Assembly: GCA_003285105.1 (NCBI GenBank) | Contig: CP030158.1 | Coordinates: forward strand, 4,388,449 to 4,452,448 | Length of the DNA stretch: 64,000 bases | Reading direction: 5' to 3' | DNA from: Roseithermus sacchariphilus | GTDB taxonomy: Bacteria > Bacteroidota > Rhodothermia > Rhodothermales > MEBIC09517 | Part shown: positions 1-64,000 of the stretch, piece by piece | Layout: every line of letters begins with the position of its first letter | How positions within the stretch are numbered: position 1 is the stretch's first letter | Notes under the pieces: generated by a model | What the model was told of the DNA's origin: nothing | Database searches by the model: none | Seen by the model: the letters and a program-made list of their open reading frames with translations, nothing else | Position numbers and translations under genes: made by a program

Positions 1-927
1 CAGGAGATCAAGGACCTCATCGCCGCCTCCATCACCCCGGAGATGTACGAGCAGGAGTACGGCGGCATCGAGACCTCGAACGAGACGTGGAACAACATCA
101 AGATCCCTGAGGGCTCGATCTATGCCTGGGATGCATCTTCCACCTACATCCAGGAGCCCCCGTTCTTCGTGGACCTGACGCCGGAGACGCCCGAGATCCG
201 GCCGATCCGGCAGGCCCGGGTGCTCGTCAAGGTGGGTGACTCGACGACGACCGACCACATCTCGCCCGCCGGAGCGATCCCGGAGGACAGCCCGGCCGGC
301 AAGTACCTCCTGGAGCGGGGCGTCAAGAAGTTCGAGTTCAACTCCTACGGCTCGCGCCGCGGCAACCACGAGGTCATGATGCGGGGCACGTTCGCCAACA
401 TCCGCATCAAGAACCAGCTCGTGCCCGGCACCGAGGGCGGCATCACGAAGAACTTCCTGAAAGGCGGCGAGGTCATGCCGATCTACGACGCCGCGATGGA
501 CTACATCCGGAACGGGGTGCCGCTCGTCGTCCTCGGCGGCAAGGACTACGGCATGGGCTCCAGCCGCGACTGGGCCGCCAAAGGTACGGCGCTGCTGGGC
601 GTGCGGGCCGTCATCGTCGAGAGCTTCGAGCGCATCCACCGCTCGAACCTGATCGGCATGGGCGTGCTTCCGCTCCAGTTCAAAGAGGGCGAATCCGCGC
701 AGTCGCTCGGCCTCGACGGGACGGAGACGTACGACGTCCCGGTGACCAACGACGTGCAACCGCGCCAGACGCTCACCGTGACCGCCACGAAAGCCGACGG
801 CTCGACGGTAACGTTCGACACGGTCGTCCGCCTGGACACGCCGGTGGAAGTCGAGTACTACCGCCACGGCGGCATCCTGCACTACGTCCTGCGCGACTTC
901 CTGAGCAACCAGGCCGTGGAAGCCTGA
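1..927 (+). CDS. acnA: Aconitate hydratase, C-terminal part (5' end outside window)
   Basis: This is the last 308 residues of aconitase, the TCA-cycle enzyme that isomerises citrate to isocitrate through a 4Fe-4S cluster. The reading frame is open from base 1, so the N-terminal cluster-binding domains lie before the window. Visible blocks are the start of the swivel domain ([14 protein letters not shown]), the [18 protein letters not shown] segment and the substrate-binding [10 protein letters not shown] motif near residue 185 of the fragment, all typical of AcnA-type enzymes. It ends in TGA and is followed by a strong intrinsic terminator. Its last codons and the terminator recur about 0.9 kb downstream, beyond the MNT/HEPN pair. 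Confidence 0.95.
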
Positions 928-993
928 GCCGCTGCCGGACCGTTGCCGGATCCTCCTGGAGCCGCGCCGTGTTCCAACGGCGCGGCTCTTTTT
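906..993 (+). repeat. Direct repeat copy 1: aconitase 3' end plus terminator
   Basis: The last aconitase codons, stop codon, short spacer and terminator hairpin. The first 44 bases are identical to 1789-1832. The part from ATCCTCC through the hairpin and T tract recurs with two substitutions at 1869-1914. The two copies bracket the MNT/HEPN gene pair. Confidence 0.9.
960..993 (+). terminator. Intrinsic terminator of acnA
   Basis: Perfect 9-bp stem AGCCGCGCC (960-968) / GGCGCGGCT (979-987), 10-nt loop, followed by CTTTTT. Confidence 0.88.
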
Positions 994-1034
994 CATGCTA
1001 CAACCCGGAGCCTGCCATCCCCGGAGACCGCGTT

Positions 1035-1370
1035 ATGGAAGCACGGAGAAACTTCGCGCCGGACCAGCGCATCGAGCATCTGGTCCGGCAGATCGTGGAG
1101 ATCGCCCACCCGCTACGCATCCTCCTGTTCGGGTCGGCGGCCCGGGGTCAGGCTCAGCCGGATAGCGACGTCGACTTGCTCGTGATTATGCCTGAAGGCA
1201 CCCACCGACGGCGGGTAGCCCAGGAGCTCTACCGGCAGGTGTCCGGCGGTGGACAGCCGTTCGACGTGCTCGTCGCCACGCCGAGCATGCTGGAGCAATA
1301 CGCCGATCATCCGGGCTTGCTCTACCACACGATCTTAAAAGAAGGTCGCGAGGTCTATGCCGCCGGATGA
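1035..1370 (+). CDS. MNT-type nucleotidyltransferase (antitoxin-like partner of HEPN)
   Basis: A 111-residue minimal nucleotidyltransferase of the MNT/KNTase fold. The GSAARG motif followed by SDVDLLV gives the GS-x10-12-DxD active site, with a third acidic residue in FDVLVATP. ATG 1035 was chosen because the open frame further upstream runs back into the aconitase terminator. It overlaps the next gene by 14 bases, so the two are probably translationally coupled. In known HEPN-MNT systems the MNT protein neutralises the HEPN ribonuclease, often by transferring AMP to it; that role here is inferred from pairing. The pair is bracketed by duplicated aconitase tail sequence, which suggests insertion or tandem duplication at this site. 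Confidence 0.85.
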   Translation: MEARRNFAPDQRIEHLVRQIVEIAHPLRILLFGSAARGQAQPDSDVDLLVIMPEGTHRRRVAQELYRQVSGGGQPFDVLVATPSMLEQYADHPGLLYHTILKEGREVYAAG

Positions 1371-1758
1371 TCCACCACTCCCTGGAAGCCCGGCTGACTG
1401 GCTGCGCTATGCCCGCAGCGATCTGGCACTGGCCCGCGCCACCCCACCACCCGGCGTCCTTACGGAGGTGCTGTGCTTTCATGCTCAGCAGGCCGCCGAG
1501 AAAGCCTTGAAAGCGGTGCTGGTGCATCACGGTCGGGCCGTACCGCGCACCCACAACCTTACGACACTGCTGGAACGCCTACCCGAGACACTGACGCTGC
1601 CCCCAGGCCTGGATGCAGCCAAAACGCTGACGGTATATGCCGTTATCGCTCGCTATCCGGCAGATATCGAACCCGTCTCCGCGCAGGAATACCAGGAGGC
1701 GCTTCGCCTGGCTGAGATCGTGGTTTACTGGGCCGAACGCGTATGCGCATCATCCTAG
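1357..1758 (+). CDS. HEPN domain protein (toxin-like partner of MNT)
   Basis: A 133-residue all-helical HEPN protein (pfam05168 type). Diagnostic segments are the FHAQQAAEKALKAVL helix at residues 41-55, the THNL turn after RAVPR, and the ARYP segment near residue 98. I do not see a clear C-terminal RxxxxH ribonuclease motif; the closest match is RAVPRTH at the THNL turn. Nuclease activity is therefore uncertain. It starts inside the MNT gene and ends 30 bases before the second copy of the aconitase 3' end. A two-gene toxin-antitoxin module is the likeliest reading, and a defunct or regulatory pair is possible. Confidence 0.82.
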   Translation: MPPDDPPLPGSPADWLRYARSDLALARATPPPGVLTEVLCFHAQQAAEKALKAVLVHHGRAVPRTHNLTTLLERLPETLTLPPGLDAAKTLTVYAVIARYPADIEPVSAQEYQEALRLAEIVVYWAERVCASS

Positions 1759-1788
1759 CATTCCGACGCATGCACTCCCTGTCCCGGT

Positions 1789-1914
1789 CAACCAGGCCGT
1801 GGAAGCCTGAGCCGCTGCCGGACCGTTGCCGGGCCGTTGCCGGGCCGTTGCCGGATCTTCGTTGTCGGATCCTCCCGGAGCCGCGCCGTATTCCAACGGC
1901 GCGGCTCTTTTTTT
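1789..1914 (+). repeat. Direct repeat copy 2: aconitase tail and terminator, expanded
   Basis: It repeats the 44 bases CAACCAGGCC...GTTGCCGG of the aconitase end including its TGA. It then carries extra tandem units of GCCGTTGCCGG (about 1831-1853) plus a short insertion before rejoining the repeat at ATCCTCC (1869). It has no aconitase gene upstream, so it is a relic copy. Confidence 0.9.
1879..1914 (+). terminator. Second copy of the acnA terminator
   Basis: Stem AGCCGCGCC (1879-1887) / GGCGCGGCT (1898-1906), then C and seven T. The loop differs from copy 1 by one base. It probably ends the HEPN/MNT transcript. Confidence 0.85.
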
Positions 1915-2089
1915 CCGGGCTAGCCCTTCCACCGCCCCGCCAGGCCCCCCTTTCCGCCGTGCCCTTCGGCAGGCGACGGCGAATCATGATCCCTCTCTTC
2001 TCAACGGTGCTCGTTGCCCCGTTCCATCCCTCCGCGCCATGCCGTATCCTTGGGTGCAGTTTTTTTCTCACCCTCCCCCCACCCCTGCC

Positions 2090-4765
2090 ATGTCCTTGCT
2101 CCGCGCGCTCGTCCCGGCCCTGCTGTGCCTCGCCGCCGTCTCAGTCACCCCGGCCCGCGGACAGGCCGCCCGGCGCGTGGCCGGCCCGCCGCCTTCGATG
2201 GCGGCCACCCGCCTGTCCGGCCCGGCTCCACGCATCGACGGAAACCTGAACGACCCTGCCTGGGCCGCGGCGCCTGCCGTAACGGGCTTCGTGCAGTTCC
2301 GGCCGCAGCCCGGCGCGCCGGCCTCCGAACGCTCCGACATCCGGCTGCTCTACGACGACCGCGCCCTCTACATCGGCGCACGCCTCTATGACAGCGCCCC
2401 GGACTCCGTCGCCGGCCGCCTCTTCCGGCGTGACGGCACGGACTACAGCGACTGGTTCTACGTGACCATCGACAGCTACTTCGACCGGCGAACGGGGTTC
2501 TCCTTCGCCGTCAACCCGCGCGGGGTGCAGAAGGACGTGCTCGTCTTCAACGACGTCGAGGAAGACCTCTCGTGGGACGCCGTCTGGGAAGCGGCCGCTC
2601 GCGTCGACTCGCTGGGGTGGACCGCCGAACTGCGCATCCCGCTCTCGCAGCTCCGCTTCAGCCGGGACGTCACGACCTGGGGGATCAACTTCCAGCGCCG
2701 CATCGCGCGACGCGGGGAGATCAGCTTCTGGAGCCCCGTCCCGGCCGACCTCAGCGCCCGCATCTCCCGCTCGGGCACGCTGACGGGGCTGGACCGCCTC
2801 TGCCCCGCGGCCCGCTTCGAACTCCAGCCCTACGGCGTCGCCCGGCTCGACCGTAAGCCGGATGCCGCCGCCAATCCGTTCTACGGCGCCAACGACCTCT
2901 ATGCCACCGCCGGGGCCGACCTGAAGTACGGACTCACCTCCAACCTCACCCTCACCGGCACCCTCAACCCGGACTTCGCCCAGGTGGAAGTCGACCCGGC
3001 GGTGGTGAACCTGACGGTCTTCGAAAACTTCTTCGAGGAGAAGCGTCCGTTCTTCACCGAAGGGGCCGACATCTTCGCCTTCGGCAGCACCCGCACCTTT
3101 GGCCGCGCCGGGCAGGCCACGGCCCGCTACTTCTACTCCCGCCGCATCGGCCGGCCGCCGCAGGGCCAGGTGCCCGACGCCCGCTTCGTCGACTTCCCCG
3201 CGCAGACGACCATCGCCGGTGCGGCCAAAGTGACCGGGCGCACCCCGGACGGCTGGTCCGTGGGCGTCCTCGACGCCGTCACGCCCATCGAACGGGCCCG
3301 CTATATCGACCCGCAGGGGCGCGAGCGCTCGCTGCGCGTGGAGCCGCTGACGAACTACTTCACCGGCCGCGTCCGGCGGGACCTGCGCGCGGGGCAGACC
3401 ATCCTCGGCGGCATGCTGACGGCGGTCAACCGCACGCTGGACGATACGCTGGCACCGCTGCTACACGAGGCGGCCTACTTCGGCGGCCTGGACTTCGTGC
3501 ACGCCTGGAGCCGGCGCTGGGCGGTCAGCGGCTACGCGGCCGGATCGCTCGTGGAGGGCAGCCCGGAGCGGCTGCGGCGGACGCAGGCCGCCTCCACCCA
3601 CTACTTCCAGCGCCCCGACGCCGAACACCTGTCGCTCGACCCCTCCCGCACGCGCCTCTCGGGCCTGGCCGGGGAACTCTCCCTCGCCAAGATCGGCGGA
3701 CGACACTGGCTCGGTTCGCTCACCTACCAGACGCTGACACCGGGCCTGGAGGTCAACGACCTCGGCTTTCAGCTCTACAGCGACCGCCACGCCCTGACGA
3801 CGCACCTGAGCTACCAGGAACGCGAGCCCGGCCGCCGGCTGCGTCGGTACAGCATCGACTTCGAAACCTCGCACGTCTGGAACTACGGCGGCCGGCCCAT
3901 CACCAATACCGCCGAAATCGCGGCCGAAACCGAGTTCACCACCTTCTGGACGGCCCGCGTCGGCGTGCGGGGCCGGCCCTGGGGCTACCTCGACCGTACC
4001 ACGCGCGGCGGGCCGCTGATGCGCCAGACGGCGGCCTTCTTCTTCTTCGGCGGCGTCGGCACCGATACGCGCCGGCCCGTCCATGCCGCCTTCTCCTACG
4101 ACCTGTTCTGGGACGCCTCGGGCGAATATGACTACGAACTCTACCTGACGCTGAACGCCCGTCCCACCTCCGCCCTCCAGCTTCGCTTCGACCCGGGGCT
4201 GAAGCTGGAGCATGACACCGACCAGTACGTCGCGGCCCACCCCGACCCGCTGGCCACGCGCACCTACGGCACGCGCTACGTCTTCGGCGACATCGACCAG
4301 GTCTCGCTCTCCTTCACCACGCGCGCCGACTGGACGTTCTCCCCGAACCTCTCGCTCCAGCTCTACCTCCAGCCACTCCTGGCCTCGGGCAACTACCTGC
4401 GGTTCAAGGAATTCCGCGAGGCCGGCACGTTCGACTTCGACTACTACGGCACGGACCGCGGCACGCTGCAGCGGCTGCCCTCGGGCCAGTACCTCGTCGA
4501 TCCCGACGGCGACGGGCCGGCCCCGCCCTTCACCTTTGGCAGCGCCTTCGGGCAGGACGACTTCGTGTTCCGCTCGCTGCGGGGCAACCTCGTGCTGCGG
4601 TGGGAATACCGGCCCGGTTCGCGGCTCTACTTCGTCTGGCAGCACCTGCGCAGCGGCGACGCACGCGACCATGCCCTCGACCCGTTCGACGACCTGGGAC
4701 GGCTCTTCGCCGAACCGGCCGAGAACATCTTCCAGATCAAGCTGGACTACTGGCTGGGCCGCTGA
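2090..4765 (+). CDS. DUF5916 outer-membrane beta-barrel protein with CBM9-like domain
   Basis: An 891-residue secreted protein. ATG 2090 gives a clear signal peptide (SLLRALVPALLCLAAVSV ... GQA). Residues about 40-230 form a CBM9/DOMON-like beta-sandwich (RIDGNLNDPAW, DIRLLYDDRALYIGARLYD). The rest matches the DUF5916 barrel with many alternating aromatic strands, the NPDFAQVEVDP motif and the EKRPFFTEGADIF segment typical of the family. Such proteins are common in Bacteroidota and related phyla. They are presumed outer-membrane barrels linked to polysaccharide or metal handling, but the substrate is unknown. Its stop codon overlaps the convergent hyuB stop by 19 bases, so no terminator separates them. 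Confidence 0.85.
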   Translation: MSLLRALVPALLCLAAVSVTPARGQAARRVAGPPPSMAATRLSGPAPRIDGNLNDPAWAAAPAVTGFVQFRPQPGAPASERSDIRLLYDDRALYIGARLYDSAPDSVAGRLFRRDGTDYSDWFYVTIDSYFDRRTGFSFAVNPRGVQKDVLVFNDVEEDLSWDAVWEAAARVDSLGWTAELRIPLSQLRFSRDVTTWGINFQRRIARRGEISFWSPVPADLSARISRSGTLTGLDRLCPAARFELQPYGVARLDRKPDAAANPFYGANDLYATAGADLKYGLTSNLTLTGTLNPDFAQVEVDPAVVNLTVFENFFEEKRPFFTEGADIFAFGSTRTFGRAGQATARYFYSRRIGRPPQGQVPDARFVDFPAQTTIAGAAKVTGRTPDGWSVGVLDAVTPIERARYIDPQGRERSLRVEPLTNYFTGRVRRDLRAGQTILGGMLTAVNRTLDDTLAPLLHEAAYFGGLDFVHAWSRRWAVSGYAAGSLVEGSPERLRRTQAASTHYFQRPDAEHLSLDPSRTRLSGLAGELSLAKIGGRHWLGSLTYQTLTPGLEVNDLGFQLYSDRHALTTHLSYQEREPGRRLRRYSIDFETSHVWNYGGRPITNTAEIAAETEFTTFWTARVGVRGRPWGYLDRTTRGGPLMRQTAAFFFFGGVGTDTRRPVHAAFSYDLFWDASGEYDYELYLTLNARPTSALQLRFDPGLKLEHDTDQYVAAHPDPLATRTYGTRYVFGDIDQVSLSFTTRADWTFSPNLSLQLYLQPLLASGNYLRFKEFREAGTFDFDYYGTDRGTLQRLPSGQYLVDPDGDGPAPPFTFGSAFGQDDFVFRSLRGNLVLRWEYRPGSRLYFVWQHLRSGDARDHALDPFDDLGRLFAEPAENIFQIKLDYWLGR

Positions 4766-6342
4766 GGCGACAGGGGCGTACCCCAGCCGCCGCCGCCCGG
4801 CGTCTCGATGCGGAGGCGATCGCCCGCCTGGAGGCGCCGCGAGAACGTCCCCGGCAGCACTTCCTCGATGCCGTCGGCGCGGAGGAGGACGTTGCGGCCG
4901 CGCGCGCCGTCCGCCCCGCCGGCCAGCCCCCGGGGAGCCTGCCGTCGGCGCTCGCTGAGCATCGTCACCGTGGCCGGCACGAGCAGTTCATACTCGCGCA
5001 CGACGCCGTCGCCGCCCCGGTGCCGCCCGGCCCCGCCGCTGCCGGGCCGCAGGTGGTAACGGGTGATCCGAAACGGATACGACTGCTCCAGCGCTTCGAC
5101 CGGGGTGTTGCGCGTGTTGGTCATGTGCACGTGGACGCCGCTGAGCCCGTCGGCCTCCGGCCCGGCCCCCATCCCCCCGGCGATCGTCTCGTAGTAGGCG
5201 AACGGCGTCCCATCCGGCCAGGCCCCGCCGATGGTGAGGTTGTTCATCGTCCCCTGCGAGGCCGCCGGCACCCGCTCCGGCAGCGCCTGCGCCAGCGCCC
5301 CCAGCACCACGTCCACGATCCGCTGGGACGTTTCGACGTTGCCGCCGGCCACCGCCGCCGGACGCCGGGCGTGGACGAGGCAACCCGCCGGAGCCGTCAC
5401 CACCACCGGCGCAAAGCACCCGGCGTTGACGGGAATGTCGTCGCTCGCCAGACAGCGGACGACGTAGTAGCAGGCGGACTCGGTGATGCTCAGCACGGCG
5501 TTCAGCGAGGCCGGCACAGCCGGCGAGGTCCCGGCGAAGTCGAACCGGATCGTCTCGCCCTCGATGTGCGCCACCACACGGATCGTCGCCTCGGCCTCAT
5601 CGAGTTCCAGGCCGTCCTCGCAGGCATAGCTGCCGTCGGGCCAGTCGGCGATGGTAGCGCGCATGCGGCGTTCGCTGTAGGCACACAGATGCCCCGCGTA
5701 GGCCCGCACCTCGTCGGCGCCGTGTACGGCCATCAGCGCCGCCAGCCGCCGTTCGCCGACGGCGTGGGCCGCCTGCTGGGCCGCGAGGTCGCCGCGGCGC
5801 TCCTCGGGCGTGCGGACGTTCGCCAGCAGGAACCGCAGCAGATCGGCATCGAGCGTGCCGGCGCGGGCCAGCCGGACGGGCGGGATGACGATCCCTTCCT
5901 GGAAGAGCTCCGTCGAGAGCGGCAGCGAGCCGGGCGTCATCCCCCCCACGTCGGCATGGTGCGCCCGGCTGGCCACGAAGAACACGGGGGCGTCTCCGCC
6001 GGCCTCGAACACGGGCGAGATCATGGTGATGTCCGGCAGGTGCGTGCCCCCCTCGTAGGGGTCGTTCAGCACGACGAGGTCGCCCGGCGCCCAGTCCGTC
6101 ACGTGCCGCAGGGCGGCCGCCACACTCGCCGGCATCGCACCGAGGTGCACGGGGATGTGGGCGGCCTGCGCGATGAGCCGCCCGGCGGCGTCGAACACCG
6201 CGCACGAGAAGTCGAGCCGTTCCTTGATGTTGGGCGAATAGGCCGTCCGCTGCAGCGTCAGCCCCATCTCCTCCGCCACACCGGCAAACCGGTGCCGGTA
6301 GAGTTCGAGGGTGATGGGATCGGAGAAGGTCGATGCGGGCAT
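4747..6342 (-). CDS. hyuB: Hydantoinase B / oxoprolinase family protein
   Basis: A 531-residue HyuB-type subunit. ATG 6342 ([19 protein letters not shown]) places the family-typical ITLEVxRHRF at the N-terminus. Other family blocks are [52 protein letters not shown] and the glycine-rich GGGGWG close to the C-terminus. HyuA and HyuB together hydrolyse hydantoins, 5-oxoproline or related cyclic amides with ATP; the substrate cannot be read from sequence. It lies 65 bases downstream of hyuA on the same strand, so the two form an operon. The 3' end overlaps the convergent DUF5916 gene. Confidence 0.9.
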
Positions 6343-6407
6343 GAGCGGGTCGAAGGAACCGGGGCGAGGGTCGGGAGGCGCAGGTCGGGAGTGCGTGAGG
6401 GTGCGCC

Positions 6408-8432
6408 TCAGCCGTCGGGTGCTGTCAGGATGAGGTTTCCCCAGGCATCGACGCGAGCCTGCCAGCCGGGGAGGATCACGACGGTGGTATCGTACTGAAA
6501 GACGATGGCCGGGCCGGCCAGGCGATGGCCGTGGCGGAGGCGAGCGCGGTCGTAGCCGTCGGTGGGCGTGGGGCCGTCGGCGTCGAACCAGACGTCCTTC
6601 CGGCCGAGGTGCGCCACGGCGGCGTCGGTGGCGGCCGGCGGCTCGGGCGTCACGGGCGGCCGGGCGCCGGGCGCACGGCCCTGCACGCGGAGCGTCACGG
6701 CCTCGACGGGCGCCGACGGGTCGGCGTGGCCGTAGCAGCGGGCGTGGGCGTCGTGGAACGCCGCCGCGGCCGCCCGGAGGTGGTCCGCCGAGATCGGGAG
6801 GGCCAGGGGGACCGTCAGCTCGTAACTCTGCCCGGCGTACCGCAGATCGAGCGCGGCGGACAGCGCCGGGTCGAGGGCACCGTCGCGCCGGAGCACGGCC
6901 CGCACCTGCTCGCCCAGCCTCTCCGCCGTTTGCGCCAGCGGGGCCGGGTGCTCCATCAGCGCCGCCATCGGGCGGAGGACGGCGTGCGAGGCGTCGAAGA
7001 CGAGGTCGGCCAGCAGCAGGCCCAGAGCGCTGAGGACGCCGGGCGTGGGGGGCACCAGGATCCGGCGGATGCCCAGCGCCGCGGCGACGTCGCAGGCATG
7101 CAGCGGCCCGGCCCCGCCGAACGGCACGAGCGTGTAGTCCCGCGGGTCGTGCCCCTGCTTGACGGATACGCGGCGCAGCGCCCGCTCCATGGTGGCATGC
7201 GCCACCCGCAACACGCCCAGGGCCGCCTCCTCGGCCGAGAGGTGCAGACGCTCGCCCAGCCGGGCCAGCGCCGCGCGGGCCGCGCCTTCGTCGAGGCGCA
7301 TCGTCCCCGAACCGCCGAGGAACCGCCCCGCGTCCAGCCGGCCGAGGACCAGGTTGGCGTCCGTCACCGTCGGCACCGTCCCCCCTCGGCCGTAGCAGAC
7401 CGGGCCGGGATCCGCGCCGGCGCTCTCCGGCCCGACGCGCAGCACCCCGCCGGCGTCGACGCGGGCCATGCTGCCACCACCGGCCCCGACGGTGTGGATA
7501 TCGGTCGAGGGCAGACGCAGCGGCAGGCCGGCGATGCGGCCCTCGGCGGTCTGCGGGATCGATCCCGGACACAGCGCCACGTCCGTGCTGGTGCCACCCA
7601 TGTCGAGGGTAAGCACCCGGGGCGCCTCGCCCCCGAGCGCCTGCCGCGCCCGTTCGAAGGCCCCCACGACCCCGCCGGCCGGGCCGCTCAGCACGAGCCG
7701 CGCCGCCTGCCGGGCCGCCTGCTCCAGCCCGATCGCTCCGCCGTTCGACTGCATCACCCGGATCGGCCGGTCGCCGAGCACGCGTTGCAGGCGCTGCAGG
7801 TAGCGCGCCACGAGCGGTTGCACATAGGCATTGATGACCGTCGTGGCGGTGCGTTCGTACTCGCGGTACTCCGGCAGGATGTCGCTGCTGAGCGAGCAGG
7901 ACACCTCCGGCAGCCGCTCCTGCAGGAGGGCCGCCACCCGCTGCTCGTGGGCGGGGTGCCGGAAGGAGAAGAGCAGCACCACCGCTATGCTCTGCACCCC
8001 GTCCGCCGCAAGCCGCCCGGCGAGATCGGCCACCTGCGCTTCATCGAGCGGCGTCAGCACCGTTCCGTCGGCAGCCACACGCTCGCGTACGCCGAAGCGC
8101 CACGCAGCCGGCACCAGCGCGGGGGGGCGCGTCTGGCTGAGCCGGTAGAGGTGCGGGCGGTCCTGCCGGCCGATGGCGAGGACGTCCTCGAAGCCGGCCG
8201 TCGTCAGCAGCGCCGTCCGCGCGCCGCGCCGTTCCAGCAGCGCGTTCGTGGCCGTCGTCGTGCCGTGCACCACCGGCACCTCCGCCGCCACGCCCAGTTC
8301 GGCCATCCCCTGCCGCATGGCCTTGCTCTGGTCGTCCGGCGTCGTGGGCACTTTGTGTACCCGGATCGACCCGTCTACGAGCCAGACGAAGTCCGTAAAC
8401 GTGCCGCCAACGTCGATGCCGAGGAGCTGCAT
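6408..8432 (-). CDS. hyuA: Hydantoinase A / oxoprolinase family protein
   Basis: A 674-residue ATP-dependent subunit of the hydantoinase/oxoprolinase type. The N-terminus MQLLGIDVGGTFTDFV is the phosphate-1 loop of the ASKHA fold. Further family motifs are HGTTTATNALLERRGA, VLSGPAGGVVGA, TLDMGGTSTDVAL, HTVGAGGGSMARVD and FGGAGPLHACDVAAALG. It acts with HyuB, encoded directly downstream. Full-length 5-oxoprolinases fuse both halves; here they are separate, as in N-methylhydantoinase and acetone/acetophenone carboxylase relatives. It is a cytosolic amide-recycling enzyme, specificity unknown. Confidence 0.9.
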   Translation of the reverse strand: MQLLGIDVGGTFTDFVWLVDGSIRVHKVPTTPDDQSKAMRQGMAELGVAAEVPVVHGTTTATNALLERRGARTALLTTAGFEDVLAIGRQDRPHLYRLSQTRPPALVPAAWRFGVRERVAADGTVLTPLDEAQVADLAGRLAADGVQSIAVVLLFSFRHPAHEQRVAALLQERLPEVSCSLSSDILPEYREYERTATTVINAYVQPLVARYLQRLQRVLGDRPIRVMQSNGGAIGLEQAARQAARLVLSGPAGGVVGAFERARQALGGEAPRVLTLDMGGTSTDVALCPGSIPQTAEGRIAGLPLRLPSTDIHTVGAGGGSMARVDAGGVLRVGPESAGADPGPVCYGRGGTVPTVTDANLVLGRLDAGRFLGGSGTMRLDEGAARAALARLGERLHLSAEEAALGVLRVAHATMERALRRVSVKQGHDPRDYTLVPFGGAGPLHACDVAAALGIRRILVPPTPGVLSALGLLLADLVFDASHAVLRPMAALMEHPAPLAQTAERLGEQVRAVLRRDGALDPALSAALDLRYAGQSYELTVPLALPISADHLRAAAAAFHDAHARCYGHADPSAPVEAVTLRVQGRAPGARPPVTPEPPAATDAAVAHLGRKDVWFDADGPTPTDGYDRARLRHGHRLAGPAIVFQYDTTVVILPGWQARVDAWGNLILTAPDG

Positions 8433-8527
8433 GGAAGGAGAAAGCCGGGGTCCGGGGAGGAAGGTCGGGCGATGAACTTAGCCCGAAGCACCCCATTCAC
8501 GCCAGCCCCTGCACGGGTGCGGAACCG

Positions 8528-9223
8528 CTACGCCGGGGCGTCCGACCCGTCGGCCTCCTGCTGCAACTCCCGGTGCCGGATATCGACCGCATCGATCAGG
8601 AAGACGATGTCCTCACCGATGTTCTTGATGTGGTCCGCGATGCGTTCGAGCGCCTTGGCGACCGAGAAGAGATGCGCCACGGCCTCCATGTGTTCGGGAT
8701 GCGCCGCGCCGTAGGCCACCAGATCGTTGAAATCTTGCAGGTAGAGGCGGTCCACCTGCTGATCCTCGGCGATCACCTGCCGGGCCAGCAGTCGGTCCCG
8801 GCGGTGGAGGGCATCCTGCACCTTGCGAAACATGGAGCGAGCCACGTCGGCCATCTGTTCGAAGCGCGTGACGCGAAGCACCTCGGGCGCGGCGCAGAGG
8901 TGAGGGATGGCCCGCGCGATGTTCTTGCACTCGTCGCCGATGCGTTCGAGGTCCTTGTTGATCTTGGAGGCCGCGATGAGCATGCGCAGGTCGACGGCCA
9001 CGGGCTGCTGCAGCGCCAGGATGCGCTCACACTGGCGGTCGATGGCCAGCTCCAGCGCGTCGATCTCCCGGTCCTGCTGCACCACCGCTTCGGCCCCGGT
9101 GCGGCTGCAGGCCAGCAGCGCGTTGACCACCTCGGCGAGTTGGGCTTCGACCAGCTGCATCATGCGGTCGAGCTGTTCGCGGAGCGTGCTGAGTTCCTCG
9201 TCCAGGTGGCGGTACGTGGGCAT
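8528..9223 (-). CDS. phoU: Phosphate transport system regulator PhoU
   Basis: A 231-residue protein made of two PhoU three-helix repeats. Each repeat shows the metal-binding E/DxxxD-type helix, for example NKDLERIGDECKNIA around residue 80 and ALERIADHIKNIGED around residue 190. PhoU links the Pst transporter to the PhoR/PhoB kinase pathway and dampens phosphate uptake when phosphate is abundant. ATG 9223 gives the usual family length. It is the last gene of the pstS-C-A-B-phoU operon and follows pstB by 37 bases. Confidence 0.95.
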   Translation of the reverse strand: MPTYRHLDEELSTLREQLDRMMQLVEAQLAEVVNALLACSRTGAEAVVQQDREIDALELAIDRQCERILALQQPVAVDLRMLIAASKINKDLERIGDECKNIARAIPHLCAAPEVLRVTRFEQMADVARSMFRKVQDALHRRDRLLARQVIAEDQQVDRLYLQDFNDLVAYGAAHPEHMEAVAHLFSVAKALERIADHIKNIGEDIVFLIDAVDIRHRELQQEADGSDAPA

Positions 9224-9260
9224 GGGTCGTCGTAGGTCGTGAGATCCGGGCCGGCAGGGT

Positions 9261-10100
9261 TCAGCCGAAGCGGCCGGTGATGTAGTCCTCGGTACGCTGG
9301 CGGGCAGGGTGCGTGAACAGCGCCTCGGTTTCGTCCATCTCGATGAGTTCACCGAGGTAGAAGAACGCCGTCTCGTCGCTGATCCGCGCCGCCTGCTGCA
9401 TGTTGTGTGTAACGACGACGACCGTATAATGCTCCTTGAGCTGGAGGATGGTCTCCTCCAGTTTGCTGGTGGCGATGGGGTCCAGGGCGCTGGCCGGCTC
9501 GTCCATGAGCAGCACGTCCGGCTCGACGGCCAGGGCCCGTGCGATGCAGAGGCGTTGCTGCTGCCCGCCGGAGAGGCCGTAGGCATTGTCATTGAGCCGG
9601 TCCTTGACCTCGTCCCAGAGCGCGGCCTGCCGCAGGCAATGCTCCACCAGTTCGTCCATGTTGCCCCGGTAGCCGTTGATGCGCGCGCCCCAGGCGATGT
9701 TCTGATAGATCGACTTGGGGAACGGGTTGGGCTTCTGGAACACCATCCCCACCCGGCGGCGCAGCACCACGGGGTCGGCCTCGTGGATGTCGGCGCCATC
9801 GAGCAGCACCTGGCCCTCGTGGCGGGTTCCGGGGATGAGCTCGTTCATCCGGTTGAAGCACCGGAGCAGCGTGCTCTTCCCACAGCCGGAAGGGCCGATG
9901 AACGCCGTCACCCGCCGGGCCCGGATCTGCATCGAGATGCCCTTGAGCGCCGGCTTCTCTCCGTACCAGAAGTGCAGGTCATGCACCTCGATCTTGACCT
10001 TGTCGGCGTGGCACGGCGAGGGGCCGTCCGGGCGAGGGGCCGGTGCCTGCCCGTCCTTGCGGGCGACTTCGGTGGGCGATGCGGTGTTGGGCTGTTCCAT
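9261..10100 (-). CDS. pstB: Phosphate ABC transporter ATP-binding protein PstB
   Basis: A 279-residue ABC ATPase powering phosphate import. Walker A is GPSGCGKST at residues 69-77. It also has the PstB-specific Q-loop region ([12 protein letters not shown]), the [15 protein letters not shown] signature, Walker [14 protein letters not shown] and the switch histidine in VVVVTHNM. About 35 residues of proline/alanine-rich N-terminal extension precede the usual PstB start. It lies between pstA and phoU, 23 bases from pstA. Confidence 0.97.
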
Positions 10101-10123
10101 GACGTCTTGCTCGGCGGCGCGCC

Positions 10124-11011
10124 TCAGAGCGCCCGTTTCTTGTCGAAGTGGTTACGCAGCAGGATCGCGCTGAGGTTCATCAGGAAGAGGAAGACCATCA
10201 GCACGATGATGGCGGCCGCGGCCAGTTCCTGGAACGCCGCCTGCGGCCGGGTGGTCCAGTTGAAGATCTGGATGGGCAGGACGGTGAACGGGTCCATGAC
10301 CGACTCGGGCAGGAAGGCGATGAACGTGAGGGCCCCGATCATGATCAGCGGGGCCGTCTCGCCCAGCGCCCGGCTCAGCGCCAGGATCACCCCGGTGAGG
10401 ATGCCGGGGGAGGCAATGGGAAGGAGGTGGCTCCAGATGACCTGCGAGCGGGTGGCCCCCAGCGCGTAGGCACTCTCACGAATCCCGGAGGGCACGGCCC
10501 GCAGCGCCTCCTGCGTGGCGATGACGATCACCGGCAGGATCAACAGCGCCATCGTCAGCGACCCCGCCAGCAGGCTGCGCTCCAGCGCCATGAACCGCAC
10601 GAACAGCCCCAGCCCCAGGATCCCGTAGATCACCGACGGAATGCCGGCCAGGTTGGCGATGTTGACCTGGATCACCCGCAGGAACCACCCGCGCGGGGCG
10701 TACTCCTCCAGGTAGACGGCTGCCCCGACCCCCAGCGGCACGGCGAACAGGGCCGTAAGCCCCATCATCCACAGCGACCCGACGATGGCGGACTTGATGC
10801 CGGCCTCCTCGGGATTGCGCGACGGGAACGAGGTCAGAAAGCCCCAGTCCAGCCACCGGAGCCCTGTCACCGTCACGTCCACCAGCAACGTCAGCAACAC
10901 CAGCAGGCCAAAGACGGTGGCCAGGAAGAACAGGCACAGCATGACCGTGCCGAAGCGTTTGCGCTGTGCCAGGCGCAGATCGAACTGGGATTCGGTGGCG
11001 GTGACAGGCAT
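10124..11011 (-). CDS. pstA: Phosphate ABC transporter permease PstA
   Basis: A 295-residue inner-membrane permease with six predicted hydrophobic segments and the binding-protein-dependent transport signature ([25 protein letters not shown]), which contacts PstB. Other PstA hallmarks are [28 protein letters not shown] and [17 protein letters not shown]. Together with PstC it forms the phosphate channel. The start lies 1 base beyond the pstC stop, so the pair is tightly coupled. Confidence 0.96.
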
Positions 11012-11012
11012 C

Positions 11013-11945
11013 TCAGTACGACTCCTTGAAGCGCCGGATGACCGCGTTGGCGCCGAGGTTCATGCCCAGGGTGATCAGGAACAGCACGAGCCCGACGGCA
11101 AAGAGGCTCTGATAGACGACCGTGCCCTGCGGCGTGTCGCCCAGGCTGACCTGCACGATGAAGGCCGTCATGGTCTGGATGGAGCCGGTGGGGTCGAGCG
11201 TCAGGCGGGGGGTGGCTCCGGCCGCCAGCGTCACGATCATCGTCTCGCCGATGGCGCGGCTGAGCGCCAGGATGAAGCTGGCGATGATCCCGCTGAGGGC
11301 CGCCGGCAACAGGATCCGCGTGACCACCTCCAGCTTGGTCGCGCCCAGGGCATACCCGCCTTCGGCCAGCGCACGCGGCACGGCGCGGAAGGCATCCTCG
11401 CTCAGCGACGCCACCATCGGGATGATCATGATCCCCACGACGATGCCGGCACTCAGCGCGTTGAACACCTGGAGCTGCGGCAGCACGCGTTGCAGCAGCG
11501 GCGTGACGAACGTGAGGGCGAAGTACCCGTAGACGACCGTCGGCACCCCGGCCAGGAGCTCCAGCCCGGGTTTCAGGATGCGACGCACCGGCGCCGGCGC
11601 GTACTCCGCGATGTAGATGGCGCTACAGAGCCCCAGCGGCAACGCCACCAGCGCCGCGATCACCGTCACCAGCAGCGTCCCGCTCAACAGCGGCCAGATG
11701 CCGAAGTGCTTGTCGGCAAACTGCGGCGTCCACTCCGTATCCAGGAAGAACTGCCGGAAGGAGACCTGCTGAAAGAACGCGATCGACTCGCCCAGCAGCA
11801 CCCCGGCGATGCCGAGCGTGGTGAAGATGGTCAGCACGGCCGACAGGCCGAGCACCCACTTGATGATCCGTTCCCGCGGGCTGTTGTACAGGTTGGCCTG
11901 CAGCAACGGCGACCCCGAGCCTTCTCCCGATGGGACACGCTTCAT
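11013..11945 (-). CDS. pstC: Phosphate ABC transporter permease PstC
   Basis: A 310-residue inner-membrane permease. It has a hydrophobic first segment near residues 32-55, a periplasmic loop containing [20 protein letters not shown] as in PstC proteins, [20 protein letters not shown], and the EAA-loop [20 protein letters not shown] that docks on PstB. It follows pstS by 12 bases and immediately precedes pstA in the minus-strand operon. Confidence 0.96.
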
Positions 11946-11957
11946 GACGATCGGGGC

Positions 11958-13037
11958 TTACTGTTCAGCGGCCGGGGCCTCCTCCTGCGCGGCCCGCTCC
12001 ATGCGCAGCAGATCCTGCACGCGGACGCCCACCTGCGATCCCTCGCCGGCGAAGATGCTGCCCGTGACGCCCTGATGGAAGCGCTCGAGCGCCAGCTCAT
12101 ACGCCTCGTCGGACAGGGCCACGTAGCCCACTTCACGGGCCAACTGCGTGGCGTTCTGCAGGTAGAACTCGACGAACGCCTTCACCGCTGGATCCTCGGC
12201 CCGGTCGGCCCGGACGTAGATGAAGACCGGGCGGGCCAGCGGCTGGTAGGTGCCGTTCTGCACCGTCTCGGCGTCGGGCAGGATGCAGCCCTCGCCGTTG
12301 TCCGGGTTGCCGTCGTCCACGCCGATGAGCTTCAGGCGGTCCGTGTTCTCCTCGTAGTAGGCATACGGGATGAAGCCGAGCGCGTTGACATCGCCACTGA
12401 TCCCCTGCACCAGCACGTTGTCGTCCTCGCTGGCGGTGAAGTCCGTGCGGCTGGCGCCCTCCTCCCCGACGATGGCCGCCGTGAAGTAGTCGTACGTGCC
12501 GCTGTCGGTGCCGGCGCCGTAGAGGTGCAGTTCCCGGTTCGGGAAGGACGGGCGGATCTGGTTCCAGTTGGTGACGGTGCTGTTCGGCTCCCAGACGCGC
12601 CGCAGCTCCTCCACCGTCAGGCACTCGGCCCAGTCGTTCTGCGGGTTCGCCACCACGGCCAGGCCGTCGTAGGCCACCGGCAGCTCGATGTAGTCGACGC
12701 CGTTCTGCTCGGCCAGCGCCTGCTCGCTCGGCTTGATCGGACGCGAGGCGTTGCTGATGTCCGTCTCCCGGCGGAGAAACTTGGAGAAGCCGCCCCCGGT
12801 CCCGCTGACGCCGACGGTCACACGCACGCGGGGATGCGCTTTCATGAATTCCTCGGCCACCGCCTCGGTCAGCGGGTAGACCGTGCTGGAGCCGTCCACG
12901 GCCACGCTCCCGGTGAGTTGCCCTTCGGCGGCCGGCCCGTCGCCCGAGCCGCAGCCGGAGAGCACCAGGAACACCAACAGGAGCAGAGCGGGAAACGACC
13001 GTCTTCCGACGCGTTTCCGGTAAGACCGATGAGTCAT
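11958..13037 (-). CDS. pstS: Phosphate-binding lipoprotein PstS
   Basis: A 359-residue substrate-binding protein. ATG 13037 gives a lipoprotein signal peptide ending in the lipobox LSGC near residue 28, so the mature protein is lipid-anchored. The phosphate site is recognisable: [18 protein letters not shown], the [15 protein letters not shown] loop, [10 protein letters not shown] and [10 protein letters not shown]. It is the first gene of pstS-C-A-B-phoU, and the operon promoter should lie in 13038-13182. I could not identify a Pho box with confidence in that interval. Confidence 0.95.
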
Positions 13038-13182
13038 GATCGGTGTGGGGTAAGATGAAGCAAGACAGGCAGCCCCGGAAGCACGTTCGCACAGGGCTAT
13101 GGCGCTTAATGTACCATTCTTTCGGGGCCCTTGTATCAATGCACTACGAAGAACGCAAGCGGCTACGTTATCAAATCGTTAA

Positions 13183-14466
13183 TCAACGGGATCGGCTCCG
13201 CGGGTCCGTCCGCCCGGCCGGCTTTCCCCGGCCCACATCCCGGAAGATGTCCTCCGGGTCCCCCTTGTACTCGCGCACCAGCGCGTCGGAGATGATCTCC
13301 ATCAGCGAGCGAATCGTCTCGTCCTGGTCGTCGTTGATCACGATGGGGACCTGGAGCCGGTCCGCCTGAGACAACATAAAGTTTTGCAGCCGCCAGATCA
13401 CGTCGAAGTATTCCAGGTAGGATTCGAGGCGGCGGCTCGTGACCTGCTGGCTTCGCCCCTGGAGCCGTTTCCGCAGTTGCTTCTTCTTGAGCACGGCCAG
13501 CACCGCCGGCACGACCACCGCCGAGGTCACCTTCATCAGGCGGCGCTGCAGGATCGGGTTGAGGTGAACGCCTTCGAGGATCAGCGACACCTTCTCGCGC
13601 TCGGCCCGCTTCATCACCCCCTCGATGCCCACCCCCACCTGCTCGGCCTGCGTCAGGTAGCCGTCGATCATGTCCGGCTCGAACGGGGTGCCTTCATCGC
13701 CCCGCGCCGGCAGGACCCGCCAGGCGTTGAACGACGACGTGTGCAGCGTGGGGAGCAGACGCTGCGGCAGCATCAGGCGCATCACCTCGCGCAGCATGTC
13801 GGTGGACTGGATGCGGGCGATGTTCAGCCGGTGAGCCACCTCCGAGCTGATGGTGCTCTTGCCGCTGCCCGTGGTGCCACCGACGAGCAGGATCAGCGCT
13901 CGGCCGCTGCGGGCAAACTCGATCCACACCAGATAGCGATGCGCCGCCTCGGCGCCCACCCGGTCCAGCAGGTGGCGGTAGGTCAGCTCGGCCAGCTCCA
14001 TCGACGTGAGCCGGGTCCGCCCCGACTGGATCAGCGCCTGCTCGATCTCGGTGGTGATCTGGTAGCTCTGCTCGGCCGGCAGGGCGCACGTCTCCAGCGT
14101 CTGGGCCAGGATGCCCTTCGAGAACGGCTGCGGTTGCCCCTCCACGTCCTCGATCCGTATCACGACGGGCTTGCCGCGGACGAGCAGGTAGCGCTCGCGC
14201 ACGGCATCGAGCCCCTTGCGCGCCAGATACTCGGCCACGACGCGCTTCAGCTCGGCGGCGGTGATGTCGGCCTCCGAGCCCCGCAGCGTGATGTCGGCCT
14301 CGGCCCAGAGGCTCTCGCGCACCTCGTTCGCTACGTCGTACGCCTCATCGAACGGCAGGCCGGCGCGCTGCAGCGAGCGCGTCAGAATGCCCCGCAGGTA
14401 GGGCACCCGGCTCTCCTCCACCGGGTCGATGACGTACAGCCTGGGGGGCTTTCCTTCGGTTTTCAT
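13183..14466 (-). CDS. 2-phosphoglycerate kinase-like protein with two ATP-cone domains
   Basis: A 427-residue cytosolic protein. Residues about 8-95 and 97-190 are ATP-cone-like allosteric modules (VPYLRGILTRSLQRAGLPFDEAYDVA; PFSKGILAQTLETCALPAEQSYQI). They are followed by a P-loop kinase domain with Walker A GGTTGSGKST near residue 204. The pattern matches archaeal 2-phosphoglycerate kinase, which makes 2,3-diphosphoglycerate for the thermoprotectant cyclic diphosphoglycerate. In bacteria the product is not established. ATG 14466 gives the N-terminus directly before the first cone. A TATATTG box lies 45 bases upstream on the minus strand (14511-14517). Confidence 0.8.
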   Translation of the reverse strand: MKTEGKPPRLYVIDPVEESRVPYLRGILTRSLQRAGLPFDEAYDVANEVRESLWAEADITLRGSEADITAAELKRVVAEYLARKGLDAVRERYLLVRGKPVVIRIEDVEGQPQPFSKGILAQTLETCALPAEQSYQITTEIEQALIQSGRTRLTSMELAELTYRHLLDRVGAEAAHRYLVWIEFARSGRALILLVGGTTGSGKSTISSEVAHRLNIARIQSTDMLREVMRLMLPQRLLPTLHTSSFNAWRVLPARGDEGTPFEPDMIDGYLTQAEQVGVGIEGVMKRAEREKVSLILEGVHLNPILQRRLMKVTSAVVVPAVLAVLKKKQLRKRLQGRSQQVTSRRLESYLEYFDVIWRLQNFMLSQADRLQVPIVINDDQDETIRSLMEIISDALVREYKGDPEDIFRDVGRGKPAGRTDPRSRSR

Positions 14467-14776
14467 GGGCCGCCGCGGTCCTCCTGTGCGATCGTTTCTG
14501 GGCGCGGAAACAATATATTCCCGCCGCATTCCCCGCACCACTCCGGGCGGTGAAGATGCCTCAAGAACCGCTAGCCGGAGCCCCCGGGCGCGGCCGGCCG
14601 GCGAGGCCCACCCTGCACCGCCCCTCGACGCCCGGCCCCGGCGCTTTGTCTCGACGCTCCGCCGCGTTGCGCCTGAGCCGGGCACGTCCTATCATACGCC
14701 CCATGCCGCGCTGCATGCTTCCATCCCCTGCAGATCGGCGTTCGCCCCGATCCCGTCACGGCCTGTGCCCCGGTGC
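14467..14776. other. Intergenic region between 2PGK-like gene and small WHPL-repeat frame
   Basis: About 310 bases between divergent genes. It contains the minus-strand TATATTG box for the kinase gene at 14511-14517. The rest is GC-rich with open frames in several directions, none with family similarity. I see no further structure. Confidence 0.5.
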
Positions 14777-15058
14777 ATGATCGCGCCCGACCGGCATAGC
14801 GCCGCAGGGACTCGTCGCCTCTCGCCGGATGCGACGACCGGCGCGGCCCCGCTCCCTCGCTGGCATCCGCTGTCGTACTGGCTCGGCCGGGTGCGGCCGG
14901 TCTGGCATCCGCTGGCCTTCTGGCTATCCCGGCGCGGCGTCCACCCGATGCGGCCGGCCTGGCGCCCGCTGGCGGCGTACCTGCCGGCCCATCCCCCCGG
15001 CCGGCCTCGCCCCTACCGCGTCTACCGGATCTACCACGAACCCCGACGGCCGGCATGA
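14777..15058 (+). CDS. Small hypothetical protein with WHPL-type internal repeats
   Basis: A candidate 93-residue protein. It carries three related segments: RWHPLSYWL, VWHPLAFWL and AWRPLAAYL, separated by Arg/Pro-rich linkers. The repeats are also visible at DNA level. Its TGA overlaps the ATG at 15055 in an ATGA arrangement, as in coupled genes. It has no recognised family, and the high Arg/Pro/Trp content is also what GC-rich non-coding DNA can produce. Support comes only from the repeat structure, the G/C-rich third positions in the second half and the coupling signature. The start at 14777 is a guess. Confidence 0.4.
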   Translation: MIAPDRHSAAGTRRLSPDATTGAAPLPRWHPLSYWLGRVRPVWHPLAFWLSRRGVHPMRPAWRPLAAYLPAHPPGRPRPYRVYRIYHEPRRPA

Positions 15059-15081
15059 CACCCGCCCGGCCTCCCCGCTCC

Positions 15082-15939
15082 ATGACGATCAGCATCCTCG
15101 GCTGCGGCTGGCTCGGGCTCCCGCTGGCCCGTCACCTCATCGCCCGGGGGCACCGCGTCCGGGGCTCGACGACGACGCCCGCCCGCCTGGATACCCTGGC
15201 CGAGGCCGGCATCACGCCGTACCTGCTCACGCTCGACCCCTCCCTCACCGGCAGCCCCGTGGGCGACTTCTTCGCCGCCGACGCGCTCGTCCTGAACATC
15301 CCCCCCGGCCGCCGTCGCCCGGACGTGGAAACCTACCACGCCCGGCAGATCGCCTCGGTCTGCGACGAACTGCGCTTCAGCCCCATCGACTTCGTCGTCT
15401 TCGTCAGTTCGACGTCCGTCTACCCCGACCTGAACACGACGGTGGTCGAGACGGACACGACGCAGCCGCCCGAGTCGGCCTCGGGGCGGGCGCTGCGGGC
15501 CGCCGAGGAACGCCTCCGCGCCGACACCCATTTCGACACGACGGTGCTGCGCTTTGGCGGGCTCTATGGCTACGACCGGCAACCCGGGCGCTTCCTGGCC
15601 GGCCGCACCGGCCTCGACAACGGCGGCGCCCCCGTCAACATGCTGCACCGTGACGATGCCGTCGGCATCATCGACGCCGTCCTGACCGGGAACGTGCGCG
15701 GCGAGATCTTCAACGCCGTCGCGGACGAGCACCCCTCGCGCGCGGACTTCTACACGCGCAAGGCCCTGGAGGCCGGCCTGGAGCCGCCCACCTTTGCCGA
15801 TCGGGCGGCCACGGCCTTCAAGCGGGTCAGCAATGCCCGGCTCAAGCAACGCCTCGGCTACGTCTTCCGCCACCCGGACCCGCTCGCCCCGGCTCCGTAC
15901 CGTGCCGGCGCTGCCGGTGCCCCGGCTCCGGCATCATGA
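15082..15939 (+). CDS. NAD(P)-binding SDR/epimerase-like protein (YeeZ type)
   Basis: A 285-residue Rossmann-fold protein starting MTISILGCGWLGLPLARHL, with the dinucleotide-binding GxGxxG-like glycine pattern. It also has VFVSSTSVYPD (serine/tyrosine region of extended SDRs), a central VLRFGGLYGYDRQPG segment and VNMLHRDDAVGIIDAVL. The family is annotated as NAD-dependent epimerase/dehydratase, with YeeZ the E. coli relative; the substrate is unknown. An alternative ATG at 15055 would add nine residues and overlap the preceding stop as ATGA. It lies upstream of egtB-egtD on the same strand, perhaps as part of the same transcript. Confidence 0.8.
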   Translation: MTISILGCGWLGLPLARHLIARGHRVRGSTTTPARLDTLAEAGITPYLLTLDPSLTGSPVGDFFAADALVLNIPPGRRRPDVETYHARQIASVCDELRFSPIDFVVFVSSTSVYPDLNTTVVETDTTQPPESASGRALRAAEERLRADTHFDTTVLRFGGLYGYDRQPGRFLAGRTGLDNGGAPVNMLHRDDAVGIIDAVLTGNVRGEIFNAVADEHPSRADFYTRKALEAGLEPPTFADRAATAFKRVSNARLKQRLGYVFRHPDPLAPAPYRAGAAGAPAPAS

Positions 15940-16069
15940 CCATGTTGCAACGATGGCGTCGGACGCCGCTTCGAGGCGGACCCGCCCCGGACGGCCCCGG
16001 TGTAATGGGAACGCCCGCCCGCCTACCAAACGGGCACGCCCTTTCTCCACGAGCACCCGCCCGACGACC

Positions 16070-17344
16070 ATGCCGACCCAAGCCCCCACCCTGACGGACA
16101 CGCTGAGCGCTCGCTACCAGACCGTGCGGGCGGCCACGCACGCGCTGACGGACACGCTGGAAACCGAGGACTTCGTCGTCCAGACGATGACCGACGTCAG
16201 CCCGACCAAGTGGCATCTGGCCCATACGACCTGGTTCTTCGAGACGTTCGTCCTGAAGCCCCACGCGCCGGGCTATCGGGCCTTCCACCCGCGCTATGCC
16301 TACCTGTTCAACTCGTACTACGTGCAGGCCGGCGAGCGGCATTGCCGGGACAAGCGCGGCTACCTCTCCCGCCCGACCGTCGAGGAGGTCTTTGCCTACC
16401 GGGCCTACGTGGACGAGCACATGGAACGCTTCCTGCTCACCCTGGACGATGCGCAGCGGGATACGGTCGAGCCCCTGGTGACGATCGGGCTGCACCACGA
16501 GCAGCAGCACCAGGAGCTGATGCTGACGGACATCAAGCACGTGCTGTCGGTCAACCCGCTACGGCCGGCTTTTCGGCCGCAGCGGGCGCGCCCGGAAGGC
16601 CGCGTGCCCGACCTGGCCTGGCACCCCGTGGAGGGCGGCCTCTACGAGATCGGCCACGACGGAGACGGCTTCGCCTACGACAACGAAGGCCCGCGCCATC
16701 GGTACTATCTGAACGATTTCCTGATCGCCAACCGCCTCGTCACCAACGGCGAGTTCATGGCGTTCATCGAGGACGGCGGCTACCGGCGGCCCGAACTGTG
16801 GCTCTCGGCAGGCTGGGCGACCGTCGCCGAGCAGGGCTGGACGGCCCCGTTCTACTGGGAGCGGATCGACGGGGCCTGGCACCACTTCACCCTGGGCGGC
16901 CTGCAACCCGTCGACCCGGCCGAGCCGGTCTGCCACGTCAGCTACTTCGAGGCCGACGCCTACGCCCGCTGGGCCGGAGCACGCCTGCCCACGGAGCAGG
17001 AATGGGAGGTGGCCTGCCGGGACCTCCCCATCGCCGGCAACTTCGTCGAATCCGGGTATCTACACCCCACACGGGCCGGCACCGACGGCGGCGACGGGCT
17101 GCTGCAGGCCTTCGGCGACGTCTGGGAGTGGACGCGCAGCCAGTACGAACCCTATCCCGGCTACGCCCCCGACCCCGGCGCGCTGGGCGAGTACAACGGC
17201 AAGTTCATGTGCAACCAGTTCGTCCTGCGCGGCGGGTCCTGTGCCACGCCGGCCTCCCACATCCGCCCGACCTACCGCAACTTCTTCCCGCCGGACGCCT
17301 GCTGGCAGTTCACCGGCCTGCGCCTGGCACGAGACGCCCGGTGA
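16070..17344 (+). CDS. egtB: Ergothioneine biosynthesis sulfoxide synthase EgtB
   Basis: A 424-residue non-heme iron enzyme that joins hercynine to a thiol donor and oxidises it, the C-S bond step of ergothioneine synthesis. The N-terminal DinB-like half carries the iron ligands: PTKWHLAHTTWFFE with His52, and the HHEQQHQE motif with His143 and His147. The C-terminal half is the formylglycine-generating/sulfatase-modifying fold (GGLYEIGHD, RLPTEQEWEVACR, DVWEWTRSQY, LRGGSCATP). It lies 57 bases upstream of egtD. No egtA or egtC is nearby, so the donor may be cysteine rather than gamma-glutamylcysteine; that is an inference from gene content in this window only. Confidence 0.93.
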   Translation: MPTQAPTLTDTLSARYQTVRAATHALTDTLETEDFVVQTMTDVSPTKWHLAHTTWFFETFVLKPHAPGYRAFHPRYAYLFNSYYVQAGERHCRDKRGYLSRPTVEEVFAYRAYVDEHMERFLLTLDDAQRDTVEPLVTIGLHHEQQHQELMLTDIKHVLSVNPLRPAFRPQRARPEGRVPDLAWHPVEGGLYEIGHDGDGFAYDNEGPRHRYYLNDFLIANRLVTNGEFMAFIEDGGYRRPELWLSAGWATVAEQGWTAPFYWERIDGAWHHFTLGGLQPVDPAEPVCHVSYFEADAYARWAGARLPTEQEWEVACRDLPIAGNFVESGYLHPTRAGTDGGDGLLQAFGDVWEWTRSQYEPYPGYAPDPGALGEYNGKFMCNQFVLRGGSCATPASHIRPTYRNFFPPDACWQFTGLRLARDAR

Positions 17345-17401
17345 CACCCCGCCGGCCCCGGTGCCCCCGCCCCCGATCCCACACCCCTCCTCGCACCCGG
17401 C

Positions 17402-18373
17402 ATGCTCGCACCCGACGAAACCGTCACGCTGTATGACTTCGAGCCCCGCGTCGATACCTTCCGCGAGGCCGTCGTCGCCGGGCTGTCGCAGTCTCCCCGA
17501 TTCATCCCCGCCAAGTTCTTCTACGACGCCCGCGGCTCGCATCTCTTCGAGCAGATCACGGAACTGGAGGCCTACTACCCGACCCGCACCGAGATCGCCA
17601 TCCTGGAGGCCCACATGGCCGCCATCGTCGAGCGCATCGGGCCGCGGGCGATGCTCGTGGAGTACGGCAGCGGCAGCAGCCGCAAGACCCGCCTGCTGCT
17701 CGACCACCTGATCGACCCGGCCGGCTACGTCCCCATCGACATCTCCCGCGAGCACCTGCTCGCCTCCGCCCGGGCGCTCGCACGCCGGTTCCCCGACCTG
17801 CCCATCCTGGCCGTCTGTGCCGATTACATGGACGACGTGCCGCTGCCCCGCCCCGAAGGGCCGGTGAACCGGATCGTCGCCTTCTTCCCCGGCTCGACGA
17901 TCGGCAATCTGGAGCCGGACGACGCCGTGGCCTTCCTGCGCCACGTCGCCGGGGTGGTCGGGCCGGGTGGAGGGCTGCTCATCGGCGTGGACCTGCAGAA
18001 AGACGCGCGGGTGCTGGAACGCGCCTACAACGACGAACATGGCGTGACGGCGGCCTTCAACCTCAACCTGCTGGCACGCATCAACCGCGAACTGGAAGGC
18101 ACCTTCGACCTCGAAACCTTCCGCCACCACGCGTTTTACAACGCCGAGCAAGGCCGCATCGAGATGCACCTGGTCAGCCGGATCGACCAGACGGTCTGCC
18201 TGGGCGACGGCCCGTGCTTCGACCTGGTGGCCGGCGAGACGATCCGCACCGAGTACTCCTACAAGTACACCCTGGAGGGCTTCGCAGCCCTGGCCGAGCG
18301 GGCGGGCTTCCACGTCGAGACGGTCTGGACCGACCCGCAGGCCTTCTTCAGCCTGCAGTTCCTGCACGCCTGA
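17402..18373 (+). CDS. egtD: L-histidine N-alpha-methyltransferase EgtD
   Basis: A 323-residue SAM-dependent methyltransferase that trimethylates histidine to hercynine. Family markers are FIPAKFFYDARGSHLFEQITELEAYYPTRTE split over residues 34-64, the SAM loop VEYGSGSSRKTRLLL, FPGSTIGNLEP, and the C-terminal IRTEYSYKYTLEGF segment. Length and order match EgtD. It directly follows egtB, so hercynine production and sulfurisation are encoded as a pair. Confidence 0.95.
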   Translation: MLAPDETVTLYDFEPRVDTFREAVVAGLSQSPRFIPAKFFYDARGSHLFEQITELEAYYPTRTEIAILEAHMAAIVERIGPRAMLVEYGSGSSRKTRLLLDHLIDPAGYVPIDISREHLLASARALARRFPDLPILAVCADYMDDVPLPRPEGPVNRIVAFFPGSTIGNLEPDDAVAFLRHVAGVVGPGGGLLIGVDLQKDARVLERAYNDEHGVTAAFNLNLLARINRELEGTFDLETFRHHAFYNAEQGRIEMHLVSRIDQTVCLGDGPCFDLVAGETIRTEYSYKYTLEGFAALAERAGFHVETVWTDPQAFFSLQFLHA

Positions 18374-18493
18374 CGGCGGGATGAATCTCCGCGGGATTCT
18401 CCCCGCCCCCTTCCACGTGTCCGGCGGGCTTCGTACCCTTCCGCCAGGGCCGCCACGACGGCCGGCCCCTCTCTCATCCGACTGCCCGACGCC

Positions 18494-19120
18494 ATGATCC
18501 ACGCCTGGCACGACGTCCCCGTCGGCGACGAAGCCCCGGAGCTGTTCAACGCCCTGATCGAGATTCCGCAGGGGTGCAAGGTCAAATACGAACTCGACAA
18601 AGACACCGGCCTGCTGCGGGTCGACCGCGTGCTGTACTCGTCGGTCATCTACCCGGACAACTACGGCTTCATCCCGCGCACCCTGGGCGACGACAACGAC
18701 CCGCTCGACGTGCTCGTGGTGATGCAGGAGGCCGTCGTCCCGCTCAGCATCCTGACCGTCCGCCCGATCGGGATGATGACGATGGTGGATCAGGGCCAGA
18801 ACGATGAGAAGATCATCTGCGTCCACACCGACGACCCGGCCTACAACGGCTATTACCACATCTGGGAACTGCCGGAGCACCGCCTGCGCGAGTTGAAGCG
18901 GTTCTTCGAGGACTACAAGAAGCTCGAGGACAAGGAGGTGCGCGTGCACGACTTCCTCGGGCCGGACAAGGCGCGTGGCGTCGTGGCCCGCGGCATCGAG
19001 CGCTACCGGCGGCTGGTGGCGCCGAAGATCAAGCAGGAGCGGGCGCAGAAGGACTTGCTCCGGGCGCGGGCCGCCGCCGAACTGGAAGAGCACGAGGACG
19101 GCGGGGAGGCGGCCGCCTGA
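18494..19120 (+). CDS. ppa: Inorganic pyrophosphatase (family I)
   Basis: A 208-residue soluble pyrophosphatase hydrolysing PPi to phosphate with Mg2+. The family signature [10 protein letters not shown] is at residues 66-75, preceded by [18 protein letters not shown] and [15 protein letters not shown]-terminal helical extension of about 30 residues ([20 protein letters not shown]) is rich in Arg, Glu and Ala. ATG 18494 fits the family start. It is on the same strand as egtD with a 120-base gap, so it is probably a separate transcription unit. Confidence 0.96.
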
Positions 19121-19201
19121 GGCTACCGTGGCGGCGCCAACGGCCTCCGATGACCGGGCCTGAACACCGGGCGGGCATGCACGCCGGCGGGGCGATGCCG
19201 T

Positions 19202-20437
19202 TCAGAACAGGACGGCGGTGAGCAGGAGGGAGTGGTTCCAGCTCGGCACCTGGCCCGGGATGCGGCCTTCCTCGACGCCGTAGTAGGCATAATCGAGTTG
19301 CAGGAGGCCCAGGCGGAGCCCGGCGCCGAAGGTGGTGTAGCCCTGAGAGAGCCCCAGCCGCAGGGCGAGCAGATCCGACAGACGGGCCTGCACCCCCATC
19401 CGCAGATGCGCCGTGAAGGTCTGCTCGATGCGCGGCTGCCGGTAGCCCACATAGTCGAGCGCGATGCCCGTCTCTTTGATGAGGCCCCCGAGCGCCGGCG
19501 TGGTGTAGGCCAGCCCCACACGCGACGAACCGTGCAGGGCATAGCGGTCCATCGCCAGCATCCGTTCCATGGCGATGGCCACCGGGTCGTCCTGCGCGTC
19601 GTCGCCGATCAGGCTACGGCGGTAGGCATAGTCGAAGTCGCTCGCGAGCACGTCGTAGAGCGCCACGCCGAAGCGCAGCGTGCCGGGGACGGGCACGACG
19701 TCGAGGTCGTAGAGCAGCCCCAGGTCGAGCCCGAACGAGGTGGCCTCGAAGAGGTAGAGGTGTTCGTCCGGGGAGATCGTGTCGATCGGTTTGGCCTTGA
19801 GCGTGAGGTAGCGCCGGGTATACTTGGCCGTCAGCCCCGCCGAGAACCCCTGGACGCCGAAGCGGCCGAAGTCGATCGCCGCCGCGGCCACGCCGATGAG
19901 ATCGCCCTGCCCCTTGAGGTCGACGGCCGGGATGCCGGCTCCGCCGTCTTCGGCACGGTAGCGGGCGACGCTGGTGGCGAAGAGGCCGGCGCCAAGCCCG
20001 ACGCCCCCCGCCTGCATCAGCACCGAGGGCAGCAGCAGATCCCCGTTGACGAGCGTGCGGGTCCGGCCAAGGGCGAACACCTCGTCGTAGAGGGCTTCCA
20101 GCTCGTCGCTGCTCAACTCGTCCAGCCCCCGCTCGATGGCCGGTTCCAGCTCATCCCGGTAGAATGTGTATTGATCGACGGTGTTGGAGGTCAGCGTGCC
20201 GCGCAGCCCCACGAGCGTCACGCGGGGCCGCAGCGGAGCCACCCGGGCCAGGTGAGCGGGGTTGTAGAAGAAGACGGTGGCCCGCGTCGGGAACGCGACG
20301 GTGGCATCGCCCATGCCGAGGGCCTGCGGGGTCTGAACGAAAGCCCGGGAGGTCTGGGAATAACTCTGCGCCCGGGCGGGCCAGGCCAGCGCCAGCAGCA
20401 GGCCGGCAGCCAGGATCACGCGAACCAGCCGATCCAT
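19202..20437 (-). CDS. Outer-membrane beta-barrel protein (PorV/FadL-like fold), unknown role
   Basis: A 411-residue secreted protein. ATG 20437 starts a signal peptide (VRVILAAGLLLALAWPARAQ). The mature part opens with QALGMGDATVAFPTRATVFFYNPAHLA, the pattern of Bacteroidota barrels related to PorV/PorQ/FadL. Alternating amphipathic strands run to the C-terminus, which ends in phenylalanine (LLLTAVLF) as outer-membrane barrels usually do. The specific function is unknown. It is encoded 55 bases downstream of a lipoprotein gene on the same strand, so the two envelope proteins are probably made together. Confidence 0.75.
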   Translation of the reverse strand: MDRLVRVILAAGLLLALAWPARAQSYSQTSRAFVQTPQALGMGDATVAFPTRATVFFYNPAHLARVAPLRPRVTLVGLRGTLTSNTVDQYTFYRDELEPAIERGLDELSSDELEALYDEVFALGRTRTLVNGDLLLPSVLMQAGGVGLGAGLFATSVARYRAEDGGAGIPAVDLKGQGDLIGVAAAAIDFGRFGVQGFSAGLTAKYTRRYLTLKAKPIDTISPDEHLYLFEATSFGLDLGLLYDLDVVPVPGTLRFGVALYDVLASDFDYAYRRSLIGDDAQDDPVAIAMERMLAMDRYALHGSSRVGLAYTTPALGGLIKETGIALDYVGYRQPRIEQTFTAHLRMGVQARLSDLLALRLGLSQGYTTFGAGLRLGLLQLDYAYYGVEEGRIPGQVPSWNHSLLLTAVLF

Positions 20438-20492
20438 GTGGAACGAGATGACGACGGTGGGTGAGAAGGAAAACGAACGACGGGACAGCCGG

Positions 20493-21419
20493 CTACGATC
20501 CACAGCCCAGCTCGGCCAGCTCGACGGCCAGGCGATCGTAGGCGTCACGCGCCTCGCCGGCGATCGAGGCGGCGGCCGTCTCCGCATCGAGCCCGAGCAA
20601 CGCCACGCGAGCCTCCAGCAGCTCCACGGCCTGGAGCAGGTCGTCCATGGCACAGGCTGCTGCCTGCTTCACGGCCAGGATGAGTTCGGGGCTCTCGGCG
20701 CAGAACCCGAGGTAGGCCGGACCGCCGCCGGCCGGAATCACCCGGTACCAGACGGCCCGGTTCAGCCCGGCCTCCACCACGTCGATGTAGGCCCGCGTCA
20801 GATAGGCGACGGACAGCACGAAGAGGCGGCTCTGGATCTCCTGCTCCCCGTAGCCGAGCCCCTTCAGCCGCTCGATCCCGGACTGGATCCCCGCCGGCGT
20901 TCGATCCGGGAACTGGAAGACGTCGTTGAGCAACCCGATGACACGGTCCAGCACCGCCCGCTTGTCCCGGATCGCCTGGAACGTCGCGGTTTCCATCACC
21001 ACTTCCTGCCGGCGTTCGTCTCCCCGGGCATCGAAGCTGCAAAATGTGCCGGTTCCCTTTCCGGCCGACGGCACATCCGTCGCATCGAGCTGGCCGAGCA
21101 GGTCGGAGGCGATGCGGTCGAGCGTGAGCACGCTGATGTCGTGGGCTCGTAGCAGCGCCGAAGCCAGGGCCGAGCGGATGTCCGCCGCCAGGCGGGGATC
21201 GTCGGGGTCGCGGGCGAGGGCGCGTTCGAGGTAGCGGACGGCCTTGTCCGGCTCGCCGGAGCGCAGGGCGAACGCGGCATCCTGCAACAGGATCTCGGGG
21301 TCGTCACTCCCGCCCTCTTCGTAGAAGCCCTCAAACACGTTACAGCCGGCGAAAACGCCGACGCCGAGGAGGCCGAAGGCGAAAAGGAACGCCGGCGCGA
21401 GCAAGCGGTGCGAAATCAT
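20493..21419 (-). CDS. TPR-like lipoprotein, unknown role
   Basis: A 308-residue predicted lipoprotein. The signal peptide ends at the lipobox FAGC near residue 25. Residues about 40-75 read as a tetratricopeptide-like helix pair (AFALRSGEPDKAVRYLERALARDPDDPRLAADI), and the rest is helical with pairs of cysteines (FCSFDARG, GFCAESPE, AACAMDD). An ATG six codons upstream at 21437 is an alternative start. It is probably co-transcribed with the barrel gene that follows, so it may be a periplasmic partner of that barrel. No family name can be given. Confidence 0.7.
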   Translation of the reverse strand: MISHRLLAPAFLFAFGLLGVGVFAGCNVFEGFYEEGGSDDPEILLQDAAFALRSGEPDKAVRYLERALARDPDDPRLAADIRSALASALLRAHDISVLTLDRIASDLLGQLDATDVPSAGKGTGTFCSFDARGDERRQEVVMETATFQAIRDKRAVLDRVIGLLNDVFQFPDRTPAGIQSGIERLKGLGYGEQEIQSRLFVLSVAYLTRAYIDVVEAGLNRAVWYRVIPAGGGPAYLGFCAESPELILAVKQAAACAMDDLLQAVELLEARVALLGLDAETAAASIAGEARDAYDRLAVELAELGCGS

Positions 21420-21437
21420 ACGGTGCCTGAATAGCAT

Positions 21438-21809
21438 CGCCGATGCCCGAAGCAGCGGCGGTATCGTAGCGGATGTAACCGGGTGGGTGGCCGCCCCGCC
21501 GGGGAACGGCGGCGGATGGTCTCTATACAACCCGGAGTCACTTCGTAACCCAATCGTCTGCACGATCCGGGGGTGGCATCGGGTCAGGCAAGCTTCGTGC
21601 CCGTATTTCTCCGTCATTTTTTTGCTGTCGTTACGCAGAAGGTGCGGGTCGCCATCTCCCCAGCGGGGTCCTGCCACGAAGCGAAAGAGCCGAACCTGGG
21701 CGGCTTCATGGCCTCCCGCGTTACGCCTTTTTTTACAAACGATGACCACCGTTGACCGCCTCGACGCCGTATCGGGACCGTCACAACGCCGGTCGACCGG
21801 CTCCCCGCC
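21438..21809. other. Divergent intergenic region
   Basis: About 370 bases between the lipoprotein gene and the histidine kinase gene, including two T7-T8 runs near 21619 and 21729. Promoters for both directions must lie here. I cannot assign -10/-7 boxes confidently, and there is no credible small gene. Confidence 0.5.
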
Positions 21810-23375
21810 ATGCGCTCGCCTCACACCATCGGTCTCGTGCTCCTCGGCCTCGTGCTGCTACCGATCGGCGCCTACGTGGCGTACGAAGTGCGGTCGCTGA
21901 GCGACAACGAGGCCCTCATGGCCTCGATCTACGAGCGCCAGTTGGAAGCCATCCTGTTCTCGATCAACCAGCATGCCTGGACCGTCACCGACGGCTGGGC
22001 GCATGAGATCGACGGCGTGCTGGCCGCCGCGCCGGGGGCGTCGCCCGAGGCCTTCGGACGCTTCCTCGACACCCACGCCGCCCTGCGGGCCCTGGTGCTG
22101 ACCGACAGCCAGATCACCCGCCTGCACGTCGTGCAGCGCCCGGGCGAGACCGGCCTGCCGGCGCTGCGGGACCCCCTGACGCCGGCCGCCGTGCAGCGCC
22201 TGCTGGAACGCCGGCGCGCCGGATACCGGAAGGTGGAACCCGTGCGCCTGCCCCGGGCCGACGGCCCCGACGAGCAGATCCTCCTGCTCTTCGCCCCCGA
22301 GACCCCCTCGGCCGGCATCCACGCCGTCGGGCTGGTGCTCGACGCCCGCCGCTTCGTCCGGGACGTCCTGGCTCCGAAGCTGCAGGAGGTGGCACGGGAG
22401 CAGTTCGTGCTCGGGATCTTCGAACCGGGCACGGCAGCCCCCCTCTACAGCACCGAACCGCTCGCCCGCAGCGAGTTGCGACGCGAACGCTCGATCTGGC
22501 TCTTCCCCGCCTACGTCCTCGGCGTGCGCCCCCGGGGCGCCACCATCGAGGAAGTCGTGCAGGAGCGTTTCCGGCAGAACCTGCTGCTCGTCGTGCTGAT
22601 GGGGCTGGTGCTGCTGGCCGGCGTCGGCATCGTCTACCGCAGCATCCGGCACGAACTGACCCTGGCACAGATGAAGTCCGACTTCGTCTCGAACGTCTCG
22701 CACGAGCTGCGCACCCCGCTCTCGCTGATCCGGATGTACGCGGAGACGCTGGAGCTGGACCGCGTCCGCTCGGACGAGAAGCGCAGGGCCTATTACCGCA
22801 TCATCAGCCGGGAGGCCGAGCGGCTGACGCGGCTGGTCAACAACATCCTGACCTTCTCCCGGATCGAAGCCGGACGGGAAACCTACGCCCGCGCCCCGCT
22901 GCACCTGAACGAGGTGGTGCAGGACGTGCTGACCCTCTACGACGTCCCTCTACGCACCCAGGGCTTCCGCACCGAGGTGCGCCTGGCCGACGACCTGCCG
23001 GCGCTGGAAGGCGACCGCGAGGCGCTCATGGAAGCTGTGATCAACCTGATCGACAATGCCGTCAAGTACAGCGACGCGGAGCCCTTCCTGGGCGTGGCGA
23101 CGTCCCGGCACGGCCGCGAGGTCGTCCTGGACGTCGCCGACCGGGGTGCGGGCATCCCGGCCGAGGCGCTGGACCGGATCTTCGACAAGTTTTACCGGGT
23201 CTCGACCGGGCTGGTGCACACCACGAAAGGCACCGGCCTGGGCCTGGCCCTCGTCCACCACATCGTGCAAGCCCACGGCGGACGCATCGAGGTGGAGAGC
23301 CGCCTCGGCCAGGGCACCCGCTTTCGCCTGCGCTTTCCCGTGCCCGCCACCGCCGGCGCCGTCCTCCCCTCCTGA
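21810..23375 (+). CDS. Sensor histidine kinase
   Basis: A 521-residue membrane kinase. It has transmembrane segments at about residues 6-25 and 257-276 flanking a 230-residue periplasmic sensor domain of no recognised type. The HisKA helix carries phospho-acceptor His298 (FVSNVSHELRTPLSL). The HATPase domain shows the N box (NLIDNAVKYSD), G1 (DRGAGIP) and G2 (GTGLGLALV). The response regulator gene follows 21 bases downstream, forming a two-component operon. The signal is unknown; neighbouring genes do not point to one clearly. Confidence 0.93.
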   Translation: MRSPHTIGLVLLGLVLLPIGAYVAYEVRSLSDNEALMASIYERQLEAILFSINQHAWTVTDGWAHEIDGVLAAAPGASPEAFGRFLDTHAALRALVLTDSQITRLHVVQRPGETGLPALRDPLTPAAVQRLLERRRAGYRKVEPVRLPRADGPDEQILLLFAPETPSAGIHAVGLVLDARRFVRDVLAPKLQEVAREQFVLGIFEPGTAAPLYSTEPLARSELRRERSIWLFPAYVLGVRPRGATIEEVVQERFRQNLLLVVLMGLVLLAGVGIVYRSIRHELTLAQMKSDFVSNVSHELRTPLSLIRMYAETLELDRVRSDEKRRAYYRIISREAERLTRLVNNILTFSRIEAGRETYARAPLHLNEVVQDVLTLYDVPLRTQGFRTEVRLADDLPALEGDREALMEAVINLIDNAVKYSDAEPFLGVATSRHGREVVLDVADRGAGIPAEALDRIFDKFYRVSTGLVHTTKGTGLGLALVHHIVQAHGGRIEVESRLGQGTRFRLRFPVPATAGAVLPS

Positions 23376-23396
23376 CACCCCTCGCCCCCTCTGCCC

Positions 23397-24092
23397 ATGC
23401 CTTCCCGTATCCTGATCATCGAAGACGAGCCCCAGATGCAAGAGGGGCTGAAAGACAACCTGGAGTTCGAAGGCTACGAGGTCGACGTGGCCGGGGACGG
23501 GCGCAGCGGCCTGGAGCGCCTGCTGGCAGCGCCCTACGACCTCGTCCTCCTGGATGTCATGCTCCCCCACCTCTCCGGCCTCGACGTCTGCCGGCAGGCC
23601 CGCGCACGGGGCGCGACCATGCCCATCATCATGCTCACGGCCAGGGGCGAGGAGATCGACAAGGTGCTCGGGCTCGAGCTGGGCGCGGACGACTACGTCA
23701 CCAAGCCCTTCAGCCTGCGCGAACTGCTCGCCCGCGTCAAGGCGGTGCTGCGGCGTGCCCCGGCCGGCGAACCCGCGCCCGACACACCCCCTGCCCCACA
23801 ACGGCTGGGGCGGCTGTCCGTCTCCTTCGACCGCTACCAGGCTACGTGCGACGGCAAACCGGTCGCCATGACGCACCTGGAGTTCGAGGTCCTCCGCTAC
23901 CTCGTCGAGCGCCCGCACCAGACCATCAGCCGCGACCGGCTGCTCACCGACGTGTGGGGCTACGACGCGCAGCCGACCACCCGCACCGTCGACAACTTCA
24001 TCCTGAAGCTGCGCCAGAAGATCGAGGACGATTCCGCACACCCCCGGCACATCCTGACGGTCCACGGCGTCGGGTACAAGTTCGTGCCCTGA
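23397..24092 (+). CDS. OmpR-family response regulator
   Basis: A 231-residue regulator. The receiver domain (residues 1-120) has acidic pocket residues in IIEDEP, phospho-acceptor Asp53 (LVLLDVML), the MLTARGEE threonine and the lysine in DYVTKPF. The C-terminal winged helix (about 135-231) shows the OmpR/PhoB pattern (LEFEVLRYLVERP, SRDRLLTDVWGYD, RTVDNFILKLRQKIE, HGVGYKFV). It is the cognate partner of the kinase encoded just upstream. The target genes are unknown. Confidence 0.94.
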   Translation: MPSRILIIEDEPQMQEGLKDNLEFEGYEVDVAGDGRSGLERLLAAPYDLVLLDVMLPHLSGLDVCRQARARGATMPIIMLTARGEEIDKVLGLELGADDYVTKPFSLRELLARVKAVLRRAPAGEPAPDTPPAPQRLGRLSVSFDRYQATCDGKPVAMTHLEFEVLRYLVERPHQTISRDRLLTDVWGYDAQPTTRTVDNFILKLRQKIEDDSAHPRHILTVHGVGYKFVP

Positions 24093-24219
24093 CATCCTTT
24101 GACATTTCTCGATCCCGGCATGACAACCGGGGGTGTTTGCCGGCGTAGGTTGAGCGGCAGGATCGCCTTACGAACCGATCCGTTCACCAACCGGCCGTCC
24201 GGACACGGCCTCTCCCTCC

Positions 24220-25335
24220 ATGACCTGTGCCTCCCTTGCGCGCGCCCTGCTGATGCTCACGCTGGCGCTCGCGCCCCTCGCCGCCCCGTCCCCGGCCCAG
24301 CCCTCCGAGGAGTGGGAACGCCTCATCGACCTGCGCGGCCCCTGGCGCTTCGACATCGGCGACGCGCCCGAACGGGCCGAACCCGAGTACGACGACCGGA
24401 ACTGGGAGGCCCTCTTCGTCCCGGCCCGCTGGGAGGACGAAGGCTTCTTCGGCTACGACGGCGTTGCCTGGTACCGCAAACGCGTGGTCATCCCGGCCGA
24501 TCTCGCCGGACGGGCGCTCTTCCTGCACCTCGGCCGCATCGACGACATCGACGAGGTCTACGTCAACGGCCTGTTCGTAGGCCGCACCGGCACCTGGGCC
24601 CCGCACTACCAGACGGCGTACCACGTCTATCGCATCTACCAGCTCCCGGCCGACGTGCTGCGCTTCGGCGAGGAAAACGTCATTGCCGTGCGCGTCTACG
24701 ATCACGGGCTCGAAGGCGGCATCCTCGAGGGCCGGATCGGCATCTATGAGAATCGCGCCCTCCCCCGTTTCGCGCTCGACCTCGCCGGCCGCTGGCAGAT
24801 GCAACCCGGCGACGACCCCGCCTGGCGGGATACCTACGGCGACAAAACCGCCTGGACGACCGTCACCGTCCCGGCCACCTGGGAGCCCCAGGGGTTCGAC
24901 GGCTACGACGGGTATGCCTGGTACCGCAAACGCTTCTGGGTCCCGGAGAACCTCGACCCGGACGACCTGGTCCTGATGCTCGGTAAGATCGACGACCTGG
25001 ACGAGACATTCCTCAACGGCCGGCCGATCGGCCACACGGGCGCCATCGACGAGGCCCGAGTGGAGGGGCACGAGTGGCAGATCGTGCGGGCCTATCCCGT
25101 CCCGCCCGGCCTGCTGCGCCCCGGAGCCTACAACACCCTGGCCGTCCGCGTCTACGACGGCATGATCGACGGGGGGATCTTCGAAGGCCCCATCGGCCTG
25201 GTCACCCGCCGCGAGGCCGCCCGCTGGATGGAACGCACCCCGCCCCCGCCGGACGCGCCTTCCTCCGCGAAAGGCTTCTGGCGCTGGCTGTGGGACCGGA
25301 TCGACGCACCGGACGGGCATCACCGGCGCTATTGA
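24220..25335 (+). CDS. Secreted protein with two tandem GH2-type sugar-binding jelly rolls, no catalytic domain
   Basis: A 371-residue protein with a signal peptide (ARALLMLTLALAPLAAPSPAQ). It consists of two similar halves, about residues 34-185 and 188-335. Each contains LxGxWRF/WQM, a W..V.VPA.WE..GF.GYDG.AWYRKR stretch, L.LGKIDD.DE...NG..IGHTG and an AVRVYD.....GI.EGPIG strand. This is the galactose-binding-like N-terminal domain of GH2 beta-galactosidases, here duplicated with no catalytic barrel. It may be a carbohydrate-binding or accessory protein in the periplasm. Ligand and function are unknown. Confidence 0.75.
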   Translation: MTCASLARALLMLTLALAPLAAPSPAQPSEEWERLIDLRGPWRFDIGDAPERAEPEYDDRNWEALFVPARWEDEGFFGYDGVAWYRKRVVIPADLAGRALFLHLGRIDDIDEVYVNGLFVGRTGTWAPHYQTAYHVYRIYQLPADVLRFGEENVIAVRVYDHGLEGGILEGRIGIYENRALPRFALDLAGRWQMQPGDDPAWRDTYGDKTAWTTVTVPATWEPQGFDGYDGYAWYRKRFWVPENLDPDDLVLMLGKIDDLDETFLNGRPIGHTGAIDEARVEGHEWQIVRAYPVPPGLLRPGAYNTLAVRVYDGMIDGGIFEGPIGLVTRREAARWMERTPPPPDAPSSAKGFWRWLWDRIDAPDGHHRRY

Positions 25336-25410
25336 GGACCGGAGGGCGTGGGCGCAACCCGGCGGCGCGCTCGGGGTAGGAGGCTATGCTCTCTGCCGCC
25401 GTCCGCTCGT

Positions 25411-26388
25411 ATGAAACGCCTGCTCCTGATCGGACTTCCGCTGCTGGTGCTGCTGGCCGGCCTCGGCCTGGCTGGCGTCAACCACCACTTCCTCCGCCAG
25501 ATCCGATCCTACCCGCCGGTCACGCTCGCCGCTCCTTACGAGGACCCCCGCCTGATCGAGGAGTTCGCCCTGGAGGGCCGCCGCACCCCCGCCGACTTCG
25601 GCGTGGCGGACTGGCGCACCGAGCGCTATGCCTCCGCCTGGGACGGGCTGACGCTGGAGGGCTGGTTCATCCCGGCCCGTGACTCCACGGCCCGCCGGGC
25701 CCTCGTCTTCGCCCACGGCCGCTGGTCCAACCGCCTCAAACCCCTCAGCTACCTGACGCTCTGGCGCGAGACGGGGCTGGACAGCCTCTACCACGTCTTC
25801 CTGCCGGACCTGCGCAACTCCGGCGCCTCGGACCCCGCCGAAACCGGCATGGGCTACGAGTTCGCCGAGGATCTGTATTTCACGCTGCGCCACCTCCACG
25901 CCACACACGGCATCGACCGCTTCGTCGTCTACGGCTTCTCCATGGGGGCGATGGGCACGGCCGTGCTGCTCGACCGCCCGGACCTCCGCGCCGGGCTGGA
26001 CTCGCTCGGCCTCACCATCGAGCGGGTCGTGCTGGACAGCCCCCTGAGCAACGTGGAGGCCAGCATCCGGCGGGGCGCCGCACGGCAGGGCGTGCCCGGC
26101 CCCGTCGCCGACCTCGCCCTGGCTTCGTTCGACCGGACGATCGACGGCTACCTCCCTCGCCTGCGGCTCGGGGCGCTCCTGGCCGACCCGCCCTGCCCCG
26201 TTCTGATCCTCCAGGGAGAGGCGGACCGCACCACCCCGCCGGCGATGCTCGACGCCGAACGCCCCGCCTTCGGCCCGGCGGTCCGGGTGCATACCTTCCC
26301 CGGCGCCGACCACGTCAAGATCTACCGCCACCCGGATCACCGGGCCGCCTACACCGCCCTCGTCGCCGACTTCCTGCGCCGGCCCTGA
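25411..26388 (+). CDS. Alpha/beta hydrolase, membrane-anchored
   Basis: A 325-residue protein with an N-terminal hydrophobic anchor or signal (LLLIGLPLLVLLAGLGLAG) and an alpha/beta hydrolase domain. The nucleophile elbow is YGFSMGAMG. The acid is probably in VLILQGEADRTTP, and the catalytic His in GADHVKIYRH near the C-terminus. The oxyanion segment is LVFAHGRWSN. It resembles the YqkD/BAAT-like serine hydrolases annotated only as hydrolases; the substrate is unknown. ATG 25411 was chosen because it places the hydrophobic segment at the N-terminus. Confidence 0.82.
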   Translation: MKRLLLIGLPLLVLLAGLGLAGVNHHFLRQIRSYPPVTLAAPYEDPRLIEEFALEGRRTPADFGVADWRTERYASAWDGLTLEGWFIPARDSTARRALVFAHGRWSNRLKPLSYLTLWRETGLDSLYHVFLPDLRNSGASDPAETGMGYEFAEDLYFTLRHLHATHGIDRFVVYGFSMGAMGTAVLLDRPDLRAGLDSLGLTIERVVLDSPLSNVEASIRRGAARQGVPGPVADLALASFDRTIDGYLPRLRLGALLADPPCPVLILQGEADRTTPPAMLDAERPAFGPAVRVHTFPGADHVKIYRHPDHRAAYTALVADFLRRP

Positions 26389-26467
26389 CCGGGCCCGGCG
26401 CGCGGGCACGAAACCTGCTGCGGGGCCGGACGTCAAGAGACCGCCCGTGCCGTTTCCCGCCGCCGCC

Positions 26468-26983
26468 ATGGCTCCCGACGCTCCCGACCAACCCGCTGCC
26501 CCGGCCTCGCCGTCCCTGCACCCGCTCGATCCGGCGATCCGCACGATCTGGTCCATCAAGCTCGGCCTGCTGACGCTGCTCGCGCTGATCGGGGTGCTGT
26601 TCTACGAGGTCACACACCTGTTCGATGACGAGGGCGGATGGCCCCCCTTCGTGCTGACCGGGATCGTGCTGGGGCTGGGAGTCGCGATCAGCCTGGTGGT
26701 GCCGCGCCTGCGGTACCGCTACTGGCGCTACGACCTGCGTGCCGAGGAGCTGTACCTGGAGCGCGGCATCTTCAACCGTGTGCGCACGATCGTGCCCCTG
26801 CGGCGCATCCAACACCTGGACGTCTCGCAGGACCTCCTGGAGCGCGAGTTCGACCTGGGCAAGCTGATCGTCCACACGGCCGGCGCCCGCAGCAGCGACG
26901 TGGTCCTGCCGGGGCTGCGGATCGAGGACGCCGAGCGCCTGCGCGACACGCTGAAGCACTACATCCTGGAAGACGCCGTTTGA
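26468..26983 (+). CDS. Bacterial PH-domain (DUF304) membrane protein, YdbS-like
   Basis: A 171-residue protein with two transmembrane segments at about residues 28-47 and 57-75, followed by one bacterial PH domain (RYRYWRYDLRAEELYLERGIFNRVRTIVPLRRIQHLDV). This is the YdbS architecture. Its TGA overlaps the next ATG (TGATG at 26981-26985), so it is translationally coupled to the YdbT-like gene. In Bacillus the YdbS/YdbT pair affects membrane integrity and resistance to some antimicrobial peptides; the role here is inferred. A GTG at 26447 is an alternative start. Confidence 0.85.
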   Translation: MAPDAPDQPAAPASPSLHPLDPAIRTIWSIKLGLLTLLALIGVLFYEVTHLFDDEGGWPPFVLTGIVLGLGVAISLVVPRLRYRYWRYDLRAEELYLERGIFNRVRTIVPLRRIQHLDVSQDLLEREFDLGKLIVHTAGARSSDVVLPGLRIEDAERLRDTLKHYILEDAV

Positions 26984-28596
26984 TGGCCGACGACGCCACG
27001 CCGCTCGCAGACGAGGCCACGCCGCTCGCGGACGGGCACCGGCTGCACCCGATGACGCTGGTGCAGCGGCTGCTGCTCAGCCTGCCGGGGCTGGTGCTGT
27101 TGCTCCTGCCCGTGCTGCGTGCGCCCAACCGCGACGCCTGGCTGTCGGTGGCCTTTGCCGTCACCTACGCCGTCGTCGCCCTGCCGCTGATCGTGCTGCG
27201 CTACCTGCGCTTCCGCTACCGGATCACCCCGCAAGAGCTCATCATCGAGAGCGGGGTGCTCACGCGCCGCCAGCGCAACATCCCCGTCGAGCGCATCCAG
27301 AACGTCGAGATCGAGCAAAGCCTGCTCCCCCGCCTCTTCGGCACGGCCAAGGTGAAGATCGAGACGGCCGGCAGCAGCGGCACCGAAGGGGTGCTGGAGT
27401 TCGTCGGCCTCGACGAGGCGCGCCGCATCCGGCAGATCCTGCGCACCTACCAGCAGCACCAGGCCGCCGCCTCGCTCCCGCCACCGCCCTCCGGCGAGGC
27501 GCACGCTGCCGGCAAGGCGCCCGCTGCCGGTGAGGCGGCCGGCGCCGAGACGGACCCGGGCGCCGGCACGGAGCTCCTCTCCCTGCCGCTGCGGCACGTC
27601 TTGCTCTCCGGCGTCTTCCGCTTCTCGCTGCTCTACATCGCGCTGATCTTCTCCGGCCTGCAATACCTGAACGTGGAGCCCGAAGAGATGGTGGACTGGA
27701 TGACGGGGCCGCGGCTCGACGCCTTCGTGGCGGCCGTGGGAGACTCGCCCTACCTGGCGGCCGCCGCCGGCATCCTGCTGGCCGCCCTGCTCTCGTGGCT
27801 GACGGGCATCCTCGTCAACCTGAACAAATACCATCGCTTCCGGCTGTGGCTGGATGCCGGCAAGCTGCACAAGCGCCACGGCCTGCTGACAGTCTCCGAG
27901 GGGACGATCCCGCTGCGCCGGGTGCAGGCGCTGATCCTGCGTACGAACCCGCTGATGGAGCGCTTCGGCTGGTTTGCCCTGCAGCTCCAGACGATGGGGC
28001 TGGACGTGGACCAGCAGGGCTATCAGGTGGCGGTGCCCTTCGCGCAGAAGGACGACGTGCTCCGCATCGCCGGTCACATCTACCCGTTCTCGCTCCCGGA
28101 GGCCTTCCGGCCCGTCTCGCGCGTGACCATCCGGCGGACCTTCGTGCGGTACACCCTCGCGCTGCTGGCGGTGGTGGGGCCGCTGGCCTACCTCTGGCGC
28201 GAGGCGCTGTGGGGGCTGGTGCTGCTGCCGGCGCTGCTCTACGCCGCCGTGCTGCACTACCGGTACCACGGCTATGCCGTGCAGGACGGCGCCCTCTTCG
28301 TCCGCCGCGGCATCATCCGCCGCTACCTCTGGATCGTGCCCGTGCACAAGTTCCAGGTGTTCTATGCCAGCGCCTCGCTCTTCCAGCGGCGCCTCGGCGT
28401 GAAGTCGCTCCTCGTGGATACCGCCGGCGCCGGCTCGTTCGCCTACCCGGAGATCGTGGACCTGCCCGCCGGCGAGGCCGACGCGCTGCTGGACGACCTC
28501 TACCGGCGCTTCCTGGCCCACTTCGCACCGCCGAGCGCGGGCCCCCCTCCGCCTCCCTCACCGGCGACTCAGAACAACGGCTCGATCTCGATCTGA
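26983..28596 (+). CDS. Multi-PH-domain membrane protein, YdbT-like
   Basis: A 537-residue membrane protein with three bacterial PH (DUF304) units: RYRITPQELIIESGVLTRRQ near residue 80, RLWLDAGKLHKRHGLLTVSE near 285, and YAVQDGALFVRRGIIRRYLW near 430. They are interleaved with pairs of transmembrane helices. Low-complexity pieces occur at the N-terminus (DATPLADEATPLADG) and in the first linker (Ala/Gly/Glu-rich). It is coupled to the YdbS-like gene upstream. The last 28 bases overlap the convergent DUF4249 gene. Confidence 0.86.
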   Translation: MADDATPLADEATPLADGHRLHPMTLVQRLLLSLPGLVLLLLPVLRAPNRDAWLSVAFAVTYAVVALPLIVLRYLRFRYRITPQELIIESGVLTRRQRNIPVERIQNVEIEQSLLPRLFGTAKVKIETAGSSGTEGVLEFVGLDEARRIRQILRTYQQHQAAASLPPPPSGEAHAAGKAPAAGEAAGAETDPGAGTELLSLPLRHVLLSGVFRFSLLYIALIFSGLQYLNVEPEEMVDWMTGPRLDAFVAAVGDSPYLAAAAGILLAALLSWLTGILVNLNKYHRFRLWLDAGKLHKRHGLLTVSEGTIPLRRVQALILRTNPLMERFGWFALQLQTMGLDVDQQGYQVAVPFAQKDDVLRIAGHIYPFSLPEAFRPVSRVTIRRTFVRYTLALLAVVGPLAYLWREALWGLVLLPALLYAAVLHYRYHGYAVQDGALFVRRGIIRRYLWIVPVHKFQVFYASASLFQRRLGVKSLLVDTAGAGSFAYPEIVDLPAGEADALLDDLYRRFLAHFAPPSAGPPPPPSPATQNNGSISI

Positions 28597-29471
28597 GCGC
28601 TGACGGTGGCATAGCTGCCGAAGATGCCGGTGCCGTTCTCCACGTGATCCAGCACCGCCGGGATCTCCCCCGGCCCCAGCGTCGAGCCACCCTGCTGCAC
28701 GTCCAGCGAGCGGATGAAGTCGTACAGGTTGTCGTCGATGGCGTTGATGGCCGTCACCGTCAGCCCGTAGAAGCGCACGGCGATCCACGGGAGCCGGACG
28801 GTGATGGTGCCGTCCGGGTTGACGTCGTAGTTCGCTTCGTTGATGATGGGCGAGCGGGTGCGGCGGAACTCCTCGATGTCGTTCTCTTCCTCGTCGAAGA
28901 TCTCGCGCCAGAACGGCGTCAGTTGCTCGATGGCCGGGTCGCGGGCTTCGGTGACGAAGATGAAGACGTTCTGGCGGCCCGGATACTGGCTGCGGGTGAC
29001 CCGCGCCTCGAACGGCTCCGGCCCCTGGTAGGCGATACGGGTGCTGTTGACCCCGACGAGCCGAAACGTGTCGGGGACGACGGTCGTGGCCGTCACGGTG
29101 CCGAAGCCGGGCACCTCGGCCTCCAGCCGGTACCGCCGCAGCGGCTGCACGAACGCCGCCACCCCGATCGACGAGGTGCTGACCGGCACGTACTCGCCCC
29201 GATCCTGGTGCACGTACTCGTAGGACCGCTCGATGCCACCGTCCTCAGCCAGCAGATGCACCCACACGGTGGCATCCACGATGGCCTGTGCCTCGGCGTC
29301 ATACGGATCGTCGATGCCGGCCGTGCGGCTGAGCCGGACGGGCTGCAACGGCCGGGCCGCCACCTGGTAGGACTCGACCACGACCTCCTCCCGGAACGGC
29401 GTGTCCTCGACGAGGTCGCAGGCGGCCAGCAGCACGCTGCCGAGCAGCAGGATGAGGAGTGCGATGCGCAT
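28569..29471 (-). CDS. DUF4249 family lipoprotein
   Basis: A 300-residue lipoprotein. The signal peptide MRIALLILLLGSVLLAAC has lipobox LAAC. The DUF4249 pattern is visible: VVESYQVAARPLQPVRLSRTAGI, VDATVWVHLLAEDG, YRLEAEVPGFGTVTATTVVPD, VRFYGLTVTAINAIDDNLYDFIRS. Members of this family are usually encoded next to TonB-dependent receptors, as here (84 bases downstream of one), and probably form the surface or periplasmic partner of the receptor. The C-terminal 9 codons overlap the convergent YdbT-like gene. Confidence 0.87.
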   Translation of the reverse strand: MRIALLILLLGSVLLAACDLVEDTPFREEVVVESYQVAARPLQPVRLSRTAGIDDPYDAEAQAIVDATVWVHLLAEDGGIERSYEYVHQDRGEYVPVSTSSIGVAAFVQPLRRYRLEAEVPGFGTVTATTVVPDTFRLVGVNSTRIAYQGPEPFEARVTRSQYPGRQNVFIFVTEARDPAIEQLTPFWREIFDEEENDIEEFRRTRSPIINEANYDVNPDGTITVRLPWIAVRFYGLTVTAINAIDDNLYDFIRSLDVQQGGSTLGPGEIPAVLDHVENGTGIFGSYATVSAQIEIEPLF

Positions 29472-29555
29472 GGGGAATGTGTGAGGGTGTGTGCGCGTCC
29501 GAGTGTGCGGGTGCTGCAGGCTCATGGCCCACAGCCGACGGCTCATGACCAACGG

Positions 29556-31799
29556 CTAGAAGCGCAGCGTGAGCGACACGTTGGGCAATGGGAAGGGGAT
29601 CTGCGGCACCTCGTTCCGGCTGACCGTGCCGTCGTCGTTGAACTCGAAGAAGTAGAACCAGACGTTGCGGCGACCATAGACGTTGATGGCCTGGAGCTGC
29701 ACCTCGTACTCGCCCAGCTTGAAGAACGGCCCCGTCCGGCTGAAGCCGGCGTCGAGCCGGTGGTAGGCCGGCAGCCGGCGGTTGTTGAAGGTCGTCACCA
29801 GCACGTTCGTCGCCACCGACGTGAAGGGGTCGTTGACGAGCTTCCAGCGGCCCTGGGGCTCGGTGTAGGCCTGCCCGGTGCCGTACTGGAAGACCCCGCT
29901 GAAGCGCCATCCCCGCCCCAGGTCCACGTTCGCCACCGCGCTGAGGTCGTGCGTGCGGTCGTACTTGGGCGCGTAGTACTCGCCTTCGTTGAGGTTCGGG
30001 AAGCGGCGGGCCGTCACCCCGAAGGTGTAGCCCAGGAAGCCCGAGATCCGCCCGCGTGTGCGCTGTAGCAGCACCTCCGTCCCGAAGGCATAGCCATCGC
30101 CGTAGTGGAACAGGTCGCCATAATCCAGACCTGCGGCATCCGGCAGGAACGGGTCCAGTTCGAACAGGTCCCGCATGGTCCGGTAGTACCCTTCTACGTC
30201 CAGGTTCAGGCCCGGCGCCAGCGTGGTCTTGAGGCCGGCGACGTACTGATCGCCGTAGGCGGGCGGCACGTTCTCACCCGTCGTCAGCCAGATGTCGAAG
30301 GCCGAAAACAACTCGCTCGTGATGAGCGTGAGGAACTGGTAGTACCGCCCGTAGCCGAGTTGCAGACGCACGTCGGCCGTGGGCTGATACTCGACGGAGA
30401 GGCGGGGCTCCAGGCGGAGGTGGTTTCCTTCCTCGTAATAGCTCCCGCGCAGGCCGGCCCGGAGCATCCAGAGCGACGACGGGCGGTACGTCTCCTGCAG
30501 ATAGACCGCGGCATAGACCGTCTGGATCCGCTCCCGTAGTCCCTCCTGGTCGTCGAACGTATCCCGCAGGCGCATCGTGAAGTTGCCGGTCCAGAACCCG
30601 GCCGAGAGGCTGTGGCGCTCGTTCGGGATGAATTCGAAATCCCCTTTGGCCGAGACGTCGTAGACGTTGTTGCGTCGGGAGAACGACGTGCCGCCGAAGA
30701 GGAAGTCCGGGCGGCTGAAGTAGCGGGAGCCGGTGAAGGTGAAGTTGGAGAAGAGCCGCTGCGAGAACAGATGCGTCCAGTTGGCGCTGACGGTCTGGTT
30801 GCCGTAGCGCAGGTCGAACGAGGCCTCGTCGATGAACGGGAAGTCGAGGTCGTCCGTGCCGGCGTAGAAGGCGAGCGAGAGGCGGTCGTCGTCGGAGGCG
30901 TCGAAGTTGACCTTGCCGTTGACGTCGTAGAAGTAGAAGCCGTCGGGGATGCCGTCCTGGCCTTCCAGGGCGGCCAGCAGGGGTTCCAGCGTGGAGCGGC
31001 GCACGGCCAGCATCCAGGAGCCCTTCGCATAGGGCCCCTCGACGAGCGCGCGCGAGGCCAGCAGCCCGAGGCTGAGGCTGCCCTCGTAGGCCCGCCGGTT
31101 GCCATCCTTGTTGTAGATGTCCAGCACCGACCCGAGGCGGCCGCCGTACTCGGCCGGATAGCCGCCCTTGTAGAGGCGGACGTCCTTGATGGCGTCCGGG
31201 TTGAACGTCGAGAAGAAGCCGAAGAAGTGGCTGGGGTTGTAGACGGCGGTGCGGTCGAGCAGGATGAGCGTCTGATCCGGCCCGCCGCCGCGGATGTAGA
31301 GGCCGCTGGAGAAGTCCGAGGCGGCCTTCACCCCCGGCAGCAGCTGGAGCGAGCGAAAGACGTCCGGCTCCAGCACCGTGGGGAGGCGCTTGACCGTCTC
31401 GGTGGAGATCTGCGCCACCCCGATCGCCCGCGTCTCGGCCTCGTCCCGTTCGGCCTCGACGACGACCTCGTCGAGTGCCACGTCGTCCGGCACCAGGTCG
31501 ATGTCGAGGCGGAGGTGCTCGCCGGGGGCCAGCGAGATCGCCGCCCGGAAGTCCCGGTAGCCGATGTAGCGGGCCACGAGCGTGTAGGCGCCGGGCGGCA
31601 GGTTCGGCAGGGTGTAGTAGCCCGCGTTGTTCGTCGCCGTCCCCAGCGTCGTGCCCTCCAGCACCACGTTGGCCAGCAGCAGCGTCTCGCCGGAGGTCGC
31701 ATCGCGCACGAACCCGCTGACGGAGGCCCGCTCCTGTGCCCGGGCCGGCCCGCCCAGGGCCGCCAGTAGCAGCATCCATCCCAGCAGCCTGTACTTCAT
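29556..31799 (-). CDS. TonB-dependent receptor with carboxypeptidase-like N-terminal domain
   Basis: A 747-residue outer-membrane receptor. The signal peptide ends at ARAQ. Next comes a CarboxypepD_reg-like beta-sandwich (SGFVRDATSGETLLLANVVLEGTTLGT). The plug (about 115-235) has LYIRGGGPDQTLILLDRTAVYNPSH and LYKGGYPAEYGGRLGS, and a 22-strand barrel ends in LTLRF, a typical terminal Phe. The ligand is unknown. It precedes the DUF4249 lipoprotein gene in the same operon. ATG 31799 gives the signal peptide directly. Confidence 0.92.
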   Translation of the reverse strand: MKYRLLGWMLLLAALGGPARAQERASVSGFVRDATSGETLLLANVVLEGTTLGTATNNAGYYTLPNLPPGAYTLVARYIGYRDFRAAISLAPGEHLRLDIDLVPDDVALDEVVVEAERDEAETRAIGVAQISTETVKRLPTVLEPDVFRSLQLLPGVKAASDFSSGLYIRGGGPDQTLILLDRTAVYNPSHFFGFFSTFNPDAIKDVRLYKGGYPAEYGGRLGSVLDIYNKDGNRRAYEGSLSLGLLASRALVEGPYAKGSWMLAVRRSTLEPLLAALEGQDGIPDGFYFYDVNGKVNFDASDDDRLSLAFYAGTDDLDFPFIDEASFDLRYGNQTVSANWTHLFSQRLFSNFTFTGSRYFSRPDFLFGGTSFSRRNNVYDVSAKGDFEFIPNERHSLSAGFWTGNFTMRLRDTFDDQEGLRERIQTVYAAVYLQETYRPSSLWMLRAGLRGSYYEEGNHLRLEPRLSVEYQPTADVRLQLGYGRYYQFLTLITSELFSAFDIWLTTGENVPPAYGDQYVAGLKTTLAPGLNLDVEGYYRTMRDLFELDPFLPDAAGLDYGDLFHYGDGYAFGTEVLLQRTRGRISGFLGYTFGVTARRFPNLNEGEYYAPKYDRTHDLSAVANVDLGRGWRFSGVFQYGTGQAYTEPQGRWKLVNDPFTSVATNVLVTTFNNRRLPAYHRLDAGFSRTGPFFKLGEYEVQLQAINVYGRRNVWFYFFEFNDDGTVSRNEVPQIPFPLPNVSLTLRF

Positions 31800-32139
31800 G
31801 GCCTGTCGGCGTCTACTCCGTGCAATGATCTTCGGGAATGATCCGGGTCTGCCCGAGGGGCAACGCCCCCTCTCACGAAACGCAGCCGCCGGAGTTACGG
31901 CCCCGCCCATTACACGCTCGGGTTTCGCCAGATCCTCACGCCCCGGACAACGCGACGCAGACGGTCACTGTCCGCCACAATCGTGCAGGATCCATCGGGG
32001 CGGAGTGTGACAACGCCCGATGCGGCACCGTGATGCGCCTCCCCCGTGAAGATGTGGGAAGGAGCGAGAAGGCCGAAGGGGGAAGGACGAGGAGCGAACG
32101 GAAAAACGGATGGACACACCGACCTTCGCCCTTCCAGGC
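31800..32139. other. Intergenic region upstream of the TonB receptor
   Basis: 340 bases between two minus-strand genes. It should hold the receptor promoter. I looked for a riboswitch (cobalamin, TPP) and for a TAnnTTTG box on the minus strand and found neither. No convincing gene. Confidence 0.5.
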
Positions 32140-33057
32140 TCACTCCGCCAGCAGCTGCATGCCCACGTCCGGGTAGTCCGTGATGAGGCCGTCGACGCCC
32201 AGGGCCTTGAGGCGGCGCATCTCGTCCAGGTCGTTGACCGTCCACGGGATGAGTTGCATGCCGCGGGCGTGTACGGCCTCCACCAGCGCGGCATCGACGA
32301 GGCGGTAGTCAGGGCTGTAGAGGGCCGGCGTGAAGCCGAGCCGCTCCAGGTTGCCGTCCACCCCGGCGTCTGCCTCACGGCCGACGAGCAGCGCCAGGCG
32401 CAGCGCCGGATCCAGCCGCCGCGCCACCTGGAGCGTGCGCACGTCGAACGACTGGATGATCGACCGGTCTTTGATGCCCGTCTCGACCAGCACGTCGTAC
32501 AAAAGCCGCGTGAACCGCTCCGGCTCCGGGTGGTAGAGGCCGTCGCCCTCCGGCGTCGATTTCGTCTCGATGTTGTAGTGCACCGGCGGGCGGCCCGTCT
32601 CGGCCACGTAGGCCTCGGCCATGGCGATGACGTCCTTCAGCAGCGGCTTGACGGCCGGGACCGGCTGCTGGCGCGGAAAGCGCGGGTGGCGCCGGCTCCC
32701 GCAGTCGTACCGGGCGATCTCGGCGTAGGGGAGTGCATAGAGGTTGAACCGCCGCTCGTCTTCCACCGGCACCGGCGTGCCGTCGGGCTGCGTGCAGATG
32801 GTGCCGCTGAACCAGGGCTCGTGGGAGACGACCACCTGGCCGTCTTTCGAGATCACCACGTCCATCTCCAGCGTGGTGACGCCCAGTTCGAGGGCACGGC
32901 GGAAGGCGGGCATCGTGTTCTCGGGCAGGAGGCCGCGCGCACCGCGGTGGCCTTGCAGGTCGAAGGGCATGGCAGCATCGGGAGGGATCGTAGACGCCGT
33001 GCAGGCCGTCAGGAGGAGGACGACCAGCCCTGCGCGTCGGGCGGTGATGGAACGCAT
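32140..33057 (-). CDS. Glycerophosphodiester phosphodiesterase, lipoprotein
   Basis: A 305-residue enzyme hydrolysing glycerophosphodiesters to glycerol-3-phosphate and an alcohol. The signal peptide has lipobox LTAC near residue 19. The catalytic core shows GHRGARGLLPENTMPAF (His and Arg), LEMDVVISKDGQVVVSHEPW (Glu/Asp metal ligands and second His), YNIETKSTP and the C-terminal GVDGLITDYPDV. A TATATTG box lies 30 bases upstream (33087-33093, minus). It is divergent from gyrA. Confidence 0.92.
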   Translation of the reverse strand: MRSITARRAGLVVLLLTACTASTIPPDAAMPFDLQGHRGARGLLPENTMPAFRRALELGVTTLEMDVVISKDGQVVVSHEPWFSGTICTQPDGTPVPVEDERRFNLYALPYAEIARYDCGSRRHPRFPRQQPVPAVKPLLKDVIAMAEAYVAETGRPPVHYNIETKSTPEGDGLYHPEPERFTRLLYDVLVETGIKDRSIIQSFDVRTLQVARRLDPALRLALLVGREADAGVDGNLERLGFTPALYSPDYRLVDAALVEAVHARGMQLIPWTVNDLDEMRRLKALGVDGLITDYPDVGMQLLAE

Positions 33058-33086
33058 GGCGGCGGAGAAAGCGTGTGCGAAGGGGG

Positions 33087-33093
33087 CAATATA
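33087..33093 (-). promoter_or_regulatory. Candidate -7 box (TATATTG) of the glycerophosphodiesterase gene
   Basis: TATATTG on the minus strand, 30 bases before the start codon. It is similar to boxes seen before 2PGK, lat, gyrA and thrA, and to the Bacteroidota TAnnTTTG element. Confidence 0.4.
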
Positions 33094-33246
33094 CAACCCC
33101 CTTCCCGCCGGTGGGTTACGCCTCCGTGAACGCCGCCCGCGTGCGCCGCGCGGGCTGTCGTGCGAAGCTTCGTCGAATCCCTCGGCGGGCCGCCGCCGGG
33201 GCCGCGCAGCGCGGCCCCTCCGGTGGTGATTGGCCGCTGATTTCCC

Positions 33247-33253
33247 TATCTTG
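33247..33253 (+). promoter_or_regulatory. Candidate -7 box (TATCTTG) of gyrA
   Basis: TATCTTG, 94 bases before the gyrA start, in an otherwise very GC-rich region. No well-spaced TTG -33 element was recognised. Confidence 0.4.
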
Positions 33254-33346
33254 TAACGCTTGTCCGGTCCGGCGGGCCGCTGCGCCCGTAGCCCTTTTCG
33301 CCGCCGTACCGGGCGCTCTGCTCCCCTGCATTTTCGCGTCTTCTGC

Positions 33347-35971
33347 ATGGAACCCGACAACAAGCGGATCATCCCGATCAACATCGAGGAGGAGATGAAG
33401 TCCTCCTACATCGACTACTCGATGTCGGTGATCGTCAGCCGGGCGCTGCCGGACGTGCGCGACGGCCTCAAGCCGGTGCACCGGCGTGTCCTCTACGGCA
33501 TGAGCGAACTCGGCCTCTCGGCCGGAGCCGCCTACAAGAAGAGCGCCCGCATCGTCGGGGAGGTGCTCGGTAAGTACCATCCCCACGGCGACTCGGCCGT
33601 CTACGACACCATGGTGCGCATGGCGCAGGACTTCTCCATGCGCTACCCGCTCGTGGACGGCCAGGGCAACTTCGGCTCCGTCGACGGGGACTCGGCCGCC
33701 GCCATGCGCTACACCGAGGCCCGCATGACGCGCCTGGCCGAGGAGATGCTGCGCGACATCGGCAAGAACACGGTCGACTTCCAGGAGAACTTCGACGGCT
33801 CGCTGACCGAGCCGACCGTGCTGCCGGCCGCCCTGCCCAACCTGCTGCTCAACGGCTCCGACGGCATCGCCGTCGGCATGGCGACGAAGATCCCGCCGCA
33901 CAACCTGGGCGAAACCGTCGATGCCATCATCGCCACCATCGACGACCCGGACATCGACCTGGACGGGCTGCTCCGGCACCTGCCCGCGCCGGACTTCCCG
34001 ACGGGCGGCATCATCTACGGCTACGGCGGCGTCAAGCAGGCCTACCACACGGGCCGGGGCCGCGTCGTCATGCGGGCGCGCTTCCACGAGGAGGAGATCC
34101 GCAAGGACCGCCTCGCGCTCATCATCACCGAGATCCCGTACCAGGTCAACAAGAGCAGCCTGATCGAGAAGATCGCGCACCTCGTCCGCGAGAAGCGCAT
34201 CGACGGCATCAGCGACCTGCGCGACGAGAGCGACCGCGACGGCATGCGGATCGTGATCGAGCTGAAGCGGGACGCGCTGCCGCTGGTCGTCCAGAACCAG
34301 CTCTACAAGTACACGCCCTGCCAGCAGACCTTCGGCGTCAACATGGTGGCGCTCGTCGGCGGCCGCCCGCGGACGCTGACGCTGAAGGAGATGATCACCC
34401 ACTACATCGAGCACCGGCACGAGGTCGTCCTGCGCCGCACGCAGTACGACCTGGCCAAGGCCGAGGAGCGCGCCCACATCCTGGAGGGGCTCACGATCGC
34501 GCTCGACCACCTCGACGCGGTCATCGCCATCATCCGCCACAGCGAGGACACCGACGCGGCCCGGCGCAACCTGGTCGCCGGCGTCTTCCCCCGGCGGCTG
34601 ACGGCGGCCCAGCGCGAACGCCTCGGCCTGCCCGTGCACGACGAGAGCCTGTTCTCGCTCAGCGAGGCCCAGGCCGACGCCATCCTCGCCCTCCGCCTGA
34701 GCCGGCTCACCGGCCTGGAGCGGCAGAAGATCGAGCAGGAATACAAGGAGATCCTCATGGAGATCGAACGGCTCCGCGGCATCCTCGCCAGCCGCGAACG
34801 CCGTATGCAGATCATCAAGGAGGAGCTGCTCGAGCTCAAGGAGAAGTACAACGACGCCCGCCGCACCGAGATCGACTACTCCGGCGGCGACATCATCATC
34901 GAAGACCTGATCGAGGACGAACAGGTCGCCGTCACGATCACCCACCAGGGCCTGATCAAGCGCACGCCGATCACCGAATACCGCTCGCAGGGCCGCGGCG
35001 GCGTCGGGATGAAGGGCCTGGGCACGCGGGAGGACGACTACGTCGAGCACCTGTTCGTCTCGTCGAACCACGACTACCTGCTCTTCTTCACCGACCACGG
35101 CCGGTGCTACTGGCTGCGGGTCTTCGAAATCCCCGAGGGCAGCCGCACCGCGAAAGGGCGCTCGATCCGCAACCTCATCCAGATCGCCCCGGACGACCGC
35201 GTCCGCGCCGTGCTGGCCGTGCGCAAGCAGGACTTCGAGGACGAGGCATTCCTGAACAGCCACTACGTGGTCATGGCCACCCGCAAGGGCCAGATCAAGA
35301 AGACCGTCCTGGAGGCCTTCAGCCGCCCCCGCGTCGACGGCATCATCGCCATCGACGTCGTGGAAGGGGACGACCTCCTGGAAGCCCGCCTGACCGACGG
35401 CCACAAGCACATCATCATCGGCGCTTCGAGCGGACGCAGCGTCCGCTTTCACGAGCGCGACGTTCGCCCGATGGGCCGCAACACCCGCGGCGTCCGCGGC
35501 ATCGCGCTGGACGAGGGCGAGGAAGCCATCGGCATGGTCGTCGTCGACGAAGACGCCACCTCGTGCGTGCTGGCCGTGAGCGCCAACGGCTACGGCAAGC
35601 GCAGCGCCCTGGACGACTACCGCGTACAGGGCCGCGGCGGCAAGGGCATCCTCACGATGAAGACGACGGCCAAGACCGGCCCGCTCGTCTCCATCAAGAG
35701 CGTCGAACCCCGGGACGACCTGATGATCGTGACGGAGAACGGGCTGATGATCCGCATGAACGTGGACACCATCAGCGTGCAGGGCCGCAACACGCAGGGC
35801 GTCCGGCTGCTGCGCCTCAAGGACGACGACGCCATCGCCGACGTGACGCGCCTGGTCGTGGACGAGGACGACGAACCCGAGGGCGCACCCGACGGCGCAC
35901 CCGACGGCGCACCCGAGGGCGAAGCGACCTCGGCCGCCGCGGCCACCACCCCCGAAGCCGAGACGGCCTGA
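33347..35971 (+). CDS. gyrA: DNA gyrase subunit A
   Basis: An 874-residue type IIA topoisomerase subunit. Numbering coincides with E. coli over the breakage-reunion domain: catalytic Tyr122 (RYTEARM), and Ser83 and Asp87 in [10 protein letters not shown], the unmutated quinolone-sensitive form. The C-terminal six-bladed domain carries GyrA-box-like QGRGGVG at its start and QGRGGKG in a late blade. The protein ends in an acidic low-complexity tail with [16 protein letters not shown] 33347 matches the family start. The 3' end is the left boundary of the repeated Uma2 units: sequence from its stop codon onward recurs before Uma2 copy 2, and its last coding bases recur before copy 3. Confidence 0.97.
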
Positions 35972-36146
35972 CGGCACCGTGCCCCCGGCCTGCGCGTATA
36001 CGATCGCGTCCATGAACCAGGCCCTCCACCGCCATGATCGGCACGCTGACGCAGTGGGAGGAGATCGTGCGCGACCCCGCGCTGCAGGATCTGCCCTACA
36101 AGATCGAAACCAACGCCCGGGGGCAACTCATCTTGAGCCCGCACAA
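35969..36146 (+). repeat. Repeat block L, copy A (gyrA stop to Uma2 N-terminal codons)
   Basis: 178 bases matching 40371-40548 with only a handful of substitutions and no indels. It runs from the gyrA stop codon to about codon 38 of Uma2 copy 1. The match ends abruptly inside the Uma2 gene. Confidence 0.9.
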
Positions 36147-36510
36147 GAAGACCCACAGCCACCAGCAGGCGCAGATCCTGCTGCTCCTACAGCATCTTCG
36201 AGGCGGCAAGCTGCTCGTGGAGTGCGCCGTCAGAACAAGCGATGGGGTGAAGGTGGCCGACGTGGCCTGGGCCTCGGATGAGCGCTACGAGGCTGCCGGC
36301 TCGTTGTTCGAGCAGGCTCCCGAACTCTGCATCGAGGTCAAAAGCGAAGCCAACACGTGGGAGGAGCTGGCCTACAAGCGCGGGCTCTACCTGGCGGCCG
36401 GCGCCCGGGAGGTGTGGATCTGCGACGAGGCGGGCACGCTGCGCTTCTTCGACGCCAACGGCGAGCGGACGACGAGCGCGCTCGTGCCGGAAGCCCCGGC
36501 CCGGCTCTGA
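36034..36510 (+). CDS. Uma2-family (DUF820) putative restriction-like nuclease, copy 1
   Basis: A 158-residue protein of the Uma2 family with a PD-(D/E)XK-like core. The acidic residue is in VADVAWAS near residue 75, and ELCIEVKSEAN near 97-107 gives the ExK; YLAAGAREVWICDE is the following family strand. Uma2 proteins are expanded in cyanobacteria and other genomes and are thought to be mobile-element-linked nucleases; their target is unknown. Codons 1-38 and the last 64 codons are almost identical to the two other copies, but the centre (residues about 39-94) is diverged. It begins 62 bases after gyrA and faces the minus-strand subtilase-like gene. Confidence 0.88.
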   Translation: MIGTLTQWEEIVRDPALQDLPYKIETNARGQLILSPHKKTHSHQQAQILLLLQHLRGGKLLVECAVRTSDGVKVADVAWASDERYEAAGSLFEQAPELCIEVKSEANTWEELAYKRGLYLAAGAREVWICDEAGTLRFFDANGERTTSALVPEAPARL

Positions 36511-37259
36511 AGCAAGGTCGTCCATGACCGGGCCGCCGCGGTCGGTTCAGCACATGAGACGGCCCCGCTGCCCGTGTGGACGGCGGGGCCGTTCCGTTAA
36601 CCCATCGCGCTCGCGAGTTGCGGCGTCATTTCATCAGCACCATGCGGCGTGTCTGGACGAAGGCCCCGGCCTCCAGGCGATAAAGGTACACCCCGCTGGG
36701 CAGGTCTGCTGCGTCGAAGGTGACCGTGTGCGTGGCCGCCTGCATCGGCCCATCGAGGAGGCGCTCCACCTCGCGCCCGAGCGCGTCGTAAACGGTCAGG
36801 CGCACCTGCGTGGCTTCCGGCAGATCGAAGCGAATCTCGGTGGTCGGGTTGAACGGGTTCGGGTAGGCCGCGTGCAGAGCGAACGCCTCGGGGACTACCT
36901 GTTGCAGCTCGACCGGCGTGTTCGCCCCGGGGCCACGGCGCTCCACGCCCCGCCACCCTTCGACTGAGGCCGTGTTCGAGCGGGGTGAGGTACCGGCGCT
37001 ATTCGTGGCACTGACCTGGTAGTAGAACCAACCGTCGTTAATGCCTCCGGGGCCAGGCGTCATCACCTCCATGTCCGTGTAGGACGTAGATGAGGTGGTG
37101 CCGATGAGGGTATAGCTGTTGGGGCACCAGGAGGCCGTAGCGCAGCGGCGGTAGACTTTGTACGATGTCGCGCGCGGGGCAGCATCCCAGGCGAGGTTGA
37201 TAAAGGCACCGGGTTGAGTAGGATTGGTCACATGCAGATTCGTTGGGGCAGGAGGTGGT
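36316..37259. repeat. Repeat block R, copy A (Uma2 3' end plus FnIII/sorting-domain tail)
   Basis: 944 bases matching 40721-41664 with about four substitutions and no indels. It contains the 3' part of Uma2, the terminator and the convergent tail of the secreted protein (FnIII and C-terminal sorting domain). The match ends exactly where the passenger domains become unrelated. Confidence 0.93.
36559..36592. terminator. Hairpin between convergent Uma2 copy 1 and the subtilase-like gene
   Basis: 10-bp perfect stem ACGGCCCCGC (36559-36568) / GCGGGGCCGT (36583-36592) between convergent genes. There is no long T tract on either side, so efficiency is uncertain. Confidence 0.6.
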
Positions 37260-38956
37260 TCAGGCGCTGGCCCTTCCGCACCCACGGCCGTGTAGGCAAC
37301 GTCAAAATTAATCGGGCTCGTTGGAATATTCGCCTTCGTAGGGCATTCTCTGCCCAGGTAATCAAAAAAGCGAGCATACCAGTAGGAGCCTCTGACCGTA
37401 AAACCGGTGTTGTCCACAGCCACTACTTCAAGATCTTTTTCGAAAGGATCATAGAAGGCTACGAGATCGCCATTGTCTGCCTTGTAGCGGGTATTGACGC
37501 CATTGCTGCCGGCCCAACGCACCCATACGTCCGGAATGGCAGCAAACGATTCCGTGAAGGTGACGCGAGCGGTGAATTCGCGGCGCTCACCCTGGATCAG
37601 GGGATAGTACGAGCAGGCACCCGGAATGTAGTTCTGGTAGCCTTCCAGACGGCGCACTTCACCCGTGCTCTGATCGCTGAGCACCTGCGTCACGGAGACC
37701 GTGGCCCGCTGGATGTCGTTGTCACGTACGAACGCGAGCGCCGCACCCGCATTGATGGCGCCGTATCCGGTGGCGTCGTCGCGCCCCGGCGTTCCAACGT
37801 CTCTGGCAGTCCGCTTCAGGATCTCCTCGATGTCTTCGCCAGAGAGGTTCGGGTTCTCCGCTTTGAGGAGTGCCGCCACCCCGGCCCCGATGGACGCAGC
37901 GGCCGCCGTGCCGTTGAAGCTCGTATTGTACTGATTCGTGCCCGTACCGGAGAGGCCAACGACGTTCTCCGCGAAGCCTGCCACATCCACATAGGGCGCC
38001 TCGCGGGTACGATCCCACTTAACAGGTTTTGAAAGAGCGTCATACTTCAGTCCTCCCACTGCCACGGCATACTTGTCCATCATGCCGGGCAGGTACGGTG
38101 TGCGCTCCTCCAGGGCATCGTTCAGGTCGCCGGCTGGCACCACGACGACACCACTACCCAACGCCACGGCATTGCCTATCGCCGTGCGGAAGGTCTCCAG
38201 GGGTTCGGGTGGGGCATAGCAGTCGCCAATGAGCCAGGTGAGTGGGATCCCGAAGGGATCACCGCAAAGCCCGCCGAAGATCCGGCTGAGCGCCTTTTTC
38301 AACTCCGTCTGGAAATTCTTGCGCTCCGTGAAGTCCCCCGGATCAGGAAAATCACCGGGACTGGTATCTGGCGGTTCGGGTAGCTGGTAGTCGACGTCTT
38401 CCCCGCTTGGGACGCCGAAGCTGAACAGGTGCACGTCGATGCCGCTGGTACGGCCCTGATCGAGCATCTCACTCAGGCGACGGAGATCGAGGTAGTAGGT
38501 CACCGTCGTGTTGTCGTCCCGGGTGAAGGTGACGGGTTCCTCTTCATCGGCACCGGAAGGACTGCTTCGGAGGATGCTGTAGGACTGAAGACGTGCTGCC
38601 CGGTCGATACCGGCCATGCCGAGGCCGTTGTTCGTAGTAGCCCCCACGATGCCGGCCATCTCGCTGGCGTAATCCAGGTCCGGCACCAGCAGCCCGCCCT
38701 GCGGCGCAAGCAGTCGGCTACTGCTCAGGTCTTCATGGTTCTGAATAAAGCCGAGCATCGAATAGACACCGATGCTCGTATTCGACGAGCCGGTCGTGAT
38801 CGTCCAGGCCTCGTCCAGGTGGTGAACGTCGAAGAGATACTGTTGCTGGCTTACGAGAGGGTCGCTGGTCTGCTGTGCCCGGATAACCGGGGGCAGGACC
38901 ATCAGGAACAAAAGTGCGAGCAGGGTTCCACGGAACCGATAGTTCGTTGATGTCAT
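36626..38956 (-). CDS. Secreted subtilase-fold (S8) protein with replaced catalytic residues, FnIII and sorting domain
   Basis: A 776-residue protein: signal peptide (LLALLFLMVLPPVIRAQ), subtilase fold (about 55-410), a beta domain, FnIII (571-666) and a type IX C-terminal sorting domain (695-776, YPNPFNPTTEIRF ... GVYLYRLEAG). The subtilase landmarks align, but the active-site positions do not hold. The Asp region reads VYSMLGF instead of a VIDTG-like strand, HGTHVAG is YASEMAG (His to Tyr96), the oxyanion AAGN is PAGD (Asp277), and GTSMA is GTAAA (Ser to Ala351). It is probably a pseudopeptidase or binding protein. The front is less GC-rich than its neighbours. It is probably co-transcribed after the PD40 lipoprotein gene (221-base gap). 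Confidence 0.85.
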   Translation of the reverse strand: MTSTNYRFRGTLLALLFLMVLPPVIRAQQTSDPLVSQQQYLFDVHHLDEAWTITTGSSNTSIGVYSMLGFIQNHEDLSSSRLLAPQGGLLVPDLDYASEMAGIVGATTNNGLGMAGIDRAARLQSYSILRSSPSGADEEEPVTFTRDDNTTVTYYLDLRRLSEMLDQGRTSGIDVHLFSFGVPSGEDVDYQLPEPPDTSPGDFPDPGDFTERKNFQTELKKALSRIFGGLCGDPFGIPLTWLIGDCYAPPEPLETFRTAIGNAVALGSGVVVVPAGDLNDALEERTPYLPGMMDKYAVAVGGLKYDALSKPVKWDRTREAPYVDVAGFAENVVGLSGTGTNQYNTSFNGTAAAASIGAGVAALLKAENPNLSGEDIEEILKRTARDVGTPGRDDATGYGAINAGAALAFVRDNDIQRATVSVTQVLSDQSTGEVRRLEGYQNYIPGACSYYPLIQGERREFTARVTFTESFAAIPDVWVRWAGSNGVNTRYKADNGDLVAFYDPFEKDLEVVAVDNTGFTVRGSYWYARFFDYLGRECPTKANIPTSPINFDVAYTAVGAEGPAPEPPPAPTNLHVTNPTQPGAFINLAWDAAPRATSYKVYRRCATASWCPNSYTLIGTTSSTSYTDMEVMTPGPGGINDGWFYYQVSATNSAGTSPRSNTASVEGWRGVERRGPGANTPVELQQVVPEAFALHAAYPNPFNPTTEIRFDLPEATQVRLTVYDALGREVERLLDGPMQAATHTVTFDAADLPSGVYLYRLEAGAFVQTRRMVLMK

Positions 38957-39085
38957 GGTGTTCCTCTCTGTGGCTGGTTTGTGGCACAAAGAGGGACCGG
39001 CGGCGTAAAGAGCGGATGCAAACGCAGGGCACCATTACGCGCCGTGCAGCAGTAGCCGGTCCGGATGTGCCTGTTTGTGATGAAG

Positions 39086-39116
39086 ACCGCCGGCGTGCTG
39101 GACCCACGCCGGCGGT
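39086..39116. terminator. Strong hairpin between PD40 lipoprotein 1 and the subtilase-like gene
   Basis: 11-bp perfect stem ACCGCCGGCGT (39086-39096) / ACGCCGGCGGT (39106-39116), with TTTCTATTT following on the plus strand. It lies downstream of the PD40 stop on the minus strand, so it could attenuate read-through into the subtilase-like gene. Confidence 0.5.
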
Positions 39117-39177
39117 TTCTATTTAAGCTGGTTCACTTCATAAGCATCACCTCCTTGCCGTTGGTCGCGTACTGGCT

Positions 39178-40248
39178 TCACGGAAGGACCCGCTTCTGCG
39201 TGGCCAGCGGCGGGAACGGCGGCAGGGAGTCGGGCAGGGCCGGCCACAGCGGGGCGCTCTGTCCGGACGCCACGTCGTAGACGAAAGGCACGTAGCGCGC
39301 CCCCTCCCCCTTGTGCACGTCCCGTCGGTAGAGGATCTGCTGCCCGTCATAGCTCCAGCGCGGAATGTCGCCTCCGAGACGGGTGATCTGTCGAACCTCC
39401 GTCCCGTCACTCCGCATCAGGAACAACTGCCAGGCATTCTCCACGAAGCGGCTCTGCGCCACCAGGTCCGCCGCCGGGCTGGCGATTGCCGATCTCACGT
39501 AGTCGAGCGAGTCCGAAGGGAAGCGGGTGATCCATTGCCAGGCACCCGTACCGACGTCGTAGCGGGCGGCGTTGCCGTCGAGCGGGTGCCGGTCGTAGGT
39601 GTACTTCACGCCGACGACGAACCGGTCGTGGTCGCCCAGAGAGGCCGACTCCATCAACTCGACATGCGGCCCGGTGATCTGGCCCGTTTCCGTGTCGATG
39701 GTGTAGATGCCCCGCGCGAAGGGCTGCTGGTAGTCTTTGCCCCACACCGAGACCAGCAGGCGCTTTCCGTCCCGGTACCAGAAGGGGGGGGCAACGGTGT
39801 GTTTGGAAAAGAACTGGTCTTCTCGCCCGCTCCACTGGATGGCCTCCCGCGTCTCGAGATCGAGTGTGTAGACGTATGTTCCGGTGCCTCTGCAGACGGA
39901 CAGTGCCAGGGTTTTGCTGTCGGGCGACCAGTCGATCATGCACACGTTGACGGCGATCAGTTCGGGGTTGGTCCCGTCGCGGTCGACGATCCAGAGCTGG
40001 TAGCGTGGGTCGAAGGGCTCATCGGGGGTCTGCCTGCGGATCAGCGCCACGCGGCGGCCGTCGGGGCTGAGCCGGAGGTTGAACAGGTCTTCCGTGCCGG
40101 GCAGCGGGTCGCCGCCGTACTCGCCGGGCTTGAAGAAGGGTTCAGGCGTCGGGTCTTCGCCTCCGGTGAGCGAGCAGCCCGAGAGCGCCAGCACTACGCT
40201 CAAGCCCGCCATGCTCAGACCACTAACACGTGCTACGGAGCGCAGCAT
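39178..40248 (-). CDS. PD40/TolB-like beta-propeller lipoprotein 1
   Basis: A 356-residue lipoprotein. The signal peptide ends at LSGC near residue 25. The body is made of WD40-like PD40 repeats (NLRLSPDGRRVALIRRQ, IDWSPDSKTLALSV, IPRWSYDGQQILYRR) as in TolB propellers and DPP-IV N-terminal domains. No enzymatic domain follows. A counterpart (43612-44625) occupies the same place in the next unit but is diverged. The start region is preceded by an A-rich sequence shared by the two units. The role is presumably protein binding at the cell surface or in the periplasm. Confidence 0.82.
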   Translation of the reverse strand: MLRSVARVSGLSMAGLSVVLALSGCSLTGGEDPTPEPFFKPGEYGGDPLPGTEDLFNLRLSPDGRRVALIRRQTPDEPFDPRYQLWIVDRDGTNPELIAVNVCMIDWSPDSKTLALSVCRGTGTYVYTLDLETREAIQWSGREDQFFSKHTVAPPFWYRDGKRLLVSVWGKDYQQPFARGIYTIDTETGQITGPHVELMESASLGDHDRFVVGVKYTYDRHPLDGNAARYDVGTGAWQWITRFPSDSLDYVRSAIASPAADLVAQSRFVENAWQLFLMRSDGTEVRQITRLGGDIPRWSYDGQQILYRRDVHKGEGARYVPFVYDVASGQSAPLWPALPDSLPPFPPLATQKRVLP

Positions 40249-40285
40249 CTCTTCACCAACGGAGCATCCTGGAAACAACCGAGCC

Positions 40286-40368
40286 TCCGTACTGAACTCT
40301 GCATCTACAGTAAAACCAAAAAAAAAATTGACTTGCAAGCAGGTGTAAGGATTCTCTTCACTCCGAGC
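40286..40368. repeat. Shared A-rich upstream element of unit 2
   Basis: A divergent spacer between PD40 lipoprotein 1 and Uma2 copy 2. It resembles 44662-44740 (CCGTACTGAACTCTGCAT, AGTAAAAC, poly-A, AGGATTCT, TTCACTCCGAGC). It is AT-rich in a GC-rich genome and is a likely site of both divergent promoters. Confidence 0.7.
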
Positions 40369-40370
40369 TT

Positions 40371-40548
40371 TGACGGCACCGTGCCGCCGGCCTGCGCGTA
40401 TACGATCGCGTCCAGAAACCAGGCCCTCCACCGCCATGATCGGCACGCTGACGCAGTGGGAGGAGATCGTGCGCGACCCCGCGCTGCAGGATCTGCCCTA
40501 CAAGATCGAAACCAACGCCCGGGGGCAACTCATCTTGAGCCCACACAA
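40371..40548 (+). repeat. Repeat block L, copy B
   Basis: Matches 35969-36146 (offset 4402), including the TGA that is the gyrA stop in copy A but has no gyrA coding sequence before it here. Confidence 0.9.
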
Positions 40549-40915
40549 ACCGCGTCACAGTAAGCAGCAGGTGCAGCTCATCGCGCTCTTACTCCGGCAG
40601 GCTCCGCCCGGCGAAGTCCTTGTCGAGTGCGCCGTGTCCACGTCCGATGGCGTCAAGGTCGTCGATGTCGCCTGGGCCTCACCGGCGCGCTTCGATGCCG
40701 ACGCCGCAGCGCTCCCGGTCGCTCCCGAGCTCTGCATCGAGGTCAAAAGCGAAGCCAACACGTGGGAGGAGCTGGCCTACAAGCGCGGGCTCTACCTGGC
40801 GGCCGGCGCCCGGGAGGTGTGGATCTGCGACGAGGCGGGCACGCTGCGCTTCTTCGACGCCAACGGCGAGCGGACGACGAGCGCGCTCGTGCCGGAAGCC
40901 CCGGCCCGGCTCTGA
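40436..40915 (+). CDS. Uma2-family (DUF820) putative nuclease, copy 2
   Basis: A 159-residue Uma2 protein with acidic VVDVAWAS and ELCIEVKSEAN motifs. It differs from copy 3 by only a few bases over the whole gene. It matches copy 1 almost perfectly at both ends but not in the centre (residues about 39-95: PRHSKQQVQLIALLLRQ here, KTHSHQQAQILLLLQH in copy 1). It faces the interrupted metallopeptidase gene across a duplicated terminator. Function is as for copy 1: a presumed PD-(D/E)XK nuclease, target unknown. Confidence 0.88.
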   Translation: MIGTLTQWEEIVRDPALQDLPYKIETNARGQLILSPHKPRHSKQQVQLIALLLRQAPPGEVLVECAVSTSDGVKVVDVAWASPARFDADAAALPVAPELCIEVKSEANTWEELAYKRGLYLAAGAREVWICDEAGTLRFFDANGERTTSALVPEAPARL

Positions 40916-41664
40916 AGCAAGGTCGTCCATGACCGGGCCGCCGCGATCGGTTCAGCACATGAGACGGCCCCGCTGCCCGTGTGGACGGCGGGGCCGTTCC
41001 GTTAACCCATCGCGCTCGCGAGTTGCGGCGTCATTTCATCAGCACCATGCGGCGTGTCTGGACGAAGGCCCCGGCCTCCAGGCGATAAAGGTACACCCCG
41101 CTGGGCAGGTCTGCTGCGTCGAAGGTGACCGTGTGCGTGGCCGCCTGCATCGGCCCATCGAGGAGGCGCTCCACCTCGCGCCCGAGCGCGTCGTAAACGG
41201 TCAGGCGCACCTGCGTGGCTTCCGGCAGATCGAAGCGAATCTCGGTGGTCGGGTTGAACGGGTTCGGGTAGGCCGCGTGCAGAGCGAACGCCTCGGGGAC
41301 TACCTGTTGCAGCTCGACCGGCGTGTTCGCCCCGGGGCCACGGCGCTCCACGCCCCGCCACCCTTCGACTGAGGCCGTGTTCGAGCGGGGTGAGGTACCG
41401 GCGCTATTCGTGGCACTGACCTGGTAGTAGAACCAACCGTCGTTAATGCCTCCGGGGCCAGGCGTCATCACCTCCATGTCCGTGTAGGACGTAGATGAGG
41501 TGGTGCCGATGAGGGTATAGCTGTTGGGGCACCAGGAGGCCGTAGCGCAGCGGCGGTAGACTTTGTACGATGTCGCGCGCGGGGCAGCATCCCAGGCGAG
41601 GTTGATAAAGGCACCGGGTTGGGTAGGATTGGTCACATGCAGATTCATTGGGGCAGGAGGTGGT
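40721..41664. repeat. Repeat block R, copy B
   Basis: Matches 36316-37259 (offset 4405) with about four substitutions. It covers the Uma2 3' end, the hairpin and the FnIII/sorting-domain tail of the metallopeptidase. Confidence 0.93.
40964..40997. terminator. Hairpin between Uma2 copy 2 and the metallopeptidase
   Basis: Duplicate of the 36559-36592 stem, ACGGCCCCGC / GCGGGGCCGT. Confidence 0.6.
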
Positions 41665-43427
41665 AAGGTGCTACAGTCGCCGCCGATGCCGTGCGCATTG
41701 AACGCGTCTGCAATGGCGCACTGATGCGACCCGCCGTAGTAGATATTGTCGGCCGCCAACACGTTGTTACGAAAGGCGTCAAAATCGTAGGCACGCGGCG
41801 AGATCTGGAGCGCCTTGAAGGCAAGCTTGTCACCGATGGTCGAGCCCACGGCCTGTCGCACGTCCCACAGAGCTCCCCCAATGACCTGCCCGTTCCAGTG
41901 ATTGCTTTCAGCTGAGGTCCATACGAAGTTGTTATCAAGGTTTCTGTTGACGCTTACGTCCTCGCCGATATAAGGGTCGTTGTTCTTGGCACCAGCGAAG
42001 TAGTCAGCGATCCCCTCATCCATGGCACAACTCTCATGTATATTGTAGAGACAATTGACCGTCGATATAAAATCATCTCCATAGATGTCATAGATAACGT
42101 TATGCGTGTACTCATGGTAGATCACATCGCTTGAGCGCGCCCATTAAGTTCCCCCAGCAGTCCCGAAGAGCATCTCTGTTCCGGTAGCGCAGGCAGCCGT
42201 TGGAGAACCAAATCCGCACGAACCAAAGGGTTGATTCACGTAGGCATCCATTCGGTAGTCGGTGCCGCTGTAGTAGAAGGGTGCACCCTTGAAGAAGTCG
42301 TGCATCGCACTGGCATGATAGCGCACGTTGGGGCCGTCGTCAGCCGCCCAGTTGTAATTATACGTGGTGTTGCCTCCCACCCAGAGCGTGTATTCATGCA
42401 TAATGGGATCCTCATCTCCATCGTGCACTTCCACCCACTCATTTTCTAGCGGGATGCGAATCGTATAATGGCCACTCGCCAGGTAGGGCGTAGACCAAGA
42501 ACCGTCACTGTTTGTGGTCATCTGTACCACGCGCTGACCTATCGAATCGTAGATCTCGAAGTTGGTGGTTTTGAACCCGGTCGAGGTTGGGGTATCGCCA
42601 ACCTCCTCGGGATAGTAGGAACCGATGATCGTACCGGAGAGAGAACCGCCAAGTGGCAGGGCTGCTGCGGGTACGCTCTGCAACGTGGAATCCACCGAAG
42701 GCGACCGGCTCGTTGTACGATGGCCAGATTCAGTCGCATGAAAATGCCTCAGGTTGCTCCAATCCCTGAGGATGCTCCCATCCTTAGCATCAATGAAGTA
42801 GGTAACATCCTGCAATGGAGCCAGCGAGAACAATCGGATCTTCCAGGCCAGGTGAAACGCCGGTCCTTGCTCGCCTTGCACCGGGAGAATACGCAACACC
42901 CCTTCGGTCTTCACACGAGCGGAATCGGCAGCGAAAGCTTTGTGTGCTATCGCCAACGCTGCTTCTTTTGACAGCCGTGGCGAAGTGGACACCTTGATGT
43001 CCTGGTACGTCGTAGCCCCGATCGCTACGAGGTTCCCCGCCCCGTCGATCGTGTAGCCCACCTCTGCACCTTCCACGGGAATGCCTTCGACGACTTAGTC
43101 GAAAGTAACAAACCAGGCCGCCCCGTCGGTGTCGGCCTTGTGGAGTTGGGTCTGGCTTGGCGCAACCTGGAGGATGTCGCCAAAGATCGTCAAGAGATGT
43201 TCCAGTAGAGCGGGCTGGAGCTGTGCGTTCAGCGCACGGGGCGCGCGCTCGAAGGCAGCGATGTTGAGATCAGGATTGTGGATCCAGCGAGCCGATCCCG
43301 TTTCAGGGTGTAGCTCGACGCGGTGGGTAATGCCTCGCGCATCGTTCATCAGGATAGCATCGTCCTGAGCAAGACTCGCTGGTACGAGCAAAAGGAACAG
43401 GCTGAAGCACAGAATCAAAGATCTCAT
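41031..43427 (-). pseudogene. Secreted zinc metallopeptidase (FTP/HEYTH type) interrupted by two in-frame TAA codons
   Basis: One frame of 798 codons runs from ATG 43427 (signal peptide RSLILCFSLFLLLVPASLAQ) to 41031 with no frameshift. It is broken at codon 111 (TAA, 43095-43097) and codon 428 (TAA, 42144-42146). The first stop falls in VTFD-stop-VVEGIPVEGAEVGY, an FTP-type propeptide where Gln is expected, consistent with CAA to TAA. Past the second stop lie the zinc motif HEYTH (codons 438-442) and the downstream ESCAMDEGIADYFAG glutamate region. The C-terminus is the FnIII plus sorting domain of repeat block R. As sequenced, no active secreted enzyme can form without read-through. It follows PD40 lipoprotein 2 on the minus strand. 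Confidence 0.82.
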
Positions 43428-43611
43428 GAGGACCTCACGGGATAGGAAAGGGAGTGAAGTCCAGAACCCTAGTCGCGCCTGCGACTACGAGGGCCAGAGA
43501 AAGCCCTTGCAGGACGAGCGGTCCCGGAAGTGAAGCTCTTTGGCGGGAGCACATTTTGGGGAAGGCAAAACCGGCGAGGGCTTCTCTTTTGCAGGATCTA
43601 GGTCATAGTGA

Positions 43612-44625
43612 TCACCTCCGCCAACTGGTCGGGAAACAGTAGGCCGTTTCCACCGGGCATGGTGTGATGTCCACGGCCCCACTGCCATTGAGGGGCACCA
43701 TCAGGATGCGCTCGAAGCCCTGACCGGGAGGCGTGCCGGCCTGCACGAGCAGGCGCGTGCCGTCCGGTGACCAGGCGATAGGCCAGACGTAGCGATGCTC
43801 ACTGCGGGTAAGTTGTCGCCGGTTCGAGCCGTCCATGTCCATGACATGGATTTCCTCCTGTACGAAGCCTCCATCGGATGATTTATGTCGTACATTGAAG
43901 GCTATTTTGCTTTCGTCGGGGGAAAGAATAGGGGAGCCTACGATTTCTTTATCTTCACCCCAAGCCCATTGGTAAATGCCGTTAAGGTCAAGCGCCACCA
44001 GCTTTCTGTTCTCGGCTAGGCGCCCCAGCGAGTCCCGATAGGCATAGTCGAAGGCCGAGCCAAAGAGAAGGTTCTCGGATGTCCAGTCTGACACCTGTGT
44101 GTGAAGGCTCAGCGCATCCACCAGCGAGTTAGTCACACGTTGTTCGTTTGTACCGTCCACATCCACGGCATACGTCTCATAAAGCCCTAATGCCTCGGGA
44201 ATCATCAGGCGCCGGAAAGCGATTCGTCGGCTATCAGGCGACCATACCGGGTGTGCCCCGTTGGCCAGGTGCACGCCCGGCGTCGCGGTCCGCGTGAGGC
44301 GGTAGCGACCTGTGCCGTCGGCGTTGACCACGTAGAGCGCCGGACCGTAACGCCGCGCCTCTTGCGGCCCTTCGAAAACGATCTTCGTCCCGTCAGGCGA
44401 CCAGACAGCCCGGCCGACGGGGAACTCCGGGTCGTCGGTGAGTTGCCGCACATCAGAGCCGTCAGGCTGCATGCTGTAGAGTTGGGACGTGCCGCTCGCA
44501 TCGGAGACGAAGAGAATAGGGCCTGGCTCGGCGAGAAAGCCCTCGGTATCAGGGGCGGTGGTATCACAAGAAACCAGGCTGAGCAGCACCAGCGGCACGA
44601 GCACGCGCGCAAAGAAGAGAGGCAT
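43612..44625 (-). CDS. PD40/TolB-like beta-propeller lipoprotein 2
   Basis: A 337-residue lipoprotein with lipobox VSC (LLSLVSC near residue 20). It has PD40 repeats: GTSQLYSMQPDGSDVRQLTDD, AVWSPDGTKIVFEG, PVWSPDSRRIAFRR, DMDGSNRRQLTRSE, IAWSPDGTRLLVQAG. The repeats are closer to TolB than those of lipoprotein 1. It lies 184 bases upstream of the interrupted metallopeptidase, mirroring the PD40/subtilase-like order of the first unit. Its divergent spacer to Uma2 copy 3 resembles the spacer of unit 2. Ligand unknown. Confidence 0.84.
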   Translation of the reverse strand: MPLFFARVLVPLVLLSLVSCDTTAPDTEGFLAEPGPILFVSDASGTSQLYSMQPDGSDVRQLTDDPEFPVGRAVWSPDGTKIVFEGPQEARRYGPALYVVNADGTGRYRLTRTATPGVHLANGAHPVWSPDSRRIAFRRLMIPEALGLYETYAVDVDGTNEQRVTNSLVDALSLHTQVSDWTSENLLFGSAFDYAYRDSLGRLAENRKLVALDLNGIYQWAWGEDKEIVGSPILSPDESKIAFNVRHKSSDGGFVQEEIHVMDMDGSNRRQLTRSEHRYVWPIAWSPDGTRLLVQAGTPPGQGFERILMVPLNGSGAVDITPCPVETAYCFPTSWRR

Positions 44626-44661
44626 CGCTTCCGAAACAAACTGATTCGCGACAACTGAGCA

Positions 44662-44740
44662 TCCGTACTGAACTCTGCATCCGCAGTAAAACAAAAAAAA
44701 TCAACACGCAATCAGGTGCAAGGATTCTTTTCACTCCGAG
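44662..44740. repeat. Shared A-rich upstream element before Uma2 copy 3
   Basis: Counterpart of 40286-40368. Immediately after it, bases from about 44743 (CGAGACGGCCTG, then CGGCACC) match the last codons of gyrA and the bases following its stop, with one substitution destroying the stop. Confidence 0.7.
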
Positions 44741-44816
44741 CACCGAGACGGCCTGGCGGCACCGGCCATCGGCACCAGCGTATAGGTTGTGTCTACGAAC
44801 CATGCGGCAGGCACTC

Positions 44817-45296
44817 ATGATCGGCACGCTGACGCAGTGGGAGGAGATCGTGCGCGACCCCGCGCTGCAGGATCTGCCCTACAAGATCGAAACCAACGCC
44901 CGGGGGCAACTCATCTTGAGCCCGCACAAACCGCGTCACAGTAAGCAGCAGGTGCAGCTCATCGCGCTCTTACTCCGGCAGGCTCCGCCCGGCGAAGTCC
45001 TTGTCGAGTGCGCCGTGTCCACGTCCGATGGCGTCAAGGTCGTCGATGTCGCCTGGGCGTCACCGGCGCGCTTCGATGCCGACGCCGCAGCGCTCCCGGT
45101 CGCTCCCGAACTCTGCATCGAGGTCAAAAGTGAAGCCAACACGTGGGAGGAGCTGGCCTACAAGCGCGGGCTCTACCTGGCGGCCGGCGCCCGGGAGGTG
45201 TGGATCTGCGACGAGGCGGGCACGCTGCGCTTCTTCGACGCCGACGGCGAGCGGACGACGAGCGCGCTCGTGCCGGAAGCCCCCGCCCGACTCTGA
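44817..45296 (+). CDS. Uma2-family (DUF820) putative nuclease, copy 3
   Basis: A 159-residue near-duplicate of copy 2; the only residue difference I noticed is Asn to Asp in the FFDADGERTT segment. Motifs VVDVAWAS and ELCIEVKSEAN are intact. No peptidase-like gene faces it: the array ends here and the next gene (SRPBCC) is on the same strand. The sequence before it retains a scrap of the gyrA 3' end, showing that this copy derives from a duplication that began next to gyrA. Confidence 0.88.
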   Translation: MIGTLTQWEEIVRDPALQDLPYKIETNARGQLILSPHKPRHSKQQVQLIALLLRQAPPGEVLVECAVSTSDGVKVVDVAWASPARFDADAAALPVAPELCIEVKSEANTWEELAYKRGLYLAAGAREVWICDEAGTLRFFDADGERTTSALVPEAPARL

Positions 45297-45324
45297 TCGT
45301 TCGCCGTCATCGACCGCGTACGAA

Positions 45325-45370
45325 AAAGCCGGCCAAGCGCTTGCAAAAGCGCCGCCGCCCCGGCTTTCTT
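45325..45370 (+). terminator. Possible terminator after Uma2 copy 3
   Basis: Stem AAAGCCGG (45325-45332) / CCGGCTTT (45360-45367) with a long internal region that can form its own AGCGCTT-type hairpin, then CTT. Moderate support only. Confidence 0.4.
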
Positions 45371-45405
45371 CTGGCGTCGTCCCCCTCCTACCCCCTTTTT
45401 CGCCC

Positions 45406-45855
45406 ATGCCCGTCCTGGAGAAAACCCTTCGGATCGAAGCGCCCGTCGAGAAGGTCTACGCGTTCTGGCGCGACTTTCACCGCTTTGCCGAGTTTCTGCC
45501 GGCCGTTCGCTCCATCGACGTGCTGAGCGAGACGCAGAGCCACTGGGTCGTCAGCGCCCCGTTCAACACCACGGTCGAGTTCACCGCCGAGACCACCGAG
45601 CACGTCCCGAACCGCTACCTGCGCTGGGAGTCCCTGCACGGAGCCGGAGTGGACGTGGTGCGCAGCGGGGGGGAGATCACCTTCTACCCGGAGGATGACG
45701 GCGCGGCCACGCGCGTGGCGTTGCGCTTCTCCTACACGCTCCCCAGCGAAGCCGCCCAGCGCGTCGTGGACACGCTGGCTGCCCTGGGCTACCCCGGGCG
45801 CGACTTCGACGAGAACCTGGCGCTCATCAAGCAGCGCATCGAGGCGGCCCCCTGA
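45406..45855 (+). CDS. SRPBCC (START/Bet v1-like) family protein
   Basis: A 149-residue protein of the polyketide cyclase/START superfamily. It begins LEKTLRIEAPVEKVYAFWRDFHRFAEFLP, the characteristic first strand and helices. RYLRWESLHGAGVDVVRSGGEITFYP and a C-terminal long helix (VVDTLAALGYPGRDFDENLALIKQRI) follow. Such proteins bind hydrophobic ligands; no ligand can be inferred. It is convergent with the secreted peptidase gene that ends 54 bases further on. ATG 45406 is the only start preserving the fold. Confidence 0.85.
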   Translation: MPVLEKTLRIEAPVEKVYAFWRDFHRFAEFLPAVRSIDVLSETQSHWVVSAPFNTTVEFTAETTEHVPNRYLRWESLHGAGVDVVRSGGEITFYPEDDGAATRVALRFSYTLPSEAAQRVVDTLAALGYPGRDFDENLALIKQRIEAAP

Positions 45856-45909
45856 ACCGGAGGCGGCGCCCTGAGCCGGCCGGCCTCCACCCGCGCTGCG
45901 CGGTGAGGA

Positions 45910-47733
45910 CTACTTGACGAGCAATGCGCGCCGGGTGGCGGTGAAGGTGCGGCCGGTGACGCGTACCAGGTACACCCCGCTGGGCCACGCGCCGGCATCG
46001 AGGTGGAACGTGTGCCGGGTCTGGGCCGGCAACGGCCCCTCGTGCAGCAAAGCCCGCCGCCGCCCCAGCGCATCGAGCACCTCCACGCGGACGTCCTGCG
46101 CCTCCGCCACGGTCAACGTCAGCGCCGCCCGCGGGTTGAACGGGTTCGGGTAGACCGCCGACAGCTCGTAGCGCGTCGCGATCTCGACGGCCAGCTCCAC
46201 GACCGGGCCGTAGGCGGCCGTCCCGTCGAAGTCCACCTGCCGGAGCCGGAAGCCATAGCGTCCCGGCGCCGGCGCGTCCAGCCGGTAGCGGTAATGCCGG
46301 CGCTCCAGGCTCGTGCCCGCCCCGGCGACGAACCCGACCGCCCCCCACGCCGTGTCCGCCGCCGTGCGCACCTCGACGTCGAAGCCGGCGTTGTTCGTCT
46401 CCGTGGCCGTGGTCCAGGTCAGCACCACCGCCCGGCCGTCCTGCTGCGCCTCGAAGGCGACGAGCTCGACCGGCAGCGGCAACGCGGCACAGGCCGTCTG
46501 GTCCACGAAGTCGCTGTCCGTCATGTCCCGGAAGAGCGCGCACGTCACCGGGCCGGGCGCGCGGGCCACCTCCCCCCCGGCGATGCTGTAGGTCATCAGC
46601 GCGCTGGTCGTGCCGTTGAAGACCTCCCCCAGGTGGGCGATGCTGGAGCCGGCGCTCCACGTCGCCGGGGCATACAGCTCGACGCGGCTGTTGCCGTTGG
46701 CCGCCTCGGCGTAGGCCCCGCCGAAGAACACGTCGTCGCTCCGCAACGCGCTCCCCAGCGCCGTGGACGGATCGGCATAGGTGCCCGTATCGGACAGCAG
46801 CGCGCCGCCGGCGTCTTCCAGAAACGCATCGAACCGCGCCAGGTAGCTGCCGCTGACCAGGCACCCTTCGGAGGCCGTGTTCCGGCACTCGGCCTGGTTG
46901 CTCGATCCATCGTCGACCCCGTCGTCGTAGTCCGACAGGCTCACGAAGCCGATGCCGTGGGTCAGTTCGTGCAGGACGACGCTTTCCAGGTCATACTCGC
47001 TCCCCCCCGGCACGCCGCTGCCCGTGTACCAGTTGGAAAACTGATTGTTGAATCGCGCCACGATGTCCGGGTCCGCCACATTGGACCCGGACACGTACTC
47101 GGCCGTGACGAGGCTGTACCACTGCGTTGGATTACCGCCCACGGAGACACCGACCAGGTAACCGGGGCCGGCCGACCCGAGGATGCCCGGCCCCAGCGCA
47201 TCCCAGTTGGCGGACACGGTGACGGTCTGCGAGAGGTTCAGGATGCCGCTCCAGGTGTCGGCGGCCCGCTGGAAGGCAGCGCGGGCGTCGGCATCGTTCT
47301 GGAAGTCCGTGTCGTAGGTGATGCTGAAGGTCGCGGTCTGCTGCAACGGAACGGCTCCCGGAACAGCGGCCCGGCGCGGCAGGCGCAGGTAGTGGCCGGG
47401 ATGCGGCGTGGCGTCGGCCCGCAGCAGGCAGAAGCGCTCCGGCGGCGGCGCCTTGAGCAGCCCCACGAAACGGACCTCGGCCGGATCGACGCCGAGGACC
47501 TCGGCGAAGCCCATCTCCAGGCGCTGCGCCACCGCCGGGTCGAGCTGGATCAGCGTGCCGGGTGCGTGGCGCGTCAGATCCACCGGCCCCGCCGCCTGCA
47601 CCACGGGCGGCGCCTCCTGCGCCCGCACGGCCCCCACCCCCGGCAGGAGCCCCAGCCACAGCACGGCAGCCATTGTACCAATGACCCCCGGTGTGGAAAG
47701 AAACGACCCCTCGTGCGTCGTAGCCTGTGCCAT
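45910..47733 (-). CDS. Secreted HExxH metallopeptidase with type IX sorting domain
   Basis: A 607-residue protein: an N-terminal hydrophobic export signal (about residues 19-38, ending VRAQ), a propeptide-like region, and a catalytic domain with HELTHGIGF at residues 255-263. A beta-domain follows (LPVELVAFEAQQDGRAVVLTWTTATETNNAGF, common before the sorting signal in Rhodothermales-type proteins). The C-terminal sorting domain has YPNPFNPRAALTL ... GVYLVRVTG. The motif is HExxHxxGF, but the metzincin third histidine position holds Ser, so the third zinc ligand is elsewhere. An ATG at 47772 is an alternative start. It is unrelated in sequence to the neighbouring repeat tails apart from domain type. 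Confidence 0.84.
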   Translation of the reverse strand: MAQATTHEGSFLSTPGVIGTMAAVLWLGLLPGVGAVRAQEAPPVVQAAGPVDLTRHAPGTLIQLDPAVAQRLEMGFAEVLGVDPAEVRFVGLLKAPPPERFCLLRADATPHPGHYLRLPRRAAVPGAVPLQQTATFSITYDTDFQNDADARAAFQRAADTWSGILNLSQTVTVSANWDALGPGILGSAGPGYLVGVSVGGNPTQWYSLVTAEYVSGSNVADPDIVARFNNQFSNWYTGSGVPGGSEYDLESVVLHELTHGIGFVSLSDYDDGVDDGSSNQAECRNTASEGCLVSGSYLARFDAFLEDAGGALLSDTGTYADPSTALGSALRSDDVFFGGAYAEAANGNSRVELYAPATWSAGSSIAHLGEVFNGTTSALMTYSIAGGEVARAPGPVTCALFRDMTDSDFVDQTACAALPLPVELVAFEAQQDGRAVVLTWTTATETNNAGFDVEVRTAADTAWGAVGFVAGAGTSLERRHYRYRLDAPAPGRYGFRLRQVDFDGTAAYGPVVELAVEIATRYELSAVYPNPFNPRAALTLTVAEAQDVRVEVLDALGRRRALLHEGPLPAQTRHTFHLDAGAWPSGVYLVRVTGRTFTATRRALLVK

Positions 47734-47817
47734 AAGCCCCCGGATTTGCCTGAAATCTTCGCAGGATAACAATCCGTCCCGGACGGCGCAAACGGCGGGC
47801 CTAAAACGCCGGGCGGC

Positions 47818-49215
47818 CTATCCGTCCGTCAGGGCATCCCGCAAGCCGAGGTCGCGGAAGGGGCGGTACTCCCGGGCGACCTCACGGACGGCCCGGGCCA
47901 GCAGGTCCATCCCCTCGTCGATCTCCGCCTCGGTGATCGTCAGGGGCGAGCGGAAGCGGATCGAGCGCGTGCCACAGCCCAGGATGACCACCCCGGCCTC
48001 GTAGGCCTTCTGGAGGATCCGATCCCGGAACTCGGTCGTGGGCAGGTCGAAGGCGCACATCAGCCCCCGGCCGCGCACGTTGTGCACCAGGCCCACCTCG
48101 TCCTGCAGGTGATGCAGGCGCTCCAGCAGATGCGCGCCCACACGGGCCGCCTGCCCGACCAGGTCGTCCTCCTCGATGATCTCCAGCGTCCGGTCGAAGC
48201 GCACCATGTCCACCAGGCTGCCGCCCCAGGTCGAGTTGATGCGGCTCGGCACCTGGAAGACGTGGTCTTCGACCTCGTCGAGCCGGCGGCCGGCCAGGAT
48301 GCCGCAGACCTGCGTCTTCTTGCCGAAGGCGATGATGTCCGGCTCGACGCCGAGCGCCTGGTGCGCCCAGAACCGCCCCGTGATGCCGACGCCGGACTGC
48401 ACCTCGTCGAAGATGAGCAGCGCCTCGTTCTCCAGCGCCAGGTCCTTGAGGGCGCGCAGAAACTCGGGCCGGAAGTGATTGTCCCCGCCCTCACCCTGGA
48501 TCGGCTCGATGATGATGCAGGCGATCTCGTCCTTGTGTTCGAGGAAGGCGTGCCGGGCCTGATTGAGCGCCCGTTGCTCGTGCTTCTCCACCTCTTCCAG
48601 GTGCTCCTCCAGCGGGAACACGATCCGGGGGTTGGTGATGCGCGGCCAGTCGAACTTCGGGAAGTACATGGTCTTGCGCGGGTCCGCCGTGTTCGTCAGC
48701 GAGAGCGTGTACCCGCTGCGCCCGTGGAAGGCCTGATCGAAGTGCAGCACCTTGTGGCCGACCTCGCGGCGGTAGCCCTTCTGGAAGTTCTTGCGCACCT
48801 TCCAGTCGAAGGCGGTCTTCAGCGCGTTCTCCACGGCCAGCGCCCCGCCGGAGATGAAGAAGGCATAGGGCAGATACTCCGGAATCCCGACCCGGTCGAA
48901 CGTCTTCAGGAAGCGCGCCATGTGGACGGTGCGCACGTCCGAGTTGGTGATCTTGTTCAGCGCCGCCTCCATCAGCCGCTCCAGGAACGCCTCATCGCCC
49001 AGCATCTTGGGATGGTTCATGCCGAGGGCGCTGGAGGCGTAGAAGCCGAAGAAGTCGAGGTAGCGCCGGCCCGTGAGCTGGTCGTAGAGCTCGACCCCCC
49101 GGCTCTTCTTCAGGTCGAGCACCATCGGCATCATGCCGCGGGCGTTCAGGTGCTGGAAGAAGATGGCCCGCACGTCTTCCGGGGTGATGGTATTCGTCGA
49201 GAGCGCTTCTGCCAT
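47818..49215 (-). CDS. lat: L-lysine 6-aminotransferase
   Basis: A 465-residue class III PLP aminotransferase transferring the epsilon-amino group of lysine to 2-oxoglutarate. The product, aminoadipate semialdehyde, feeds lysine degradation or aminoadipate formation. Diagnostic segments are FISGGALAVENALKTAFDWKV, FHGRSGYTLSLTNT, IEPIQGEGGDNHF, FDEVQSGVGITGRFW (269-283) and the PLP lysine K300 in FGKKTQVCG, all as in LAT proteins. A TATCTTG box lies 48 bases upstream on the minus strand (49263-49269). Confidence 0.93.
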   Translation of the reverse strand: MAEALSTNTITPEDVRAIFFQHLNARGMMPMVLDLKKSRGVELYDQLTGRRYLDFFGFYASSALGMNHPKMLGDEAFLERLMEAALNKITNSDVRTVHMARFLKTFDRVGIPEYLPYAFFISGGALAVENALKTAFDWKVRKNFQKGYRREVGHKVLHFDQAFHGRSGYTLSLTNTADPRKTMYFPKFDWPRITNPRIVFPLEEHLEEVEKHEQRALNQARHAFLEHKDEIACIIIEPIQGEGGDNHFRPEFLRALKDLALENEALLIFDEVQSGVGITGRFWAHQALGVEPDIIAFGKKTQVCGILAGRRLDEVEDHVFQVPSRINSTWGGSLVDMVRFDRTLEIIEEDDLVGQAARVGAHLLERLHHLQDEVGLVHNVRGRGLMCAFDLPTTEFRDRILQKAYEAGVVILGCGTRSIRFRSPLTITEAEIDEGMDLLARAVREVAREYRPFRDLGLRDALTDG

Positions 49216-49522
49216 GGGGAAAAGACCTGCTGATCGGTGTACGTCGTCGCCGTGGGTTCCGGCAAGATATAGATTTCGTGGAGGGAAGAGGACCCGCCTG
49301 CGGCCGGCGCACAGAATTCCCGAATCCTAAACATTCTCCGCCGGACCTGCCGGCGTCTGCCCGCCCGGCGGCCCGTTCGGCGGGGGATCCTTTGCCGGCC
49401 AGCGGGGTAGCCTACCGGGTCGTTCCGGCCGGAGATCCCGCGGAGCCCCGCAGCGCGTTCCGCAGGGTCGCCACCGGCCCGGCCTCCGCCCGTTTCCCCC
49501 GACGCCATCCCTGCTGCCCGAC
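49216..49522. other. Divergent intergenic region lat / lipA
   Basis: About 307 bases. It contains the minus-strand TATCTTG at 49263-49269 for lat. No box could be assigned for lipA, and there is no credible small gene. Confidence 0.5.
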
Positions 49523-50500
49523 GTGCCCGAATCCCCTGCCCGCCCGTTCAAACCCGGCGAAATCGAACTGAAGCGCGCCCCGAAGGAGCCGCTGGCTCCC
49601 GGCGGCGACGGTGACGCCGGCCTGCTCGAGTTGCCCGTGATCGAGCCGCCCCGGGTGGCCAACGCCCGCGGCAAACGGCCGGACTGGCTGCGCGTGAAGC
49701 TCCCCTACGGACCCACCTACAAGCAGGTCGCCGACCTCGTCGAGCAGCACCAGCTCCACACCGTCTGCCAGAGCGCCCGCTGCCCCAACATGGGCGAGTG
49801 CTGGAGCGCCGGCACGGCGACCTTCATGATCCTGGGCAACGTCTGCACCCGCTCCTGCGGCTTCTGCGCCGTGATGACGGGCCGCCCGGATGCCGGGCTG
49901 GACTGGGACGAGCCGCGCCGCGTGGCCGAAGCCGCCGAGAAGATGCGGCTCAAGCACGTCGTCGTCACCTCCGTCAACCGTGACGAACGCGAGGACGGCG
50001 GCGCCCCCATCTTTGCCGAAACCATCGAGCGGCTGCACGCCCTCGGCTGCACCGTGGAGGTGCTCACGCCCGACTTCCGGGGCAACCGCGAGGCCTGCCA
50101 GATGGTCTTCGATGCCCGCCCGGACGTCTTCAACCACAACGTCGAAACCGTGCCGCGGCTCTACCGGCGCGTCCGTCCGCAGGCTCACTACCAGCGCTCC
50201 CTCGACGTGCTGCGCTGGGCCAAGGAAGCCGGCCTGCGCACCAAGAGCGGCATCATGGTCGGCCTCGGCGAAACACAGGACGAAGTGCTGGCGCTCATGG
50301 ACGACTTCGTCGCCATCGGGCTGGACGTGATGACCATCGGGCAGTACCTCCAGCCGACGAAGATGCACCTGCCGGTGGAGGAGTTCGTCCACCCGGACGT
50401 GTTCCGCTGGTACAAGGAGGTGGGCGAGGCGAAGGGCCTGGGCCACGTCGAAAGCGGCCCGCTCGTGCGCAGCTCCTACCACGCCGAGCGGCACGTCTGA
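49523..50500 (+). CDS. lipA: Lipoyl synthase (radical SAM)
   Basis: A 325-residue enzyme inserting two sulfurs into octanoyl-protein to make lipoate for 2-oxoacid dehydrogenases. The auxiliary cluster cysteines are Cys82, Cys87 and Cys93 ([14 protein letters not shown]). The radical-SAM cluster is Cys108, Cys112 and Cys115 (VCTRSCGFC). Other family blocks are [31 protein letters not shown] and the C-terminal [11 protein letters not shown]. The start is GTG at 49523; the next in-frame ATG would remove the first cluster. It is followed by a terminator. Confidence 0.96.
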
Positions 50501-50531
50501 CCCCTGCGGTTCGCCCTCCGCCGGGCCGGGC

Positions 50532-50566
50532 GCCGGGCCTCCGAGTGCCGGCACCCCGGCTTTTTT
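50532..50566 (+). terminator. Intrinsic terminator of lipA
   Basis: Stem GCCGGG (50532-50537) / CCCGGC (50555-50560) with a GTGCCGGCAC inner palindrome, followed by six T. Confidence 0.65.
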
Positions 50567-50662
50567 GCGCCGCACGAACGCCCCGCCCGGATCCAAGGCG
50601 ACCCTGTCGAGTAGCTCTGGAAGCCCTCCCGTTCCCTCGCTGTCCTGGAAAGCGCTTCCGCG

Positions 50663-51481
50663 ATGAGCACCGTTCTCTGCCTCCTCCGGCGCACCCGGCT
50701 CCTGTGCCTGCTCGGCCTCTTCCTGGCCCCTTCCCCCGCCCTCCACGCACAGCCGGCCGAGGCCCCTGAGCACGCCGTCACGATGGCGGACACGCTGGCG
50801 CTGGCCGGCGCCGAAGGGCTCTACGTGGAGAACTACAAGGGCAGCATCACGGTGACCACCTGGGACCGTCCGAGCGTGGCCTATCACGCCCGCATCGTCG
50901 CCGAAGACCTCGACGGGCAGATGATGCTGCCGGAGATCGAGATCCAGGTCACCCGGGACGAGGACGGCCAACTGAGCCTCGTGACGAACTACCGCAAGGC
51001 GCTCCGGGCGATGCAGCGCCTCTACCCGGACCTCCAGCAGTACAGCCTCCCGCCGGTCCACTACGTCATCACGATGCCCCGCACGATGCCCCTCAAGATC
51101 GACGATTACATGTCCGAGATCGACGTCACGGGGCTGGGGGCGGACCTGGAGATCTACACCTACAAAGGCCATGTGGCCGTCACCGACCTCGACGGCACCA
51201 TCAAGCTGGACATGTTCATGGGCCGCGCGGACATCGGCATCCGCACCCTGACGGGCGACAGCGTCATCGACACGTACGAGAGCAACGTGGACGTGCGCCT
51301 GCCGCAGGACGCGGCCTTCGACCTGGCCCTGGACCTCGGTGCGCTGTGCACGCTGATGGACTTCGGCTTCAACCTCACCGACCGGGGCAAGGCGCCGCCG
51401 AAGCTGAACCCCATCAACGGCGGCGGCCCGCAGCTCCATCTGAGTAACCACAGCGGCTTCCTGCGGCTCTACGCCCAGTAG
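50663..51481 (+). CDS. Secreted DUF4097-like beta-helix protein
   Basis: A 272-residue exported protein. The signal peptide (LLCLLGLFLAPSPALHAQ) precedes a body of short repeating beta-strands (GLYVENYKGSITVTTWDRPSV, VHYVITMPRTMPLKIDDYMSEIDVTGLGADLEIYTYKGHVAVTDLDGTIKLDM broken over several turns). This layout is typical of DUF4097 putative adhesins or anti-sigma-linked proteins. No partner is evident nearby. It is convergent with the EamA transporter gene, 49 bases away. Confidence 0.65.
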   Translation: MSTVLCLLRRTRLLCLLGLFLAPSPALHAQPAEAPEHAVTMADTLALAGAEGLYVENYKGSITVTTWDRPSVAYHARIVAEDLDGQMMLPEIEIQVTRDEDGQLSLVTNYRKALRAMQRLYPDLQQYSLPPVHYVITMPRTMPLKIDDYMSEIDVTGLGADLEIYTYKGHVAVTDLDGTIKLDMFMGRADIGIRTLTGDSVIDTYESNVDVRLPQDAAFDLALDLGALCTLMDFGFNLTDRGKAPPKLNPINGGGPQLHLSNHSGFLRLYAQ

Positions 51482-51530
51482 GCCGCCCCGCCACGGCCGG
51501 TCGCCACGGCCGGTCGCCACGGCCGCGCGC

Positions 51531-52583
51531 TCACGCCACGGGCGGCTCCCCCTCGAACGGCGGTGCCCCGCCGAGCTGGAGGCAGACGGCCCCGATCACG
51601 ATCAGCAACCCCGCCGCGATCTCCAGCGACGACGTCGGGGTGCCGATCGTCAGCCAGGCGATGAGGATCGTGGCGAGGGGCACCATGTTGCCGTAGAGCA
51701 CCACCTGCGTCGGCCGGATGGCCCGCAGCGCGCGCACCTTCACCCACTGCCCGATCCCGACGCCCACGACGCCACCTGCGACGATGGCCACCCAGGTCCA
51801 CCCGCTCAGGGCGAGCCACGGTTGCTGCACGAGCGACGGGGTGGCCACCAGCACGTAGAGCGTGCCGCCGATCACCGTGCGGAGGGCCACCATCGGCGTG
51901 GCGCCGTAGGACGAGGCCAGCGGCTTGATGAGGTGCAACTCGGCCACGGCCATCACCAGCGCCGCGAAGAGCAGCAGGTCGCCGAGCCAGTAGCCCCGCC
52001 CCGGCGCGAGCCCGTCCACGGCCAGCCCCAGGGCGCCGAGCCCGGCCAGCACCAGCCCGAAGACGCCGAGGCGCGTGATGCGCTCCGTCCGCAAGAGGTA
52101 GCCGATGCCCGCGCTCATCACCGGCGCCAGCGCAAGCCAGAAAGCCGCCCGCCCCGCATACGTGAGGTTCAACCCTTCGATGCCCAGCCAGGGCGCCAGC
52201 AACGCCCCGAGCACCGACACCAGCAGCAGCCGCGGCCAGTCCGCACCGCCCACGCGGGGAAACAGGCGAAACACCGATCCGTTGCGGCGCACGTCCGCCC
52301 AGCATTGCGCATAGAGCAGCACCAGCAACCCGAGCCCTCCCATCACGAACCGGGCCACGCTGAACGAGATCGCCGCCATCTCGGCCACGGCCACCTCGGC
52401 CAGCACGAAGTTGCCGCCCCACAGAAAGGTGAAGAGCAGCAACAAGCCGTGATGCGGCCAGACCGCCTCCGGCGCCTCCGGGCCCTCCCACCGGGACGCC
52501 CCCGGAACCGCTTCGGCCGGCGCGGCCTCGGCCGGAGCAGCCGACGGAAGCGAAGGCGGGGAGGGCGAAGAGGACGGAGCCAT
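51531..52583 (-). CDS. EamA-family (DMT) transporter
   Basis: A 350-residue inner-membrane protein with ten predicted transmembrane helices in two EamA repeats (FLWGGNFVLAEVAVAEMAAISFSVARF; LGDLLLFAALVMAVAELHLIKPL). An unusual Ser/Pro/Ala-rich N-terminal cytoplasmic stretch of about 40 residues precedes the first helix. Drug/metabolite exporters of this family move amino acids or other small solutes; the substrate is not predictable. ATG 52583 keeps the low-complexity tail, and translation could begin later. Confidence 0.85.
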   Translation of the reverse strand: MAPSSSPSPPSLPSAAPAEAAPAEAVPGASRWEGPEAPEAVWPHHGLLLLFTFLWGGNFVLAEVAVAEMAAISFSVARFVMGGLGLLVLLYAQCWADVRRNGSVFRLFPRVGGADWPRLLLVSVLGALLAPWLGIEGLNLTYAGRAAFWLALAPVMSAGIGYLLRTERITRLGVFGLVLAGLGALGLAVDGLAPGRGYWLGDLLLFAALVMAVAELHLIKPLASSYGATPMVALRTVIGGTLYVLVATPSLVQQPWLALSGWTWVAIVAGGVVGVGIGQWVKVRALRAIRPTQVVLYGNMVPLATILIAWLTIGTPTSSLEIAAGLLIVIGAVCLQLGGAPPFEGEPPVA

Positions 52584-52723
52584 GCCGGCAGGATTCGGCA
52601 CCACGGACGGGCGATGGGGATGTCCGATACACCGCCGGCCGCGCCAATCGTTCCACACGGCACGGCCGAAGGATCCGCGTGCTGCTTTGACGCGGATTTC
52701 CCAGACGCTACCCGCTAAATCCG

Positions 52724-52730
52724 TATCTTC
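52724..52730 (+). promoter_or_regulatory. Candidate -7 box (TATCTTC) of ndk
   Basis: TATCTTC in CCGTATCTTCCGG, 76 bases before the ndk start. Weak on its own, but it matches the recurring box set. Confidence 0.3.
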
Positions 52731-52805
52731 CGGTGCGCCGGGCGGCCTCCCCCCGGAAGCCGCCCGGCTTCCCTGTTTTTCCGACCTTACCCCTGACGCA
52801 TTCCC

Positions 52806-53237
52806 ATGGCTGTCGAACGTACTCTTGCCATCATCAAACCCGACGCCGTCGAGAACGGACACGCCGGGGCCATCCTCCAGCGTATCGAGGCCGCCGGCTT
52901 CGCCGTCCGCGCCATGAAACTGATCCGCCTGACGAAGGCCGAGGCCGAAGGCTTCTACGCCGTCCACCGGGGCAAGCCGTTCTTCGAGGAGCTGACGACC
53001 TTCATGTCCAGCGGTCCCTGCATTCCGCTCGTGCTGGAGAAAGAAAACGCCGTCGCCGCCTGGCGCGAGCTGATCGGGGCGACGAACCCGGCCAACGCCG
53101 CCGAGGGTACGATCCGCAAGGACTACGCGGAATCGGTGGGGCGCAACGCCGTCCACGGCTCCGACTCCGTCGAGAACGGCCGCCTGGAGGCGAACTACTT
53201 CTTCGCCGAGCACGAGATCGTCGCCAACCAGGCCTGA
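52806..53237 (+). CDS. ndk: Nucleoside diphosphate kinase
   Basis: A 143-residue enzyme balancing NTP pools through a phosphohistidine intermediate. It starts [18 protein letters not shown]. The catalytic His117 is in [14 protein letters not shown], and the nucleotide-binding region includes [11 protein letters not shown]. Length and sequence are standard. It stands alone and ends in a strong hairpin terminator. Confidence 0.97.
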
Positions 53238-53263
53238 TTCCGTCTGCTCACCCGTCTGCACAC

Positions 53264-53297
53264 CGCGGGAGATCGCCGGCCGGTCTCCCGCGTTTTC
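53264..53297 (+). terminator. Intrinsic terminator of ndk
   Basis: 9-bp stem CGCGGGAGA (53264-53272) / TCTCCCGCG (53284-53292), followed by TTTTC. Confidence 0.8.
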
Positions 53298-53457
53298 ATG
53301 TCGATTCGCCCCCCGTCCCCTCGCCCCCCCGTCCCCTCGCCCCCCCGCCCCCGATGCGCCTCTCTCTGCTCGCCGCCCTGATCCTGCTGGCCGGCTGCGA
53401 CCCGGCCCCCCCACCCGCCGACGCGCCCCCCCGCGCGCCGTACGAACCGGCGCCCGG

Positions 53458-54612
53458 GTGCTGGCGGACCGGCAGTTCGAGCCGCTGGCCGGCCGGCGCG
53501 TCGGCCTGATCGTCAACCACACGGCCCGCGTCGATTCGGTCCACCTCATCGACCTCGTGGCCGCAGCGCCCGACGTCGAGCTGGTGGCCCTGTTCGGGCC
53601 GGAGCACGGCCTGCGGGGCGAGGCCGACGCCGGCGAGACGGTGGAGGACGGCCGGGACGACCGCACCGGGGTGCCCATCTACAGCCTCTACGGCGACACC
53701 CGCCGCCCCACGGCCGAGATGCTCGACGGGGTGGACGTGCTGGTCTTCGACATTCAGGACATCGGCGCGCGGTTCTACACCTACATCTCCACGATGGCGC
53801 TGGCCATGCAGGCCGCCGCCGAGCACGGCATCGCCTTCATGGTGCTGGACCGCCCCAACCCCCTCGGCGGCACCTACGTCTCCGGCTTCATGCTGGAGCC
53901 CGAGCAGACGTCCTTCGTCGGGCAGTTCCCCATCCCCATCGCCCACGGGATGACCGTCGGGGAGCTGGCGCAGATGATCCGGGGCGAGGGGCTGATGGAC
54001 GGGCTGGAGACGCTGGACCTGACCGTCATCCCGATGGAGCACTGGTCACGATCGCAACAGTGGCCGGACACCGGGCTGGAATGGGTGCCCACGAGCCCGA
54101 ACATCCCCGACTTCGAGACGGCGTTGATCTACCCCGGCGCCTGTTTCATCGAGGCCACGGCGGCCAGCGAGGGCCGCGGCACCCGGGAGCCGTTCAAGCT
54201 CATCGGGGCGCCGTGGGTGGCGGCGCAGGCCCTGGCGGACACCCTCAACGGCCGCGGCCTGCCGGGGCTACGCTTCGAGCCGGCCACGTTCACCCCCCGC
54301 AGCATCGAGGGCATGGCCTCCAGCCCGAAGCTCCAGGACCAGGAGGTGCACGGCGTCCGCTTCGTCGTCACCGACCGGCAGGCCGTCCGGCCCGTGGAAG
54401 CCGGGGTGCACCTGCTCGATGCGCTCTACCGGCAGAGCCAGGCCCGCGCGGTGCCGCTCATCACCCGCCCTGCCTGGCTGGCGCGCCTGGCCGGAACGGA
54501 ACGGCTCCTCGCGATGCTGACGGACGGCGCGACGCCGGAAGCCATCGTCGCCGCCTGGGCGGACGAGGTCGAGGCGTTCCGCCGGCAGCGGGCGCCGTAC
54601 CTGCTCTATTGA
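53458..54612 (+). CDS. DUF1343 / NamZ-type exo-beta-N-acetylmuramidase, with signal peptide in another frame
   Basis: The 384-residue frame from GTG 53458 covers the whole DUF1343 domain: RVGLIVNHTARVDS, LVALFGPEHGLRGEADAGE, YSLYGDTRRPTAEML, VFDIQDIGARFYTYISTM, DRPNPLGG, WVPTSPNIPDFETALIYPG, and FIEATAASEGRGT. NamZ enzymes release N-acetylmuramic acid from peptidoglycan fragments. An obvious lipoprotein signal (RLSLLAALILLAGC) starts at ATG 53354 but is one base out of frame with the domain. The two join naturally as ...EPAPG-VLADRQF if one G were added to the GGG run at 53456-53458. A sequencing indel or a recent frameshift is likely. Confidence 0.85.
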   Translation: MLADRQFEPLAGRRVGLIVNHTARVDSVHLIDLVAAAPDVELVALFGPEHGLRGEADAGETVEDGRDDRTGVPIYSLYGDTRRPTAEMLDGVDVLVFDIQDIGARFYTYISTMALAMQAAAEHGIAFMVLDRPNPLGGTYVSGFMLEPEQTSFVGQFPIPIAHGMTVGELAQMIRGEGLMDGLETLDLTVIPMEHWSRSQQWPDTGLEWVPTSPNIPDFETALIYPGACFIEATAASEGRGTREPFKLIGAPWVAAQALADTLNGRGLPGLRFEPATFTPRSIEGMASSPKLQDQEVHGVRFVVTDRQAVRPVEAGVHLLDALYRQSQARAVPLITRPAWLARLAGTERLLAMLTDGATPEAIVAAWADEVEAFRRQRAPYLLY

Positions 54613-54619
54613 GGCACCC

Positions 54620-54699
54620 GGCGCGACCTCAGCCCGGCGCGACCTCAGCCGGGCGCGACCTCAGCCGGGCGCGACCTCAGCCGGGCGCGACCTCAGCCG
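54620..54699. repeat. Five tandem copies of a 16-bp repeat
   Basis: Unit GGCGCGACCTCAGCCG (first copy ending CCC). The array starts 8 bases after the DUF1343 stop, and its last unit contains the stop codon of the convergent DUF3098 gene. Units are direct with no spacers, so it is not a CRISPR. Confidence 0.92.
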
Positions 54700-54974
54700 G
54701 CCCCGGCCGGATCGCCGGTCGCTTCGTCCGGGGAAGGCCGCCAGAGGATGGCGTAGATGATCTCCATGTAGCCGCCCAGGATGAGCAGCGGCGCCACGTA
54801 GAGCGAGATGAAGCCTTCCACCTCGTTCTCGATGCGCATGATCGCGTACCCTACCACGATCAACGCGATGCCGAGGAGCAGGAGCATGTAGTTACGCCGG
54901 GCGAAGACCATCTGCCCGCTCCGGGCAGCCGTGCGAGCGCGCTGTGAGCGAAGGGACCGGGACGCTTTTGCCAT
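54693..54974 (-). CDS. DUF3098 family membrane protein
   Basis: A 93-residue protein with two transmembrane helices (YMLLLLGIALIVVGYAIM and the LYVAPLLILGGYMEIIYAILW region), matching the DUF3098 family found in Bacteroidota and relatives. A basic N-terminal extension (AKASRSLRSQRARTAARSG) precedes the first helix. Function unknown; in related genomes it often lies near cell-division and envelope genes. Its stop codon lies inside the 16-bp tandem repeat. Confidence 0.82.
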   Translation of the reverse strand: MAKASRSLRSQRARTAARSGQMVFARRNYMLLLLGIALIVVGYAIMRIENEVEGFISLYVAPLLILGGYMEIIYAILWRPSPDEATGDPAGAG

Positions 54975-55343
54975 GAGCCGGGGAAGTCAGCATCGACGAA
55001 CGGGGCCTCGCGCCGTGTGGAAGCGACCCTGAGCCGGCGGGGCCGCCCAACGGACCGGCGACGGCGCCTGCGGCTCCGCCCGCCATCCGGCACGAGCGTT
55101 GCACCAAACCGAAGGGGGCGACCCAGGTTCCATCTCCCCGCGGCAGGGATCGCCCCGCCCCTCCCACTCCGTCGTGGAGAAAAGAGACGCGCGGGGAACC
55201 TGCATACCATCTTGCTGCTTGCTAGCTTGGGGCCGGACTCCGGGCCCCCGGGCGCTCTCCCACAGGCACGCCATACGCACCCCCCGCCCCGGCCGCCCCT
55301 GCGATTCTCCTCTCAGAGCCAGAAGCCTTCCTTCCCCCTTACG
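54975..55343. other. Divergent intergenic region DUF3098 / dacB
   Basis: About 370 bases, GC-rich. TAGCTTG at 55223-55229 on the plus strand is a candidate -7 box for the carboxypeptidase gene. No credible small gene. Confidence 0.45.
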
Positions 55344-56840
55344 ATGCGCACCCTGCCTGCTTCGGCCGCCTCCCGCCTCGCCCCGGTTCGCCGTCCCTGG
55401 GTCTACGGGCTCGTCCTGCTGCTCGGCGGGATGCTGGCCGCCGGGCTGCGCTCCGACCCCTCCACCCACGCTGCCCTGGCCGACCGCATCGACGCGGTGT
55501 TGAACACGGAAGAAGCCCGCTCCGGCTTCTGGGGCGTCTACGTCCAGGATCTCGAGTCCGGCGACGTGCTCTACCAGCACAACCCCGACAAGCCGCTCAT
55601 CCCGGCGTCGAACCAGAAGCTGCTGACGACCGCCGCCGCGCTGGACGCGCTCGGCCGCGACTACCGCTACCAGACGGGCCTGTATTTCGACGGCACGGTG
55701 GAGGGAACCGTCCTCCGCGGCGACCTCATCCTGCGCGGCTCCGGTGACCCCACGCTCTCCAGCACCGAGATCCGCGGAGAGGACCCGCTGCAGGCCTGGG
55801 CCGAGGAGCTGGCCGCGCTCGGCATCACCCGCATCGAAGGCCGTCTGCTCGGCGACGACAGCGTGTTCGACGACAAGCCGTACGCCGAGGGCTGGGACAT
55901 CGACTACCTCACCTCACAGTCCAGCCGGATGCTGGGCGTCAGCGCCGGCGGCCTGGCCTACCGGGACAACGTCATCGCCCTCCAGATCCGCTCGACGCAG
56001 GCCGGCGCGCGGGCCGAGATCAACACCCTGCCCGAGGGCTACCTCGACCTGCGCAACCAGACCACCACCAGCGCCCGTCGCCGCGGCTTCACCACCACCA
56101 TCGAGCGCGTGCTCGGCACCGAGACGGTGCGCATCCGCGGCTCGGTGCCCCGCTCCTATCGCGGCACCGTCGAGATCCCCGTCACCGACCCGACGGCCTT
56201 CACCCTCTACAGCTTCGAGCATCACCTCCGGGAGGCCGGCATCGAGACGGATCTGACCCGGCACCATGCCGACGACCTGGACGAGCGCCCCCGCTACGAC
56301 CGGGCCCGGCTGCTCTTCGTGCACCTCTCTCCGACGCTGGCCGAGATCCTGCCGGTCATCAACAAGCAGAGTAACAACTTCTACGCCGAGCAGGTCTTCC
56401 GCAGCATCAGCCCCCAGGGCTCGGCCGACGGCAGCGAACGTCGCATCAAGGCCCTCTTCACGCGGGCAGGCGCCGGCACCACCGGCCTCTCCATCCGTGA
56501 CGGCTCCGGGCTGTCCCGCAAGGACTTCGTGACGGCGGAGGCGCTGGGGAAACTCCTGGCCTACATGTATGAACATGAGGAGCGCGAGGCGTTCATCGCC
56601 TCCCTGGCCCGCGGCGGCGAGCCACAGACGACGTTGCACTACCGCCTGCGGGACGTCCCCGTGCGGGCCAAGACGGGCTCGCTCCAGTACGTCCGCTCCC
56701 TCAGCGGCTACGCCACCACGGGCAGCGGCCGGCCGGTGGCCTTCGTGGTGATCGTCAACAACTACACGGCCCCCTCCTACCGCATCATGCGCACCATCGA
56801 CGAGATCGTGCTCTCGTTGACGGCCGCCCCCGCCAGCTGA
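55344..56840 (+). CDS. dacB: D-alanyl-D-alanine carboxypeptidase/endopeptidase, PBP4 type (S13)
   Basis: A 498-residue penicillin-binding protein trimming peptidoglycan cross-links in the periplasm. An N-terminal hydrophobic signal or anchor lies at about residues 19-36. Active-site motifs are SxxK with Ser89 and Lys92 (PASNQKLLTT), SxN with Ser343 (KQSNNFYAE) and KTG at 443-445 (RAKTGSLQY). The large insert between SxxK and SxN is characteristic of family S13. ATG 55344 places the hydrophobic segment correctly. It is followed by an MreD-like gene on the same strand, 58 bases away. Confidence 0.93.
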   Translation: MRTLPASAASRLAPVRRPWVYGLVLLLGGMLAAGLRSDPSTHAALADRIDAVLNTEEARSGFWGVYVQDLESGDVLYQHNPDKPLIPASNQKLLTTAAALDALGRDYRYQTGLYFDGTVEGTVLRGDLILRGSGDPTLSSTEIRGEDPLQAWAEELAALGITRIEGRLLGDDSVFDDKPYAEGWDIDYLTSQSSRMLGVSAGGLAYRDNVIALQIRSTQAGARAEINTLPEGYLDLRNQTTTSARRRGFTTTIERVLGTETVRIRGSVPRSYRGTVEIPVTDPTAFTLYSFEHHLREAGIETDLTRHHADDLDERPRYDRARLLFVHLSPTLAEILPVINKQSNNFYAEQVFRSISPQGSADGSERRIKALFTRAGAGTTGLSIRDGSGLSRKDFVTAEALGKLLAYMYEHEEREAFIASLARGGEPQTTLHYRLRDVPVRAKTGSLQYVRSLSGYATTGSGRPVAFVVIVNNYTAPSYRIMRTIDEIVLSLTAAPAS

Positions 56841-56898
56841 CGTCCCCGCCCCCCTCGCTCGAACCCGTCGCCGCCCCGGTCTACCCGCTGCCACCTCC

Positions 56899-57366
56899 AT
56901 GCCGCTCGTCGTCCGTCACCTGCTGATCGGCCTGGGGCTGTTCCTGCTGCAATGGCTGCTGCTGGGGCGGTTGCAGATCCTGGGGGCGATGCCGGACGCC
57001 TGCCTGCTGTACGTGGCCTGGCTGGGGCTGCGCTACGGCCGCCTGCCGGCCAGCGTGGCAGGGTTCGCGCTGGGCTTCCTGATGGATGCCGCCTACGGGC
57101 TCTGGGGCATCCACATGTTCACCAAGACCCTCGTCGGCTTCCTCGTCGGGCTGTTCCCCACCGAGCGGGAGACGCTGCGCATCCTGCCGCAGCAAGCCTT
57201 CTTCGGCGGGCTCGTCATCGCGCTGGTGCACAACGGCCTCCTCATCGCCTTCGTAGCCCTGCAGGCCGGGGCGCGCACGGCGTTTCTGATCAACGCCGTC
57301 TGGCTCGGGTCGGCGGTGTATACGGCCCTGCTGGGCACCCTCGTGGCCCTCTTCGCCCGCCGCTGA
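56899..57366 (+). CDS. MreD-like rod-shape-determining membrane protein
   Basis: A 155-residue integral membrane protein with four or five hydrophobic helices. It contains the MreD-like N-terminus (HLLIGLGLFLLQWLLLGRLQILGAMPDACLLYVAWLGL, two helices) and GFALGFLMDAAYGLWGIHMFTKTLVGFLVGLFP, where the D...G.H...K.L.GF pattern is typical. MreD links peptidoglycan synthases to MreB. mreB and mreC are not adjacent here. It follows the PBP4 gene, which fits a cell-wall context. Confidence 0.72.
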   Translation: MPLVVRHLLIGLGLFLLQWLLLGRLQILGAMPDACLLYVAWLGLRYGRLPASVAGFALGFLMDAAYGLWGIHMFTKTLVGFLVGLFPTERETLRILPQQAFFGGLVIALVHNGLLIAFVALQAGARTAFLINAVWLGSAVYTALLGTLVALFARR

Positions 57367-57400
57367 AGGCCATCCAGACGACCATCCAGACGGCCGGAGG

Positions 57401-59893
57401 TTATCCGACGAGCTGGGCGGCGCGGATGACGTCGGCCAGGATGCCGGCGGCGGTGACGGCCGGGCCGGCGCCGGGGCCGCGGATGACCAGCGGATTGGCC
57501 TGATAGCGCTCGGTGGTGTAGACGACCAGGTTGTCGGTGCCGTGCAGCGAGCCGAAGGGCGAGTCCGGCTCGACGGACTCCACGCGCACCCGCAGACGCC
57601 CCTCCTCGATGCCGGCGAGGTACTGAAGGCGGCGGCCGGCAGCGCGGGCTGCCTCGCACCGCTCACGCCAGGCGGCATCCAGCTCCGGCAGCCGCTCCAG
57701 GAAGACCTCCAGCGGCACGTCCAGCAGCTCGGCCGGCACCAGCGGCTCCACGTCCACGTCCGCCCGCTCGACCCGCAGGCCCATCTCCCGGGCGAGGATC
57801 AGGAGCTTACGGGCCACGTCCTCCCCGATCAGGTCGTCGCGCGGGTCGGGCTCGGTGTAGCCGCTGGCCTGCGCCGTGCGCACGATCTCCGAGAAGGCCC
57901 GTCCCTGCGCCAGGCCGTCGAACACGTAGGCCAGCGTCCCGGAGAGCACCGCCTCGACCCGCAGCACGCGGTCGCCCGAGCGCTGGAGGTCGCGCAGGGT
58001 GGAGAGGAGCGGCAGCCCGGCGCCCACCGTCGTCTCGTAGAGGTACGGCACCTGGTTCCGCTGGGCGGCGCGTTGCAGGCGCTCGTAGTAGACCTGCTCC
58101 CCGGCGTTGGCCCGCTTGTTCGGGGTGATGACGGCGATCTTGTTCTCCAGCAGCGTGGCATAGCACCGGCTCACCTCCTCCGAGGCCGTCGCATCGACCA
58201 CGATGAGGCGCTCCAGGCGGCTCTCGACGAGGTGGCCGATGACGGCGTCGAGGTCCATCGGCTGCCGGGCCTCCTCCAGGCGGGTGAGCGCCTCCCCGAA
58301 GGGCAGCCCGCCCACGTCCCAGACCATGTGCCGCTGGTTGGCCAGGCCGACGAGCTGGAGGTTCAGGTTGAGTTGCTCCAGCAGCACCGGCGCCTGGGCT
58401 TCCAGCATCTCCAGCAGCGCCCGGCCGATGACCCCCGGCCCGATCAGGAACAGATGCGCCCGGTCCCGCCCCAGCGCGAACGCCTCGTGCAGGGCACGCA
58501 GGCCCTGCTGCACCTCGGCATCGCGCACGACGGCCGAGATGTTGGCCTGCGAGGCGCCCTGGGCGATCGCCAGCACGTTGACGCCGCTGCGCCCGAGCGT
58601 GGAGAACATGCGCCCCGCCAGCCCCGGTCGCTCCCGGATGTTCTCGCCCACCACCGAGATGATGGCACAATCCGTCAGGGCCGTCACCCGGCTGACGATG
58701 CCCCGTTCCAGCTCCCGCTGGAAGGCCTCCTCGAGCGCCCGGACGGACCGCTCGCCCTCGTCCTCGCGGACGACGATGCAGATGTTCTGCTCGCTGGAGG
58801 CCTGCGAGATGAGCAGCACGTTGATGCGCTGCGCCGCCAGCGCGCCGAAGGCCCGCGCCGAGATGCCCGGCACCCCGATCATGCCCGTGCCTTCCAGGAT
58901 GACGATGGCCAGGCGACGAATCGACGTCACCGCCTTCACATGGCCGTCGGCCGTCCCGGCATCCACCGTGATGCGGGTGCCGGGCGCCTCCGGGTTCAGG
59001 GTGTTCTTGATCCGGAGCGGGATGTTGTTCTCCAGCAGCGGGCGGATGGTGCGCGGATGCAGCACCTTGGCCCCGAAGTACGCCAGCTCGGCCGCCTCCC
59101 GGTAGGTCAGCTGCTCCAGCGGAAAGGCCTCCGGCACCAGGCGCGGATCCGCCGAGAGCACCCCGTCCACGTCCGTCCAGATGATCACCCGTTCCGCCTG
59201 AAGCGCCCCGGCCAGGATGGTAGCCGTGTAATCGCTGCCGGAGCGGCCCAGCGTGGTCAGCACCCCCCGCTCCGTCGAGGCGATGAAGCCCGTCACGACG
59301 GCGATCTGCCCGGCCGGCAGGTCGGCGAAGCGCGCACGGGTCTGGGCGTTGGTGACCTCGAAGTCGACGCTGGCCTCCCCGAAGCCATCGTCCGTGCGGA
59401 TCAGGTCCGTCGCCTCGATCGCCACGGCATCGGTGCCGGCCGCCCGAAACGCCGCCGCCACGATGGGCGCCGAGACGCGCTCGCCCATGCCGATGATGGC
59501 ATCGCGCGTACGCAGCGTGCACTCCCGCAGCAGGTAGACGCCGTCGAGCAATTCACCCAGCTCGCGCCAGCGGGCGGCCAGCTGCACCAGCAGCGCCTCC
59601 TGCTCCTCCGGCCCGACGAGCGCCTGCACCGCGGCTGCGTGCCGCTTGCGCAGTTCCTCCAGGATGATCCGATGCCGCTCCGTCCGCTGCACCGCCTCGT
59701 CAATGGCCTGCAGCAGCCGGTCCGTCACCCCGCCCAGCGCCGACACGACGACGACGCGGCGAGCGTCGGCCGGCTCGGCCAGGACCAGCTGCACCACATG
59801 GCGAATGCGCTCCGGGGTGGCCACGGACGTGCCACCGAACTTGAAGACGTGAACGGGAGGAGATGCAGGAGGAGACGAAACGGAAGACGCCAT
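57401..59893 (-). CDS. thrA: Bifunctional aspartate kinase / homoserine dehydrogenase
   Basis: An 830-residue fusion catalysing the first and third steps of the aspartate pathway to threonine and methionine. The kinase domain starts FKFGGTSVATPERI and has GERVSAPIVAAAFRAAG and TTLGRSGSDYTA. The central ACT repeats have VGENIRERPGLAGRMFSTLGRSGVNVLAIAQGASQANIS split over residues about 435-475. The dehydrogenase domain has a dinucleotide loop GPGVIGRALLE, NKRANAG, ETTVGAGLPLL and GTLAYVFDGLAQG. A perfect TAGCTTTG box lies at 59965-59972. No Thr/Ile-rich leader peptide was found upstream, so threonine control is probably allosteric through the ACT domains. Confidence 0.96.
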   Translation of the reverse strand: MASSVSSPPASPPVHVFKFGGTSVATPERIRHVVQLVLAEPADARRVVVVSALGGVTDRLLQAIDEAVQRTERHRIILEELRKRHAAAVQALVGPEEQEALLVQLAARWRELGELLDGVYLLRECTLRTRDAIIGMGERVSAPIVAAAFRAAGTDAVAIEATDLIRTDDGFGEASVDFEVTNAQTRARFADLPAGQIAVVTGFIASTERGVLTTLGRSGSDYTATILAGALQAERVIIWTDVDGVLSADPRLVPEAFPLEQLTYREAAELAYFGAKVLHPRTIRPLLENNIPLRIKNTLNPEAPGTRITVDAGTADGHVKAVTSIRRLAIVILEGTGMIGVPGISARAFGALAAQRINVLLISQASSEQNICIVVREDEGERSVRALEEAFQRELERGIVSRVTALTDCAIISVVGENIRERPGLAGRMFSTLGRSGVNVLAIAQGASQANISAVVRDAEVQQGLRALHEAFALGRDRAHLFLIGPGVIGRALLEMLEAQAPVLLEQLNLNLQLVGLANQRHMVWDVGGLPFGEALTRLEEARQPMDLDAVIGHLVESRLERLIVVDATASEEVSRCYATLLENKIAVITPNKRANAGEQVYYERLQRAAQRNQVPYLYETTVGAGLPLLSTLRDLQRSGDRVLRVEAVLSGTLAYVFDGLAQGRAFSEIVRTAQASGYTEPDPRDDLIGEDVARKLLILAREMGLRVERADVDVEPLVPAELLDVPLEVFLERLPELDAAWRERCEAARAAGRRLQYLAGIEEGRLRVRVESVEPDSPFGSLHGTDNLVVYTTERYQANPLVIRGPGAGPAVTAAGILADVIRAAQLVG

Positions 59894-59964
59894 AGCGCGC
59901 GTTCGACGTGAAATCGACCGGTGGAACGAATCAGCGATCACCCGAGATCGGGCTCGTGGGGGTC

Positions 59965-59972
59965 CAAAGCTA
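59965..59972 (-). promoter_or_regulatory. Candidate -7 box (TAGCTTTG) of thrA
   Basis: Exact match to the Bacteroidota TAnnTTTG consensus on the minus strand, 72 bases before the start codon. No TTTG -33 element at good spacing. Confidence 0.5.
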
Positions 59973-60047
59973 CGGCACGACACGCTCCGGTACAGGAACC
60001 TGAATATGAATAGATCGTGGAACGGCGAAAGTCGCTCCCTCGACGGG

Positions 60048-60076
60048 TTGACACCCGCAGGAGGGCTTTTTATCAT
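60048..60076 (+). promoter_or_regulatory. Sigma-70-like promoter of tRNA-Ala
   Basis: -35 TTGACA (60048-60053), 17-bp spacer, -10 TATCAT (60071-60076). Predicted start near 60083, about 28 bases before the tRNA. Confidence 0.8.
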
Positions 60077-60110
60077 GCGGACCCTCGAAAAATCGCAGGG
60101 ACTCCTCCAC

Positions 60111-60183
60111 GGGGCCATAGCTCAGTTGGTAGAGCGCTACAATGGCATTGTAGAGGTCAGGGGTTCGACTCCCCTTGGCTCCA
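60111..60183 (+). tRNA. tRNA-Ala (anticodon GGC)
   Basis: Full cloverleaf of 73 bases. The acceptor GGGGCCA pairs with TGGCTCC, the anticodon stem CTACA/TGTAG has loop ATGGCAT with GGC at 60144-60146, and the T arm is AGGGG-TTCGACT-CCCCT. CCA is not encoded. It has its own promoter and terminator. Confidence 0.97.
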
Positions 60184-60189
60184 CTCCCG

Positions 60190-60224
60190 AACGGCTCAGA
60201 CCTTCCCGTCTGGGCCGTTTTTTG
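60190..60224 (+). terminator. Terminator of tRNA-Ala
   Basis: 12-bp stem AACGGCTCAGAC (60190-60201) / GTCTGGGCCGTT (60208-60219), 6-nt loop, then a T-rich tail. Confidence 0.9.
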
Positions 60225-60254
60225 TTTTCCCCCGTCCCCACCTCCCCCCATCTC

Positions 60255-60566
60255 ATGGACCGACGCGACATCCCGGCCGCCCTGAAGCAGGCCCAGGAAC
60301 ACTTCGAAACACGCCTGCAGCAGGCCGTCGACGCCTACGAACACTGGACCGGCGGCCCGCTCGAGATTGACCTGAGCCTCGTCGAGGGCGAAGACCTGCC
60401 CATCGGCGATGAGGTGCTGCGCGACAAGGTCCGCTCCCTCGTCGACGCCTTCCACCGGGAACCCATCGTCCGAGAAACCGGCGTGCGCGTGCACAAGGTC
60501 ACCGCCTTCGATTCCGACGCCGACGGGACCGCCGCCGTCCGCGTCGTCTACGACTACCCGGCCTGA
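60255..60566 (+). CDS. Small hypothetical acidic protein
   Basis: A predicted 103-residue soluble protein with no recognised family. The N-terminal half is helical (IPAALKQAQEHFETRLQQAVDAYEHW), with a second amphipathic helix (DEVLRDKVRSLVDAFHREP) and a beta-rich end (GVRVHKVTAFDSDADGTAAVRVVYDYP). It is rich in Asp and Glu. ATG 60255 follows the tRNA terminator directly, so it needs its own promoter or read-through. A perfect 12-bp hairpin follows the gene (60590-60618). Codon use is in line with its neighbours. Confidence 0.6.
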   Translation: MDRRDIPAALKQAQEHFETRLQQAVDAYEHWTGGPLEIDLSLVEGEDLPIGDEVLRDKVRSLVDAFHREPIVRETGVRVHKVTAFDSDADGTAAVRVVYDYPA

Positions 60567-60589
60567 GCCGGCCAGCCACACATACAGAA

Positions 60590-60618
60590 ACGCCCCGGGC
60601 GAGGACCGCCCGGGGCGT
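60590..60618 (+). terminator. Hairpin after the small hypothetical gene
   Basis: 12-bp perfect stem ACGCCCCGGGCG (60590-60601) / CGCCCGGGGCGT (60607-60618), 5-nt loop, followed by GTTGTG rather than a T tract. Confidence 0.6.
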
Positions 60619-60633
60619 GTTGTGCGCAAAAGC

Positions 60634-60906
60634 CCGGTGCCGGGTGTACGGACCCACGAAGGCACCGGACCTGACCAGGATGCGTACGCCGGACGGTATC
60701 GGCACAACGGGCGATGCCTTAAACCGCGTGCCCTAAAAAACATCCTCCCCCTGAATGAAAAAAGCCCCGGTGCTCCCCCACAGAACACCGGGACTCCCCG
60801 TTGATCCAGAGATCAACGGCCCACATCGACAGAAGTGCGCGTCGGATGTGCGCCCGGTCAGACACCCTCCGCATCGCGGTATAACCCGAGATCAGACAAT
60901 CGTTAC
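60634..60906. other. Structured non-coding stretch, possible minus-strand small RNA
   Basis: No credible gene. Successive hairpins: CCGGTGCC (60634-60641) / GGCACCGG (60661-60668) with an inner GGGT/ACCC pair; CCCGGTG (60766-60772) / CACCGGG (60786-60792); and CCGTTGATC (60798-60806) / GATCAACGG (60811-60819). Read on the minus strand, the middle hairpin is followed by GCTTTTTT (A6 at 60758-60763 on plus), a good intrinsic terminator. A minus-strand transcript from about 60900 to 60758 is therefore plausible; it matches no RNA family I recognise. Confidence 0.4.
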
Positions 60907-60913
60907 AATCTTG
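60907..60913 (+). promoter_or_regulatory. Candidate -7 box (AATCTTG) of the cysteine operon leader
   Basis: TTACAATCTTGCAGG at 60903-60917 resembles the TATCTTG boxes of gyrA and lat and also includes a TACAAT sigma-70-like -10. A start near 60918-60922 would give a leader RNA of about 280 bases before the cysM-like gene. Confidence 0.4.
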
Positions 60914-60998
60914 CAGGATCGGCCCGGCGGCGAACTTTTCCGGGCCGGTAGTGGTTGGAACGACTACTTCGCCATGCACCATCCAGGCCCTCTACGCC

Positions 60999-61091
60999 AT
61001 GCGGTTCATCACGCGCTGCTGCTGTTGTTGCTGTCCCTGCTGTTGTACGGCAGGACCCGGGCAGAGACGTGGCCGTACCGCCCCCGCGTGA
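60999..61091 (+). CDS. Poly-cysteine leader peptide of the cysteine operon
   Basis: A 30-codon open frame, ATG 60999 to TGA 61089. It begins MRFITR, then six Cys codons (61017-61034), Pro, and three more Cys codons (61038-61046), followed by an Arg/Gly/Pro tail. It lies upstream of a cysteine synthase gene, with competing RNA helices and a T7 tract in between. It would serve as a sensor of cysteinyl-tRNA rather than a functional product. The same DNA in the frame starting at 60975 reads as poly-Leu. C/T variation is synonymous in both frames, so coding evidence alone does not decide. The genetic context favours the Cys frame. No Shine-Dalgarno site is seen, as is usual here. Confidence 0.7.
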   Translation: MRFITRCCCCCCPCCCTAGPGQRRGRTAPA

Positions 61092-61162
61092 CCCTCGCAT
61101 CGTAAGCGTCGCGCCTTCCCCCTGGCTACGCCTCTCCCGGTTCACCGAGAGAGGCTTTTTTT
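61045..61162 (+). promoter_or_regulatory. Attenuator: competing antiterminator and terminator helices
   Basis: Helix 1:2 is GTACGGC (61045-61051, starting inside the last Cys codon) with GCCGTAC (61072-61078). Its loop holds CCGGGCAGAGACG (61057-61069), which can pair with 61129-61140 (CGCCTCTCCCGG) with one bulge and one mismatch, forming an antiterminator. That same 3' segment forms the terminator GCCTCTC (61130-61136) / GAGAGGC (61149-61155) plus T7. Inferred logic: ribosomes stalled on Cys codons open helix 1:2, free the antiterminator strand and permit transcription. Confidence 0.7.
61130..61162 (+). terminator. Terminator of the cysteine leader (attenuator)
   Basis: 7-bp stem GCCTCTC / GAGAGGC with a 12-nt loop, followed by seven T (61156-61162), 36 bases before the cysM-like start codon. 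Confidence 0.82.
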
Positions 61163-61198
61163 GTCCCTCACCTTCTTTCCCTCTTTCCCTACTCAGGC

Positions 61199-62167
61199 AT
61201 GGAACTCCCCGCTTCCGCCGTCACGGACACGCTCCAGAGCGACGTGCTGGACCGCGACATGCTGGACCATGACGTGCTGGACCGCATCGGGCAGACGCCG
61301 CTGATCCGCCTGCGGCGTGTGATCGACCACCTGCCGGACAGCGTGACCGTGTACGCCAAGGCCGAGCATCTGAACCCGGGCGGCTCGGTGAAGGACCGGC
61401 CCGCGCTGTCGATGATCCGGGCCGGCCTGGCCTCCGGCGCGCTGCGGCCGGGCAAGACCCTGATCGACGCCACGAGCGGCAACACGGGGATCGCCTACGC
61501 CATGATCGGCGCGGCCCTGGGGCTGCCCGTGACGCTGGTCATGCCGGCCAACGCCTCCCGCGAACGCAAGCTGATCCTGCAGGCCTACGGCGCGGAGCTG
61601 ATCCTGACCGACGCCATGGAAGGCACCGACGGCGCACAACGGCACGTCCGCGCCCTGGTCGCCGCCGACCCCACGCGCTATTTCTACCCCGACCAGTACA
61701 ACAACGATGCGAACTGGCGCGCCCACTTCCACGGCACCGGCCCCGAGATCCTGGACCAGACCGACGGGCGCATCACCCACTTCGTGGCGGCGCTGGGCAC
61801 GAGCGGCACGTTCACCGGCGTCACGCGGCGACTGAAGGCCCACGACCCGGCCATCCGGTGCATCAGCGTGCAACCGGCCTCGCCGCTCCACGGGCTGGAA
61901 GGCATGAAGCACATGGAGACGGCCATCGTCCCGGGGATCTACGACCCCGATCTGCCCGATGCCACGCTGCGTATCACCACGGAAGACGCCCATGCCATGA
62001 CTCGACGCCTGGCTCGCGAGGAAGGCCTGCTCGTCGGCCCCTCGTCCGGGGCCAACGTCGCCGCGGCCGTGCAGGTGGCCGAAGAACTGGAAGCCGGCGT
62101 CGTCGTCACCATCCTGTGCGACACGGGGATGCGCTACCTGAGTGACGACTTCTGGAAAGCCGATTGA
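61199..62167 (+). CDS. cysM: CysM-like cysteine synthase (PLP-dependent)
   Basis: A 322-residue fold-type II PLP enzyme. The PLP lysine is Lys65 in NPGGSVKDRPA; the phosphate loop follows in SGNTGIAYA, with GTSGTFTGVTRRLK and the C-terminal GPSSGANVAAAV. Cysteine synthases add a sulfur nucleophile to the aminoacrylate of an activated serine. The neighbours are a JAMM peptidase, a ThiS/MoaD-like carrier and a MoeB-rhodanese protein, as in the mycobacterial CysM-CysO-Mec route. The sulfur donor is therefore probably a carrier thiocarboxylate and the acceptor possibly O-phosphoserine. That assignment is contextual. The N-terminus carries about 24 extra Asp/Leu-rich residues. It is first in its operon, behind the attenuator. 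Confidence 0.9.
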   Translation: MELPASAVTDTLQSDVLDRDMLDHDVLDRIGQTPLIRLRRVIDHLPDSVTVYAKAEHLNPGGSVKDRPALSMIRAGLASGALRPGKTLIDATSGNTGIAYAMIGAALGLPVTLVMPANASRERKLILQAYGAELILTDAMEGTDGAQRHVRALVAADPTRYFYPDQYNNDANWRAHFHGTGPEILDQTDGRITHFVAALGTSGTFTGVTRRLKAHDPAIRCISVQPASPLHGLEGMKHMETAIVPGIYDPDLPDATLRITTEDAHAMTRRLAREEGLLVGPSSGANVAAAVQVAEELEAGVVVTILCDTGMRYLSDDFWKAD

Positions 62168-62187
62168 CCCGACGTTCTGATTCGCCC

Positions 62188-62628
62188 ATGTACATCGCGC
62201 CCGACCTGCTCGACGCCATCCGCGCCCACGGGGCCGAGACGTACCCCGAGGAATGCTGCGGCTTCCTCCTGGGCCGCCCGACGGCCCGGGGCAACCACGT
62301 CCTGGCCCTCCGCCCCGTGCCCAACCGGCAGGCGGACCACCGCGAACGGCGCTACACGATCACTCCGGCCGATTACCAGGCGGCCGACCGGGCGGCCCGG
62401 CAGCAGGGGCTGGACGTCGTCGGCTTCTACCATTCCCACCCGGACCACCCCGCCCGCCCCTCGGCGACGGACCTGGCCGAGGCCACGTTTCCGGGCTATA
62501 CCTATGTCATCGTGTCCATCCTCCAGGGTATCCCGGACGCGCTGACGGCCTGGTCGCTCGCCCCCGATCGGTCGCGCTTCGACGCCGAACCCATCTCCCT
62601 CACCGAACCCGAACCCTCCACCCGCTGA
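62188..62628 (+). CDS. JAMM/MPN metallopeptidase (Mec+-like)
   Basis: A 146-residue zinc isopeptidase. The JAMM motif is complete: Glu21/Glu22 in YPEECCGFLLG, His82 and His84 in YHSHPDHPARPS, and Asp95 in PSATD. In the CysO pathway this enzyme releases cysteine from the carrier C-terminus; related JAMM proteins also trim residues that follow the carrier Gly-Gly. Here the next gene encodes a carrier ending Gly-Gly-Arg, so both activities could be needed. ATG 62188 starts 20 bases after the cysM-like stop, and the gene ends 5 bases before the carrier start. Confidence 0.92.
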   Translation: MYIAPDLLDAIRAHGAETYPEECCGFLLGRPTARGNHVLALRPVPNRQADHRERRYTITPADYQAADRAARQQGLDVVGFYHSHPDHPARPSATDLAEATFPGYTYVIVSILQGIPDALTAWSLAPDRSRFDAEPISLTEPEPSTR

Positions 62629-62633
62629 CACCC

Positions 62634-62930
62634 ATGCCTGCGACGTCCACCACCTCCGTGACGATTCACATTCCCACCCCCCTGCGCTCCTTCACCGGCG
62701 GCTCCGCCTCGGTCGAGGTGACGGGCCAGACCGTGGGGGAAGCGCTGAAGGACCTGGTCCGCCGCCATCCCGCGCTCGAACCGCACCTCTACACCGAGGA
62801 CGGACGCCTGCGCTCGTTCGTCAACATCTACGTGGGCGATGAGGACATCCGCTACCTCGACCGGGATGCCACCGCCATCACGCCCGGCGCGGAGCTCTCC
62901 ATCGTCCCGTCCATTGCCGGCGGTCGGTGA
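62634..62930 (+). CDS. ThiS/MoaD-family sulfur carrier (CysO-like) ending in Gly-Gly-Arg
   Basis: A 98-residue ubiquitin-fold carrier: VTIHIPTPLRSFTGG at the start, VGEALKDLVRRHPALEPHLY in the middle, and SFVNIYVGDEDIRYLDRDATAITPGAELSIVPSIAGG at the end, as in CysO. Carriers are adenylated and thiocarboxylated at a terminal Gly-Gly. Here one Arg codon (CGG) follows Gly-Gly before TGA, so maturation by proteolysis would be required, presumably by the JAMM enzyme encoded just upstream. It lies between the JAMM and MoeB-rhodanese genes, the expected activating and trimming partners. Confidence 0.92.
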   Translation: MPATSTTSVTIHIPTPLRSFTGGSASVEVTGQTVGEALKDLVRRHPALEPHLYTEDGRLRSFVNIYVGDEDIRYLDRDATAITPGAELSIVPSIAGGR

Positions 62931-62973
62931 TGCCGGCGGCCCCCTCCTCCTGCCCACCCTGCGCTACGATCCC

Positions 62974-64000
<1,027 letters not shown>

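Follow-up and report, generated by a model that had tools for sequence, protein, structure and literature searches.

A predicted cysteine-sensing transcription attenuator ahead of a CysM-CysO-type operon in the Rhodothermales

Attenuators of the trp/his type combine a leader peptide carrying a run of the regulated residue with four alternately pairing RNA strands: strand 1 holds the control codons and protects strand 2 by pairing with it, strands 2 and 3 form the antiterminator, and strands 3 and 4 form an intrinsic terminator. Transcription attenuation of this kind with cysteine as the regulated residue has a predicted precedent. A terminator-type attenuator, uORFC-8-2, has been predicted before cysS in Rhodobacterales, where the Cys codons of an upstream open reading frame (ORF) are followed by an intrinsic terminator and Cys-tRNA sensing is predicted; this alphaproteobacterial element has two tandem Cys codons, mostly UGC and usually at positions 14-15, and precedes a tRNA-synthetase gene (PMC8632094).

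Cys-codon leaders lacking terminators have been predicted in Actinobacteria, with Cys-codon runs preceding sulfur and cysteine operons in mycobacteria (PMC1262725). As far as the accounts in PMC9031893 (citing Canestrari 2020) and PMC13236596 go, the mycobacterial leaders act on translation. A different layer of control is described in Mycobacterium tuberculosis, where the sigma factor SigH directly controls mec-cysO-cysM and moeZ (PMC4803200).

Here, we analyze a poly-Cys leader of Roseithermus sacchariphilus that shares the strand layout of the trp/his-type attenuators, located in a 64,000-nucleotide stretch of contig CP030158.1 (hereafter, the window). Computation across the order identifies a conserved Cys frame, a terminator, an antiterminator and a switch at the last Cys codon. 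We consider it very probable that the leader regulates a cysM-JAMM-cysO-moeZ operon by ribosome-mediated transcription attenuation in response to Cys-tRNA(Cys).

The leader frame and the operon it precedes

The leader peptide ORF (MRFITRCCCCCCPCCCTAGPGQRRGRTAPA, followed by a stop) occupies positions 60999..61091 on the forward strand, from the ATG at 60999 to the TGA at 61089-61091. Its 30 codons include nine Cys codons, at positions 7-12 and 14-16, exactly the CCCCCC-P-CCC frame reported in a preliminary description of this DNA. The control codons (TGC TGC TGT TGT TGC TGT CCC TGC TGT TGT; 61017..61046, forward strand) double as protector strand 1. The window contains a single run of six TGY codons, and 100 dinucleotide shuffles contain none. 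Elsewhere in the same genome, the five-codon TGY runs that were examined fall inside long open frames or overlap them, usually in a different frame or on the opposite strand, and no further Cys leader was found among them; nor was an obvious Cys run seen, by eye, upstream of the second cysK/cbs paralog. One run in this genome comprises 23 TGY codons (L156, C1:2708113-2708181), the opposite strand of which is a poly-Gln tract in a 1004-codon open frame. An Rfam search gave no match at the gathering threshold.

Four genes follow on the forward strand. The first, cysM (61199..62167), encodes a cysteine synthase, a pyridoxal phosphate (PLP) enzyme that matches PF00291 and scores above the cut-off for TIGR01136 (cysKM) and slightly below that for TIGR01138 (cysM). 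It is followed by a Mec+-like JAMM/Prok-JAB protease (62188..62628; PF14464, NF041370), a CysO-like sulfur-carrier, ubiquitin-like protein (62634..62930; PF02597 ThiS, NF041918 SAMP1) and the start of a MoeZ/ThiF adenylyltransferase (62974..64000; PF00899, NF005646/NF005902), the frame of which runs on past the end of the window, as seen in L179. These domain matches bear out the gene content of the CysM-CysO-JAMM-MoeZ operon proposed earlier, in the order cysM-JAMM-CysO-MoeZ.

The comparison of this leader among relatives, which the preliminary description had suggested, covered 114 genomes of the order, in which 41 full-length cysM orthologs were identified (E < 1e-140). A short Cys-rich ORF lies directly upstream in 39 of the 41, spanning seven families and 18 genera, and all 39 of these operon-bearing loci keep both the Cys leader and a strong terminator. 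JAMM, CysO and MoeZ genes are found 3' of cysM in 38 of the 39; the last, L142, lies on a contig that stops after JAMM. The two orthologs without a leader lack JAMM, CysO and MoeZ downstream, which indicates that leader and operon occur together.

The leaders carry between 3 and 9 Cys codons in patterns such as CCCCCC, CCCAMCCC, CRCWCRCC, CFCTCSCCC and CCCPACCC. Four or more Cys within 10 codons are present in 34 of 39 leaders, compared with 0.010 per shuffled locus, and five or more in 26, compared with none in shuffled upstream regions; the 39 sequences share ancestry, so that these and the other counts over them are not independent.

The reading frame under selection could in principle be another one, such as that of the Leu-rich, signal-like peptide MHHPGPLRHAVHHALLLLLLSLLLYG, with poly-Cys a by-product of YTG repeats. 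The Leu frame of the window is likewise open and begins with ATG. Among the orthologs, however, the Cys frame has an ATG and a stop ahead of the terminator in 38 of 39 leaders, the remaining one beginning with GTG, whereas the two alternative frames do so in only 4/39 and 7/39; an alternative frame is interrupted by stops in three orthologs, and the interrupted patterns CRCWCRCC and CFCTCSCCC retain Cys rather than Leu. Loss of Cys codons with the Leu frame kept, a case named in the preliminary description as counting against it, is not borne out by these counts. With start and stop kept in the Cys frame and rarely in the others, we rejected the Leu-frame reading, to which we assign next to no probability.

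Codon choice within the frame is unusual. The 39 leaders use TGT 157 times and TGC 43 times, opposite to the cysM genes (TGT 23, TGC 101; Fisher p 4e-27). The TGT bias could serve to sensitize decoding or to limit the strength of RNA pairing. It bears on the idea that the function resides in the peptide, as an arrest peptide or a thiol or metal sensor, the Cys codons not reporting tRNA charging. The extreme Cys content of the peptide and the resemblance of the candidate promoter (below) to thiol-stress sigma promoters would fit such a role; yet the residues flanking the Cys codons diverge and Cys spacing varies among the 39 leaders, unlike in arrest peptides, and preference for an unusual synonymous codon suggests that decoding matters. 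We regard a peptide effect as very unlikely and favor a role for the codons themselves.

Terminator, antiterminator and switch point

The intrinsic terminator of the window (61130..61162, forward strand) consists of a hairpin at 61130-61155, GCCTCTC-C-CGG-TTCA-CCG-A-GAGAGGC, followed by T7 at 61156-61162. Its free energy (dG) is -16.6, and its stem, 61130-61136/61149-61155, and T tract are those first described. A T-tailed hairpin (dG -12 to -23) lies between leader and gene in 39 of 39 loci, its first arm 25-42 nt (median 30) past the leader stop codon. Compensatory exchanges support the lower stem: pair 4 is TA, CG, GC or TG, and pair 7 is CG, TG, TA or GC across the leaders. Of the helices for which a covariation check had been suggested, the terminator stem shows compensatory changes, whereas helix 61045-61051/61072-61078 is not conserved.

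Intrinsic terminators are common, and a simple terminator scan left the hairpin 61130-61155 unlisted; it could therefore be asked whether it simply terminates a gene in the ordinary way, or is a 5' structure formed constitutively, independent of the leader. The upstream gene (60219-60566), however, is followed by a separate hairpin (60590-60618) that scores as a minus-strand terminator, the spacing between leader stop and terminator is constant, and complementarity to an antiterminator is found lineage-wide, so that we consider leader independence highly improbable. The upstream hairpin is itself strong and GC-rich.

Another view is that control is translational, as in mycobacteria, with a ribosome stalled on the poly-Cys ORF exposing a downstream ribosome-binding site. 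Such control is described for mycobacterial poly-Cys upstream ORFs, in so far as PMC9031893 and PMC13236596 relay it, and three class-level relatives (L195, L197, L198) have a leader ending in CCCCCCS and a stop before a cysM homolog, with no terminator in two of the three; these leaders possibly represent a translational version of the control. Against this view for the present locus stand the strong hairpin and T tract between leader and gene, present in the window as in each of the 39 orthologs, and the position of the window hairpin, which ends about 43 nt ahead of the cysM start rather than over it. We therefore deem translational control very unlikely here.

Antiterminator strand 2 (61053..61070) forms a duplex of dG -19.1 with strand 3 (61128..61143), which is also the 5' arm of the terminator, as duplex calculations and folds both indicate. 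The pairing initially identified, 61057-61069/61129-61140, is correct and forms part of this longer duplex, and because strand 3 serves both structures, antiterminator and terminator exclude each other, as was originally proposed. Taken alone, the window duplex is borderline compared with shuffles (-14.8; p 0.053). Across the 39 leaders, the mean z against dinucleotide shuffles is -2.27, with p<0.05 in 27 and no excess at that level in 12; in several (L007, L129, L133, L135, L136, L139, L141, L143, L144), the excess over shuffles is nil. Strand 2 is separated from the last Cys codon by a median of 6 nt (interquartile range 2.5-8.5).

The dependence of these structures on ribosome position was modeled by masking the RNA covered by the ribosome codon by codon, with a simple model of the footprint, and folding the transcript as far as the terminator loop. 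For A-site positions from eight codons to one codon ahead of the last Cys codon, sequestration of the terminator arm is 0.79-0.82, with 0.82 immediately ahead of it; the value is 0.71 at that codon, 0.29 two codons beyond it and 0.15 four codons beyond; in shuffled controls, it is flat at 0.45-0.51 across the same range. This step against a flat background places the switch point where the Cys run ends, in leaders of widely differing sequence. In the window, the minimum free energy fold pairs strand 3 with strand 2 when the A site is on codon 14 or 16, and with the 3' arm of the terminator when it is on codon 18 or 20, so that folding of the two states, proposed earlier as a check, yields the antiterminator and the terminator, respectively.

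When the full hairpin is included, the terminator of genus g3 (L002, L004-L006, L008, L009) has a probability of ~0 with the ribosome on the late Cys codons and ~0.9-1 past them. In many other lineages, full-length equilibrium folds favor the terminator even on Cys codons, implying that kinetics must matter.

Predicted pairing between strand 2 and the Cys-codon side exceeds that in shuffles (0.59 vs 0.43, Wilcoxon 9e-7, 39 leaders), and the predicted protector pairing of the window is 61033-61043/61047-61056. A different helix, 61045-61051/61072-61078, had been put forward initially: its sequences are complementary (GTACGGC/GCCGTAC), but its predicted probability is ~0. This enclosing helix was rejected as the protector, helices of this type also being rarer across the 39 leaders than in shuffles (mean 1.24 vs 1.69).

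A ribosome at the leader stop would cover neither the terminator nor strand 2. In folds that end before the 3' arm of the terminator, the antiterminator has a probability of 0.67 without a ribosome and 0.60 with one at the stop, default-state folds differing by whether that arm is included. The off state may be held by the ribosome over strand 2, by steric blocking or by 1:2 pairing.

Candidate promoter and proposed mechanism

A candidate extracytoplasmic function (ECF)-type promoter, GAAC-N18-GTT (GAACTTTTCCGGGCCGGTAGTGGTT; 60932..60956, forward strand), lies upstream of the leader and resembles the SigH/sigma-R consensus GGAAYR-N17-18-GTT (PMC4803200). The match to SigH is partial, the -35 element of the window being CGAAC rather than GGAAC. 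Of the 39 leaders, 19 have the motif GAAC-N16-19-GTT ahead of the Cys codons, compared with a shuffled mean of 2.07 and a maximum of 5 (60 shuffles).

We infer a promoter, translation of the leader, sensing of charged tRNA, a direction of regulation and a means of holding the off state once the ribosome is at or past the stop. The leader RNA would start upstream of 60999 and be translated. When charged Cys-tRNA is scarce, the ribosome would stall on the UGC/UGU run and disrupt the pairing of the Cys codons with strand 2 (61053-61070); the freed strand could then pair with strand 3 (61128-61143), blocking the terminator and allowing transcription of the operon. When Cys-tRNA is ample, the ribosome would pass the last Cys codon and cover strand 2 while the terminator is synthesized, the terminator would form, and transcription would stop at the T tract; behind the passing ribosome, the Cys-codon strand could recapture strand 2. 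The enzymes would thus probably be made only when charged cysteine tRNA is short. The Cys-codon-dependent attenuation envisaged in the preliminary description gains support from the leader and terminator in 39/39 loci, the compensatory changes in terminator stems, the antiterminator excess in 27/39 and the switch at the last Cys codon.

Farther out in the phylum, L181 and L183 have a Cys leader and terminator before cysM, as judged by eye and a simple scan. On the same basis, cysM is sporadically preceded by a Cys-rich leader and a T-rich hairpin in the Chloroflexota metagenome-assembled genomes L052 and L065 and in the class relatives L220 and L222. The Chloroflexota leaders are possibly of independent origin. 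We tentatively raise the possibility of a two-layer switch, in which a SigH/sigma-R-like thiol-stress promoter gates the leader and the Cys-tRNA attenuator gates the operon, with terminator-type Cys attenuators being a general and repeatedly evolved form of cysM control. Such general, repeated use is suggested by what appear to be terminator-type Cys attenuators in certain Chloroflexota and elsewhere in the phylum of Roseithermus.

Comparison with described systems

Several hallmarks of trp/his-type attenuators are reproduced computationally at this locus: a leader ORF, a conserved terminator, an antiterminator sharing an arm with it, a stall-dependent switch and a protector. Apart from the amino acid, here Cys, and the operon, here of the CysM-CysO type, the main difference is that the stop lies ~30 nt past the antiterminator strand, so that a ribosome at the stop would leave that strand uncovered.

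The combination was initially thought to be undescribed. This holds in part: a terminator-type Cys attenuator had already been predicted for cysS in Rhodobacterales (PMC8632094), whereas control of a CysO operon in this way looks undescribed in this lineage. Unlike uORFC-8-2, with its cysS gene and two tandem Cys codons, the present leaders have 3-9 Cys codons, of which most are UGU, and precede a biosynthesis operon that begins with cysM. Within the literature searched, the operon, the lineage and the strength of the poly-Cys signal look new.

The operon of M. tuberculosis likewise comprises CysM, CysO and the JAMM protease, with MoeZ as a further shared component, and the two may share a SigH-like promoter; for M. 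tuberculosis, however, PMC4803200 describes control by a sigma factor, and there moeZ is at a separate locus and the gene order is different. CysO sulfur-carrier cysteine biosynthesis would join the operons under ribosome-mediated attenuation; its leader signal, of up to nine Cys codons, is unusually strong and conserved lineage-wide, and the 39 natural variants form a ready set for relating control-codon position to the switch point. Finally, the poly-Cys leaders of mycobacteria lack conserved terminators, whereas here both terminator and antiterminator are conserved, the former in 39 of 39 loci, suggesting that bacterial Cys leaders come in transcriptional and translational versions.
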